A DNA stretch of 49,162 bases from Gemmatimonadota bacterium. Lineage in GTDB: Bacteria > Gemmatimonadota > Gemmatimonadetes > Longimicrobiales > Gaopeijiaceae. Of the stretch, positions 1 to 49,162 are shown piece by piece. The stretch is taken from positions 1-49,162 of the forward strand of contig VXQO01000050.1 of the NCBI GenBank assembly GCA_009838975.1, read 5' to 3'. How positions within the stretch are numbered: position 1 is the stretch's first letter; every line of letters begins with the position of its first letter. The notes under the pieces are model-generated. The model was not told the origin of the DNA and ran no database searches. It saw only the letters and a program-made list of their open reading frames with translations. Both the position numbers and the translations under genes were made by a program.

Positions 1-2
1 GT

Positions 3-749
3 CTGCTGGCGGTGGGGGGGGCACAGGCCGTGGCGGCCATGGCGTACGGCGTCTCTCCCGTGCCGCGCTGCGACGTCGTCGTAGGTCCCGGGAACCAGTG
101 GGTGACTGCGGCCAAGCTGCTGCTGTCGGGCGTGGTCGGTATCGACCTCCTGGCGGGACCTTCCGAACTCGCCATCCTGAGCGACGAGGCGGGTGACCCG
201 GTCCTGATCGCGGCCGACCTGCTCGCGCAGGCCGAACACGACGAGGCGGCGCTGCCGGTCCTGATCACCACTTCGGTGGAGCTGGTCACGAGCGTCGAGG
301 ACGAACTCGCCCGCCAGCTGACCGACCTGCCGACCGCCACAACCGCGATAGCGGGCCTGAAGAACGGCTTTGCCGTCGTCGCTTCCGAGGACGAGGCCCT
401 TCGGTGCTGCGAGCAACTCGCGCCGGAGCACCTGCAGCTCCACGGAGGCCGCGCGGAGGAGTGGGAGCGAAGACTCGACACATTCGGCTCGGTGTTCGTC
501 GACGAGTCCGTCGCGGAGGTCTTCGGCGACTACGGCGCGGGTCCCAATCACACCCTGCCGACGGGCGGGACGGCACGGTTCACCGGGGGGCTGTCGGTGT
601 TCTCGTTCCTGCGGCGGCCCACCTGGCTAAGGCTGGAGCCGGGACCGGAACGTGACCTGGTGGCGAGGGATGCGGTCAGACTCGCGCGCATGGAAGGGCT
701 CGAGGCGCATGCCCGGGCGGCCGAGATGCGGGTCGACAGTGAAGGGTAG
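3..749 (+). CDS. hisD: Histidinol dehydrogenase, C-terminal part (cut by window edge)
   Basis: Histidinol dehydrogenase is the cytoplasmic zinc enzyme that oxidises L-histidinol to histidine in two NAD-dependent steps at the end of histidine biosynthesis. The visible part, about 248 residues of a usual ~430, opens inside the conserved GGAQAVAAMAYG segment. It continues through VGPGNQWV, DLLAQAEHD (Gln and His zinc ligands), APEHLQL (catalytic Glu-His), DYGAGPNHTLPTGG (Asp ligand) and EGLEAHARAAEMR (last His ligand). All expected residues of this half are therefore kept. The frame is open at the left edge, so the true start lies outside; the GTG at position 12 is internal. No other his gene is visible. 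The first bases are G-rich and may be of lower quality. Confidence 0.95.
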   Translation: MLAVGGAQAVAAMAYGVSPVPRCDVVVGPGNQWVTAAKLLLSGVVGIDLLAGPSELAILSDEAGDPVLIAADLLAQAEHDEAALPVLITTSVELVTSVEDELARQLTDLPTATTAIAGLKNGFAVVASEDEALRCCEQLAPEHLQLHGGRAEEWERRLDTFGSVFVDESVAEVFGDYGAGPNHTLPTGGTARFTGGLSVFSFLRRPTWLRLEPGPERDLVARDAVRLARMEGLEAHARAAEMRVDSEG

Positions 750-866
750 CGGTCGGTCGGAATGGCCGGTTCCCCGACTTGCACGCGATATCGCGGGGCC
801 GGTAAGATGACCTCACGCCTCCTCGGCTCGACCTCGGGCCGTGCCTCGCTTGTGAAAGAAATCACA

Positions 867-1448
867 ATGGGTTGGTTCGACTCGCCATGCCGGACGGCCT
901 TGTCCCGGCTGTCGTTTCCCTTGAGCGCCCTCGTCGCGGCGGCGACTATCGTGCTGCCGGCCTCCCCCGTGCGGGGTGTCGCGCAGGACGTGGGGGACAG
1001 GGTACGCGTCGTCCTCGTGGGCGAGACGCTGATCGGCCGGGTCTCGGGCGTACAGGACAACGGCTTCCACGTGACCCTCCCCAACGGCGTCTCGCGCTCG
1101 ATCCTGCGGACCGAGGTCCGTTGGCTGGAGCGGGATCTGGCGACCGGGACCAACGCGGTTCCCTGGGCGAAGAAGGGATTCGTCAGGGGAGCCCTCGGTG
1201 GCGCCGCACTCGGGTTTCTTCTGGGACTGGCGGTGGGTCCGGAGTGCCTCGACAGCGAGTGCAACTTCGCGGTCTCCGAACACGTCAGGGCCGGCGCCCA
1301 ATACGGGCTGGGCTACGCGGGGATCGGAGGGGTGCTCGGCGGAGCGACCGGCCTGATCCTCGGCTCCAGGACCCAGCGCGACGAATGGCAGGTCATCCCG
1401 TTGCCGGATGGCGCCGGCGTGATGTTGGGGATGCGCCTTCGGTTCTGA
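867..1448 (+). CDS. Hypothetical exported protein with glycine-rich membrane segments
   Basis: I do not recognise a named family. The ATG at 867 gives 193 residues and puts a signal-peptide-like stretch (basic start, then LSALVAAATIVLPASPVRG, probable cleavage before AQD) at the N-terminus. Earlier in-frame starts add an unconvincing leader. Residues ~40-85 form a small beta-rich segment (VGDRVRVVLVGETLIGRVSG) like a LysM- or SH3-sized fold. Two glycine-rich hydrophobic stretches follow (GALGGAALGFLLGLAVG and GYAGIGGVLGGATGLILGS) and resemble glycine-zipper membrane segments. It lies 117 bp after hisD on the same strand. Its last 56 bp overlap the 3' end of the convergent leucine-rich-repeat gene. 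It is probably an envelope protein, but its function is unknown. Confidence 0.7.
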   Translation: MGWFDSPCRTALSRLSFPLSALVAAATIVLPASPVRGVAQDVGDRVRVVLVGETLIGRVSGVQDNGFHVTLPNGVSRSILRTEVRWLERDLATGTNAVPWAKKGFVRGALGGAALGFLLGLAVGPECLDSECNFAVSEHVRAGAQYGLGYAGIGGVLGGATGLILGSRTQRDEWQVIPLPDGAGVMLGMRLRF

Positions 1449-3513
1449 TCGGGCGGGACGGCAGGGGCCGCACTTCCGTCACATGCCTCGGAGGACCCGC
1501 ACCCGTGTCGGGGACGGCCGTGACGCCATCGCTGCCGTCGATGGAAGCCTGCACGCAACGTTCACCGTGCCGGGCGTTCTCTGGAATCCGGGCGAGCCAC
1601 GAGTCGAACGCTTGGAGCAGCGGGACACACAGGCCGGCGTTGTTCTGCCAGAAGAACTCGCGGAGCTGGCGGAGGGATACCATGGAGGGGGGCACGGCCG
1701 AGGTCAGGCGGTTCCCGGCCACGATCAGGCGGCGCAGCGGGCGCAGATTGCCGAGGTCCGGCGGCAACGGACCCGAGAGTCCGTTGGTGCAGAGGAAGAG
1801 CTGGGTCAGACGGGTAAGATTGCCCAGCTCGGCCGGGACCGGTCCTTCGAGGTTGTTCTTGCAGACCGCGAACGAGGTCAGGCGGGTGAGGTTGCCGACT
1901 TCGGCCGGGATTGCCCCTTCGAGCATGTTCGAGCCCAGTTCGAGATTCGTGAGAGCGCGCAGGCCGCCGATTTCTGGAGGGATCGGGCCGGACAGCCGAT
2001 TGCCGCCCAGGTCCAGGCGTTCAAGGCGTGCGAGGCTGCCGATCTCCGGCGGGATGGAGCCGGTGATCAGGTTGCGTCCGCTGGCCCATCCCCAGCCCAG
2101 GTTGAGTACGCGCAGGTTTTCGAGGCCGCCGATTTCGGGGGGCATCGGGCCGGTCAGGCGATTGCCGTAGAGGATCAGCCACTCGAGGCTCTCGAGGTTC
2201 CCGATCTCCGGCGGGATGCCGGTGAGCTCGTTGCTGTACAGGAGGAGCGAGTCGAGCCGGGTGAGACTGCCGATTTCGGGCGGGATCGGGCCGGTGAGGA
2301 CGTTGGCGCCAAGGCTGAGCAGGCTCAGGTTGGTGAGGTTGCCGATTTCGGGGGGAATCTCGCCGCTCAGGCGGTTGCCCTCGGTGGGGTTGGCGTCGAT
2401 CCCGCAGATCGCGAGGCGCCTGAGGCTGGTGAGGCCGCCGATTTCGGGCGGGATGGGGCCGGTGAGGCGGTTGTAGCAGAGGTCGAGCGACTCGAGCCGC
2501 GTCAGGTTGCCGATTTCGGGGGGAATCTCGCCGCTGAACCGGTTGCCGAAGGCGCCGAACCATTCCAGGGCGGTGAGTTCGCCGATTTCGGGCGGGATCG
2601 GGCCGGTGTGGGCGTTGTAGGTCAGTTCCAGCGATTTCAGCCGCTTGAGGTGGCGGATTTCGGGCGGAAGGGGGCCGGCAAGGCTGTTGAGGCCGAGGTG
2701 CAGCGACTCCAGGTGGGCAAGGCTGGCGATTTCGGGCGGGATCGTGCCGATCAGGCCGTTGTCGGTCAGGAGCAGGTGCTGCAGGTATCCGTCGTCGTTG
2801 AGGTGGACGCCGTGCCAGTCGGCGAGCGGCGCGTCGGTGAGCCAGCTGGTGTTGTCCTTCCAGAGCGCGCCGCCGGTGGCCTCGTAGATGGCCTGCAGGA
2901 CCCGGCGTTCGGGGAGGGGGAGCGAGATCAGGGCTGCCGAGGCGCTCAGTGGACCGAGGGTGGCAGTGATCTCGAAGGGACCCGGGGCACGGGCTCGTAC
3001 CCATCCATCGTCGTCGACGGTGGCGATCGAGGGGTCGCTGGATTCCCAGGAGAAGAGGGCGCCGGCCACAGCCGAGCCCACCGCATCGGAAGCCTCGGCG
3101 GCCATCCGGACCGAGTCGCCGACGATGAGGGAGTCCGTGGGCGCGGTGACCGCCACGGTCGTGGCAACCTGTTCGACCTGCACGGTCGCGGTGGCGGTCG
3201 CAGCGCCCGAGGTGGCCGTGATGGTGGTGCCGCCGTCGGCCACCGAGGTGACCAGAGCGGCGGAAGGCTGTCCCGGCGCGTCGACCCGGGCCACCGCGGC
3301 GTCCAGGGAGATCCACGCAATGGCCGGCTCAAGGATGACTTCGCCGCTCTCGTCCCGGACGGTCGCTGCGAGGCGCGCGGTGTCGCCCAGTGAGCTGAAG
3401 CTCAGCGAGGTCGGGGAGAGCGAAAGGGAGGCGGGCACGGGGGGACCCGCTTCGCCGCAGGCTGCGACGGCGGCCAACACGAAGACGGCCAGGCGTGGTG
3501 TGGTGCTCCGCAT
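1393..3513 (-). CDS. Surface lipoprotein with Ig-like domains and plant-type leucine-rich repeats
   Basis: This is a predicted 706-residue lipoprotein. The ATG at 3513 is followed by a basic, hydrophobic leader ending in lipobox VAAC (Cys19). Residues ~28-205 contain two bacterial Ig-like (BIG2-type) modules, rich in phrases such as TVRDESGEV and ITATSGAATATATV. A cap-like segment follows (YEATGGALWKDNTSWL), then about 18 plant-type leucine-rich repeats of ~24 residues with the core GxIPPEIGNLTxLxxLxL to about residue 640. The C-terminus becomes low-complexity and charged where it overlaps the convergent upstream gene by 56 bp. Proteins of this type usually mediate binding at the cell surface; no ligand can be named. 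The minus-strand frame stays open far upstream into the permease gene, but that extension is a shadow. Confidence 0.88.
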   Translation of the reverse strand: MRSTTPRLAVFVLAAVAACGEAGPPVPASLSLSPTSLSFSSLGDTARLAATVRDESGEVILEPAIAWISLDAAVARVDAPGQPSAALVTSVADGGTTITATSGAATATATVQVEQVATTVAVTAPTDSLIVGDSVRMAAEASDAVGSAVAGALFSWESSDPSIATVDDDGWVRARAPGPFEITATLGPLSASAALISLPLPERRVLQAIYEATGGALWKDNTSWLTDAPLADWHGVHLNDDGYLQHLLLTDNGLIGTIPPEIASLAHLESLHLGLNSLAGPLPPEIRHLKRLKSLELTYNAHTGPIPPEIGELTALEWFGAFGNRFSGEIPPEIGNLTRLESLDLCYNRLTGPIPPEIGGLTSLRRLAICGIDANPTEGNRLSGEIPPEIGNLTNLSLLSLGANVLTGPIPPEIGSLTRLDSLLLYSNELTGIPPEIGNLESLEWLILYGNRLTGPMPPEIGGLENLRVLNLGWGWASGRNLITGSIPPEIGSLARLERLDLGGNRLSGPIPPEIGGLRALTNLELGSNMLEGAIPAEVGNLTRLTSFAVCKNNLEGPVPAELGNLTRLTQLFLCTNGLSGPLPPDLGNLRPLRRLIVAGNRLTSAVPPSMVSLRQLREFFWQNNAGLCVPLLQAFDSWLARIPENARHGERCVQASIDGSDGVTAVPDTGAGPPRHVTEVRPLPSRPIRTEGASPTSRRRHPATG
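1720..2800 (-). repeat. Tandem ~72-bp DNA repeats encoding leucine-rich repeats
   Basis: Units of about 72 bp recur with the near-constant core GATTTCGGGCGGGATCGG (plus-strand view), each encoding one IPPEIG leucine-rich repeat. Three units depart from the standard length. One near 2215-2225 has lost a codon (NELTG-IPPEIG instead of NRLTGPIPPEIG). One near 2380-2400 carries the insert ICGIDANPTEG. One near 2075-2100 carries GWGWASGRN. This is the pattern expected from repeat duplication and drift in a surface protein. The unit count is by eye. Confidence 0.85.
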
Positions 3514-3608
3514 CGGAAGACGCGCCCCCCGGGGAACTTTCGGCTTGAAGCGACACTCCAAGTTAGTCAACGCGGAATGTGGCAGGCACCTCGCGCTCGA
3601 TTGCGCCG

Positions 3609-5366
3609 TCAGCCCGGTGCCTCGACACGCACGGTCACGACGTCCACGTCGTGGTACTGTCGATGCATCACCGACGACGCGAGGTGGCGCAGGAGGCGCA
3701 GGGAGACCTCGCGTGCGACGGGCGTGTCGTCCTCCACCTCCCCTAGCAGGGCGACCCTGTCCTGCAGGTTCTCGCCTGCCGGCGCGACAAAGAGGTCCAG
3801 GACCGCGCTGTTCGCCTCCCTGCGTGCCGTGAGCAGCAGACGCCGCCGAGTGTCCCCGGGAGCCGGCGTCTCGCCCTCGCCGAGCGCCAGCAGCGTCTCT
3901 TCCGTCGCGGCGGCGAGACGGTTGGCCATTTCGCGGCCCCAGCCGCTCCGCGACGTGAAGTTGCCCAGGAACCCCCGGATCGCCGCCAGTTCCGACAGGT
4001 CGGACCAAGTCTCGATCCGGCTGCGGCGCGGGTCCGTGACGCGCAGGAACAGGGTCATGAGGATCGCGGCCAGGCCGCCCGCGTTCATTCCGTTCTCGAG
4101 GAGCCCGCCCGCGAACCCCGAGACGTGCTCCGGGAAGACCATGCCGTACTGAAAGCTCACGCCGGCCAGGAAGGCGATGCCGACGATCAGGCCTTCGCGG
4201 TAACCGAGCCCGTCCTGCACGACGATCTTCATGCCGATCGTGAAGAGCATCGCCAACAGGACGACCAGATAGCCGGCGAAGACCGGATCGGGTATGGCGA
4301 GGATGGCCGCGAACGCCTTCGGAAGGAAGGCCAGAGCGATGAACCCCGCGCCGGCGACGATCCCCACGGCCCGAGCCGCCACCCCGGTGAGCTGGGTCAG
4401 CGGCACGCTGGTGGTGGTCGCGCTTCCGGGTACCGTCCCGGCCAGCCCGGCCAGGAGGTTGCCCACGCCGTCGACGGCTACCGTACCCTGAACGGCGCGA
4501 AAGTCGATCGCGCGGTTCTTCCGTCGCCACGATACGCGCTGAACGGCGACGGCGCTGCTCATCGTGCGTACCGCGGCGATCACGGCCACGAGCAGGAACG
4601 AGGGCAGAAGCGTCCAGAAATCCGACCCGAAACCGAGGTCGAAACCGGGCGCCTGGGGCTGCGGCAAATCGATCGATGGCGCCGCGGCAACGCGCTCCAG
4701 GTCGTAGAGGCCGTGGTAGGCCGCGATCGCCGAGCCCGCGACCACGCCGACGACCGGGGCCCACAGCCGCAGCGACCCTGTCGCCTTCAGGGCCAGTCCG
4801 CCAATGACAACCACCGTGACCAGGAAGCTGAGCGGCGCGCCCGGTGCGCTGGCGCCCTCGCCGCCGCCGGAGAGGAGGCTGGAGACGAACGGCAATACCG
4901 TGACCGGGATGAGCATGATCACCGTCCCGGAGACGGCGGGGGTGAGGACCCGCTGGAACGTCGACAGGCGCCACGAGAGCACCAGCGGCACGAGTGCCGA
5001 TACGGCGACGAGCGTGGCCAGCAGGGAAGGCCCGCCCTCGTTGAGTGCCATGATCGAGGCCGGGATGAACGCCCCGGAGGTGCCCATGACCATCACGTGT
5101 CCGGCACCGAAGCGCCCGGCCCGAAAAGCCTGCACAACGGTGGTCAGGCCGCAGACGGTCACCGAGGCGAGCACCGCCCAGGCAAGTTGGGAGTCGGACA
5201 TCCCGGCAGCCCGCATCACGACCATGGGGATCAACATCACGGCCGCGATGTTCAGCACCGCCAGCTGGAGGCCGACGCCGACCGCCAGCTTGAGCGGCGG
5301 CTTCTCGTCGGGCTGGTAGCGGACGGTGGGGCCGCGCGGCGGCTCCGAGGCGGGGGTGGTGGTCAT
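3609..5366 (-). CDS. NCS2-family purine/uracil-type permease with extra C-terminal domain
   Basis: This is a 585-residue inner-membrane transporter of the nucleobase:cation symporter-2 (xanthine/uracil permease) family, expected to import a purine or pyrimidine base with protons or sodium. Residues ~25-435 hold about 12-14 hydrophobic segments. NCS2-like features include GTSGAFIPASI near helix 3, the QGTVAVDGVGNLLAGLAGTVPGS region (family position QNxGxxxxT), and TGVAARAVGIVAGAGF. Residues ~440-585 form a soluble extension not needed for transport; LSELAAIRGFLGNF and RLAAATEETLLAL resemble an RsbW-type ATPase fold, although the usual Asn of the N box is absent. The ATG at 5366 was chosen because membrane helices start about 30 residues later; the longer frame adds a Pro/Arg-rich leader. 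The substrate is not decidable from sequence. Confidence 0.88.
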   Translation of the reverse strand: MTTTPASEPPRGPTVRYQPDEKPPLKLAVGVGLQLAVLNIAAVMLIPMVVMRAAGMSDSQLAWAVLASVTVCGLTTVVQAFRAGRFGAGHVMVMGTSGAFIPASIMALNEGGPSLLATLVAVSALVPLVLSWRLSTFQRVLTPAVSGTVIMLIPVTVLPFVSSLLSGGGEGASAPGAPLSFLVTVVVIGGLALKATGSLRLWAPVVGVVAGSAIAAYHGLYDLERVAAAPSIDLPQPQAPGFDLGFGSDFWTLLPSFLLVAVIAAVRTMSSAVAVQRVSWRRKNRAIDFRAVQGTVAVDGVGNLLAGLAGTVPGSATTTSVPLTQLTGVAARAVGIVAGAGFIALAFLPKAFAAILAIPDPVFAGYLVVLLAMLFTIGMKIVVQDGLGYREGLIVGIAFLAGVSFQYGMVFPEHVSGFAGGLLENGMNAGGLAAILMTLFLRVTDPRRSRIETWSDLSELAAIRGFLGNFTSRSGWGREMANRLAAATEETLLALGEGETPAPGDTRRRLLLTARREANSAVLDLFVAPAGENLQDRVALLGEVEDDTPVAREVSLRLLRHLASSVMHRQYHDVDVVTVRVEAPG

Positions 5367-5522
5367 GATGACCCTGGCCGGGAGCGGAAGGTTGGGAGAT
5401 TGCCGTGATGAGCGGCCGGGAGCTGCATGCCGCCATCGGGCCGAGTGCGCACAATAGCGATCCGGCGACGGCGGTGACAACGACCGGGCGTCCAAACGGG
5501 GAGCTGCCCGCACGGGCCCTTC

Positions 5523-5551
5523 TTGACATCGGTATCCGTGCAGGTCACTAT
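5523..5551 (+). promoter_or_regulatory. Possible sigma-70 promoter upstream of the ACP gene
   Basis: A perfect -35 hexamer TTGACA at 5523-5528 is followed, after 17 bases, by CACTAT at 5546-5551, a weak -10 matching TATAAT at three of six positions. The site lies 55 bp before the ACP start, in the 240-bp gap between the divergent permease and ACP genes. The -35 and the spacing are good; the -10 is poor. The rest of the gap shows nothing I can support. Confidence 0.35.
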
Positions 5552-5606
5552 CCGACCGTTCGGTATTTCATGTCGTCCCATTCCAACCGCAAAGGACTAG
5601 CAACCG

Positions 5607-5837
5607 ATGGCCGGAACCGAGAGCCGACTGAGGGCATTGATCAATGAACACCTCGACCTTGGTCGGGAGCCGAGTCTCGACGGGGGGTTCGCCGAATCAG
5701 GTGTTTCCTCCGTGGACGCAGTGGCCTTCATGAGAATCGTGGAACGCGAGTTCGACGTATCGATTCCACCGGAGGACTGTGGCAAGATTGCAACCTTCGG
5801 GGAACTCGTCGCACACCTCGACTCCAAGATCGGCTGA
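5607..5837 (+). CDS. Free-standing acyl carrier protein
   Basis: This is a 76-residue acyl carrier protein that would carry acyl groups on a phosphopantetheine arm for a synthase working in trans. The four-helix ACP pattern is clear: LRALINEHLDL (helix 1), a loop, GVSSVDAVAFMRIVEREFD (helix 2) and FGELVAHLDSKI (helix 4). Aligning by the distance to the EREF motif places the phosphopantetheine serine at Ser35. The usual DSL tripeptide is replaced by SSV, so the site is divergent. A housekeeping AcpP normally sits with fab genes; this one instead precedes an alpha/beta hydrolase and faces a large polyketide synthase whose second module lacks a carrier domain. By eye its GC content is lower than that of the synthase. 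Confidence 0.88.
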   Translation: MAGTESRLRALINEHLDLGREPSLDGGFAESGVSSVDAVAFMRIVEREFDVSIPPEDCGKIATFGELVAHLDSKIG

Positions 5838-5847
5838 CGCTGATCTC

Positions 5848-5877
5848 TGCCCGACCGCCCGGTCCGGGCGTCGGGCA
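5848..5877 (+). terminator. Strong intercistronic hairpin between ACP and hydrolase genes
   Basis: Arms TGCCCGAC (5848-5855) plus GCCC (5857-5860) pair with GGGC (5866-5869) plus GTCGGGCA (5870-5877), leaving one bulged C at 5856 and a 5-base loop GGTCC. That gives 12 base pairs, nearly all GC. It lies 10 bp after the ACP stop and 41 bp before the hydrolase start. No T-run follows, so it is not a standard intrinsic terminator; it could be an attenuator, a Rho-linked pause, or an mRNA-stabilising end that favours ACP over hydrolase expression. Confidence 0.5.
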
Positions 5878-5918
5878 ACCCCCGATCGTGGCCGAGGGAA
5901 CCGGAGGGGTGCCGAGGT

Positions 5919-6836
5919 GTGAGTTCGAAAGCCGTATGGGAGCTTCCTGAGCCACGTTCCGTCTGCCATGTTCGGCACGACGACGGCAGCGTCACGATCG
6001 TGCGCAGACACGGCAATGCCGCCGGACCCCGGCTGTTGTTGTGCCACGGAAACGGCCTCGCGATCGATCTCTACTACCCGTTCTGGTCGCTGCTCGTCGA
6101 CGACTTCGATCTGCTCGTCTACGATCTGAGGAATCACGGGTGGAACGGGATCGGCGACCGTGGCGAGCACAATGTGCCCAACCTGGTCCGGGATCAGGAG
6201 CAGGTTATCGATGCCGTGTCTGCCACGTACGGGGACCGACCGACGATCGGGGTGTTCCATTCCCTTTCGGCGCTGACCGCCCTGCTGTCATCTCAGCTTT
6301 CGGTGGGCAGGACTGGCGCGCTGTCGGCCTGGGTTCTGTTCGATCCACCCCTCTACAGGCCGGGCAAGGACGATCCGGACTACGACGCGCTTGCCGAGCG
6401 TACGGCCGGGATGACACGGCGACGCACCCATCGGTTCCGAAAGCGAAGTGACTTTACCGACCTCCTCAGCTACCTGCCGCTGCTGCTGCGCGCGGTTCCG
6501 GGTGCGTCGGACCTCATGGCCAGAACCGTACTGACCGAAGCCCCGAGCGAAGATGGCTACGAGCTTCGATGTCCTCCGGAGTATGAAGCGCAGGTCATCG
6601 CGTATATCAGGACCTATGCCTTCCTGGTGGATTTCGGGGAACTCCCGTGTCCGACGAAGGTCATCGGGTCCGATCCCACGCTGCCGTATGCGTATCTGCC
6701 CACGTTCAACCTCAGTCACATCCAGACCGTCGACTACGACTTCATACCCGAGACGACGCATTTCCTGCAACTGGAGAAGCCCGCGGAGTGCGTCGCGACC
6801 ATGTGCGAGTTTCTGGAGGAAAACCGGATCGTATAG
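5919..6836 (+). CDS. Alpha/beta hydrolase with atypical nucleophile elbow
   Basis: This is a 305-residue alpha/beta-hydrolase-fold protein. An HGNG oxyanion motif follows strand 3 (LLLCHGNG, residues 39-46). Strand 5 leads into GVFHSLSA, with Ser115 as the likely nucleophile. Asp252 (VIGSDP) and His281 (PETTHFLQLEKP) complete a plausible triad. The elbow is F-H-S-L-S rather than G-x-S-x-G, so activity is plausible but not certain. A cap of about 100 residues lies between strands 6 and 7. The start is GTG at 5919, preceded by GGAGG at 5903-5907. Lying just downstream of the ACP gene and convergent with the polyketide synthase (44 bp between stops), it is a reasonable candidate for chain release or editing, a role the synthase itself lacks. 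That role is inferred from context. Confidence 0.8.
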   Translation: MSSKAVWELPEPRSVCHVRHDDGSVTIVRRHGNAAGPRLLLCHGNGLAIDLYYPFWSLLVDDFDLLVYDLRNHGWNGIGDRGEHNVPNLVRDQEQVIDAVSATYGDRPTIGVFHSLSALTALLSSQLSVGRTGALSAWVLFDPPLYRPGKDDPDYDALAERTAGMTRRRTHRFRKRSDFTDLLSYLPLLLRAVPGASDLMARTVLTEAPSEDGYELRCPPEYEAQVIAYIRTYAFLVDFGELPCPTKVIGSDPTLPYAYLPTFNLSHIQTVDYDFIPETTHFLQLEKPAECVATMCEFLEENRIV

Positions 6837-6880
6837 GCGAGCCTCGGCCGTGCATGCCCCGCGTGCCGGCCCCGCCGCGG

Positions 6881-9800
6881 TCAGCGGTCCACTTCGATCC
6901 AGTGCCGCTTCCGCTGGAACGGGTAGCCCGGCAACGATATCCGGCGCCGCGTCTCTCCTGCGAACAATCCGGCAAAGGCGACATCGAGCCCGGCCTCGTA
7001 TCCTCTCGCCACGGACTCGGCGAAGGTCTCGTGCGGGGGCTCGTCCGAATCGAGCCAGGCGTCCAGCGGCGTCAGACGACCGGCGAAGCGGGCGTTGATC
7101 TCCAGGACCATGCCGACGTCCAGCTCGGCCAGCATGCTCGCAAAGCGGCCGAGAGGCTGGTCCGTGCGGGCCTGTTCACGCCAGTAGCCGGCGTCCGATG
7201 CCCCCGCGGGGTCCAGCAGTCGACCCGTGACCTGGCTCAGGAGCGATAGCGAGGGAGGAGAAAACTCGACTTCCTCCACTGCCGCGTCGAGAGTGGCCAG
7301 AGGATCCTCCAACGGTCCCTCGGAGGGCACGGCGGCCGCGACACGCATCCTGGGCCGCGCAAGGGCCGTTCCGCGGGCTGCAGCCAGGCGGAGCCCGTCC
7401 TCCAATGTGAACAGGCCGGCGGCCCATGCCGCCGCCAACTCGCCGATTCCCCGTCCCCCGGCCACAGCCGGACGAATCCCCGCGCTGGCCCACAGCGCGG
7501 TGTGAGCGGTCGCCAGCGCGTAGACCGCGGGCTGTGCCCAATCCGGGTCGCGGAGCGATCCGTCCGTGCGGCTGGTGCCGAACATGACATCGAGCAGGGA
7601 TGTCCCGTCGCGTTCCTCCCTCAGCACAGCGTCGCATCGGTCCAGGATGGCGCGCACGACCGGTTCACGATCGTAGAGCTCGCGCCCCATCCCCTCGTGC
7701 ACGCTCTCTTCCGCCGTGTACACGAATGCGAGCCTCGGCGGATTGCTCGCGCTGGACGGTGCGCGCACGGAACGCGGCCCCGACAGGTCGGTCCGGGCGA
7801 CCACAACACCCAGCCTGTCGCGGAGCGATTCGATGTCGCGGAAAACGACGCCGGCCCTGTGGGCGAAGTGACTCCGGCCGACACCGGCGGTCCAGGCCAT
7901 GTCGGCGAGCAGCGAGGCTGACGCGCCGTCTTCAGTGGAGCCACGCGCGCGGCACTCGTCGAGCCACGCGATGTAGCTCCTTGCAAGTTCGCGGAGCGCC
8001 TGCGGCGACTTGGCCGAGAGGGGCAGGATGCGCGTCTTGCGCGGTCCGTATTCACCCTCCGGTGGCGACAGGGAAGCCGCACGCTCGGGAAGGGCGGCCT
8101 CGACCGCCTGCGCGGAGCCTGCCGGCCAGGCCAGGCCGCCTACCTCCGCGGAGCCGTCTCCTGGCGCGCCATGCCCCTCGACCACGACATGCGAGTTGGT
8201 TCCCGAGATGCCGAACGAGCTGACACCCGCTCGTGGGGGCCGATCGGCGTGGGAGGGCCATTCCGTGACCTCGGCGGTGACCCGCACCGGGAGGCGATCC
8301 CATTCCAGGTGGGGGCTGGGATTGTGGAAGTGCAACTGCCTGGGAATGCGGCCCTCGTTCATTGCCAGCACGGCCTTGATCAGGCTGGCCACGCCCGCGG
8401 CAGCCTCCAGGTGTCCGATGTTCGTCTTCATGGATCCGATCAGGAGGGGACGCTCGGGATCCCGCTCGCGTCCATACACGGCCGCTGCCGCCTGGACTTC
8501 GATCGGATCTCCCAGGTCCGACCCTGCACCGTGGGCCTCGAGGTAATCCACGTCGGCCGGTTGGATTCCCGCCCGGGACAGCGCTTCCTCGATCACCCGC
8601 TCCTGGGCCGGGCCGTTGGGAACGGTCAGTCCGGCACTGGTGCCGTTCTGGTTGACGGCGGATCCGCGGACGACCCCCCAGACCCGATCCCCGTCCTTGC
8701 TTGCCTCGCTCAAGCGCTTCAGTACGACCACCCCGCACCCCTCGCCGCGCACGAACCCGTCGGCCGCAGCGTCGAAGGTGCTGCAGCGCCCCCGGGTGGA
8801 CAGCATGCCGAGTTGTGCCATGAAGGTCGCGACTTCCGATGACAGGATCGCGTTGACGCCGCCGACCAGTGCCGTGTCCACCTCGCCCAGGCGCAGCGCG
8901 GATACGGCCTGGTGGACGGCGGCCAGCGACGACGCGCATGCAAGGTCCAGCGGTACCGCGGGACCGGTGAGGCCCAGTGCGAACGAGATCCGTCCGGCTG
9001 TGACGCTCATGGTCGTGCCCAGGTATCCGTGGGTCTCGCCACCCGCCACCACGACATCCCTGTAGTCACCGTTGCCCGTTCCGACGTAGACGCCGGTGCG
9101 GCTGCCCCTCAACCGTCCGGGGTCCACGCCCGCGTCTTCCAGGGCGTGCCAGGTGGTCTCCAGGAGGAGCCGCTGGCGGGGATCCATCATCCGCGCCTCG
9201 ATCGGTCGAATTCCGAAGAACCGGGCGTCGAACTTGTCGATGTCTTCCAGAAACGCTCCCCGCCGGGAATAGCGGTCGCCTTCCCGCGGGTTGCCCGCTA
9301 CGCCGTTCCAGGGACCGGGGTCGCGGCGGCCGTCCGTGACGAGGTCTTCGGCGTCTTCAAGCAGGCGCCAGTATCCCGCCAGGTCGGGAGCACCGGGGAA
9401 GCGGCAGGCCATGCCCACGATCGCGATCGCGTCGTCGTCGGACTGCGCCGCCGATTGGGCCGCCGGCCGTGGCGCCGGTTCCGGCCGAGGAGAAGGAACG
9501 GTCGCGTCGCCTTCCTCGGCGAGCACTTCGCCCAGGTGCGTGGCGAGCGTGGCGATGTCAGGGTAGTCGAACACGAGCGTGTTGGGCGCGGTATAGACGC
9601 CTGAAAGCGCCCGATTGAGCCTGTTGCGCAACTCCACCGCCATCAGCGAGTCCATCCCCAGGTCGAAGAACCCGACCGTCGCTGCGGGAGCCGAGGGCAG
9701 GCGCAGGACGGCCTGGACCTCGCCCTGCAGGAAAGCCACCAGAACGCTCTCGCGCTCGGACGCGGGCGTTTCGCGGAGCCGCGACAACAGGTCCTTCGGG

Positions 9801-12800
9801 GCCCCCGCGCTGTCGACCTCGTCTTCGCCGGCCGCCGAGAGCAGGTCCTCCACCAGGGGCGGGCGCTCCTCGACGGCTTCCTCGAACACCGACCAGTCCA
9901 TGGCCATCACCACGGAATGGGTGACGTCTTCACGCACCAGCCGGTCGAACGCCTTCAGGCCCTGCTCCGGAGTAAACCAGCGGCCGCCGAGCGCCGACCG
10001 CTGCCGGTCGATCCGCTCCCGCTGTTCCGCCGCTTCGCCGATCTCCGACCAGGCCCCCCAGGCGATGGCCTGTCCCGGCAGCCCCAGCGCGCGCCGGTGA
10101 CCGGCGAGCTGGTCCAGGAACGCATTGGCGGCGGCGTGGTTGGCCTGGCCCGGATTGCCCATGACGCCGACGCGGCTCGAGAAGAGCACGAACATGTCCA
10201 GGTCGCGGTCCAGGGTCATGCGATGCAGGTGCCACGCCCCGAGGATCTTGGGCCGCAGCACCGTCTCGAACCTGCCCCAGTCCTGGTTGGTCAGCGCACC
10301 ATCCGACAGTACGCCGACGCTGTGGATCACACCCCCGAGCGGCGGGAGCTCGCGATCGATCCGCGACAGTATTCCGTCCATGGCATCCGCGTCGGTGACG
10401 TCGGCGAGCTCGACGCGCACGTCCATCCCACGGTCCCGGAGCTTCCGGATGGTCTCTTCGGCCTCCGTGTCCGGGGGACGACGCCCATTGAGCACGATTG
10501 CACCTGCACCGCGATCCGCCAGCCAGCCCGCCACGGCGCATCCGATTCCGCCGAGGCCACCGGTCACCAGGTAGGTCCGGTCCGCACGCAGCCGTCCGCT
10601 TTCCAACGGCGGCGTGGTCACGACGATCTTTCCCAGATGCCGCGCCGCGCGCATGAAGCTCAGTGCGGCGCCGGCTTCCGCCAACGGCCACCTGCTGTGG
10701 ACGATCGGCTTCAGTTCGCCCGTCGCGACTCGTCGCATCAACCCCCGCAGGACCCTTCCCACCCACTCCGGGTCTGTCTTCTTGAGCACGTCCAGCTCGA
10801 GGATGTCGTACCCGACGTCAGGGCGCACGGCGGCCATTTCGCCCTCGGTCAGGATGTCCCGCCTGGCCATTTCGACGAAGCGGCCGCCGTGCCTCAGGCA
10901 GGACAGGCTGGCGTCGATGAAGCCTTCTCCCGTCAGGCTGTTGAGCACGATGTCGACACCAGCGCCATCGCTCGCCTCCATGATCTCGGCGGCAAACGCG
11001 GTCGTGCGGCTGTCGAAGACGTGATTCACGCCCAGCGACCGGAGATAGGCCTGTTTCGGCGCGCTGGCAGTGGCGAAGACCTCGGCTCCCGCCGCCTGCA
11101 CCAGCTGGATGGCCGCGAGGCCCACCCCGCCCGCGCCGGCGTGGATCAGCACGCGCTCGCCGGCCTCGAGTCCGGACAGCTCAAAGGACAGCGCGGCCGA
11201 CACGAAAGCGCTCGGAATCGTCGCGAGTCCCGTCTCCGAGATGCCTGCGGGTGCGCGTGCCACCAGCTCCTCGTGCGTGATCATCCGCGGCCCGAAGGCG
11301 CCGAACCCGAGCCCGACCACCTGGTCGCCGACCGAGACGGTGGTCACGTCGGATCCGACATCGACGATGTGGCCGCACATTTCCCTCCCCAGGAGCCCCT
11401 CTTCGATGAAGCCGAGCGACCTGAAGACATCCCAGAAGTTGAGCCCGGCGGCCGCGACGGCCACGCGTACCTCCCGGGGCTCCAGATCACGGGCCGGCAG
11501 CGGTTGCACATACGGTCGGTCGAAGACCCCGGACGGGTCCGGAGCCAGCACCCACTCCGGATCATCGGGCAGGTCCAGGCGTTCCGCCCCGCCGCCGGCA
11601 CGCACCAGCCGGGCCACCTGGCGGCGTCCCGAACGCAAGGCGATATGGTTCTCACTGTCGGGGTATAGCAGCTCATTGACGAGGTCGGGAGCGGGTGCGC
11701 CCAGGCCGGGATCCAGATCGATCATTCTCGGCTGCAGATGCGCCGCCTCCCGGGCCACGCCCTTGCCAAAGCCCCAAACGGCCGCCCCGCACAGCTGTCC
11801 CCCTCGCTCACGCTCCAGGATCTGTGCCCCCCGCGTAAGGAACCAAACCCCGTTGCCGGGCGTCACGTTGGCGTCGCCCACGCCCTGCACCATGGCCAGT
11901 GCGCTCGCGCCCACCCGGGCAACGTCTTCGCCGATCTCGGCAGTCGTTGCCTCGGCATCGTGACCGTCCAGCGACAGGAGGTGCACCAGGCCGCTGAGCG
12001 GCACGTCTCGCGGCAGCCCATCGACCACCGACTGCCACGACTCGCGCCGCGCCATGTCGACGCGCACCCGGAAGACTCCGGGACGGGACGTGTCCAGCAT
12101 GGCATCTTCCGGCCCTTCGTCGCCTGCTAGGAGCACCGTCTGGTTTCTGGCCGCGAGGTCGGCCGCCAGACCAGCCGCCATTCCTCCGCGGTCCGCCGCG
12201 AGAATCCACGCGCCCGCGGGCTCGGTCACCCTCGCCGGACCCTGCGCCACGATCACGCCCTTGTCCGGGATCCTGGTCGAATCCGATTCGTCCACACCCA
12301 GGACCTCCGCCGACGCGAAACCCGCATCGTCGAGCGCCTCCCGCCACACGGCAGGCGACGCCAGGGCGTGATGCGGGCGGTAGTCGTCGGCGAACCGCCA
12401 CCACCCGTCGAGCTGGCCAAAGGTCAGGTCCATCCAGCCCAGGCCACTGAGGTTCTCGAGCGCGATCATCTGCCCGGAGGGGGCGAGAAGGCTGCGGCAG
12501 TGGGCGAGCGTCTCTTCGAGATATCGTGTCGCGTGCAACACGTTGGACGCGATGATCAGGTCATAGCCGTGCGCGTCGAAGCCCTGGGCGACCGGGTCCT
12601 TCTCGATGTCCAGCGGACGGTACTGAATGCATCCTCCGCCGTCCCCGAAACGCGCCTCGGCCTCGGCGAAGAAGCCCGCGGAGATGTCGGTGTAGACGTA
12701 GTCGAATCGCCCTTCCGGGAGTTCGGGCAGGACGGATGCGGTCGCCGAACCCGTCCCCGCGCCGATCTCGATCAACCGCAAGCGACGGCCTTCGGGCACG

Positions 12801-15800
12801 ATCGCCACGAGCGCCCGCACGGCCTCGGCCAGCATCTCGTTCGCCGCGCGCGCCACCGGTGCCTTCAGGTACAGGTCGGCCGCGGTCGGCTCCCCGCTGC
12901 TGAACAGCAGGGTCAGCGGATCCTCGCGACCGCGCAGCACGTCGGCCAGCGCGCCGCCGGACCGGCGGAACAGCCCGACCTCGATCAGCCCGTTGGGATA
13001 GCGGTTCGCCATCACTGCGGCGTGACTGCCCGGGTCGCGTGGCAGGCCCTCCGGCCACGGATCCTCCGATCCCGCGAGCACGGTGAAGCGGCCGTCGTCC
13101 TCCTCACGCGCCGCACCCGACTTGGCGAGCATTTCGAGCATCCGGCGGAAGAGCCGCTGGTGCTCCGGATTCACGCCAAGCCGCTCACGCAGCTCCTCGG
13201 CATCCACGAGCGCACCCGGCCGACGACGCCACCCCAGCCGGTCGAGCGTGGCGAGCGCGTAAGCCCACGACCACCTCTCCAGGTCCGCCAGCAGCGCGTC
13301 CCGATCGTCCGGATCCACTCCGGCGTCCGTGAGGTAGCCCGTGAACAGCTGCGCGCCCGCCTTGACGGACGCAGGGTCGGGGAAGAAGTCCGCGGACGGC
13401 ATGCCCGGGGGAAGGGCGCGCTCGCGCCACTGAACCTCGTACAGGAGGTCCTTTACGTCGTCCACCGCAGACAGCAGCGCTGCCCGGGTCGCCCGCTTGA
13501 TCGCATAGCCGCTCAAGCCGCCGAGCTGCACGCCGCTGCGGTTGTAGATGCGGAGTTCCGCGGTCAGGACTTCGGGCGCGTTGCCCCCGTCCGCATCCGC
13601 GTCCCGCGAGCCGTCGCTCAGGCGCACATGGCAGACCACGCGGTCCGGAAGGCGCCCGGCGGTCAGCCAGAACCTCTCCCACCCGAAGGGCAGGTACGTT
13701 ACCGAACTGTGCGGTCCGGACAGATCGCGCGCGGTTCCGACCGTCTGAAAGCAGCCGTCCAGCACCAGCGGGTGAACGTCCAGGCCGTCGCGGCCGATGC
13801 CTTCCGGCAGCCGCACCTCGCTCAACGCTTCACCGGGTCGGGACCAGGCGCGCACGAGCGTGCGGAAGGAGGGGCCGAGATGGACTCCCGTGTCCGCACG
13901 GGCGCGGTAGTACGCGTCCACATCCACCGGCGAGAGCCCGGACCTGAGGCTCTCCACATCGAGTCGCTCACCGCCTCCCGGCAACGGGCCGCCCGAAGAC
14001 ACGCGACCTTCCACATGCTGGATCCAGCTCCCGTCGCTTCCCTTGCTGTAGATCTGAACGGCCCGCGACGGCTCGTCGGTCTCGTCGAGCACGAGCTGAA
14101 CCCGGCGATCCATCGCTCCGTTGCCGTCCGCGGCGTCCGCCTCGGGAAAGACGAGCGCGTTGTGGAGCTGGAAGTCCTCCACGACCACCGTTCCGCTCCC
14201 CTCGACGAGGGCCGCGGACGCCGCCATCGCGCCGTAGAGCGCACCCGGCGCAATGACCCGGTCGAACACGCGGTGGTCGTCCAGCCACCGCGGGTCCGAC
14301 GGGAACAACTCGCTCTCGAAGGTGATCTCGCCGCGCGCGGACTCGTGCCGATCTCCCAACAACGGATGTCCGGCGCCCCCGCGGCGGCGCCTCGGCGCGT
14401 CCAGCCAGTGATGCGTGCGCTGGAAGGGGTAGCCCGGAAGCGAGATGCGGCGGCGAGACTCCCCTGAGAACAGTCCCTCGAAGCGAACCGCCAGGCCGGC
14501 CTCGTACGCCTCGGCCACGGCATGAACGAAGTCGCGCGCACCCGGCGTCGCCGACTCACCGGCAGACGGCGGCTGCAGGCTCGATACCACACGAGGCGCG
14601 GGTGTGCCGGGGGACTCCGGCCAGGCGGACATCGCCATGGGCGCCAGCACCGGGCGCGGGCCGATCTCGATCACCAGGTCCACCCCGAGCTCCGCCAGGG
14701 TTCTCACGCCGCCGGCGAAGGCCACGGCCCGCCGTGCGTGCCGCCGCCAATAGGCTCCATCCAGCGTCTGCCCCGGCTCCATTGCCCGGCCGGTCAGGTT
14801 GCTTACAACCGTGAGCGAGGGCTCAACGATCTCCATTTCGTCGAGCGACGCTTCCAGCTCATCCAGGATCGGCTCGACCAGCGCACTGTGGAACGCCTTG
14901 GCCGTATTCAGCCGCCTCACCCGGAGCCCGTCGGCCTCCAGCTGCGCGGAGATTGCCTCGATCCCCGCTACCGGGCCGCTGACGACCTGGTGCGCCCCGT
15001 TGTCCGCGGAGATGTTCACCGCGACCCCGTCCGAAGCTGCGTTCCGCGCCTCAACCGCCGCCTGAACCCGGTCCGGCGGCGCGAAGACCGCCGCCATGGC
15101 ACCCGATTCCATGCCCGACATCAGCGCTCCCCGCGTGCAGGCGAAGCGCATTCCGTCCTCCAGGCTGAACACGCCCGCCGCCCGCGCCGCGGCGATCTCG
15201 CCGACACTGTGTCCCAACACCACCGCGGGCCGGATGCCGACGCTCGCCCAGAGCGCAGTCAAGGCGCTTTCCAGCGTGTAGAGGGCTGGCTGTTCCCAGG
15301 CGGTATCGCCCAGGTCACCCCGTTCATTCGCGCCCCGGCCGAACATGACGTCCAGCAGGGAAGTTCCGCGTTCCTCCACGAAGACGGCCTCGCAGCGATC
15401 CATGACGGCTCTTGCGACGGGCTCGGTCTCGTAGAGCGTCCGGCCCATGCCCGTCCACTGGCTTCCCTGCCCGGTGTAGGCGAATGCCACCGTGCGCGCC
15501 GGGGCGCCACTACCGCCCTCACGTCCCGCCGCGGACACCGATTCCAACTGCCCCCTCAGCGACTCGACGTCGTGAAAGACGACGCCCGCACGGTGGTCGA
15601 AGTGGCTCCGCCCCACGCCCGCGGTCCACGCCATGTCCGACAGGAGCCGACCGGCACGCGCGCCACCGGAGGGCAGTTCTTCCGCCCTTTCGTCCAGCCA
15701 CGACAGGTAGCGCCCCGCCAGTTCCTTCAACGCCCCCTCCGTCTTGCCCGACAGGGGGAGCAGGCGACTCGGCTGGCGTGCCACCGCTTCCGCGGAACCC

Positions 15801-17164
15801 GCGCGCGCCTGCGAGCGCACCGCCCCCTCCGTGCGCACCGCCCCCTCCGAGGGCCGGTACTCCTCCACCAAAAGGTGGGCGTTCGTCCCGGAGATCCCGA
15901 AACAGTTGACTCCCGCCAGCCGCGTCCGCCCGGAGCGGTCCGGCCAGTCCATCATGGTCGAGGTCACCTGCAGCGGCGCGCGGTCCCAGTCGAACTCCGG
16001 ATTGGGGTCATGGAAGTGCAGGTGCTTCGGAATCACCCCGTGCTTCACCACAAGCGCCGCCTTCATCAACCCGACGACCCCCGCCGCGGACTCGAGATGG
16101 CCCACGTTGGTCTTCACCGAGCCGATCAGGACCGGGCGGTCGGCGGGACGCGCCCTGCCGTACACGTTCGCCACGGCGTTGAGCTCGATCGGATCCCCGA
16201 CCGCCGTCCCGGTGCCGTGCGCCTCCAGGTAGTCCACCTCCGTCGGCGCGACGCCCGCCTCCGCAAGCGCGTCGGTCATCACCTGCTCGAGCGCCGGGGT
16301 ATTGGGGACCGTGAGCCCGACGCCGGTGCCCCCGTGGTTCATCACCGCGCTCCGGATCACCGCCCAGATCCGGTCGCCGTCGGCCTCGGCGTCGCTCAGG
16401 CGCTTCAGGATCACCACCCCGCACCCCTCGCCGCGCACGTAGCCGTTCGCGGACGCGTCGAACGTCTTGCACTGACCATCGGGCGACAGCATCATCGCGT
16501 CGGCGCGCAGTTCGTAGATGCGCCCGTTCAGGATGGCCTGCACACCGCCCGCGATGGCCAGATTGGCCTTGCCCTGTTGCAGGTCCGCCACGGCGTCGTG
16601 GATCGCCACCATTGCCGACGCACAGGCCGCATCCACGGCCTTCGCCGGCCCGGTGAGCCCCAGCACGAACGAGACCCGCCCGGCCGTGCCGTTCAGGTTG
16701 GTGCCGCTCAGCGCGTAGAGGCTCGCGGCAGCCTCGGTGGGCCTGGAGGACTCCACGACCAGCATCCGATACTCGTCGTTGCTGATCCCGCTGTAGACGC
16801 CCGTGCGGCTGCCTCTCAACCGGTCCGGGTCGATTCCGGCGTCCTCGAGAGCCTGCCAGGTCACCTCCAGCATCATGCGCTGCTGCGGGTCCAGGAACTG
16901 GGCCTCGACCGGCGAAATCCGGAAGAACGAGTCGTCGAACCGGTCGATGTCGTCGACGAAGGCCCCGAAGCGGCAGGCCTCACTCCGGACCGCGCGGTCC
17001 CCGAACAGCTGTCCCCACCGCCCGATCCCCGAACCGGGCACCCCTTCGCTGACGGAGTTCCCGCCCTCCGTCAACAGTCGCCAGAAGGCCTCGATATTGT
17101 TCGCGCCGGGAAACCGGCACGCCATGCCTACGATCGCAATGGGCTCGGAAGTCGTCCTGGACAT
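6881..17164 (-). CDS. Type I polyketide synthase: KS-AT-DH-cMT-ER-KR-ACP-KS-degenerate AT
   Basis: This 3427-residue multidomain synthase would build a reduced, C-methylated acyl chain. Module 1 starts with KS (Cys181, His316, His356), then AT (GHSVGE with Ser653; AFHS at 757-760 suggests malonyl-CoA). Next come DH (His964, Asp1136, but HxxxDxxxxP instead of HxxxGxxxxP), C-methyltransferase (IEIGAGTGSAT, 1465-1475) and ER (HAGAGGVGLAAIQ, 2008-2020). KR follows (TGGLGGIG, 2201-2208; Lys2306, Ser2329/2330, Asn2347, but His2343 where the catalytic Tyr is usual), then ACP (Ser2506). Module 2 has KS (Cys2743, His2878 in HGAGS, His2918) and an AT-like region that has lost both catalytic residues. 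The protein ends in the post-AT linker (LPGYPFQRKRHWIE) with no carrier or release domain. The start is ATG 17164, ten residues before the KS motif IVGMACRFPG. Domain order resembles myxobacterial, cyanobacterial and fungal highly reducing synthases. Confidence 0.96.
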   Translation of the reverse strand: MSRTTSEPIAIVGMACRFPGANNIEAFWRLLTEGGNSVSEGVPGSGIGRWGQLFGDRAVRSEACRFGAFVDDIDRFDDSFFRISPVEAQFLDPQQRMMLEVTWQALEDAGIDPDRLRGSRTGVYSGISNDEYRMLVVESSRPTEAAASLYALSGTNLNGTAGRVSFVLGLTGPAKAVDAACASAMVAIHDAVADLQQGKANLAIAGGVQAILNGRIYELRADAMMLSPDGQCKTFDASANGYVRGEGCGVVILKRLSDAEADGDRIWAVIRSAVMNHGGTGVGLTVPNTPALEQVMTDALAEAGVAPTEVDYLEAHGTGTAVGDPIELNAVANVYGRARPADRPVLIGSVKTNVGHLESAAGVVGLMKAALVVKHGVIPKHLHFHDPNPEFDWDRAPLQVTSTMMDWPDRSGRTRLAGVNCFGISGTNAHLLVEEYRPSEGAVRTEGAVRSQARAGSAEAVARQPSRLLPLSGKTEGALKELAGRYLSWLDERAEELPSGGARAGRLLSDMAWTAGVGRSHFDHRAGVVFHDVESLRGQLESVSAAGREGGSGAPARTVAFAYTGQGSQWTGMGRTLYETEPVARAVMDRCEAVFVEERGTSLLDVMFGRGANERGDLGDTAWEQPALYTLESALTALWASVGIRPAVVLGHSVGEIAAARAAGVFSLEDGMRFACTRGALMSGMESGAMAAVFAPPDRVQAAVEARNAASDGVAVNISADNGAHQVVSGPVAGIEAISAQLEADGLRVRRLNTAKAFHSALVEPILDELEASLDEMEIVEPSLTVVSNLTGRAMEPGQTLDGAYWRRHARRAVAFAGGVRTLAELGVDLVIEIGPRPVLAPMAMSAWPESPGTPAPRVVSSLQPPSAGESATPGARDFVHAVAEAYEAGLAVRFEGLFSGESRRRISLPGYPFQRTHHWLDAPRRRRGGAGHPLLGDRHESARGEITFESELFPSDPRWLDDHRVFDRVIAPGALYGAMAASAALVEGSGTVVVEDFQLHNALVFPEADAADGNGAMDRRVQLVLDETDEPSRAVQIYSKGSDGSWIQHVEGRVSSGGPLPGGGERLDVESLRSGLSPVDVDAYYRARADTGVHLGPSFRTLVRAWSRPGEALSEVRLPEGIGRDGLDVHPLVLDGCFQTVGTARDLSGPHSSVTYLPFGWERFWLTAGRLPDRVVCHVRLSDGSRDADADGGNAPEVLTAELRIYNRSGVQLGGLSGYAIKRATRAALLSAVDDVKDLLYEVQWRERALPPGMPSADFFPDPASVKAGAQLFTGYLTDAGVDPDDRDALLADLERWSWAYALATLDRLGWRRRPGALVDAEELRERLGVNPEHQRLFRRMLEMLAKSGAAREEDDGRFTVLAGSEDPWPEGLPRDPGSHAAVMANRYPNGLIEVGLFRRSGGALADVLRGREDPLTLLFSSGEPTAADLYLKAPVARAANEMLAEAVRALVAIVPEGRRLRLIEIGAGTGSATASVLPELPEGRFDYVYTDISAGFFAEAEARFGDGGGCIQYRPLDIEKDPVAQGFDAHGYDLIIASNVLHATRYLEETLAHCRSLLAPSGQMIALENLSGLGWMDLTFGQLDGWWRFADDYRPHHALASPAVWREALDDAGFASAEVLGVDESDSTRIPDKGVIVAQGPARVTEPAGAWILAADRGGMAAGLAADLAARNQTVLLAGDEGPEDAMLDTSRPGVFRVRVDMARRESWQSVVDGLPRDVPLSGLVHLLSLDGHDAEATTAEIGEDVARVGASALAMVQGVGDANVTPGNGVWFLTRGAQILERERGGQLCGAAVWGFGKGVAREAAHLQPRMIDLDPGLGAPAPDLVNELLYPDSENHIALRSGRRQVARLVRAGGGAERLDLPDDPEWVLAPDPSGVFDRPYVQPLPARDLEPREVRVAVAAAGLNFWDVFRSLGFIEEGLLGREMCGHIVDVGSDVTTVSVGDQVVGLGFGAFGPRMITHEELVARAPAGISETGLATIPSAFVSAALSFELSGLEAGERVLIHAGAGGVGLAAIQLVQAAGAEVFATASAPKQAYLRSLGVNHVFDSRTTAFAAEIMEASDGAGVDIVLNSLTGEGFIDASLSCLRHGGRFVEMARRDILTEGEMAAVRPDVGYDILELDVLKKTDPEWVGRVLRGLMRRVATGELKPIVHSRWPLAEAGAALSFMRAARHLGKIVVTTPPLESGRLRADRTYLVTGGLGGIGCAVAGWLADRGAGAIVLNGRRPPDTEAEETIRKLRDRGMDVRVELADVTDADAMDGILSRIDRELPPLGGVIHSVGVLSDGALTNQDWGRFETVLRPKILGAWHLHRMTLDRDLDMFVLFSSRVGVMGNPGQANHAAANAFLDQLAGHRRALGLPGQAIAWGAWSEIGEAAEQRERIDRQRSALGGRWFTPEQGLKAFDRLVREDVTHSVVMAMDWSVFEEAVEERPPLVEDLLSAAGEDEVDSAGAPKDLLSRLRETPASERESVLVAFLQGEVQAVLRLPSAPAATVGFFDLGMDSLMAVELRNRLNRALSGVYTAPNTLVFDYPDIATLATHLGEVLAEEGDATVPSPRPEPAPRPAAQSAAQSDDDAIAIVGMACRFPGAPDLAGYWRLLEDAEDLVTDGRRDPGPWNGVAGNPREGDRYSRRGAFLEDIDKFDARFFGIRPIEARMMDPRQRLLLETTWHALEDAGVDPGRLRGSRTGVYVGTGNGDYRDVVVAGGETHGYLGTTMSVTAGRISFALGLTGPAVPLDLACASSLAAVHQAVSALRLGEVDTALVGGVNAILSSEVATFMAQLGMLSTRGRCSTFDAAADGFVRGEGCGVVVLKRLSEASKDGDRVWGVVRGSAVNQNGTSAGLTVPNGPAQERVIEEALSRAGIQPADVDYLEAHGAGSDLGDPIEVQAAAAVYGRERDPERPLLIGSMKTNIGHLEAAAGVASLIKAVLAMNEGRIPRQLHFHNPSPHLEWDRLPVRVTAEVTEWPSHADRPPRAGVSSFGISGTNSHVVVEGHGAPGDGSAEVGGLAWPAGSAQAVEAALPERAASLSPPEGEYGPRKTRILPLSAKSPQALRELARSYIAWLDECRARGSTEDGASASLLADMAWTAGVGRSHFAHRAGVVFRDIESLRDRLGVVVARTDLSGPRSVRAPSSASNPPRLAFVYTAEESVHEGMGRELYDREPVVRAILDRCDAVLREERDGTSLLDVMFGTSRTDGSLRDPDWAQPAVYALATAHTALWASAGIRPAVAGGRGIGELAAAWAAGLFTLEDGLRLAAARGTALARPRMRVAAAVPSEGPLEDPLATLDAAVEEVEFSPPSLSLLSQVTGRLLDPAGASDAGYWREQARTDQPLGRFASMLAELDVGMVLEINARFAGRLTPLDAWLDSDEPPHETFAESVARGYEAGLDVAFAGLFAGETRRRISLPGYPFQRKRHWIEVDR

Positions 17165-17297
17165 GGTGCGGACTCCACGCGTTTCAAGGCAGATCGGCGC
17201 TCGCGTTGTATTGTTGTCGGGACCAGCCGGACTCGCGCGAGCGAGGATCCCGCCAACCAGGGCGCCTTCAAAAGCCAATATAGCGACGGCTCCAAAC

Positions 17298-19022
17298 GTG
17301 CTATTCCTGATCGCCGCACTCCTGATCCTCGCGGTCGGACCTCTGCTCAGCGAGGCGCCACGCGGTCGAGCCGATTTCGGCCCGGTGCTCGACGGACTCG
17401 TCATGGCCGCCATTCCGGGGCTCATCTTCCTGGAATTCGTGCCGTCGGCCGTTGGAAGGGGGGACTGGAGTGTCCTCCTCGCCCTCGCGGCCGGGTTGGC
17501 GCTTCCGATTGCGTTCGAGCGATCCACCCGGCGCGCGGGCGGGATGACCCACCGCTGGGCCCTGCTGGCCGGCCTGTCGGGTGTTGCAATTCACGCGGCG
17601 GTGGACGGCGCGGCGCTGGCGACACTCCCCGCCAATGGGCCCGTCTCCTTTCCCCTGGCGGTCGTGCTGCACCGGTTGCCCGTCGGCGTGGCGGTGTGGT
17701 GGCTGGTCACGAAGGAGATGGACCGGCGGGCCGCGATCGGGGCGCTCGTCATGCTCATGGTCGTGACCGCGCTGGGGTACGGGTTCGGCCAGGAGGCCTC
17801 CCGGGCCGCGGCCGGGTCCGGAGGTATGAGGCTGTTCCAGGCCGCCGTGGGAGGATCGCTGGTCCACGTCGTGATGCATCAGCGCACGGCGGCCGCGGGG
17901 CCGCTGGACCGCCGCCGCGAGGGTTGGGGGGCGATCATCGCGGTGGCGATCCTGCTGGCCTATTTCGTCGTGCAGATGGATGCCCATATGGACGGGGCCG
18001 GGGGGTTCCTCCACCGGCTGTACGTCCTGTCCGCCGAAAGTGCGCCCGCGCTGCTGTTGGCGTACCTCTGCGCGGGCCTGCTGAGCGCGTTCCTGCCGCA
18101 ACGATCGGTGCGCTGGATGAAACGGGGAGGCGGCATCTCCCAGGCCGGGCGGGGCATGCTGATCGGGCTTCCGTTCCCGATCTGCTCGTGCGGGGTCGTG
18201 CCGCTCTATCGCAGTCTGATACAACGGGGCGCCCCCCCGGCCGCGGCCATGGCCTTCCTGGTGGCTACGCCCGAACTCGGCGTCGACGCGATCATGCTGT
18301 CCATCCCGCTGCTGGGCCCTCAGGTCACCGTCCTGCGCCTCGTCACCGCGGCCCTGGTGGCGCTACTCGTGGGGTGGTGGGTCGGTGCCCGCCTGAAGAC
18401 GGCGGAGCACGTCCCCGAACTGGCGAACGTGACGAGCGAGGGGCCCGGCACATCCCGCCGCCTTGCCGCTGCCCTGCGGACCGGGACCGGCGAGGTGGTC
18501 GACCACACGGCTCCCTGGATCCTCCTCGGGCTGGGCGTGGCGGCCCTCGTGACCCCGTTCCTCGAGAGCGGCTGGCTGGGCGGTCTGCCCCCGGTCGCCG
18601 ATGTCCTCCTCTTCGCCCTGCTGGGGTTCCCGACCTATGTGTGCGCGGCCTCGGCCACGCCGCTGGTCGCCGCGTTCCTGGCCACCGGGCTGTCTCCCGG
18701 CGCGGGCATCGCCTTTCTCATCACGGGACCGGCCACCAACATCTCCACGCTGGGACTGCTGAGCAGCCTCCACGGGAGACGCGCCGCGTTTTCCTTCGCC
18801 GCGGTCATGGTGACGCTCGCGGTCACGTCCGGCATCGCGGTCAACACGGCCTTCGGCGCTCTCGCGGTTCCCTCGCTGGCGGAACTCACCGAGGAGTTGC
18901 CCAGCCTGCTCCAGCAGGTCAGCCTGCTGCTGCTTGCCGGCCTCTTCCTCCGCTCGGTGGTCCGCCGTGGACTGCGCGGTTTCGTCGGGGAACTAAGGGA
19001 AGGGTTGGGATGGGCGCATTAG
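17298..19022 (+). CDS. Metal-type permease: ZIP-like N-terminal half fused to a CxC (UPF0718/ArsP-like) permease
   Basis: This is a 574-residue membrane protein with two transporter-like parts. Residues ~1-225 hold about seven hydrophobic segments with ZIP-like signatures: HAAVDGAALA (His99, Asp103) and LHRLPVGVAVWW (His125). Residues ~240-574 match the UPF0718/SO_0444-type permease family (PF03773), with the signature PFPICSCGVVPLYRSL (Cys296, Cys298) and its second half AASATPLVAAFLATG and ITGPATNISTLG. Members of that family are linked to export of soft metals or organoarsenicals. The start is uncertain: GTG 17298 begins just before the first helix, while ATG 17163 would add a poor leader overlapping the divergent synthase start. 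The 133 bp upstream separate it from the divergent synthase gene; no convincing promoter was found there. Confidence 0.82.
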   Translation: MLFLIAALLILAVGPLLSEAPRGRADFGPVLDGLVMAAIPGLIFLEFVPSAVGRGDWSVLLALAAGLALPIAFERSTRRAGGMTHRWALLAGLSGVAIHAAVDGAALATLPANGPVSFPLAVVLHRLPVGVAVWWLVTKEMDRRAAIGALVMLMVVTALGYGFGQEASRAAAGSGGMRLFQAAVGGSLVHVVMHQRTAAAGPLDRRREGWGAIIAVAILLAYFVVQMDAHMDGAGGFLHRLYVLSAESAPALLLAYLCAGLLSAFLPQRSVRWMKRGGGISQAGRGMLIGLPFPICSCGVVPLYRSLIQRGAPPAAAMAFLVATPELGVDAIMLSIPLLGPQVTVLRLVTAALVALLVGWWVGARLKTAEHVPELANVTSEGPGTSRRLAAALRTGTGEVVDHTAPWILLGLGVAALVTPFLESGWLGGLPPVADVLLFALLGFPTYVCAASATPLVAAFLATGLSPGAGIAFLITGPATNISTLGLLSSLHGRRAAFSFAAVMVTLAVTSGIAVNTAFGALAVPSLAELTEELPSLLQQVSLLLLAGLFLRSVVRRGLRGFVGELREGLGWAH

Positions 19023-19023
19023 T

Positions 19024-19061
19024 AATGACAACATTACAAAATGTCATGTTGACATTACAAA
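19024..19061. repeat. AT-rich element with 10-bp direct repeats at 21-bp period and an imperfect inverted repeat
   Basis: ACATTACAAA occurs at 19031-19040 and again at 19052-19061, an exact 10-bp direct repeat spaced 21 bp, about two helical turns. AATGACAACATT (19024-19035) and CATGTTGACATT (19045-19056) also form an inverted repeat with 10 of 12 pairs. The element fills the 44-bp gap between two convergent genes. It is strikingly AT-rich for this sequence and lacks a terminator T-run. Confidence 0.6.
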
Positions 19062-19066
19062 TATCC

Positions 19067-19810
19067 CTACCAGATCGGCAACGGAGCCAGACGAACCTTC
19101 GCAGCGCGCTCCATGAATCCATGTGTGTACGCGCGAATGTGCGTCCCCCTCCGGTAAACCTCGATCATGTAGAGCTGGCTGGTCGGCAACGACTCGAGCT
19201 GGATCCATCCCCCGATCAGCGGGAACTCGTCCAGATAGACCGTGGGCTCGACCACGCTGCCACGACTGTAGATGCACCGGTTGATCCCGCACGGTGTCGT
19301 GAACACCCCAGGCCGTGAGTCCACGAAATCGGCAGCCGTCCAGTAGGGGCTGCTCGCGAGTTCCTCCTGGTCGTAGGCCCGGACGATGTGTGCGGAAGCC
19401 CGCCGCCGCCGGTCGAAGCGGTTCGTCACGATCTCGAGACCCTCCAGGAGGATGGGGTCGGGTCTCATCCGCAGCTGCACCGGACTGCCGGAAGCGTTGG
19501 CCTCGATCGCGACGATCAACGTCTCGTACCCAAGCCGCTCGGCCGTCACGACATGGGTGCCGGAGCCGATCTCGCAGAGCAGATAGCGACCGTCGTCGGT
19601 GGTGAGAGACCCCCAATCCGACGCCGCGACCGATACGTACGCGCCTTCCAGCGGCGCTTCTGTGCTCGCATCGATGACCACCCCGACGATGTGGGCCACG
19701 TCGTCCTTGCAGACAGGCTTCTGCTGTGCGTCGACCGGGGACGCAAACCGGGCGAAAGCGCACAGAACGACCAGGGACGGGATGAGATTGATCGGGCGCG
19801 GCTTTGACAT
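19067..19810 (-). CDS. Secreted carboxypeptidase-regulatory-like plus TonB-plug protein without a barrel
   Basis: This is a 247-residue exported protein. A signal peptide ends near SPVDA|QQ (residue ~28). Residues ~40-115 form a carboxypeptidase regulatory-like beta-sandwich (GVVIDASTEAPLEGAYVSV, SLTTDDGRYLLCEI, ERLGYETLIV). Residues ~120-235 resemble a TonB-dependent receptor plug (LEGLEIVTNRFDRRRR, RPGVFTTPCG, RGSVVEPTVYLDEFPL). There is no beta-barrel, so the protein cannot itself be a receptor channel. Short plug proteins of this kind are common in Gemmatimonadota (from general knowledge). The ATG at 19808-19810 fits the signal peptide. It converges on the metal-type permease and diverges from the amidohydrolase. 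The 219-bp gap upstream holds no promoter I would defend. Confidence 0.82.
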   Translation of the reverse strand: MSKPRPINLIPSLVVLCAFARFASPVDAQQKPVCKDDVAHIVGVVIDASTEAPLEGAYVSVAASDWGSLTTDDGRYLLCEIGSGTHVVTAERLGYETLIVAIEANASGSPVQLRMRPDPILLEGLEIVTNRFDRRRRASAHIVRAYDQEELASSPYWTAADFVDSRPGVFTTPCGINRCIYSRGSVVEPTVYLDEFPLIGGWIQLESLPTSQLYMIEVYRRGTHIRAYTHGFMERAAKVRLAPLPIW

Positions 19811-20029
19811 GCGGCAGGCTCGATTCGAAAGTGGGTGTGGGGTCTCCCCGTTGGCTGGGCAGGGCAGTGGTGGCCCGGCCTGTGCAAAATACCCCGACTG
19901 GTATCCTAAGGTTCCTTCTTACCGTCCGCATGCCCGACGTGCCGAGCAGGCCCGCGAGTGGCGCAGGCGCCCCGGTCAGCCCAGCTTGTTGTCGACAAGC
20001 GATCACCGCCAGCTGGAGATGTCCGTGCC

Positions 20030-21622
20030 ATGATCCCTCGACTCGCCGGGCGCGCGCTCGCCGCCACCCTCGCCCTCCTCCCCGCCCTCGCCGCTGCCCA
20101 GTTCGTCGAACCGGCACCCGACCGCGCCGAAGGCGACGGCCCCTTCGACCGCCTCGTGATACGCGGGGCGATCGTCATCGACGGGACGGGCGCGCCGCCG
20201 CGCGGTCCCGTCGACATCGTCATCGAGGGCAACCGCATCGCGCAGATCGCGGGCGTCGGCTACCCCGGCCTGCCCATCGATGAGTCGCGCCGCCCCGCTG
20301 CCGGCGACCATGAGATCGACGCGCACGGCATGTATGTGCTGCCCGGCTTCGTCGACATGCATCTGCACACGGGCGGCCTCCCCAAAACGCCGAAGGCCGA
20401 GTACGTCTACAAGCTCTGGATGGCGCACGGGGTCACCGCCGGCCGCGGGATCGAGTACGGCCCGGTCGACTTCTCGCTCTCCGAACGCGAACGCGCCAAC
20501 AACAACGAGATCACCGCGCCGCGCATGTTCGTCTACCAGCGTCCGGGGCAGGGCTGGGACCGGGGCCCCGTTTTCACTCCGGAACAGGCTCGCGACTGGG
20601 TCCGGTGGGCGCACGACCAGGGCATCGACGGGATCAAGTTCGTGGCCTATGCTCCCGAGATCATGGAGGCGCTCCTCGACGAGGCGGGCAAGCTCGGGAT
20701 GGGCAGTGTGGCGCACCTTGCGCAGCTCGGGGTCGCGCAGATGAACGCCATCGACGCCGCACGCCTCGGCCTCGGCACCGTCACGCACTTCTACGGGCTC
20801 TTCGAGGCGCTGTACGACGACCACGACGTGCAACCCTGGCCGTCCGACATGAATTACGCCAACGAGCAGCACCGCTTCGGCCAGGTCGCGGCCCAGTGGG
20901 ACCTGATCCACGCGCAGGGAAGCGACGAGTGGAACGCGATGCTCGAGGAACTGCTGTCCTACGACGTCATCCTCGATCCCACCATGACCGCCTACCTGGC
21001 CAGCCGTGACGTGATGCGCGCCCGCACCGCCGAGTGGCACGAGCGCTACACGCTGCCCAGCCTGTGGGACTTCTACGAGCCCAGCCGCGCGAACCACGGC
21101 TCCTACTACTACGACTGGACCACCCACGACGAGATCCGGTGGAGGAACTTCTACCACATCTGGATGGCGCTGCTCGACGACTACAAGGACATGGGTGGCC
21201 GCGTAACCATCGGTTCCGACGCCGGTTTCATCTACAACCTCTTCGGCTTCTCGACCGTCGAGGAGATGGAACTGCTCCAGGAGGCCGGATTCCACCCGCT
21301 CGAGGTCATCCGCGGCGCAACCATGCACGGCGCCCAGGCCATCTTCGACCCCAAGGGCATGATGCCCGAATTCGGGATCGTGCGCGAAGGCCTGCTGGCC
21401 GACCTCGTGATCTCGCCCGAGAACCCGATCGACAACCTCAAGGTGCTGTACGGGACCGGACACGAGCGCCTCAACCCCGAAACGGGGGTCAAGGAGCGCA
21501 TCGGCGGGATCAAGTACACGATCAAGGACGGGATCATCTACGACGCCCGGCAGCTCCTCGAGGACGTGGCGCGCATGGTGGAGGAGCAGAAGAGGGAGCG
21601 CGGGGCGGTATCGGGCGGGTGA
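20030..21622 (+). CDS. Exported amidohydrolase-superfamily metal-dependent hydrolase
   Basis: This is a 530-residue protein with a signal peptide (MIPRLAGRALAATLALLPAL, cleavage near AAA|QF) followed by an amidohydrolase-type beta/alpha barrel. Metal-site signatures are DMHLHTGG (HxH after strand 1), KFVAY (the usual carboxylated-Lys strand), SVAHLAQ and THFYGL (His residues of strands 5 and 6) and GSDAGF (Asp of strand 8). The family signature RLVIRGAIVIDGTGAPP opens the mature protein and GLLADLVI-SPENPIDN closes it. It should hydrolyse an amide, lactam or peptide-like bond in the periplasm; the substrate is unknown. ATG 20030 is preceded by GGAG about 11 bases upstream; an earlier in-frame start adds a non-signal leader. 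It is followed 51 bp later by the MFS gene. Confidence 0.88.
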   Translation: MIPRLAGRALAATLALLPALAAAQFVEPAPDRAEGDGPFDRLVIRGAIVIDGTGAPPRGPVDIVIEGNRIAQIAGVGYPGLPIDESRRPAAGDHEIDAHGMYVLPGFVDMHLHTGGLPKTPKAEYVYKLWMAHGVTAGRGIEYGPVDFSLSERERANNNEITAPRMFVYQRPGQGWDRGPVFTPEQARDWVRWAHDQGIDGIKFVAYAPEIMEALLDEAGKLGMGSVAHLAQLGVAQMNAIDAARLGLGTVTHFYGLFEALYDDHDVQPWPSDMNYANEQHRFGQVAAQWDLIHAQGSDEWNAMLEELLSYDVILDPTMTAYLASRDVMRARTAEWHERYTLPSLWDFYEPSRANHGSYYYDWTTHDEIRWRNFYHIWMALLDDYKDMGGRVTIGSDAGFIYNLFGFSTVEEMELLQEAGFHPLEVIRGATMHGAQAIFDPKGMMPEFGIVREGLLADLVISPENPIDNLKVLYGTGHERLNPETGVKERIGGIKYTIKDGIIYDARQLLEDVARMVEEQKRERGAVSGG

Positions 21623-21673
21623 GGGGCTGGGCGCGCGGATAGTGTACGCCAGCCTGCTGTTCCGGAGCTCGTC

Positions 21674-22903
21674 GTGAGCGAGTCGACGCAGGGCCACGGT
21701 AGCGTTTTCGGCCCCGGAACCCGCAGACTCTTTGTCGCGCTCGCCATGTTGACCATGGTGGTGCCGCTGGCCATCAATCTGTACCTGCCCGCCCTGCCGG
21801 AAATCGCGCTGGCTTTCGGCGTGGATGTTCCGGGCATCCAGGTTTCGGTGGGCGTGTTTCTGCTGGGATTGGGACTGGGGCAGTTTGCCGGTGCTCCCAT
21901 CGCCGACCGATACGGCCGGAGGAGCACTACCCTGACCGGTATGGCAATCTTTGCCATTGGCACGACCGGCATTCTGTTTTCTGGATCCTACGAGGCGTTC
22001 ATCGTGCTCAGAACGCTGCAGGGTCTGGGAGCGGGGGTCGCGTTCGTCAATATCGGTGCGGTGGTCGGCGACCTCTTCGAGCGCCAGCACGGGGCGCGCA
22101 TGCTCGGAGCCATCAGCGTGATCCAGGCGGTCCCACGGCTGATCGGACCGATTTCCGGCGCGGCACTGGCGATTGCCTTCGGGTGGCGATCGACCTTCCT
22201 GCTTCTTCTGCTGTATTGCCTGGTCGTGGGATATGTGCTGTGGCTATGGCTCCCCGAGACAGTTTCGCAAACCGGGAGGGCGCCCGAGCGACCTCTGCTT
22301 CGCCAGGCGATTCGGGGCTACCGGAAGGCACTCGGCCACACCCGGGCGCTGGGCTACGTCTTCTGCCTGGCCTGCTCGACCGCATGCCTGCTGGTCTATG
22401 TGAACGATGGAGCGTTCATCTATACGGTGTGGTTCGGTCTGAGTCCGACCCAGTTCTCCGGATTCCTCGCCGCGAACGTCGTCGCGCTGGTGCTGGGCAC
22501 CGTCATCAACTTCCGACTCCTTCGGAAGCATGAGGCGCACCTGGTCACCCGGAAGGCCTGCGTGGTCCAATGCCTCGCGACCTGTGCTCTGCTCGCCCAT
22601 GTCACCCTGATGACGCCCACGTTGCCGCTTGTCGTCGCGCTGCTGATGGTATCGTCCGGCGTGCTGGGCATGATCACGGGCAACGCGGCCGCCTGCTATC
22701 TGGAGTACTTCCCCGGGATCCGTGCGACCGCGTCCGGAGTCGCGGGGAGCCTGCAATTCCTGCTGGGCGGTGCGGCTGGCACGGCGCTCAGCCTTTTCCA
22801 CACCGGGACGCTGGCCACGGCCGCCATTGCGTCGACCTTGTGTGCCCTCCTCGCAATCCTGGCGCTGGCAGGTGCGAGACCGGCAGCTCCTCTTCAGCCG
22901 TGA
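21674..22903 (+). CDS. MFS drug/metabolite transporter, Bcr/CflA type
   Basis: This is a 409-residue major facilitator with about 12 hydrophobic segments. The first half carries INLYLPALPEIALAFG and the loop 2-3 motif GAPIADRYGRRSTTL (MFS motif A), then RTLQGLGAGVAFVNIGAVVGDLF (motif C-like helix 5), typical of the Bcr/CflA group of proton-driven exporters. A GTG start is used. The gene ends in GTGA, where its TGA overlaps the GTG of the acetoacetyl-CoA synthetase gene, so translation is probably coupled. By eye it is less GC-rich than its neighbours, hinting at a different origin. It could export a metabolite, including a product of the nearby polyketide locus, but nothing in sequence fixes the substrate. 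Confidence 0.88.
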   Translation: MSESTQGHGSVFGPGTRRLFVALAMLTMVVPLAINLYLPALPEIALAFGVDVPGIQVSVGVFLLGLGLGQFAGAPIADRYGRRSTTLTGMAIFAIGTTGILFSGSYEAFIVLRTLQGLGAGVAFVNIGAVVGDLFERQHGARMLGAISVIQAVPRLIGPISGAALAIAFGWRSTFLLLLLYCLVVGYVLWLWLPETVSQTGRAPERPLLRQAIRGYRKALGHTRALGYVFCLACSTACLLVYVNDGAFIYTVWFGLSPTQFSGFLAANVVALVLGTVINFRLLRKHEAHLVTRKACVVQCLATCALLAHVTLMTPTLPLVVALLMVSSGVLGMITGNAAACYLEYFPGIRATASGVAGSLQFLLGGAAGTALSLFHTGTLATAAIASTLCALLAILALAGARPAAPLQP

Positions 22904-24852
22904 CCGCGAAGCCGCCGCTCTGGATCCCGTCACGGGAACGCCTCCGCGCGAGCAACCTGGTCCACTTCGCCGCCCTGGTGGCGGGGTCGCGGGAAGAGGG
23001 CGACAACAGCTACGAGTCGCTCTGGCGCTGGTCGATCGAGCAGCAGGAAGAGTTCTGGAGCGCGGTGTGGGACTGGTGCGGCATAGTGGGCGACAAGGGT
23101 AGTCGCGTCTTCGTCGACGGCGACCACATGCCCGGCGCCCGCTACTTCCCGGACGCGCGGCTCAACTTCGCCGAGAACCTGCTGCGCCGCCGCACCGACG
23201 AACCGGCCATCATCGCCTGGTCCGAGGCCGGCCGGCGCCGGGTGGTGAGCTGGCGGGAGCTGTACGACCTCGTCTCGCGCCTCGCCCAGGCCATGCGAGA
23301 CGCGGGTGTCGGCCCCGGCGACCGCGTCGCCGCGCTGCTCCCCAACGTGCCCGAAGCCGTCGTGGTGATGCTCGCCGCCACCTCGATCGGCGCCGTCCTC
23401 TCCACCGCCTCGCCCGACTTCGGCGTTCGGGGCGTGATCGACCGCTTCGGCCAGGTGGGCCCGCGCCTCCTCTTCGTCACGGACGGCTACACCTACCGCC
23501 TCAAGCGCCACGATACGCTCGCACGTGTTCCCGCAATCCTAGACGGGCTGCCCACGGTGGAGCGCACGATCGTCGTGCCGAACCTGGACCCCGCGCAGCC
23601 CGGCAGCCAGGCGCCGGAAACCCCCGGCCTGGTCCAACTTGACACCTTCATCCGTCCCTTCGAGGCCCGCGCGATCGATTTCGCGCGGCTTCCCTTCGAT
23701 CACCCGCTCTACGTCCTCTTCTCCTCGGGTACCACGGGCGTGCCCAAGTGCATCGTGCATCGCGCAGGCGGCGTGCTTTTGCAGCACATCAAGGAGCACC
23801 AGCTACACTGCGACATCAAGGCGGGCGACCGGGTCTTCTACTTCACCACGCTGGGCTGGATGATGTGGAACTGGCTGGTATCGGCGCTCGCGTCCGAGGC
23901 GACAATCCTGCTGTGGGACGGATCGCCCGTGCACCCCGGCAACGACGCGCTCTTCGATTTCGCCGACGGCACCGGCATGACGCTGATGGGAGTCTCGCCC
24001 GGCTACCTCGGGGCGCTGCGCAAGGAAGGCGTCAGCCCCGGCGACACCCACGACCTGTCGTCGCTGCGGACGTTGCTCTGCACCGGGTCGCCCCTGGCGG
24101 CGGCGGGCTTCGAGTACGTCTACGAGCACGTCAAGCGCGACGTGCACCTCGTGTCGATCTCGGGCGGCACCGACCTCTGCGCGTGCTTCGTGGGAGCGAT
24201 CCCCGGCTGGCCGGTGCGCGCGGGCGAGATCCAGGGGCCGGCGCTGGGAATGGCCGTCGACGTCTTTTCGCCCGGCGGGTCTTCGGTGGATGGGGAAAAG
24301 GGCGAACTCGTCTGCACCCGGCCCTTCCCGTCGCTGCCGCTGGGCTTCCTGAACGACGACGACGGAAGCCGCTACCGGGGCACCTACTTCGAGCGGTTCC
24401 CCGGGGTCTGGCACCACGGCGACTACGCCGAAAAGACCGGCACGGGCGGATACGTCATCCACGGCCGCTCCGACGCCACGCTGAACGTGCACGGGGTCCG
24501 GATCGGCACCGCGGAGATCTACCGCCCGGTCGAGGGCATGCCCGAGGTGGCCGAGGCGCTCGCTGTCGGCCAGCGCCGGGGCGAGGGTACGCGCATGGTG
24601 CTCTTCGTGCGGCTGGCGCCCGGGCTGCGCCTCGACGACGAGCTGCGCGACCGGATCCGCACGGTGTTGAGGACGCAGGCGAGCCCGCGGCACGTGCCCG
24701 CCAGGATCGTTCAGGTCGACGACATCCCGCGAACGCGGAGCGGCAAGATCGTGGAGTTGGCCGTCACGGCGGTCGTGCACGGCGAGCCCGTGAAGAATGT
24801 TGAGGCGCTGGCCAATCCGGAGGCGCTGGAGCAGTTCCGGGAGCGGGTGTAG
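22900..24852 (+). CDS. Acetoacetyl-CoA synthetase (acetoacetate-CoA ligase)
   Basis: This is a 650-residue adenylate-forming enzyme, predicted to activate acetoacetate with ATP and CoA to acetoacetyl-CoA. The order is as in the family. The N-terminal acyl-CoA-synthetase cap has [18 protein letters not shown] and [16 protein letters not shown]. The AMP-binding P-loop is [16 protein letters not shown], and helix [12 protein letters not shown] is characteristic of acetoacetyl-CoA synthetases. [13 protein letters not shown] is the adenine-binding motif, [19 protein letters not shown] the hinge, and [12 protein letters not shown] holds the catalytic lysine. Its length matches the family (~650). 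The GTG at 22900 overlaps the preceding TGA; longer frames begin inside the MFS gene and are rejected. It could feed ketone-body carbon into central metabolism or supply acetoacetyl-CoA. Confidence 0.92.
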
Positions 24853-24859
24853 GCGTGCT

Positions 24860-26593
24860 TCAGTTCGGCTCGGTGGCTGCCTCCGCTCTCGCCAGCAACA
24901 GCGCCGACCCCTCCGCCATTTCGCGGTAGTACCGGACGAAGCGCCTCGTCTCCATCGCGTCGTAGTCGGCCAGGTTCTCCGCCCAGCGGTAGCCGATCGG
25001 CTGGAACCAGAGTTCGGCTTCGACGGTGAAGGGAGCGTCCGCCGCGTCCACGGGCACCGTGTAGTGCACGCGGTCGGAGCCGGCGACGAAGTCCGGGTCT
25101 TCCGCGGCGATGCCGACCACCTGCACGCGGGCGTCGGCGCGCGCGGGATCGAAGCCGTCGGGGAGGATGCGGTTGTCCTTCACCCAGCGGTGCGCCGACA
25201 TGAGTCCGGTGGTGACGGTGCCGTCGCCGTCGACCATGACGCCCTGGTAGACCTGCACCTCGTCCGGTGACGTGATGACCGTGTGATGCGGTTCGTAGCC
25301 GGCGCCGTCGGTGTCGTGGTGGTCGCCCACGACGCGGCCGTCGGCCGAGAGCGCGCCCGATTCGAACACCCGGTCTCCCCATCTGTCCGTGACCGCGAAG
25401 CGCAGCCAGGCGCGCCGCGACGGATACGCGGTCGGGAACTTGTGGCCGGCCTGGTTGCGCACGGTCACGGTGGCCTCGAGGCGTCCTCCGCCCAGGCCCA
25501 CGCCGCCGAGTTCGACGGTGGCGGTGGCGGTGCGAAGGTGGTCGGCGGTGCGCTGGGCCGCGAGTTCCATCTCCTGGGGCAGCGCGGTGACGCCGAGCTC
25601 CTCCCGGTAGCGGTTGAGTATGCGCAGCATGAAGAAGTTGCCGCCGCGGAAGATGTGGCGGGAGACCTCGGGGCGGGCGCGGCCAAGCACGCGGGTGACC
25701 GGGACATCCTCGGCGACCTCGGGCATGTGGCAGTCCTGGCAGCTGTGCTCCCGCTCGGCGCCCTCTGCGTAGATGCTGGCCTGCCACTCCAGGTAGGGTG
25801 CCTGCTCGGGGAACGCCGGGCCGCTCCCGCCGGGTTGCACGGGGTGGGTGATCACGGTGTGGCACGACGCGCACAGCCCGGACGAAGTGACGTGTTCACC
25901 CAGCGTGGGGCGGAAGCCCGTCGCCGAATGCATGATTCCGATGCCACCCTCGTCGGGCTCGAAGGGGCCGAAGACGGGACGGCCCTCCGGAGGCGTTTCA
26001 GCTGAAACGTCGAAACGGGCCGTGAAGGTCTCCTCGCTGCCCAGGCCGTCGGGCTGGATCTGGTGGCAGAGCGAGCACGAGACCCCGTCGGCGGCGAGGT
26101 CGGCGTAGGGCCCCTCGGCACCTCCGATCGGCAGGTTGGCGAAGACCTCGCCCGGCCGTCCCTCCAGAAGCGCGGCGATGGTTGCCATGGGCATGTGGCA
26201 GCGCGCGCACTCGCCCTCGATCTCGGCGGCGGCTTCGGGGTAGTCCATGATCTCGCGCCGCACCGCCGCCTGGAAGTAGGGGTCGCGGGCGGCGTTGGCC
26301 ATCATCGAGGCGCGCCAGTCGAAGCCGATCGAGACGTCGATGCCGCCGGCGGCGACCACGCCCATGTGGCAGGCGATGCAGCGGTCGGCGGTGCGGAAGT
26401 CGTCGGCGGGGTCGGTCGTGTCAGCCGGTTGGGAGGCAACCGGCCTGGTCGCGTTCGCAAACCCTGACGTGACGTCAGGGTGGTACGGCGGGGCCGGGGG
26501 AGCGCCGGCACTGATCAGCAGGGCGCCCGCGAACAGGCAGACCGTGCAGACAACGCCCGGCCACGGAACTCGGGACATGCGCCCTTGTCGCAT
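24860..26593 (-). CDS. Exported pentahaem cytochrome c
   Basis: This is a ~577-residue periplasmic or outer-surface electron-transfer protein with five CxxCH haem-attachment motifs: CIACH, CARCH, CSLCH, CASCH and CQDCH, all in the first ~300 residues. A signal sequence (basic MRQGRMSR, then VCTVCLFAGALLISAG) leads it out. The second half (RLEATVTVRNQAGHKFPTAY, RAWLRFAVTDRWGDRVFESG) is beta-rich and haem-free. The start is uncertain among GTG 26605, ATG 26593 and ATG 26578; 26593 gives a good n-region and has GAGGGG about 11 bases upstream. It follows the cytochrome-barrel gene by 5 bp, so the two are almost certainly co-transcribed. Multihaem cytochromes of this type often serve anaerobic reductases or extracellular electron transfer; the partner here is probably the barrel fusion. 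Confidence 0.9.
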   Translation of the reverse strand: MRQGRMSRVPWPGVVCTVCLFAGALLISAGAPPAPPYHPDVTSGFANATRPVASQPADTTDPADDFRTADRCIACHMGVVAAGGIDVSIGFDWRASMMANAARDPYFQAAVRREIMDYPEAAAEIEGECARCHMPMATIAALLEGRPGEVFANLPIGGAEGPYADLAADGVSCSLCHQIQPDGLGSEETFTARFDVSAETPPEGRPVFGPFEPDEGGIGIMHSATGFRPTLGEHVTSSGLCASCHTVITHPVQPGGSGPAFPEQAPYLEWQASIYAEGAEREHSCQDCHMPEVAEDVPVTRVLGRARPEVSRHIFRGGNFFMLRILNRYREELGVTALPQEMELAAQRTADHLRTATATVELGGVGLGGGRLEATVTVRNQAGHKFPTAYPSRRAWLRFAVTDRWGDRVFESGALSADGRVVGDHHDTDGAGYEPHHTVITSPDEVQVYQGVMVDGDGTVTTGLMSAHRWVKDNRILPDGFDPARADARVQVVGIAAEDPDFVAGSDRVHYTVPVDAADAPFTVEAELWFQPIGYRWAENLADYDAMETRRFVRYYREMAEGSALLLARAEAATEPN

Positions 26594-26598
26594 CGTCG

Positions 26599-27804
26599 TC
26601 ACCACCCCTCGAAGAAGCCGCCGTCGAACCAGTCAAGGAGCAGGTACGTGACCAGCCGCACGGATCTGGCCGTCTCCCCCGCGTTTCCTGTCACCGGTAT
26701 CAGCAGGCCGAAGTTGGCCAGGACGTGCTGTCTGGTGTTGAGCGAGACCTGCGCCTGGGGCACGAGGTCGAGTGTCGTCGCCGCGCCCGACTCAAAATGG
26801 CGCTTGAGCTGTATCTCGAGCATGGGGGTCCAGGTGCGCCCCCACTGGCCCTCCGTGAAGCTCCGTCCGAGGACAACGCGCCCGAACGCCTCACTCGCGC
26901 CGTCGTAGAGCGGCACCTCGAAACCGGTGTGCGCCTGGATGAAGCCGTCGTCGGGAAGGATCTGGCCGTAGGACGCGAAGGCCTCGAGCGCATTGCCGGC
27001 GGCTCCCAGCCCGGCGCCCTCGTCGCCGGTGGAGAGGATGACTTCGCCGCCGACCGAGAAGATCCTGCCAAGGTCGAGGTCGTGATGCAGGGCGTGCTTG
27101 ACACCGACCACGACATCGCCGAGGCCGTGGCGCAGGCCGTCACCGGCTGCTTCGTCGTCGTGGCCGTCGTGGTCGTGGTCGTCGTGGCCATGGTCGTGCG
27201 CGCCGCCACTTCGCCATCCGTAGGGGATGACAATCTCCACCTGGCTGCGCGGACCGAACCGCTGCTCGTATACGTACGCTGCCGAGGCGCCACCGTCGCT
27301 CTCCAGGTCCACACCCAACTCCACCACCCATTCGTCCTCGGGATACGCCTTCTCGGTCAGCAGGGGCCGGGGCAGGTTGAGTTCGCCGCGCGGCCAGTTG
27401 TCGTCGGTGCAGAGGGTGCGGATGTAACCCATCACGCGGCCCAGCTGCTCCTCGGTGAGGGCGCCCCGGAACGCCGGCATCATCTCGCTGAAGCCGCGGA
27501 CGGGTCCGCCCTCGTGCGCCACCGCAATCCAGTCGCCATCGGGCTCACGGGCGGCGAAGTCGCAGTCGGTGAAGTCGGGGACCTCCTCCTCGAAGGCGAG
27601 CAGGGAGGGCGGCAGGCCGGTGCCGTCGAGGCCGTGGCAGTTGGCGCAGGAAGCGGCGTAGATGGCGTCGCCGGGGGCGTTGGCGAGCTCTTCGCCGTTG
27701 GCCGCGAGCGGGAGTTGGGCGGTGGCGGGACTGGTGACGGCGAGGGCGAACGTCGTGACGGCCGCGGTGGCCACGAGGGCGAGGCGCGGCCGGGTCGGGC
27801 GCAC
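26599..27804 (-). CDS. Monohaem cytochrome c fused to an outer-membrane beta-barrel-like domain
   Basis: This is a 401-residue exported protein. A signal peptide (RPRLALVATAAVTTFALAV, cleavage near SPATAQ) is followed by a class I cytochrome c domain with CANCH (residues 53-57) and a probable Met ligand in SEMMPAF. From about residue 145 the pattern changes to alternating beta strands (EDEWVVELGVDLESDGG, SQVEIVIPYGW, FIQAHTGFEVPLYD, MLEIQLKRHF) ending in aromatic residues (GFFEGW), as expected for an outer-membrane barrel. A His/Asp-rich loop (AHDHGHDDHDHDGHDDE) may bind metal. The start is taken as GTG 27804, which places the signal peptide at the N-terminus and lies 2 bases after the stop of a 20-codon ORF. 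The longer frame adds ~46 implausible residues. Confidence 0.82.
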   Translation of the reverse strand: MRPTRPRLALVATAAVTTFALAVTSPATAQLPLAANGEELANAPGDAIYAASCANCHGLDGTGLPPSLLAFEEEVPDFTDCDFAAREPDGDWIAVAHEGGPVRGFSEMMPAFRGALTEEQLGRVMGYIRTLCTDDNWPRGELNLPRPLLTEKAYPEDEWVVELGVDLESDGGASAAYVYEQRFGPRSQVEIVIPYGWRSGGAHDHGHDDHDHDGHDDEAAGDGLRHGLGDVVVGVKHALHHDLDLGRIFSVGGEVILSTGDEGAGLGAAGNALEAFASYGQILPDDGFIQAHTGFEVPLYDGASEAFGRVVLGRSFTEGQWGRTWTPMLEIQLKRHFESGAATTLDLVPQAQVSLNTRQHVLANFGLLIPVTGNAGETARSVRLVTYLLLDWFDGGFFEGW

Positions 27805-27806
27805 CC

Positions 27807-27869
27807 TCAGATCTTCTTCAGCAGCCACCTCAGGACTGCGCGCACGACGGTCTTGAGGATCTGGACCAT
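27807..27869 (-). CDS. Possible 20-residue leader peptide upstream of cytochrome-barrel gene
   Basis: An ATG at 27869 opens a 20-codon ORF encoding MVQILKTVVRAVLRWLLKKI. It has five Lys/Arg residues and otherwise nearly all aliphatic residues, so it would form a cationic amphipathic helix. A good ribosome-binding site (GGAAGGA) lies about 9 bases before the ATG. The TGA stop is followed almost at once by the GTG of the cytochrome-barrel gene (TGAGGGTG), an arrangement suited to translational coupling. It is too short for statistical support and I know no family. It could also be chance; a membrane-active or regulatory peptide is only a guess. Confidence 0.45.
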   Translation of the reverse strand: MVQILKTVVRAVLRWLLKKI

Positions 27870-28008
27870 GGCGTTGGTTCCTTCCGTTCGGTTCCTTCTC
27901 GTGGAGTGCCGGCGCCGAGCGCGCGGGGAACAAAGTGAGCATTACGGCACGCCCGCCGTCAAAGGTTCAGCGCGGGGACCGCCCCGGGGGCTTACCGTCA
28001 GTGCCGGG

Positions 28009-28470
28009 TCAGACAACGGCCAGCTCCGTCGTGATCTCGATGCACTTGTGCAGCGTCCGGTAGACGGGACACCGCATGGGGTGCAGGTCGAAGGCCCGCT
28101 GGACAGCCGCCGGGTCCGCGCCAGCCGCCTGCAGCAGGTACTTCACATGTATGTGGCGAATGACCAGGACACCCTCCTCCTTGCCGACCTTTCCCTGCAC
28201 GTCCGCCGTGAGCTTCCCGCCCGACGCATCGATCCCGCGTGCCTCCAGCACGCCTCCGAAGGTACCGACGAGTCAGCCGCCGGTAGCGGCGATCACGTAG
28301 TCCAGGGTAGTCGTGGTCTCGGTGACGATCCCGCTGACCCCGTAGTGTTCCGCGATCGCCCCGTGGACGCCGAATTCGACGGGGCCTTCATGGGCCGGGA
28401 GGTGGGCGAGCCGGTGCGGCCCGCGGGTGCGCTCGATGCGCACGCTTGCTTCGTAGACAGTGTCGCTCAT
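28009..28470 (-). CDS. OsmC-like peroxide reductase, probable selenoprotein (in-frame TGA at residue 66)
   Basis: This is a 153-codon OsmC/Ohr-family protein if the single TGA at 28273-28275 is read through. The family reduces organic peroxides with a peroxidatic Cys and a resolving Cys. Residues 1-65 (MSDTVYEASV... DYVIAATGG) are the N-terminal half. TGA follows exactly at the conserved peroxidatic position (GG-C in relatives). The same frame continues with LVGTFGGVLEARGID, IRHIHVKYLL and MRCPVYRTLHKCIEI to residue 153. Cys134 sits 68 residues after the TGA, matching the resolving Cys spacing. Frame, length and motifs are otherwise intact, which argues against a decayed gene. A SECIS-like hairpin follows the TGA. 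OsmC-like selenoproteins have been reported in bacterial selenoproteome surveys (from memory). The alternative is a nonsense mutation or sequencing error. Confidence 0.82.
28237..28275 (-). promoter_or_regulatory. Candidate bacterial SECIS element with the UGA codon
   Basis: In the mRNA, the UGA (28275-28273) is followed by 19 bases and then a perfect 6-bp stem, GCGUGC (28253-28248) with GCACGC (28242-28237), closed by the 5-base loop UGGAG. Known bacterial SECIS hairpins lie directly after the UGA, with the apical loop roughly 16-37 bases away and a G among the first two loop bases. Here the loop begins 25 bases after the UGA and G is its second base. The stem also codes for protein (GVLEAR), as bacterial SECIS elements must. 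Confidence 0.68.
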
Positions 28471-28486
28471 TGGGTTTTTGCGTGGG

Positions 28487-29044
28487 CTATGAGGGCCAGA
28501 GCCAGCCGAAGATGCCGGCGGTGAGAAGTGCGTAGACGAGTCCGTCGAGGCTGTGCTTGAAAGCGACCCTGGCGGGAAGGCCGAACCAGATGGCTTCCTG
28601 GTAGCCGATGAAGCCGTAGGCCATGAAGGCAGCGGTTCCGGTAACCTGGAAGACCGACAGGTAGGCGGCGCCGGGCTCCAGCGCGACCGATGCCAGGTAG
28701 GCCACGAACACGCTGACCACCAGGTACAGTGAGACCGACTTGAGCATCGCGGGGCCCATGTTCAGCACCGCCTCGGGATCCCGCACGCGCAGGATGCCCA
28801 CCGGTCCGGTCCGGGCCATCTCCCGGTATTCGGGCGAGTTCTCCCCGCCCGCGGCCCACGGGAAATAGTACATCCCGGGTCCTGGGGTGCTGCCGCGCAC
28901 CGCGTCCATGAGTGCATCCTGGTCCGACGCGGGAGAGAAGTCGTTCTTGTGGTGCGGCATCACCATCCAGACCGCCGCGCTCACGATGAAGATCACCACG
29001 CCGGAGAGAAGGATGGGGAGCCAGAGGGCGGCGACGGCGGCCAT
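28487..29044 (-). CDS. Conserved-looking four-helix membrane protein, function unknown
   Basis: This is a 185-residue integral membrane protein I cannot assign. It has an N-terminal helix (WLPILLSGVVIFIVSAAVWMV) followed by a His-containing turn MPHHKNDFSP. A soluble loop follows (residues ~35-95, with MYYFPWAAGGENSPEYREM). Three more helices close it: SVSLYLVVSVFVAYLASVAL, VFQVTGTAAFMAYGFIGY and GLVYALLTAGIFGWLW. The MPHHK turn next to a membrane helix could bind metal, but this is not proven. It lies 16 bp upstream of the OsmC-like gene on the same strand and probably shares its transcript. The 187-bp gap before it separates it from the divergent LolA-like gene and contains a GGCCC-GACTT-GGGCC inverted repeat. 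Confidence 0.78.
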   Translation of the reverse strand: MAAVAALWLPILLSGVVIFIVSAAVWMVMPHHKNDFSPASDQDALMDAVRGSTPGPGMYYFPWAAGGENSPEYREMARTGPVGILRVRDPEAVLNMGPAMLKSVSLYLVVSVFVAYLASVALEPGAAYLSVFQVTGTAAFMAYGFIGYQEAIWFGLPARVAFKHSLDGLVYALLTAGIFGWLWPS

Positions 29045-29231
29045 GGGCTGCTTTCGTCAAGAGGAATGTGAGGGAGCGGATCCGGCTCCCGGAGGACTCG
29101 GGACAATAGTGTTCCGGCCCGACTTGGGCCAGTATTAACAGGCGCTGCGCGGCCCGGAGGTCCCGGCGCCCGAAGCATTGTCAAGTTGGAATCGGCCGTC
29201 CCGGTGGCCGGCCCGGAACAGGGGGACGATC

Positions 29232-29993
29232 ATGAAGATACTCCGGAGCCTTGCGTTGGCGGGGCTGGCCCTCGCGCTCCTGCCCGGTCCGGCTCGCGCC
29301 CAGACCGACCCGCTCGCCCTCGAGATCATCGACGAATTCGACCGCATGATGCGGGGCGAATCGAGCGCGGGGCGCATGCGCATGGAGATTGATACCGAGA
29401 ACTGGTCCCGGGCCCTCGAGATGCGGATCTGGTCGCTGGGCACCGAACACTCCCTGGTGCGGGTCGAGACTCCCGCCCGCGAGGCCGGCACGGCGACGCT
29501 GATGGTGGACAACGAGGTCTGGAACTACCTGCCGAACGTCGACCGCACGATCAAGGTGCCGCCGTCGATGATGCTCGGTTCATGGATGGGCTCCCACTTC
29601 ACCAACGACGACCTGGTGAAGGAGAGCCGGCTCATCGAGGATTACGACATCGTGATCTCGCACGACGGTCCGCGTGACGGCGAGGACGTGTGGGAGTTCA
29701 CGCTCACGCCGAAGCCCGACGCCCCGGTGATCTGGGGCAGGATCGAACAGCAGATCCGCAAGCGGGACCGGATGCCGGTGTGGGCGCGCTACTACGACGA
29801 GGACGGGAGCCTCGTCCGCACGATGAACTTCTCCGACTTCAGGGTGCTGGGCGGAAGGACGCTGCCGGCCCGCATGGTGATGGAGCCCACCGACGGCGAA
29901 GAGCGCACCGTCGTGATCTACCTGGAACTCGAGTTCGACGTCGGGCTCGACGAGGACTTCTTCAGCCTGCGGAACCTTCGGGCCCGCAGGTAG
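29232..29993 (+). CDS. LolA-like outer-membrane lipoprotein-sorting protein (periplasmic)
   Basis: This is a 253-residue periplasmic protein of the LolA-like fold (COG2834 type), which shields lipid or lipoprotein acyl chains while carrying them across the periplasm. A clear signal peptide (MKILRSLALAGLALALLPGPARA|Q; probable cleavage near residue 23) precedes family phrases: SLVRVETPAREAGTATLMVDNEVWNYLPNVDRTIKVPPSMM, split over residues ~75-115, then GSWMGSHFTNDDLVKES and MNFSDFRVLGGRTLP. ATG 29232 has AGGGGGAC 5-12 bases upstream. It is the first gene of a tight five-gene operon with two FtsX-type permeases, a LolD-like ATPase and a beta-barrel, so it is probably the periplasmic carrier of that transporter rather than housekeeping LolA. 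Confidence 0.88.
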   Translation: MKILRSLALAGLALALLPGPARAQTDPLALEIIDEFDRMMRGESSAGRMRMEIDTENWSRALEMRIWSLGTEHSLVRVETPAREAGTATLMVDNEVWNYLPNVDRTIKVPPSMMLGSWMGSHFTNDDLVKESRLIEDYDIVISHDGPRDGEDVWEFTLTPKPDAPVIWGRIEQQIRKRDRMPVWARYYDEDGSLVRTMNFSDFRVLGGRTLPARMVMEPTDGEERTVVIYLELEFDVGLDEDFFSLRNLRARR

Positions 29994-30001
29994 ACCCGCC
30001 G

Positions 30002-31264
30002 ATGGCCAGGCGCGACAACGACATCTGGTGGCGGATGGCCTGGCGCAACCTGTGGCGGAACCGCCGCCGCACGGCGATCACCGCGTCGGCGCTGTCGTTC
30101 GGCTTCGTGGCGGCGGTCCTGATGATCGCACTCATGGACGGGATGCTCGAGCAACTGGTCTCGAATGGCACCCGCGTGATCACGGGCCAGGTGCAGATCC
30201 ACGCGGACGACTACCGGCCCGAGCGGAGCATGCACGACACGATGGGCGGCCGGGAGGGTCTCGACCTGGCGGCTCTGGTCGGCGCGGCCGGGTCGGTCGA
30301 GGGCGTGACCGGAGTGGCGCCGCGCGCCTACGGGGGCGGGCTGATCAGCTCCGGCGACGAGACGGCGGGGGCGGTGCTCATGGGCATCGATCCGCGCCGC
30401 GAGGAAGGAGTCAGCCGCTTCGGCACCTCGTTCGTGGTCGGCGGGATGCCGGGCCCGGGCGAGATCGCGATCGGCAACGCGATGGCCGGGACGATCGGGA
30501 CCGCGCCGGGTGAGGAGGTGGTGGTTGTCGCCCCGGCGGCGGACGGGTCGATGGGCAACGAACTCTTCACCGTGTCGGGGATCTTCCGCTTGGGGATGGG
30601 GGGGTTCGACGACGCCTACGTCCTGGTCGAACTGGGGTCGCTGCAGGACCTGATGGCGATGGACCGAAGCCGCATCCACGAGGTCGCGATCTCGGTCGAT
30701 CGCGCGGATCAGGCGGACGGGGTGGCCGCGCGGGTCGAGGAAGCGGTCGCGGGACTCGCGGACAGCCTGGTTGTCGAGCCGTGGTCGGTCTTCCATGAAC
30801 AGCTCTACTTCATGACCAGCATGATGGGAGCGGCGAACGCGATCGTTGCCATGATCATCTTCGGCATGGCGATCTTCGGCGTTGCCAATACGATGCTCCT
30901 CGCGACATTCGAGCGCCGCCGGGAGTTCGCGGTGGCCCGCTCGCTCGGGACCTCGGCACGCTCGATCGTCCGGATCGTGGTGTGCGAAGGACTGTTCCTG
31001 GGCCTCGTCTCCCTGGGCGCGGGGGCGTTGCTGGCGGCCCCGGTGGTCGTGTACTTCCACGAGTTCCCCCTCGACCTCAGTTCCTTCATCGGCACCTACT
31101 CCTTCATGGGGTCCGCGATGCAGCCGCTGATGACGGTGGAGTACTCCTGGGACGGTCCGCTGGTCAGCGCCGTCGCGCTGATCGGCACGGGCGTGGCATC
31201 GGCGCTCTACCCCGCCTGGCGCGCCATTCGCGTGCCTCCCGCCGACGCCCTGGCGAGCCGATGA
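30002..31264 (+). CDS. ABC transporter permease, FtsX/LolC-E type (first)
   Basis: This is a 420-residue inner-membrane permease of the MacB/LolCE class. The N-terminal helix (TAITASALSFGFVAAVLMIALMDG) follows a basic coupling segment (WRNLWRNRRR). A periplasmic domain of ~220 residues comes next. The C-terminal FtsX domain has three helices (AIVAMIIFGMAIFGVANTML, the VVCEGLFLGLVSLGAGALL region, and LVSAVALIGTGVASALYPAW) with the characteristic FERRREFAVARSLGTS loop that contacts the ATPase. It starts 8 bp after the LolA-like gene and ends in ATGA, overlapping the second permease. The pair should form a heterodimer that extracts a lipid or lipoprotein from the inner membrane. Confidence 0.92.
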   Translation: MARRDNDIWWRMAWRNLWRNRRRTAITASALSFGFVAAVLMIALMDGMLEQLVSNGTRVITGQVQIHADDYRPERSMHDTMGGREGLDLAALVGAAGSVEGVTGVAPRAYGGGLISSGDETAGAVLMGIDPRREEGVSRFGTSFVVGGMPGPGEIAIGNAMAGTIGTAPGEEVVVVAPAADGSMGNELFTVSGIFRLGMGGFDDAYVLVELGSLQDLMAMDRSRIHEVAISVDRADQADGVAARVEEAVAGLADSLVVEPWSVFHEQLYFMTSMMGAANAIVAMIIFGMAIFGVANTMLLATFERRREFAVARSLGTSARSIVRIVVCEGLFLGLVSLGAGALLAAPVVVYFHEFPLDLSSFIGTYSFMGSAMQPLMTVEYSWDGPLVSAVALIGTGVASALYPAWRAIRVPPADALASR

Positions 31265-32517
31265 GGTCCCGCCTCCCGACGCTCGCATGGCTTGCGCTGC
31301 GCAACCTGGGCAGGGAGATGCGCCGCGCCGCGCTGACCGCCGCGGCCATGGCGATCGGGCTGGCGTTGCTGATCGTGTCGCGCACGCTCTCCGACGGAGC
31401 GCACGAGGACTGGATCGATTCGGGCGTCCGCCTGGGGAGCGGACACGTCGTCTTCAACGCCCCCGGCTACCGCGACAGCGAGAGCCTGGAGGACCGGCTG
31501 TCGGAGGACCAGGTGGAGGCGGCGTTCGCGGCGGTCGAAGGTGCAGGGCTGCCCGAGGCGGTGCTGACCTCGGTGCGGGTGAGCGCACGAGGACTCGCCT
31601 CTTCCCCCGACGGGGCAATCCCGGCCTGGATCCTGGGTGTCGACCCCGCCGCCGAACTCCCCTTCTCGCGCCTGGGCACCGATGTGCTGGAGGGGCGCTA
31701 CCTGGAGGAAAGGGACCGCCTCCACGCCTTCATCGGCCAGGGCATGGCGCTGCGCCTGGGCCTACGCATCGGATCGCGCATGGTCCTGACCGCACAGGCG
31801 GCGTCGGGAGACATCGAGGGTCAGCTCGTGCGCGTCGTGGGCATGTTCCGCACCAGCGTGCCCGAAATGGACGACGTGCTGGTGCACATCCCCCTCGGGA
31901 CGGCGCGGGACTGGCTCGGGGTCGAGGGCGCCACGAGCGTCGCCACCCTGCTCCCGCATTCGACCTTCACCGGTCAGGTGCACCAGGCGGCGGCCGCGGC
32001 GGTGCAGTCCTCGGGCGTCGAGGTCACGCCCTGGGAGGAGGCGTCCCCGGAACTCTACTCGGCGGTCCGGATCGACGATGCCGGCGACTGGGCCTTCCAC
32101 CTGATCCTCTTCGCCATCGTGGCTCTGGCCATCCTGAACGCAGTCTTCATGTCGGTGCTGCACAGGAAGCGGGAACTTGGCCTGCTCCGCGCCCTGGGCC
32201 TGAGTTCCCGCCAGACCGGCTTGGTCGTGTTCCTCGAAGGTGTGCTGGTCACGGCCGCCAGCGGCGTCATCGGCGTGGCCCTGGGCTTCGCCCTGGTGTG
32301 GATCTTCTTCCGCAACGGACTCGACCTCACCGGCCTTATGCCGGAGGATCTGAGCTTCGCCGGCATCGTCTTCAACCCGGTCATGTACCCGGTGATCGAC
32401 GTCAGGCACCTGACGCAGAGCCTCTTCTTCATCGCGGTGATCGGAGTTTCCGCCTCCGTTTTCCCCGCCTGGCAGGCCGCCGCCCTGGATCCTGCCGAGT
32501 CCGTCAAGGTGGAATGA
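31261..32517 (+). CDS. ABC transporter permease, FtsX/LolC-E type (second)
   Basis: This is a 418-residue permease paralogous to its upstream partner: a basic segment (ALRNLGREMRRAALT) and first helix (AAAMAIGLALLIVS), a periplasmic domain, and a C-terminal FtsX domain with the coupling loop LHRKRELGLLRALGLSSRQ and final segment FPAWQAAALDPAESVK. Its ATG lies within the stop of the first permease (ATGA), so translation is coupled. The two permeases differ clearly in the periplasmic part (GHVVFNAPGYRDSESLEDRL here; GQVQIHADDYRPERSMHDTM in the first), consistent with a LolC/LolE-like asymmetric pair. Its stop falls in a tandem ATGAGCAT repeat leading into the ATPase gene. Confidence 0.92.
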   Translation: MRSRLPTLAWLALRNLGREMRRAALTAAAMAIGLALLIVSRTLSDGAHEDWIDSGVRLGSGHVVFNAPGYRDSESLEDRLSEDQVEAAFAAVEGAGLPEAVLTSVRVSARGLASSPDGAIPAWILGVDPAAELPFSRLGTDVLEGRYLEERDRLHAFIGQGMALRLGLRIGSRMVLTAQAASGDIEGQLVRVVGMFRTSVPEMDDVLVHIPLGTARDWLGVEGATSVATLLPHSTFTGQVHQAAAAAVQSSGVEVTPWEEASPELYSAVRIDDAGDWAFHLILFAIVALAILNAVFMSVLHRKRELGLLRALGLSSRQTGLVVFLEGVLVTAASGVIGVALGFALVWIFFRNGLDLTGLMPEDLSFAGIVFNPVMYPVIDVRHLTQSLFFIAVIGVSASVFPAWQAAALDPAESVKVE

Positions 32518-32544
32518 GCATATGAGCATATGAGTAATGAGCAT
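32514..32544 (+). repeat. Tandem ATGAGCAT repeat across the permease stop and ATPase start
   Basis: Four head-to-tail copies are visible: ATGAGCAT at 32514-32521 and 32522-32529, a shortened ATGAGTA at 32530-32536, and ATGAGCAT at 32537-32544. The first copy contains the TGA of the second permease gene (32515-32517). Only the ATG of the third copy (32530) is in frame with the ATPase; the others stop at once or run in another frame. The nearest ribosome-binding-like sequence, AAGGTGGA, lies just before the array, so copy number would change its distance to the true start. Confidence 0.7.
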
Positions 32545-33228
32545 GCAGTGCGGACCGAGCATCTCTGGAAGATCTACCCCCAGGATCCGCGGCCCGTCGA
32601 AGCGGTGCGGGGGGTAGACCTGACCGTCTGGCGCGGAGAGTTCGTGGCCATGGCGGGCCCGTCCGGTTCGGGCAAGACCACCATGCTGAACCTGGTGGGC
32701 GGCCTGACCCGTCCCACCCGGGGCAAGGTCTGGATCGAAGGCGAGGAGATATCCGCGCTCTCCGACCGCAGGCTGGCCGACCTGCGCATGCACCGGATCG
32801 GCTTCGTCTTCCAGTCGTACAACCTGCTTCCGGTCCTCAGCGCGCTGGAGAACGCCGAGTTTACGCTGCTCCTCCAGGGAGTCCCCGCCGCGGAGCGCCG
32901 CGGGCGGGTGCGCGAGCTGTTTCGGGAGATCGGCCTCGAGGGACTGGAGGACCGCCGTCCGCCGAAGCTCTCCGGGGGCCAGCAGCAGCGGGTGGCGGTG
33001 GCCCGGGCCGTGCTCGGCGACCCCGCGCTGGTTCTGGCGGACGAGCCCACGGCCAACCTGGACTCGCACACCGCCGAAGCACTCCTCGACGTGATGGAAC
33101 GGTTGAACCGCACCAAGGGGACGACCTTCGTGTTTTCCACCCACGATCCCAGGGTCATGGAGCGGGCCCGGAGGCTGATCCGGCTCGTCGACGGGCAGAT
33201 CGAGAGCGACCATGCGGAATCGGGCTGA
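32530..33228 (+). CDS. ABC transporter ATPase, LolD/MacB type
   Basis: This is a 232-residue ATP-binding subunit with all canonical motifs: Walker A GPSGSGKTT (about residues 42-50), Q-loop VFQSYNLLP, signature LSGGQQQR, Walker B LVLADEP, and switch histidine in STHDPRVM. The FQSYNLLPVLSALENAE segment is typical of the LolD/MacB/FtsE group that works with FtsX-type permeases. It should power the two preceding permeases. ATG 32530 is the only start of the tandem repeat in this frame. Its stop overlaps the next gene (TGATG), so the whole operon is translationally linked. Confidence 0.93.
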   Translation: MSNEHAVRTEHLWKIYPQDPRPVEAVRGVDLTVWRGEFVAMAGPSGSGKTTMLNLVGGLTRPTRGKVWIEGEEISALSDRRLADLRMHRIGFVFQSYNLLPVLSALENAEFTLLLQGVPAAERRGRVRELFREIGLEGLEDRRPPKLSGGQQQRVAVARAVLGDPALVLADEPTANLDSHTAEALLDVMERLNRTKGTTFVFSTHDPRVMERARRLIRLVDGQIESDHAESG

Positions 33229-34481
33229 TGTGCGGCGCCCCTGAACGTTGCCGCGCGGGCCCGTCCCGGCGGCTGCCGGGCGCGCGGGTGCTCGCCTGTG
33301 CGGGGTTGCTGTTTCAGGGCCTCTGGCCGGCATCGGGGCAGGGCCAGGGGGCGGGGTTTTCCGGCAGCTACCTGAACGTGTGGACGCGGGTGGGGAACAG
33401 CGTGCTCAGCCCCGCCAGCGGCTCGGGCTTTCACCGGTTTCGTGTGATGTGGGCGGGGGACGCGGGTCCGGCAGCGCTGGATTTCGCCTACGAGCACACC
33501 CTGTCGCTGCGCGAGCCCGGAGTGCTGGGCGCGCAGTTCTTCACGGCGGCCGCGGGGACCGCTTCCGGCGGAGACTGGCTGGAACTCGGGGGCGACCTCA
33601 AGACGGTGGACGGCATCGAGTGGCGTCACCGTTTCGACCGCCTGAGCGCTCGCTTCAACCTGGGCGACAACGCCGACCTGGTGGTCGGAAGGCAGCCCGT
33701 GTCGTGGGCCACCACCCTCTTCCTCACACCCTCCGATCCATTCTCGCCCTTCGACCCCGCGGACCCGTTCCGCGAATACCGCGTGGGCGTCGACGCGGCG
33801 CGACTGCGGTACTACCGGGGCGCATTCACGCAGTTCGAGGTCGTCGCGCGGCCGGCTCGGGCGGGCCTCGACGGCGCGCGAACGATGACGCTGCTCGGAC
33901 GCGCAACCACCAACCGGGGCGGATGGGATCTGGGCGTCTGGGGCGGGCTGGTGCATGACACCTTCGGCGCGGCCGCGTCGCTGAGCGGGTCGGTCGGGCT
34001 GTGGGCGCTGCGAGCCGAAGCGGCGGTGCGCGACTTCGACGACCGGCTGGTGGCGCGGGGAACCGTGGGCCTCGACCGTACCTTCCCCATCGCGGGACGC
34101 GACCTCTACGTCGTGATCGAGTACCAGCGGGACGAGCTGGGGGCCGAGTCGCCCGACGACCTCGTGGCAGCCGCCACCAGCCGCGCGTTCACGCAGGGCG
34201 AAATGCAGGTGCTGGGCCGCGACACGGGCGCCCTCCAGCTCTCGTGGCAGCTCCATCCGCTGGTGTCGGCCAGCACGCTATTCCTGGGCAGCCTGCGGGA
34301 CGGGTCGTTCATGTTCGGCCCGGGGCTGAGCTACTCGGTGACGCAGGGCGCCGGCTTCCGGATCGGCGCGTTCACGGGGGTGGGCGAAGACGCAACGCTC
34401 GCCGGCGGGATCCTCCGCTTCGGCTCGGAGTACGGCAGCATACCGCGGTTCCTGTACACGTCGATGAACTTCTTCTTCTAG
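33228..34481 (+). CDS. Predicted outer-membrane beta-barrel protein
   Basis: This is a 417-residue exported protein with many alternating amphipathic strands, for example FSGSYLNVWTRVGNSV, IEWRHRFDRLSARFNLGD and LSYSVTQGAGFRIGAFTGVG. It ends in aromatic residues (YTSMNFFF), as outer-membrane barrels do for assembly by BAM. Its early part (NADLVVGRQPVSWATTLFLTPSDPFSPFDPADP, across residues ~150-180) resembles DUF1302-like barrels, which often accompany lipid-trafficking operons; this similarity is from memory. A signal sequence lies in the first ~40 residues (VLACAGLLFQGLW). It is the last gene of the operon, starting within the ATPase stop, and could be the outer-membrane acceptor or exit for the LolA-like carrier's cargo. 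Confidence 0.8.
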   Translation: MCGAPERCRAGPSRRLPGARVLACAGLLFQGLWPASGQGQGAGFSGSYLNVWTRVGNSVLSPASGSGFHRFRVMWAGDAGPAALDFAYEHTLSLREPGVLGAQFFTAAAGTASGGDWLELGGDLKTVDGIEWRHRFDRLSARFNLGDNADLVVGRQPVSWATTLFLTPSDPFSPFDPADPFREYRVGVDAARLRYYRGAFTQFEVVARPARAGLDGARTMTLLGRATTNRGGWDLGVWGGLVHDTFGAAASLSGSVGLWALRAEAAVRDFDDRLVARGTVGLDRTFPIAGRDLYVVIEYQRDELGAESPDDLVAAATSRAFTQGEMQVLGRDTGALQLSWQLHPLVSASTLFLGSLRDGSFMFGPGLSYSVTQGAGFRIGAFTGVGEDATLAGGILRFGSEYGSIPRFLYTSMNFFF

Positions 34482-34588
34482 CTCTGGCAGGCCGTGGATT
34501 TGCCGGAGGAGTAGCGCAGAGCGGCGCTTCCTCGAGCGGTCTGTCGGGCATTCCCCGCACCTGTCCTGCTTATAGTTCAGCTTATTAT

Positions 34589-35884
34589 TCAACCTGAACC
34601 AACGCCGTGACGAGTGCCCCGAAGGGTGCGACCGACACTGGTGCTGCCAGAGGCAGGTCCGTCCAGTAGATAAAGGACCCGCTCGGCTGTACGCCCGGCC
34701 GTTCCCCGGTTTCGCTCCACTGCATGCAGGCCCGCCGTGGCAACCGCCGCGGCTGCCGCCGGGTCATCCAGCCACCTGCCGATCAACCTCATGGGCTCCG
34801 CGCTCACGGCCAATCCGCCCGCCTCCACCAGGTCGGCCACCACTCCCGCGAAGTTCTCGTGATGAGGACCGATGACCGTGGGTTTGCCCAGCGCCACCGA
34901 TTCCAGTGGGTTGGAACCCCCCATCGGTCCCAGGCTGCGCCCGACGAACACGAAATCCGCCAGCAGGTAGGCGTCGGCGAGTTCGCCGATCGTGTCGAGG
35001 AGGAAGACGTCGTGATCGCCGGGCAGAGGGGCGCTGCGGCGCGTCATCCCGGGGCGCAGCCGTGCGACCTCGTCCCAGCGGTCGGGGCTGCGGGGCGCGA
35101 GCAGGAGCTGGCACCCGCCGGGCAGATCCCGCAGCAGCGCGGCTTCCTCGCCCGGACCGGTCGATCCGGCGACGATCAGGGGCCGTGACGGGTCGATGCC
35201 CATGTCGGCCGCGAGCCGCCGTGCTGCCGTGGCGCCGGGCGCCCGGAGCGCCGCGTCCCACTTGAGGCTGCCCGTCACGAGCGTTCGCTCCCGCGGCACT
35301 CCCATCGCCGCAAAACGCTCGCGATACACCTCGGTCTGAGCGGCCACCAGCGCAAGCCGCGAGAACATGCGGCGCGCGAGGAGGCGCCACATCCGGTATC
35401 CGCGGAAGCTGCGCGCCGACATGCGGCCGTTGACCACGCACACCGGTATCCCGCGGCGCCCGCACGAGGCCAGGAAGGTCGGCCACAGCTCCAGTTCGGC
35501 GAGGACGACCAGATCGGGGCGGAGACCGTCGAGGAAGCGGTCGACCATCCAGGTGAAGTCGAGCGGGAACCGGACCACCTCGCGGCGCCCCTCGTGGATC
35601 CGCCGGGCCCGCGCGAAACCGGTTTCGGTGCTGGCGCTCACCACCACATCGGGCTTCAGCCGCGAGGACGCCAGCGCGTCGGCCAGCGGCTCCAGCGCGT
35701 TGGTCTCTCCGACACTCACCCCGTGCACGAGGATCCTTGGACCGGGCGCACGGCGGGGCACGTCGCCGATCCTGCCGTCGCGGGTGCGCGCGTCCGTCCT
35801 CCAGGCACCCGTCGCCAGGCGCTTCCGCAGCAGGTGAAGGGCGAATCCCAGCCCCAGGACGAGGTTGCGTATCTGTCCGGTCAT
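34589..35884 (-). CDS. kdtA: 3-deoxy-D-manno-octulosonic-acid (Kdo) transferase
   Basis: This is a 431-residue inner-membrane-anchored glycosyltransferase (also named waaA) that adds Kdo to lipid A precursors on the cytoplasmic face during LPS core synthesis. Family features in order are the N-terminal hydrophobic segment (NLVLGLGFALHLL), ILVHGVSVGETNALEPL, the catalytic-region PLDFTWMVDRFLDGLRPDL, AELELWPTFL, NGRMSARSFRGYR, VTGSLKWDAAL, GSTGPGEEAALL, LAPRSPDRW, FVGRSLGPMGGSNPLESVALGKP and GPHHENF. The length is normal for KdtA. ATG 35884 starts just before the membrane segment and is 15 bp from the divergent heptosyltransferase start. The 107-bp gap after its stop, shared with the convergent barrel gene, is AT-rich near the stop but has no clear terminator. 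Confidence 0.94.
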   Translation of the reverse strand: MTGQIRNLVLGLGFALHLLRKRLATGAWRTDARTRDGRIGDVPRRAPGPRILVHGVSVGETNALEPLADALASSRLKPDVVVSASTETGFARARRIHEGRREVVRFPLDFTWMVDRFLDGLRPDLVVLAELELWPTFLASCGRRGIPVCVVNGRMSARSFRGYRMWRLLARRMFSRLALVAAQTEVYRERFAAMGVPRERTLVTGSLKWDAALRAPGATAARRLAADMGIDPSRPLIVAGSTGPGEEAALLRDLPGGCQLLLAPRSPDRWDEVARLRPGMTRRSAPLPGDHDVFLLDTIGELADAYLLADFVFVGRSLGPMGGSNPLESVALGKPTVIGPHHENFAGVVADLVEAGGLAVSAEPMRLIGRWLDDPAAAAAVATAGLHAVERNRGTAGRTAERVLYLLDGPASGSTSVGRTLRGTRHGVGSG

Positions 35885-35899
35885 GGTGTTGTTGGTGGA

Positions 35900-37003
35900 A
35901 TGGCCAATGATAACCTTCCGCCGATGATTCCTGACAGCGCCGGACGCATCCTCGTGGTGCGGCTGTCGGCGCGTGGCGACCTGGTCTTCGCGTCGCCGCT
36001 TGCGGGAGCGTTGAGACGCCGCTACCCCGACGCATTCATCGCATGGCTGGCCGAGGAGCGCACCGCCGACGTGATCCGGCACAACCCGCACCTGGACGAG
36101 GTGATCGTGTGGCAGCGGGCTGCGTGGAAGCGCCTGCTCCGAACCGGGCGCTGGGGAGCGCTCGCCGGCGAGCTGGTGGAGTTCTTCGGGTTGCTTCGGG
36201 ACCGGCGCTTCGATGTCGCAATCGACGTCCAGGGCCTGCTGCGCAGCGGGGTCGCCGCCTTCCTTTCGGGCGCTCCCGTGCGCATCGGGTTGGGGTCGCG
36301 GGAGGGATCGCGCTCCCTGATGACGCACGTAGTGGAGCGCGGGGGCGATGACCGCCGGATCGCTTCGGAGTACCGTTACCTTGCCGAACGGCTGGGTCTG
36401 CCGAGCGGGCCGTTCCCCCTGGAGATCCCCCGGGGCCGGAAAGAGGCGGACAATGCGGGGCGGGCGCTGGCGGGTGCTGGGATCACGAACGGCTTTCTGG
36501 CGGCCTGTCCCTTCACCACGCGCTTCCACAAGCACTGGTTCGAGGACCGCTGGTCTTCGCTGATCGAGCGGGTGCGGGCTCGCCTCGGCGTGGGGGTCGT
36601 GCTGCTCGGAGGCCCCGCCGACCGCGCCGCTGCGGACCGGATCCTGGACGCGCTGCCCGAGTCGCCACCCGGTGCCGGGCCGATTCTGGACCTGGTCGGG
36701 CGCACCACGCTCGGCGAGGCTTCCTCGGTGGTCGCCCGGTGCGGCGTTCTGGTCGGCGTCGACACCGGGCTGAGCCACATGGCGCACGCCTTCGATCGGC
36801 CCGCGGTGCTTCTCTTCGGGTCCAACACGCCGTATCTGGACCCGCCGGGACCGCGGGCCACGATCCTGCACTCGGGGCGCCCCTGTTCCCCGTGCCGGGG
36901 CAGGCTCGTCTGCGACGGACGGATCGACTGCATGGACGACATCGCCGTCAGCGAGGTGTTCGCCGCAGTGGCGGCGCGCCTCGAGGCGGGGGAGGCCGGG
37001 TGA
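35900..37003 (+). CDS. Heptosyltransferase-like glycosyltransferase (GT9 family)
   Basis: This is a 367-residue cytoplasmic glycosyltransferase of family 9, expected to add a heptose to the LPS inner core. Signatures are ILVVRLSARGDLVFASPLAGAL (N-terminal Rossmann loop), DVAIDVQGLLRSGV, ACPFTTRFHKHWFEDRW (family position for ADP-heptose handling), VVLLGGPADRAAADRI and the C-terminal GVDTGLSHMAHAF-RPAVLLFG. Four cysteines in PCSPCRGRLVCDGRIDC near the C-terminus could bind a metal, as in many GT9 members. Start options are ATG 35900 (GGTGGA just upstream) and ATG 35924. Its TGA overlaps the GTG of the next glycosyltransferase. Pairing with kdtA supports a role in LPS core assembly. Confidence 0.9.
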   Translation: MANDNLPPMIPDSAGRILVVRLSARGDLVFASPLAGALRRRYPDAFIAWLAEERTADVIRHNPHLDEVIVWQRAAWKRLLRTGRWGALAGELVEFFGLLRDRRFDVAIDVQGLLRSGVAAFLSGAPVRIGLGSREGSRSLMTHVVERGGDDRRIASEYRYLAERLGLPSGPFPLEIPRGRKEADNAGRALAGAGITNGFLAACPFTTRFHKHWFEDRWSSLIERVRARLGVGVVLLGGPADRAAADRILDALPESPPGAGPILDLVGRTTLGEASSVVARCGVLVGVDTGLSHMAHAFDRPAVLLFGSNTPYLDPPGPRATILHSGRPCSPCRGRLVCDGRIDCMDDIAVSEVFAAVAARLEAGEAG

Positions 37004-38097
37004 GCGTCATTCACGTCGAGACCGGGCGGCATCTTTACGGGGGCGCGGTGCAGGTGCTCTATCTAGCGCAGGGACTCGAGGAACGCGGCGTCAAGTCGGT
37101 GCTGATGGTGCCGCGCGGATCCGAGATCGCGGAGGTGGCGCGGGATCGGTGGTTGCGCGTCGAGGAGTTCCCGTTCCGCGGGGAAGCCGATCCGGCAGGG
37201 CTGGCGCGCATGGCGTGGCGGTTCAGCCGGCGCGACGTCGAGGTCGTCCACCTGCATTCGCGCCGGGGCGCCGATACGCTGGGGGGGGTGGCGGGAGCGG
37301 CGGTCCGCGCGTCGGTCGTCCTGACGCGACGGGTGGACAACCGCGAGGTCGACTGGGTCGTGGGGGCGAAGTACGCGCTCTACCGGCGCATCGTGGCCAT
37401 CTCGGGTGCGGTGCGGGACGTGTTGATCGACCAGGGCGTGCCGGAGGACAAGATCTCGCTCGTGCACTCGGCGGTCGATGCGGCCAAATGGCTGACCCCC
37501 CGGAGCCGCGCGGAACTGGACCGCGAGTTCGATCTTCCCCCTGGCGATCCGGCCGGAGCCATGGTGGCCCAGTTCGTTCCGCGCAAGGGGCACTGGGTGC
37601 TGGTCCAGGCGCTGGCGATTCTGAAGTGCCGGGGGTTCACCCCCTCCGTGGTCCTCTTTGGCCGCGGGCCGATGCGCGACAACGTGGCCGCGCTGGCCGA
37701 GTCCGTGGGAGTGAGGGCCCAGATCCGTTTCGCGGGCTTCCGCGATGACCTTCACGAGTGGCTGGGTGCATTCGATTTCTCGGTGCATCCGGCGCTGAAG
37801 GAAGGGCTCGGTGTGGCCGCGCTACAGGCCGGCGCAGCGGGAATCCCGGTGGCGGGCGGCCGCGCGGGAGGCATTCCCGAGATCATCGAGGACGGAAAGA
37901 CGGGGATTCTGTGCGCCCCCGGTGACGCGGGTGCGCTCGCCGACGCGATCGCGAGGTTCGCGCGCGACCCCGAAGCGACCCGGGCGATGGGCCTGCGCGC
38001 CCGCAAGCGGATCGAGGCGCACTTCTCGGTGGACGCCATGGTGGAGGGGAATCTGGAGGTCTACCGCGAGGTGGTCGCCGGGCGGCGGCGACGCTGA
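37000..38097 (+). CDS. GT4-type glycosyltransferase
   Basis: This is a 365-residue GT-B glycosyltransferase. The N-terminal domain has HVETGRHLYGGAVQVLYLAQGL, the acceptor-side glycine-rich loop, and VVHLHSRRGADTLGG. The C-terminal nucleotide-sugar domain has QFVPRKGHWVLVQAL, VVLFGRGPMRDNV and HPALKEGLGVAALQAGAAGIPVAGGRAGGIPEII (split: EGLGVAALQA and GGIPEII), which is the E-x7-E motif region with Glu at EGLG and Glu at IPEI. The GTG at 37000 overlaps the previous stop (GTGA), with GGGGGAGG just upstream, so it is translated with the GT9 gene. It probably extends the LPS core or another surface glycan; the sugar is not predictable. Confidence 0.9.
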   Translation: MSVIHVETGRHLYGGAVQVLYLAQGLEERGVKSVLMVPRGSEIAEVARDRWLRVEEFPFRGEADPAGLARMAWRFSRRDVEVVHLHSRRGADTLGGVAGAAVRASVVLTRRVDNREVDWVVGAKYALYRRIVAISGAVRDVLIDQGVPEDKISLVHSAVDAAKWLTPRSRAELDREFDLPPGDPAGAMVAQFVPRKGHWVLVQALAILKCRGFTPSVVLFGRGPMRDNVAALAESVGVRAQIRFAGFRDDLHEWLGAFDFSVHPALKEGLGVAALQAGAAGIPVAGGRAGGIPEIIEDGKTGILCAPGDAGALADAIARFARDPEATRAMGLRARKRIEAHFSVDAMVEGNLEVYREVVAGRRRR

Positions 38098-38100
38098 CCC

Positions 38101-39321
38101 GTGAAGCTCAACAAGGCGATCCGGCGGACAACCCGCCCGGAGCGGATCACGCAAACCGAATTCGGCATCATGACAGCTCTCGACTCCTACCGGGACGAGT
38201 TTCCGGTCTCGAAGACGCACATTTTCCTCAACCATGCGGGGGTGTCGCCCACGTCGACGCGCGCGGTGGACGCGGTTCATCGCTTCATGCGCTCGCTGGC
38301 GGAGGTCGGCCGGCCAAGCTTCGACGACTGGGAAGCGGTCGCGACCGAATGCCGGGAGCGGTTCGCGCGGCTGATCGGGTGCGACCCCGCCGAGGTCGCG
38401 TTCGTGCGCAACACCTCGCACGGCCTCTCGCTGCTGGCGGCGGGGCTCGACTGGCGGCCCGGCGACCGGGTTGCAGCGGCGGCTTCGGTCGAGTACCCGT
38501 CGAACGTGTACCCCTGGATGGATCTGGACCGTCGCGGCATCGCGGCGCTCGACGTGATTCCGGTGGCGGACGGGGGGACCGTGACGGTCGACGATGCGGC
38601 CCGCGCATTCACCGAACGGACGCGCGTGCTTGCGGTCAGTTCCGCGCAATACGCGACCGGGGCGGTGACCGATCTCGAGGCCCTCGGAGCGCTCTGCCGG
38701 GAACGCGGCGTGATCTTCTGCGTCGACGGCATTCAGACGGTCGGGGCGCTGCCCACGGACGTGAAGGCGGCGGGGGTCCACTTTCTGTCGGCGGACAGCC
38801 ACAAGTGGATGCTCGGGATCATGGGAATCGGCGCGGTCTTCGTGGACCGCGCGGTCGTCGGCCGCATCCATCCGCCGCTGCTCGGCTGGCGCAGCACCAC
38901 GGACAACTTCAACTTCGACCGGGTGCACTTCGAGTTGCTGGAGGATGCCGGCCGCTACGAGGAGGGCAGCCTCGCCTATCCGCTCATTGCGGGGTTCTCC
39001 GCGGCGCTGGAGATGCTGGAAGACGCCGGAATCGCGGCGATTTCCAGGCACGTCCGCGCTCTCGTCGACGATCTGGCGGGGCAGCTGAAGGCCCTGGGGT
39101 GCGAGGTTCTGCCCGAATCCGGGCTGCGGCGGCACATCGTAACCTTCCGCCACTCCGGACTGGACGCCGAGGAGCTGCTCGACGGGCTCACGGAGGCGGG
39201 CGTGGTGGTGTCGCTCAGGCGCGGCCGGATACGCGCCTCGCCGCACCTCTACAACACACACGAAGAGATGAAACGGGTAGCCGGGATCGTGCGCGCTCTG
39301 CTGCCATCGGACCACAGGTAG
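38101..39321 (+). CDS. Class V aminotransferase / cysteine-desulfurase-like PLP enzyme
   Basis: This is a 406-residue fold-type I PLP enzyme. Key sites are FLNHAGVSPTS (substrate loop), NTSHGLSLLA (phosphate contact), SSAQYATGAVTDL, FCVDGIQTVGALP (Asp and Gln contacting PLP) and SADSHKWMLGIMGIGA with the Schiff-base lysine. It lacks an evident catalytic Cys loop of desulfurases (the segment around LRRGRIRASPHLYNT has none), so an aminotransferase or kynureninase-like lyase is more likely. The start may be GTG 38101 or ATG 38170. The intervening codons are strongly GC at third positions like real coding DNA, which favours 38101, but family members usually begin near 38170. It sits 3 bp after the glycosyltransferase and may belong to its operon. 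Confidence 0.87.
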   Translation: MKLNKAIRRTTRPERITQTEFGIMTALDSYRDEFPVSKTHIFLNHAGVSPTSTRAVDAVHRFMRSLAEVGRPSFDDWEAVATECRERFARLIGCDPAEVAFVRNTSHGLSLLAAGLDWRPGDRVAAAASVEYPSNVYPWMDLDRRGIAALDVIPVADGGTVTVDDAARAFTERTRVLAVSSAQYATGAVTDLEALGALCRERGVIFCVDGIQTVGALPTDVKAAGVHFLSADSHKWMLGIMGIGAVFVDRAVVGRIHPPLLGWRSTTDNFNFDRVHFELLEDAGRYEEGSLAYPLIAGFSAALEMLEDAGIAAISRHVRALVDDLAGQLKALGCEVLPESGLRRHIVTFRHSGLDAEELLDGLTEAGVVVSLRRGRIRASPHLYNTHEEMKRVAGIVRALLPSDHR

Positions 39322-39344
39322 CGCAAGAGAGGACTGTAAACAGG

Positions 39345-41882
39345 ATGACTGGATCCAACGGGGCTCGATGGGGCCCGACCATTCTGGGGCTGGCAACGCT
39401 GGCCCTGGCCGCCGGGTCGTTGGCGGCCCAGCGCGGACAGAGTGACGCCGGCGCGTTGCCGACGATCGAGGAGAGGACGGCCTCGATGGAGCTGATGGAC
39501 GGCTTCCTGCCCATGTACTGGGACAACGCGGGCGGCAGGATCTGGCTGGAGATCGCCGAGTGGGACACCGATGTTCTGCACGCGTCGGGGATCGGCGCGG
39601 GGCTCGGCTCGAACGACATCGGCATCGATCGCGGACAGCTGGCGGGGTCGCGCGTGGTGCGCTTCCACCGCGTCGGCCCGAAGGTGCTGATGATCCAGCC
39701 CAACTACCGGTTCCGGGCGTCGAGCGACAATCCGGCCGAGCGCAAGGCGGTGGAGGACGCGTTCGCGCCGTCCACGCTATGGGGGTTCGAGGCCGCGGCC
39801 GCCACCGACGACCGCGTGCTGATCGACTTCACGCCGTTCCTGCTGCAGGACATCGCCGGATTCGCGGGGCGGATGAGGCCCGGGACCTACCGGCTCGACG
39901 CGAGCCGCAGCGCGGTCTACCTGCCGATGGTGATGAACTTCCCCGACAACACCGAGATGGAAGCCTCGCTGACCTTCGTGCGGCAGGACGGGGGGCAGGG
40001 TGGCGGCTTCTTCGGCGGAGGCGGTGGTGGCGCCTTCGAGGGCGTGGGGAACGTTGCGGCATCCGGGGCGGCGGCGACGGTCCGCATGCACCACTCCTTC
40101 ATAAGGCTGCCCGAGCTGGGTGAGTACACGCCCCGCGCGCACGATTCGCGCTCGGGGTACGGTGCCATGTCCTTCCAGGACTACTCGGCGGCTCTCGACG
40201 AGCCGATGACGAAGCGGTTCATCCGGCGCCACCGGCTGGAAAAGCGCGACCCGACGGCCGCGATGAGCGAACCCGTCGAGCCGATCGTCTACTACCTCGA
40301 CCCGGGGACGCCGGAGCCGGTGCGTTCCGCTCTGCTCGACGGCGCCAGGTGGTGGAATCAGGCCTTCGAGGCAGCGGGCTTCATAGACGCCTTCCGGGTC
40401 GAGATCCGGCCCGAGGACGTGAGCAGCCACGACGTACGCTACAACGTCATCAACTGGGTCCACCGTTCCACGCGCGGCTGGAGCACGGGCGGCTCGATCA
40501 CCGATCCGCGCACGGGCGAGATCCTCAAGGGCAACGTGACGCTGGGGTCGCTGCGGGTACGCCAGGACTATCTGATCGCCGAGGGGTTGCTGGCGCCCTA
40601 CGAGAACGGCGACGAAGACGCGGCCGACCTCGCCGAATGGGCGCTCGCGCGCATCCGCCAGCTTTCGGCGCACGAGGTCGGGCACACGCTGGGGCTGGGG
40701 CACAACTACTACGACAGCGATGTCGGACGCATCTCGGTGATGGACTACCCCCACCCGCTGATCACCTGGGACGGCAGCGAGTTCGACTACTCGGAGGTCT
40801 ACGACGTCGATATCGGCGAGTGGGACAAGGTCTCGATCCAGTATGGGTACTCCGTCTTCCCGCCGGGGGCCGACGAGGCCGCGGAACTGGACCGGATTCT
40901 GGACGAAGCCTGGGACGAGGACATTCGCTATTTTACCGGCCAGGACGCCTCGGCGCACGCGCGGGTCGACCAGTGGTCGAACGGGACGGACGCGGGGGCC
41001 GAGCTCGACCGGATGCTCGACGTGCGGCGCGCGGCCATGGACCGCTTCGGCGAGCGCGTGATCCGCAAGGGGACGCCGTTGGCGCAGATGGAAGAGGTGC
41101 TGGTGCCCCTCTACCTGCACCACCGCTACCAGGTGACCGCCGCGGCGTCGGTGCTGGGCGGGCTCCATTACACCTACGCCACCAGGGGCGACGGCATGGA
41201 TCCGGTCAGCCCGGCTTCGGCCGCCGAGCAGCAACGGGCGCTGGACGCCCTCGTGCGGGCGATCCAGCCCGCCGAACTGACCGTGCCCGCCACCGTGCTG
41301 GACCGGCTGCCGCCCCGGCCCTCCGGCTACGGGCGCACGCGCGAGCTCTTCCCGCGCTACACGGGCGGCATGTTCGACGCGGTGTCGCCGTCGGTGGTCG
41401 CCGCGGGGCACGTGGTGGGCGAGGTGTTCAATCCCGGTCGCGCCGCGCGGCTCCTGGAGCAGAACGTGCTGGACTCGTCGCTGCCGGGTCTGGGCGACGT
41501 GATTGGCGCACTGGTCGCCGTGTCCGAGCCGGACGCGGGCGACTCGCCCTACGAGGCCGAGGTGCGGCGCGCGGTGGGCCGGGTGGTCGCCGACGGGCTG
41601 ATGGGACTCGCGGGCGGCGCCCCCATGCCGCAGGTGCGGGCGGTGGCCGAGCAGAGGCTCCGCATGCTCAGGGAGATGGCGGTGAGCCGTTCGGACGGCT
41701 ACGGCGCGACGGCGGCCCACTTCGCGCTGCTGGCGCGCGACATCGAGCGCTTCGAAAACCGTCCCCATGGCGCCTGGACACCGACGCCGACACAACAGGC
41801 ACCGCCCGGCGCGCCCATCGGCACCCCGGCGCGGGACTGGATCGGGCAGCTGCCGCCGTTCTGCTCTTTCGGGGAATGGTGA
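39345..41882 (+). CDS. Exported zinc-dependent metalloprotease (DUF5117/DUF5118 type)
   Basis: This is an 845-residue secreted protease-like protein. A signal peptide (ARWGPTILGLATLALAAGSL, cleavage near AAQ) precedes a long N-terminal region (IEERTASMELMDGFLPMYWD, GRIWLEIAEWDTDVLHASG) of the DUF5118/DUF5117 type. This is followed by a metallopeptidase core with HEVGHTLGLGHN (zinc ligands His443, His447, His453; general base Glu444) and a Met-turn-like ISVMDYPHP. A Gly-rich insert (GGFFGGGGGGAFEG) lies near residue 225. Such proteins of about 800-900 residues are frequent in Gemmatimonadota and Bacteroidota; the substrate is unknown. ATG 39345 follows GAGAGGA by about 11 bases. Longer frames begin inside the aminotransferase gene and are shadows. 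Confidence 0.9.
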   Translation: MTGSNGARWGPTILGLATLALAAGSLAAQRGQSDAGALPTIEERTASMELMDGFLPMYWDNAGGRIWLEIAEWDTDVLHASGIGAGLGSNDIGIDRGQLAGSRVVRFHRVGPKVLMIQPNYRFRASSDNPAERKAVEDAFAPSTLWGFEAAAATDDRVLIDFTPFLLQDIAGFAGRMRPGTYRLDASRSAVYLPMVMNFPDNTEMEASLTFVRQDGGQGGGFFGGGGGGAFEGVGNVAASGAAATVRMHHSFIRLPELGEYTPRAHDSRSGYGAMSFQDYSAALDEPMTKRFIRRHRLEKRDPTAAMSEPVEPIVYYLDPGTPEPVRSALLDGARWWNQAFEAAGFIDAFRVEIRPEDVSSHDVRYNVINWVHRSTRGWSTGGSITDPRTGEILKGNVTLGSLRVRQDYLIAEGLLAPYENGDEDAADLAEWALARIRQLSAHEVGHTLGLGHNYYDSDVGRISVMDYPHPLITWDGSEFDYSEVYDVDIGEWDKVSIQYGYSVFPPGADEAAELDRILDEAWDEDIRYFTGQDASAHARVDQWSNGTDAGAELDRMLDVRRAAMDRFGERVIRKGTPLAQMEEVLVPLYLHHRYQVTAAASVLGGLHYTYATRGDGMDPVSPASAAEQQRALDALVRAIQPAELTVPATVLDRLPPRPSGYGRTRELFPRYTGGMFDAVSPSVVAAGHVVGEVFNPGRAARLLEQNVLDSSLPGLGDVIGALVAVSEPDAGDSPYEAEVRRAVGRVVADGLMGLAGGAPMPQVRAVAEQRLRMLREMAVSRSDGYGATAAHFALLARDIERFENRPHGAWTPTPTQQAPPGAPIGTPARDWIGQLPPFCSFGEW

Positions 41883-41903
41883 TCAAAATGTAAAGCAAAC
41901 ACT

Positions 41904-41917
41904 ACATTATGTAATGT
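41904..41917. repeat. Perfect AT-rich palindrome between convergent genes
   Basis: ACATTA (41904-41909) and TAATGT (41912-41917) form a perfect inverted repeat around TG. It sits in a 45-bp AT-rich gap (41883-41927) between the convergent metalloprotease and alcohol dehydrogenase genes, with TATTAC nearby at 41921-41926. The two-base centre makes an RNA hairpin unlikely, so it looks more like a protein-binding dyad. The half-site resembles motifs near 19031, 19052 and 43100. Confidence 0.55.
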
Positions 41918-41927
41918 CTATATTACA

Positions 41928-42968
41928 CTAAAAGCGATCGATCACGTTCACTCCGAGGACGGCGTAGTCGTCCATGCCCGTGAGGACGTCTACGCCCTCC
42001 TCGAGGGTGACCGTCCGGGTCACCAGTCTGTCGAGGTCGACGAACCCCGATGCGACCATGCGCAGCATGCGGTCGTACTCCCAGGCCTGCAGGCCGTGGC
42101 TCCCCACCATTTCCAGTTCCCAGGCGATGACCCGGTCCATGGGGACGCGCGCGTTGCGGTGATCGCCTGTCATCAGGCCCACCTGGACGTGGCGGCCGCG
42201 TCTGCGCAGGCACGCGACCGAGTTGAAGCAGGTGTCCGGGTGGCCCAGCGCGTCGACGGAGGCGTGGGCGCCGCCGCCGGTCAGGTCGTGGATCGCCTCG
42301 GGGACATCGACGCAGTCGTCGGCGTTCACCGAGGCGACCGCTCCCAGTTCGAGCGCCATCGCCAGCGCCTCGTCGCGGATGTCGACCGCGACCACGTTCG
42401 CCCCGAGCGCGCGTGCGATCATGACCGCGGCCAGGCCCACCCCGCCGCAGCCGTGGATGGCCACCCAGTCGCCCGCAGTGACGCGTCCCTGTGCCTGCAC
42501 GGCCCGGAAGGAGGTGGCGAACCGGCAGCCCAGGCTCGCGGCGGTCACGAAGTCGAGGTCGTCGGGGAGGGCGGCGAGGGTCAGATCGGCCTGGCGCAGC
42601 GCCACGCGGTCCGCGAAGCCGCCCCAGCCATGGAACCCGGGCTGGAACTGGTGCGCGCAGACCTGCTGGTTGCCGGCGCGGCAGGGACGGCACCGCCCGC
42701 ACCCCGCGATGAACGGCACCGATACGCGATCGCCTCGCCGCCAGCGTGTCACCTCCGATCCTGTTTCCTCCACCACCCCCGCGATTTCGTGGCCAGGCAC
42801 ATGCGGGAGCACGATGTCGGGATCGTGTCCCACCCAGCCGTGCCAGTCGCTGCGGCAGATCCCGTTGGCCTCCACTCTCAGCACGACTCCGTCCGGGGCG
42901 GGCTCGGGATCCGGGAACGATTCGATCGCGATCGGCCCCCGGTATTCCCGATAGATCGCAGCTCTCAA
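41928..42968 (-). CDS. Zinc-dependent alcohol dehydrogenase (medium-chain family)
   Basis: This is a 346-residue NAD(P)-dependent dehydrogenase acting on an alcohol or polyol in the cytoplasm. Catalytic-zinc ligands are in NGICRSDWHGW (Cys) and VPGHEIAG (His-Glu). The structural-zinc site is complete (GCGRCRPCRAGNQQVC, four Cys). The coenzyme fold has IHGCGGVGLAAVMIARALGA, and an Asp after strand 2 (VVAVDIRDE) suggests NAD over NADP. The start is an unusual TTG at 42968. It is chosen because a strong ribosome-binding site (GGAGGAGG) lies 4 bases upstream and the product begins MRAAIYREYRGP like its relatives. It diverges from the HU gene across 229 bp that contain the ACATTATACA motif. The substrate is not predictable. 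Confidence 0.92.
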   Translation of the reverse strand: MRAAIYREYRGPIAIESFPDPEPAPDGVVLRVEANGICRSDWHGWVGHDPDIVLPHVPGHEIAGVVEETGSEVTRWRRGDRVSVPFIAGCGRCRPCRAGNQQVCAHQFQPGFHGWGGFADRVALRQADLTLAALPDDLDFVTAASLGCRFATSFRAVQAQGRVTAGDWVAIHGCGGVGLAAVMIARALGANVVAVDIRDEALAMALELGAVASVNADDCVDVPEAIHDLTGGGAHASVDALGHPDTCFNSVACLRRRGRHVQVGLMTGDHRNARVPMDRVIAWELEMVGSHGLQAWEYDRMLRMVASGFVDLDRLVTRTVTLEEGVDVLTGMDDYAVLGVNVIDRF

Positions 42969-43098
42969 GGCGCCTCCTCCGTGCAGAATTGCATCGACCC
43001 GCTGGTCGCCGCCGTTCTCTCGGGTGCTTCCCTTTTTGGCGGTTTTCTTCCAGACTGTTTCCGGCGAACACGAGGAAAAGTGGAACGCCGAACCGGAC

Positions 43099-43110
43099 TG
43101 ACATTATACA
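43099..43110. promoter_or_regulatory. ACATTA-type motif in the ADH/HU divergent region
   Basis: TGACATTATACA at 43099-43110 is a lone AT-rich block in GC-rich DNA, 88 bp before the HU start. It matches the half-site TGACATTA seen in the AT-rich elements at 19051-19057 and, less one base, at 41904. It contains a possible -10 (CATTAT or TTATAC), but no good -35 lies 16-18 bases upstream. It could be a promoter -10 for HU or an operator; the sequence does not decide. Confidence 0.35.
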
Positions 43111-43197
43111 ACGCCTACCAACCGCGCCCGGCGCGCACCCACACCGCCCAGACCCGGCTCCGGGTTCGAGCGGGTCAACCAATCAAGGAGCAGCTGC

Positions 43198-43482
43198 ATG
43201 AACAAGTCCGAGATGGCCAGAAAGCTCGCGAGCAGGTCCGACCTGACGCAGGCTCAGGCGGCCGACGTTGTGGACGTACTCTTCAACCCCGACCACGGGG
43301 TCATCGCCGGCCAGCTCGATGCCGGTGAAAAGGTGTCGATCGGGGGGTTCGGCACGTTCGAGACGCGGGAGCGGGCGGCGCGGACCGGTCGGAATCCCCG
43401 GACCGGCGAATCGATTGCCATCGCAGCCAGGAGGTACCCCGCCTTCAAGGCTGCCAGGAACCTCAAGGACCGGGTTTCGTAG
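43198..43482 (+). CDS. HU-family DNA-binding protein
   Basis: This is a 94-residue histone-like protein that bends DNA and compacts the nucleoid as a dimer. The family pattern is complete: MNKSEMARKLASRSDLTQAQA (helices 1-2), GEKVSIGGFGTFETRERAAR (beta sheet with the GFGTF core), the arm segment GRNPRTGESIAIAARRYPAFKA including the Arg-Asn-Pro intercalation motif, and a C-terminal helix. The length is standard. ATG 43198 has AAGGAG about 7 bases upstream. It is a single-gene unit with its own terminator downstream. Confidence 0.97.
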   Translation: MNKSEMARKLASRSDLTQAQAADVVDVLFNPDHGVIAGQLDAGEKVSIGGFGTFETRERAARTGRNPRTGESIAIAARRYPAFKAARNLKDRVS

Positions 43483-43510
43483 GGATCGCTCCCGGCCCGT
43501 CGGGAAGACG

Positions 43511-43556
43511 AAGAGGGGTGGCCCGTTGTCCCGGGGCTGCCCCTCTTTGCAGTTTG
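43511..43556 (+). terminator. Intrinsic terminator after the HU gene
   Basis: AAGAGGGG (43511-43518) pairs perfectly with CCCCTCTT (43540-43547), with further GC pairing possible inside (GGCCC against GGGGC). A T-rich tail follows (TTGCAGTTT). It lies 28 bp after the HU stop, the expected place for a Rho-independent terminator. Confidence 0.75.
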
Positions 43557-43619
43557 GTGTATCTCCGCATGTGTCGGTGGCTTTAGTAGCATCGTAAGCG
43601 CAAAGCCGAAAGTGACGCC

Positions 43620-43883
43620 GTGAACGAGCTTGGTTCCGCGATTGTCGGCCAGGTGGTGATTCTCCTGATTGTGGTGGCCATCGTCTGCCTGGTGCTCAGG
43701 GAGTTCCTGCGGGCTGTCCTGAAGGCGGTTGCGGTGGTGGCGATTCTGACGGCGGTGGCCATCTGGCTCGGGATTCTGGATGAAACCCTGGTGCTCGACG
43801 TCCTGGTCAGGGTGGGCGACTGGGTGATGGCCGGCCTGCGCAAGGCCGGTGCCTGGGTCACGACGGCCGCGATCGCGGGGTGA
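43620..43883 (+). CDS. Small two-helix membrane protein, function unknown
   Basis: This is an 87-residue protein I cannot assign. Residues ~5-28 (SAIVGQVVILLIVVAIVCLVL) and ~33-55 (AVLKAVAVVAILTAVAIWLG) are strongly hydrophobic and separated by the short basic turn REFLR, so two helices in a hairpin are likely. The C-terminal third is amphipathic (RVGDWVMAGLRKAGAWVTTA). It starts at GTG 43620 and ends in GTGA overlapping the next gene, so it is translated together with the following lipoprotein-like gene. It may anchor or partner that protein; no more can be said. Confidence 0.72.
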   Translation: MNELGSAIVGQVVILLIVVAIVCLVLREFLRAVLKAVAVVAILTAVAIWLGILDETLVLDVLVRVGDWVMAGLRKAGAWVTTAAIAG

Positions 43884-44365
43884 GTCTCCGGGTGGCGGCG
43901 AGGCGTGCCGGTACTGTCGCCACCGTCCTCTGTGTTGTCCTCATCGCCCCCGGTTGCGCCACGCCCGGGACCTCGGGCGACGCCGGATCGCCGACCGCGC
44001 GCGCCTTCGATCCGGTCGGCAGGTACGATCTGACGATGTCCTCCGCGACGATGGTCTCGGAAGGATCGATGGAGATCCGCGGCGGACCCGGGGAGTACAC
44101 GGGGTTGATCAACATCACCGGCGTCACAGCCCGCGTGACGAACCTCGAGGCGGGCGAGGATCACATGACTGTTCACGCGATTACGGGTGAGCATCCGCTG
44201 ATCCTGCGTCTCGCGAGAGACGGCGACTTCCTTTCCGGCAACTGGATACTGGGGCCGCAGCGGGGGACGATTATCGCAAACAAGCGTCCCGGTCAGTCAT
44301 CGGGCGGTCCCGTTTCGATCGGCAGGTCGTCGCGCCCGCCCCATTCCGACCAGGATCCGTCGTAG
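43880..44365 (+). CDS. Small exported (lipo)protein, function unknown
   Basis: This is a 161-residue exported protein. The leader RRAGTVATVLCVVLIAPGCA ends in a Cys that could be lipidated, although the preceding residues A-P-G depart from the lipobox consensus. Residues ~45-140 look like a small beta-barrel (GRYDLTMSSATMVSEGSMEI, GEYTGLINITGVTARVTNL, HPLILRLARDGDFLSGNWIL), lipocalin-like in feel but unassigned. The GTG at 43880 overlaps the previous stop. The last 73 bp overlap the convergent sulfurtransferase gene, so the final ~24 residues (Ser/Pro/Arg-rich) are constrained by that gene and may be nonfunctional. Confidence 0.72.
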   Translation: MSLRVAARRAGTVATVLCVVLIAPGCATPGTSGDAGSPTARAFDPVGRYDLTMSSATMVSEGSMEIRGGPGEYTGLINITGVTARVTNLEAGEDHMTVHAITGEHPLILRLARDGDFLSGNWILGPQRGTIIANKRPGQSSGGPVSIGRSSRPPHSDQDPS

Positions 44366-45192
44366 ATCGCCACGTCGCCCTTCCCGGCACGGGCCATCAG
44401 CCACGCGAAGGCGCAGGCGCTGGTCCCCGAACCACAGGTCCCCACCAGTTCGTTCGCCGGGTCGATGCCCGCCTCGGCCACAAGCCGGCGGAAGGCCTCG
44501 GGGTCGATCGCAAGACCCGTCGCGCGGTCCACCAGGTCGACGTACGGGACGTTTCTGCTCCCCGGCACATGCCCTCCCCTCAGCCCCTCCCGCGGTTCGG
44601 GTTCCGTGCCCGCAAACCGGCTGCGCGGACGCATGTCGACGATCTGCACTCCCTCGGCGCGGATCGCCCGCAACACGTCGCGGAAGTCGCGGATCAGGTG
44701 GGGCCGTGGCCTGGGGACGAACGGCGCCGGCGCCTCGAGCGTGCGCACGGGAACGCCCGACTCGGTGGGATTCCCGGCCGCGACCCAATGCGGCAGGCCG
44801 CCGTCCAGCACGGCGATGTCTTCGTGTCCCAAGTAGCGGAAGTTCCACCACACCCGCGCGGCGCTGAGGTTCACGCCGGAGGCGTCGTAGACCACCACGG
44901 CGGAGCCTGCGGAGACGCCCGCCTGTTCCGCGCACCGGCGGAAGTGGTCCGGTGGCGCCACCGTGTGCGGCAACGCCGTGTGCGGGTCGCTGCACCTATC
45001 GATATCGAAGAAGCGCGCACCGGGAATCCGGCGTTCCGTGAACTCGCGCCCCGGATCCCGTCCCGACCCGGGGAGGTACCAGGATCCGTCCAGGACGACG
45101 AGACCGGGCCGGCCGAGACGGGCGGCCAGCCACTCGGCGGAGACCGCCGGGCCCGGCAGCACGACTTTGCGGTTTGGCGATGAGCTTTCCAT
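44293..45192 (-). CDS. sseA: 3-mercaptopyruvate sulfurtransferase (tandem rhodanese)
   Basis: This is a 299-residue two-domain rhodanese that transfers sulfur from 3-mercaptopyruvate (or thiosulfate) to thiols or cyanide. The inactive N-terminal domain has VVLDGSWYLPGSGRDPG, RRIPGARFFDID and VVVYDASGVNLSAARVWW. The C-terminal domain has VQIVDMRPRSRFAG, GGHVPGSRNVPYVDLVD and active site GTCGSGTSAC. The CGSG loop is typical of mercaptopyruvate rather than thiosulfate sulfurtransferases (CRKG). It has normal length. ATG 45192 is used; the open frame upstream is a shadow of the convergent-side lipoprotein gene. Its 3' end overlaps the small exported protein by 73 bp. Confidence 0.92.
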   Translation of the reverse strand: MESSSPNRKVVLPGPAVSAEWLAARLGRPGLVVLDGSWYLPGSGRDPGREFTERRIPGARFFDIDRCSDPHTALPHTVAPPDHFRRCAEQAGVSAGSAVVVYDASGVNLSAARVWWNFRYLGHEDIAVLDGGLPHWVAAGNPTESGVPVRTLEAPAPFVPRPRPHLIRDFRDVLRAIRAEGVQIVDMRPRSRFAGTEPEPREGLRGGHVPGSRNVPYVDLVDRATGLAIDPEAFRRLVAEAGIDPANELVGTCGSGTSACAFAWLMARAGKGDVAIYDGSWSEWGGRDDLPIETGPPDD

Positions 45193-45273
45193 GCTTCCGA
45201 TTGTAGCCGGGCAGTCGCGGGGATGGCCAGCGATGCTCCGGCCCACCACCCTGTCCCGCAGGGAGGAATGCCC

Positions 45274-46401
45274 ATGAACAGCCATTCCACGGTCTGGTGG
45301 ATGCGGCTCGCCGGTTGCGCACTGCTTGCGGCGTGCGGGCCGTCGGTGCCCGGGAGTGGCACTCCGGTCCCGGCCGGTGACGCGGAGTGTGCGGCCGGCG
45401 CGGTCGGAACGGGGCATCCGGCCGCGCTTCTCCGGATCGGGTGCGACGGTGGCGTGGTGGCCGGCAGGGCGGACTGGTCGCGCGAGGGAGGCGTGGTCAC
45501 CCTGGAGTTTGCCGCTGCGGCAGCGGGACCGGTGGGCGTGGAACTGGTGTCGGCGTGGCCGCCGCTGGGGGAACCTCCCTGGCTCGGCCACCGGATCGAG
45601 AACATCACGGTGCTGTCGGGCGGTGGCGTGCAGGTGCGCTTCGGGGCGTCGCCGGGGGAGGCGGAACGCGTGTTCGCCGATCCCAGGCTGTCGGGGGTGC
45701 CGCTGGCGGTGGAGGGGGGCGGTGTGCATGACGCGCGCGACGCCATTGACGCCGGGTCGCGCGTGCTGACGCGCCACGACGCATCCGTAGAGTACGCGCG
45801 TTCGCTGGGCCGCCCCGTTAGGCTGGTGGCGTTCGACCGGCTGTACCTGGTGGTGTTCGCGGGCGCCGTCGCGGCGGACGAGGCGCGCGAGGTGGGCGGC
45901 GCGATCGGCGCCGACTGGGTGGATTGGGGCGCTCCCGCGGCGAGGAGGCTGACTGGGGTGAGGTGGAGCGCTCTCGTGGCGAGGTGCGGCGGGGGTGCTG
46001 GCGGTGACGAGCCGGCCGTCGGGCGCGCGCACGAGGTCGACCCCGCTTCGGCCACGGTCAGCTACGCGGGGGACGACCGGGCCGCGGGGCAGATCGCGGA
46101 GCGCGTCGTCTCGATGGCGATGCGCGGTGACCGGGCCGGCGCGCTGGTCCGCGCCCTGGCAGGGACGGGGGGGCGGCTTGCGGTGCGGCCCGTGGTGCGG
46201 CCCGCGACCGGGTCGGGGCCCCCGCGCGCGCCGACCGATGTCGCCGCCGTAGTTGCGGTGCATGGAGGTCCCGGACACCCCTGCTCGCTCCACGCCGAGG
46301 TCCGGCGCGAGCTGGCCGGGTGGGAGCCGCGGGGGGGTGCGCCGGGCACGAATGTGGTGCTGGTCGGCGAGACCGCCCTCTTCGAGACGCCGCGCCCATG
46401 A
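45274..46401 (+). CDS. Lipoprotein preceding the two-component genes, function unknown
   Basis: This is a 375-residue lipoprotein: MNSHSTVWWMRLAGCALLAACG has lipobox LAAC. ATG 45274 is chosen because GGGAGGA lies 6 bases upstream; ATG 45268 would touch it. The rest is Gly/Ala/Val-rich with repeated short beta-like stretches (RVVSMAMRGDRAG, RLAVRPVVRP, TDVAAVVAVHGGPGHPC) and matches nothing I know. Segment DPASATVSYAGDDRAAGQIAERVV resembles the substrate-binding style of small periplasmic domains, but this is weak. Its stop overlaps the histidine kinase start (ATGA), so the three genes form one operon. It is a natural candidate for an envelope sensor or target linked to the kinase. Confidence 0.75.
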   Translation: MNSHSTVWWMRLAGCALLAACGPSVPGSGTPVPAGDAECAAGAVGTGHPAALLRIGCDGGVVAGRADWSREGGVVTLEFAAAAAGPVGVELVSAWPPLGEPPWLGHRIENITVLSGGGVQVRFGASPGEAERVFADPRLSGVPLAVEGGGVHDARDAIDAGSRVLTRHDASVEYARSLGRPVRLVAFDRLYLVVFAGAVAADEAREVGGAIGADWVDWGAPAARRLTGVRWSALVARCGGGAGGDEPAVGRAHEVDPASATVSYAGDDRAAGQIAERVVSMAMRGDRAGALVRALAGTGGRLAVRPVVRPATGSGPPRAPTDVAAVVAVHGGPGHPCSLHAEVRRELAGWEPRGGAPGTNVVLVGETALFETPRP

Positions 46402-48125
46402 GCTTTCGCCGCCGCCTCGTGATCGCCGGGATCGTCGTGGCGTGGATCCCCGTAATCTGTCTCGGGCTGGTGGTGCGCTACGCCGGAGTCCAGCGTCTCA
46501 CGGAAGCCAACGGGCAGCGGATGCGCGAACGCGCGGACCGCCTGACCGCGGCGTGGGTGTCGGGCGCGGCCTTCCTGGAGAACCGCCTGAATGCGCTCGG
46601 CCGCCTCCTGGCCGACGACAATGCCGTGCGGATCGCGGCGCGGACGGGAAGCGGCCCCGTCCTGCAGGAGGCCGCCGCCCGTTTTGCTGCCGCCAGCGGC
46701 CTGGACGTGGCCTACCTGCTGGACGCGGGCGGCATGATCCTGGCGGCCAGCCACTTCCCCGGCGATGCGGGACGGCACAGTCCCGGGCTCGTGGAGCAGG
46801 CCGACCGGGCGGGGGCGCCGGTGGTCGCCAGGGTGGCGTTCCCGGATTCGGGCGGGACCGTCTTCACCCTGGCGCGCCGGTTCGACGTGGGAGGCGTGGC
46901 GGTCATCGGGGTCGTGGGCGAGGAACTCGCCGCGCTGGGGGTGTTGCCCGCCGGCAGGGAGGTATCGCTGCTGGCGCAGGCGGGAGATGGCGCGGACGCG
47001 CTGCTGGTCGCGGGACCGGGGCCCGGAGCGGCGGACGAGGCGGAAGCGGAGTTTCAGGGCCGGCGCACGATCGGGCGTGTGCTCTGGGAGGGAGGTGCGT
47101 ACGGACTGCCGGGTGGCGAGATCGTGCCGGTCGACCTCGTGATCGCCTGGCGAGATCCTGTGCTGGCCGACATGACCCGGTCCTTCGACCGGGTGCTCCT
47201 GTTCTCTCTCGCGGGGGCGGCGCTGGTCGCGATCGTCCTGGGCGGGTTCATGGCGCGGCGTTTCTCCGACCCGGTGGAGCGACTCGCGGCCACGGCAAGG
47301 GGCGTGCACCTGGGCCGGCTCGATGCCGCGTTCCCCCGCGGCGGTGCCAGAGAGCTGGACCGCCTGGGCTTCTTCCTGAACGGAATGCTGCGGCGGATCC
47401 GCGACGGTGTGGCCAAGGTGAGGGACGCCGAGAAACGCGCGACGCTGGGCGAGTTTGCCCGGCAGGTCAACCACGACGTGCGCAACGGATTGGTGCCGAT
47501 CCGCAACGTCGTCAGCCATCTCGGCGAAGCGCGGGGAGACGGACCGGGCGAACTTGTCGAGGCGTTCGACGAGCGCGCGCCGACCCTGACGGCGAGCCTC
47601 GACTACCTGGGCGAGCTGGCCGAGCAGTACAGGGCGGTGGCCGTCCATGGAGCCCGGGACCGCTCGGAGCTGCGCGCGGTGGTCCGGGCAGTCGTGGAGG
47701 CTCAGCGATCCCTTCGCACCGGGGTCCGGTTCACCGCCGACTTGGGTGGCGAGCCCGCCTGGGTGGAGATGGACGCTCTTTCACTCAGAAGAGTCGTTGA
47801 GAACATCGTTTCGAACGCGGTGACGGCAGTGGCCGGCGATGGGGGGGAAGTGCGGCTGTCGGTCGGGTCCGAGCGCGCCGGCGGACAGGCCATTCGCCAT
47901 CGCCTTGCCGTAGTCGACGACGGCCCGGGGATTCCCGCGGAAGCGCATGGCCGCGTCTTCGAACCATTCTTCACCACGCGAACCGGAGGCACGGGACTCG
48001 GCCTCGCGATCGCGCGCAGGCTTGTCCGGGACGTGGGAGGCGAGATCGCCCTGGAGAGCGCCCGCGGCCGCGGCACTCGCGTGGTTGTGACCCTGAAAGC
48101 GGCCCCGGCGGAGCGGGTACCATGA
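46398..48125 (+). CDS. Membrane sensor histidine kinase (NtrB/NtrY-like output)
   Basis: This is a 575-residue kinase. Helix 1 (LVIAGIVVAWIPVICLGLVV), a periplasmic sensor of ~230 residues with a Cache-like feel (GLDVAYLLDAGGMILAAS), and helix 2 (RVLLFSLAGAALVAIVLGGF, ~266-285) are followed by HAMP (ARRFSDPVERLAATARGV). A dimerisation domain carries His359 in FARQVNHDVRNGL, and the HATPase domain has N box VVENIVSNAVTAV, G1 DDGPGIP and G2 GGTGLGLAIA. The H box HDVRN followed by P-I-R is typical of NtrB/NtrY-type kinases. It should autophosphorylate at His359 and pass phosphate to the response regulator encoded next (ATGA overlap). The stimulus is unknown. Confidence 0.93.
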   Translation: MSFRRRLVIAGIVVAWIPVICLGLVVRYAGVQRLTEANGQRMRERADRLTAAWVSGAAFLENRLNALGRLLADDNAVRIAARTGSGPVLQEAAARFAAASGLDVAYLLDAGGMILAASHFPGDAGRHSPGLVEQADRAGAPVVARVAFPDSGGTVFTLARRFDVGGVAVIGVVGEELAALGVLPAGREVSLLAQAGDGADALLVAGPGPGAADEAEAEFQGRRTIGRVLWEGGAYGLPGGEIVPVDLVIAWRDPVLADMTRSFDRVLLFSLAGAALVAIVLGGFMARRFSDPVERLAATARGVHLGRLDAAFPRGGARELDRLGFFLNGMLRRIRDGVAKVRDAEKRATLGEFARQVNHDVRNGLVPIRNVVSHLGEARGDGPGELVEAFDERAPTLTASLDYLGELAEQYRAVAVHGARDRSELRAVVRAVVEAQRSLRTGVRFTADLGGEPAWVEMDALSLRRVVENIVSNAVTAVAGDGGEVRLSVGSERAGGQAIRHRLAVVDDGPGIPAEAHGRVFEPFFTTRTGGTGLGLAIARRLVRDVGGEIALESARGRGTRVVVTLKAAPAERVP

Positions 48126-49162
48126 CATCGCAGCGGCGGACGGGACCTGGCGGTGCCCTGGTCCTCATCATCGACGACGTGCGGCCTCTGGCCGAGCAGT
48201 ACGCCTACGACCTGAAGCGGCTGGGGGGCTTTCGTACGCGCGTGGCTTCCGGCGGTGCGGAGGGGCTCGAGATCCTGACGCGCGAAGTGGTCGACTGCGT
48301 CATCCTCGACCTCGAGATGCCCGGGCTCGACGGCTTCGACGTGCTCCGTGCCGTGCAGCACAGCGAAATCGAGGTACCGGTGATCGTGTACACGGGTACG
48401 GGCAGCTTCGATCGCTGCGTGGAAGCCGTCCGCCTCGGGGCCTTCAGCTTCATCGACAAGGCCGAGCCCATGGAGCGCGTCGTGCACGAAGTCAGGCTGG
48501 CGCTGCGGCAGACAGACCTGCGGCAACGCCTGGACGAACTCGAGGAGCGGTTGGCGCCGGGTTCCCCCCTGATCGGCGAGAGCGAACCGATGAAGGCGGT
48601 GCGCGCGGCGATTGCGCGGCTGGCCGACATCCCCAGCCCGGTGCTCGTTCTGGGCGAAAGCGGCACTGGCAAGGAGCTGGTCGCGAGGGAGCTGCACCGC
48701 CTGAGCGGGCGGCGCGACGAGGCGTTCGTGGCGGTCAACTGCGGGGGCATGGCGGAGGGACTGGTGGACAGCGACCTCTTCGGCCACGACCGGGGTGCGT
48801 TCACGGGGGCGCTGAAGGCACGGCGCGGCGCATTCGAGCGGGCGACCTCCGGGACCCTCTTCCTCGACGAGATCGGCGAACTTCCGGCATCCGTGCAGGC
48901 GCGCCTGCTGCGCGTGCTGGAGGGCGGCGAGATCATCCGCCTGGGCGGCGAGGACACCATCACCATCGGTGCCCGCATCGTCGCCGCGACGCACCGGGAC
49001 CTGGATGCCGAGGCCGACAGGGGGGCCTTCCGGCACGATCTCCTGTACCGCCTCAACGTCCACGTCATACGAGTCCCCCCGCTGCGCGCCCGCCCGGACG
49101 ACATCCCCCTCCTCGCCGGGCGGGTATTCCCGTCTGGCGGGGGCGCCGAGTGGGGGGGGGGT
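48122..49162 (+). CDS. Sigma-54-dependent response regulator, NtrC type (cut by window edge)
   Basis: This 347-codon partial gene is open at the right edge. Receiver domain: LVLIIDDVRPLAEQYA (acidic pocket), phospho-acceptor Asp63 in VILDLEMPG, and Lys113 in FIDKA. The AAA+ domain has Walker A GESGTGKE (178-185), the sigma-54 contact loop GAFTGA (225-230), Walker B TLFLDE, and RIVAATHRDL and LLYRLNV further on. The DNA-binding C-terminus lies outside the window. The gene overlaps the kinase stop (ATGA), so the pair is one signalling unit that would activate sigma-54 promoters. The last ~12 codons (after DIPLLAGRVF) depart from the family and are G-rich, so the final 25-30 bases may be unreliable. 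It shows no stop in the window. Confidence 0.93.
   Translation, partial: MTSQRRTGPGGALVLIIDDVRPLAEQYAYDLKRLGGFRTRVASGGAEGLEILTREVVDCVILDLEMPGLDGFDVLRAVQHSEIEVPVIVYTGTGSFDRCVEAVRLGAFSFIDKAEPMERVVHEVRLALRQTDLRQRLDELEERLAPGSPLIGESEPMKAVRAAIARLADIPSPVLVLGESGTGKELVARELHRLSGRRDEAFVAVNCGGMAEGLVDSDLFGHDRGAFTGALKARRGAFERATSGTLFLDEIGELPASVQARLLRVLEGGEIIRLGGEDTITIGARIVAATHRDLDAEADRGAFRHDLLYRLNVHVIRVPPLRARPDDIPLLAGRVFPSGGGAEWGGG

Follow-up and report, generated by a model that had tools for sequence, protein, structure and literature searches.

OsmC-like selenoproteins are not new as a kind and have been known since 2005, when they were reported from the Sargasso Sea. They were later described in the GOS survey, their published motif is UxxT, and the surveys list homologues that carry Cys (PMC1088965, PMC2398784); reviews include them as well (PMC9312934, PMC13188914). 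Geodermatophilaceae encode selenocysteine (Sec) by UAG in FDH, the UGSC protein and AhpC, and no OsmC-like member is named in the text of that paper on UAG-encoded selenoproteins (PMC5330540).

We analysed a stretch of 49,162 nucleotides from a Gemmatimonadota bacterium (contig VXQO01000050.1; hereafter the window), in which an earlier note, made from the sequence alone, had proposed an OsmC-like gene with UGA-encoded selenocysteine at the catalytic Cys. The coordinates, the length of 153 amino acids and the single uninterrupted frame were as the note had given them; the strand, which it had left unstated, is the minus strand (Table 1). The coding sequence runs from the ATG at 28470-28468 to the terminal TGA at 28011-28009 and is open throughout except for TGA 28275-28273 at residue 66. 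The protein reads MSDTVYEASV...TLDYVIAATGG-U-LVGTFGGVLEARG...HPMRCPVYRTLHKCIEITTELAVV, where the motif at the predicted Sec66 is U-L-V-G-T (ULxGT, UxxxT) and Cys134 lies 68 residues after Sec66.

Table 1. Features of the OsmC-like locus in the window.
Feature	Position	Strand	Remark
OsmC-like gene, predicted selenoprotein	28009..28470	minus	153 aa and terminal TGA
In-frame UGA, predicted Sec66	28273..28275	minus	peroxidatic Cys column of OsmC/Ohr
Asp57 codon, candidate active-site carboxylate	28300..28302	minus	invariant in alignment of relatives
Cys134 codon, predicted resolving Cys	28069..28071	minus	invariant in 40 aligned relatives
SECIS-like hairpin (putative)	28237..28253	minus	20-36 nt after UGA, within coding sequence
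185-aa protein, predicted membrane protein (by eye)	28487..29044	minus	possible operon partner, not core

The window protein is a member of the OsmC superfamily by profile cut-off and by fold. It matched Pfam OsmC (PF02566) with 52.6 bits (cut-off 27.5), and an AlphaFold2 model built from 40 sequences (the window protein and relatives) had a mean pLDDT of 92.9. All top structural matches of the model were of the OsmC type, namely 2onf (Z 15.1), 1ml8 (Z 14.1) and E. coli OsmC (1nye, Z 13.3). A phmmer search of the single window protein against the PDB gave no match; a profile search did find solved proteins. When the profile was aligned with these, the peroxidatic Cys of 2opl, 2onf, 1ml8 and 1ukk shared a column with residue 66, which places the TGA at the catalytic position as proposed. 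The earlier note had also named Cys134 as the resolving Cys, and in 2onf, 1ml8 and 1ukk this residue has the second of the two Cys as its counterpart.

By analogy with the catalytic scheme of Ohr/OsmC (PMC5962072), Sec66 would attack a peroxide, probably an organic one, and be converted to a selenenic acid. Cys134 would then resolve the selenenic acid by forming a selenenylsulfide with Sec66, which in turn would be reduced by a cellular dithiol, either a lipoylated protein or another. Given its fold and its pair of redox positions, we think it likely that the window protein is a peroxidase. A selenoprotein of this fold might instead use Sec66 and Cys134 for thiol-disulfide exchange, for the handling of sulfur or selenium compounds or for some other redox or binding task. 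Consistent with such a role, solved OsmC/Ohr proteins share little sequence with the window protein (about 6-22% identity in the structural matches), and it scores far under the cut-offs of the NCBIfam OsmC and Ohr subfamily models. For the catalytic Arg of Ohr, too, the window protein offers only a candidate counterpart, Arg20, which is invariant among the aligned relatives. However, the fold and both redox columns are as in OsmC/Ohr peroxidases, and we regard a function other than peroxidase as possible but rather doubtful.

The reading of residue 66 as Sec presupposes a Sec system in the host, as the earlier note had implied. We found selA, selB, selD and tRNA-Sec in the same genome, so that none of the genes whose absence would speak against Sec (selA, selB and selC) is missing. 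The selA gene lies in two pieces at two contig ends and is one gene broken by assembly, because these contig ends share sequence. The selB match reached 300.9 bits. The selD match reached 378 bits and has its own in-frame TGA (GAGUACK, in SHGAGUACKLG; L011, contig C111); selD is commonly itself a Sec protein among Sec-using bacteria. The tRNA-Sec gene, which starts at a contig edge, has the anticodon UCA (TCA in DNA).

We then compared the residue-66 column across relatives, taking one genome per species and fetching 80 genes from Gemmatimonadota, Acidobacteriota, Actinomycetota and Calditrichota. The column held TGA in 75/80 and TAG in 5/80 of these independent assemblies (76 and 5 with the window gene counted in) and a sense codon in none, so the alignment with homologues that the earlier note had suggested returned not a single Cys codon among the 80. 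Wider searches listed about 190 further matches, and each of those spanning the column carries one TGA or TAG. A profile search matched 115 of 395 Gemmatimonadota genomes; exactly one TGA was present in every listed match (about 150 genes), many genomes having two paralogues. Among 376 genomes of Acidobacteriota there were 31 matches, of which 30 had one TGA; the remaining match covers residues 88-152 only, near a contig end, and does not span the column. A plasmid location was not found for any relative.

In Gemmatimonadota, tRNA-Sec was detected in 109/115 carriers of the gene and in 181/280 other genomes (Fisher 2e-11, a value that overstates the evidence as related genomes are not independent); all six carriers in which it was not detected are draft genomes. 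The five TAG genes all come from Modestobacter and Blastococcus (Geodermatophilaceae). All five TAG genomes encode tRNA-Sec(CUA), and all 13 TGA genomes checked encode tRNA-Sec(UCA). In a sample of 76 Geodermatophilaceae genomes, 11 carry the OsmC gene, each with one TAG and each accompanied by tRNA-Sec. In the tree, the TAG genes cluster together with full support amid TGA genes. Stop codon and tRNA have thus changed jointly, and the site has remained one for Sec; we regard this switch of codon and anticodon as the strongest evidence for Sec.

A second line of evidence comes from the RNA following the UGA. The putative hairpin has a stem of 6 bp, with 28253-28248 paired with 28242-28237 and the loop UGGAG at 28247-28243. 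In the alignment the stem corresponds to positions 23-28 paired with 34-39 (the U of UGA being 1), and most sequences have UGGAG as the loop. Across 39 distinct segments from outside the Geodermatophilaceae, 5.92 of the 6 pairs were kept, compared with 3.27±0.19 for a synonymous-codon null at the same GC3 (highest of 1000: 3.85) and with no more than 4.23 in slid registers. A T-A pair of the window clade is C-G elsewhere, and a paralogue in the same genome (L024, described below) has A-T where others have G-C. The same stem register is not kept in the five UAG genes, the folding energy of the whole segment is weakly below the null, and an Rfam search gave no SECIS match. The kept pairs are good evidence that an RNA element after the UGA is conserved, with a putative role as SECIS.

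The Sec machinery, the TGA or TAG in every relative, the agreement of codon and anticodon and the SECIS-like hairpin strongly support the UGA-encoded selenocysteine that the earlier note had proposed. Our computational results make it very likely that Sec is inserted at residue 66 and has a redox role there. The UGA would be read by tRNA-Sec(UCA) with SelA, SelB and SelD, and insertion would be directed by the hairpin shortly 3' of the UGA, inside the coding sequence. A changed genetic code could in principle give Trp or Gly at this codon, or restart at a downstream GTG could yield two separate proteins, and a GTG-started ORF of 80 amino acids does lie downstream of the TGA. However, the OsmC-like gene itself terminates at TGA, and restart would sever the OsmC domain within the catalytic helix (model residues 55-77). 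Neither predicts tRNA-Sec(CUA) in the TAG relatives, and both are at odds with a full Sec system including a selD of the Sec type; we consider them very improbable. A pseudogene with a chance stop, or a sequencing error at a true Cys codon, has nothing in its favour beyond the stop itself and is refuted by TGA or TAG at the same column in 80 independent relatives and by purifying selection, rather than decay, downstream of the stop (dN/dS well under 1: 0.08-0.27 between the window gene and its three nearest relatives, median 0.25 among nine other relatives). In our judgement, with TGA/TAG conserved and the tRNA-Sec matching it, neither a pseudogene nor any residue besides Sec is a practical possibility.

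The genes around the OsmC-like gene were less widely conserved. The gene of the 185-aa protein, also on the minus strand, lies 17 bases upstream; it directly precedes the OsmC gene in 17 Gemmatimonadota loci, and its product had no Pfam match and no significant NCBIfam match. Genes of c-type cytochromes lie downstream of the OsmC gene in about 10 Gemmatimonadota relatives, so that the link to c-type cytochromes drawn in the earlier note holds as gene neighbourhood among close relatives. It did not extend to Acidobacteriota or Actinomycetota, where homologues of neither the 185-aa protein nor the cytochromes were found beside the OsmC gene, and for this reason we do not count these neighbours in the core function. 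In the window, a multihaem c-type cytochrome gene (24860-26605, minus strand) scored 20.4 bits to NF040886 (multiheme cytochrome (seleno)protein ExtKL), below the cut-off of 250.

Further OsmC-like genes with in-frame stops were seen in the course of the searches. The genome of the window has a second one (L024:1354-1821, contig C107), with TGA at the same column (AAAGULLGTLNG) and 34% identity to the window protein; both paralogues occur in many Gemmatimonadota genomes. Other Gemmatimonadota genomes carry a third OsmC type with in-frame TGA and the motif GLGAUTSMTIALYARR (L147-L155, e.g. L152:1003-1380), which in one genome (G300) adjoins a gene of the window subfamily (1487-1942, same contig). 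A single in-frame TAG was seen in an OsmC-family match of one Gemmatimonadota genome (G362:C252:31496-31846). Some OsmC genes of relatives appeared to contain two TGAs, but only one of these is internal and the other is the normal terminal TGA, read through; there is no double-Sec OsmC among them. One sampled Geodermatophilaceae genome has two tRNA-Sec genes (L170; G801:C11:15836-15927), the better one with UCA, as opposed to CUA in most of the family; this could reflect a dual system or contamination.

Compared with the Ohr/OsmC thiol peroxidases (E. coli OsmC 1nye, Xylella fastidiosa Ohr 1zb9/4xx2, YhfA 1ml8), the window protein has the same fold and the same peroxidatic and resolving positions, but the known enzymes carry Cys at the site of its predicted Sec. 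Ohr has a Glu (Glu51) at -10 from the redox residue, and its counterpart here may be Asp57, at -9 from Sec. With the OsmC-like selenoproteins of the Sargasso Sea and GOS data, it shares the OsmC superfamily and a UGA, predicted here to encode Sec, at the redox Cys position; a bacterial SECIS lies downstream in those, and a putative one in the window gene. It differs from them, as far as their published description allows comparison, by UxxxT in place of UxxT, and Cys homologues are listed for them whereas none was found for the window subfamily. NCBIfam NF041052 (OsmC_like_Se) is likewise an OsmC-related, curated (seleno)protein model. The window protein reaches 12.9 bits with it, where the cut-off is 95 bits; only one of 395 Gemmatimonadota genomes has a gene passing that cut-off, and this gene is without TGA. 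From the motif description, the NF041052 score, the failure to find a Cys member and the use of UAG in some orthologues, we provisionally set the window protein and its relatives apart as a separate subfamily.

Cys homologues exist for most selenoprotein families. In contrast, our search in three groups found no Cys form among relatives of the window subfamily, though more distant members with Cys are possible, and this points to selenium-dependent chemistry. We are inclined, with some reserve, to see a distinct, Sec-only OsmC subfamily that existing selenoprotein models do not cover, with members in Gemmatimonadota, Acidobacteriota, Actinomycetota and Calditrichota and with Sec kept despite the switch from UGA to UAG. 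If so, it suggests a reaction for which Cys is insufficient. Such genes are probably under-reported, since standard annotation would end them at residue 65. The TAG orthologues share both their bacterial family and tRNA-Sec(CUA) with the UAG-encoded selenoproteins of Geodermatophilaceae (PMC5330540). Together with their UGA counterparts and the matching tRNA-Sec, they amount to a natural experiment on Sec decoding, and because the UAG carriers include named strains such as Blastococcus saxobsidens DSM 44509, it can be approached without the uncultured host.
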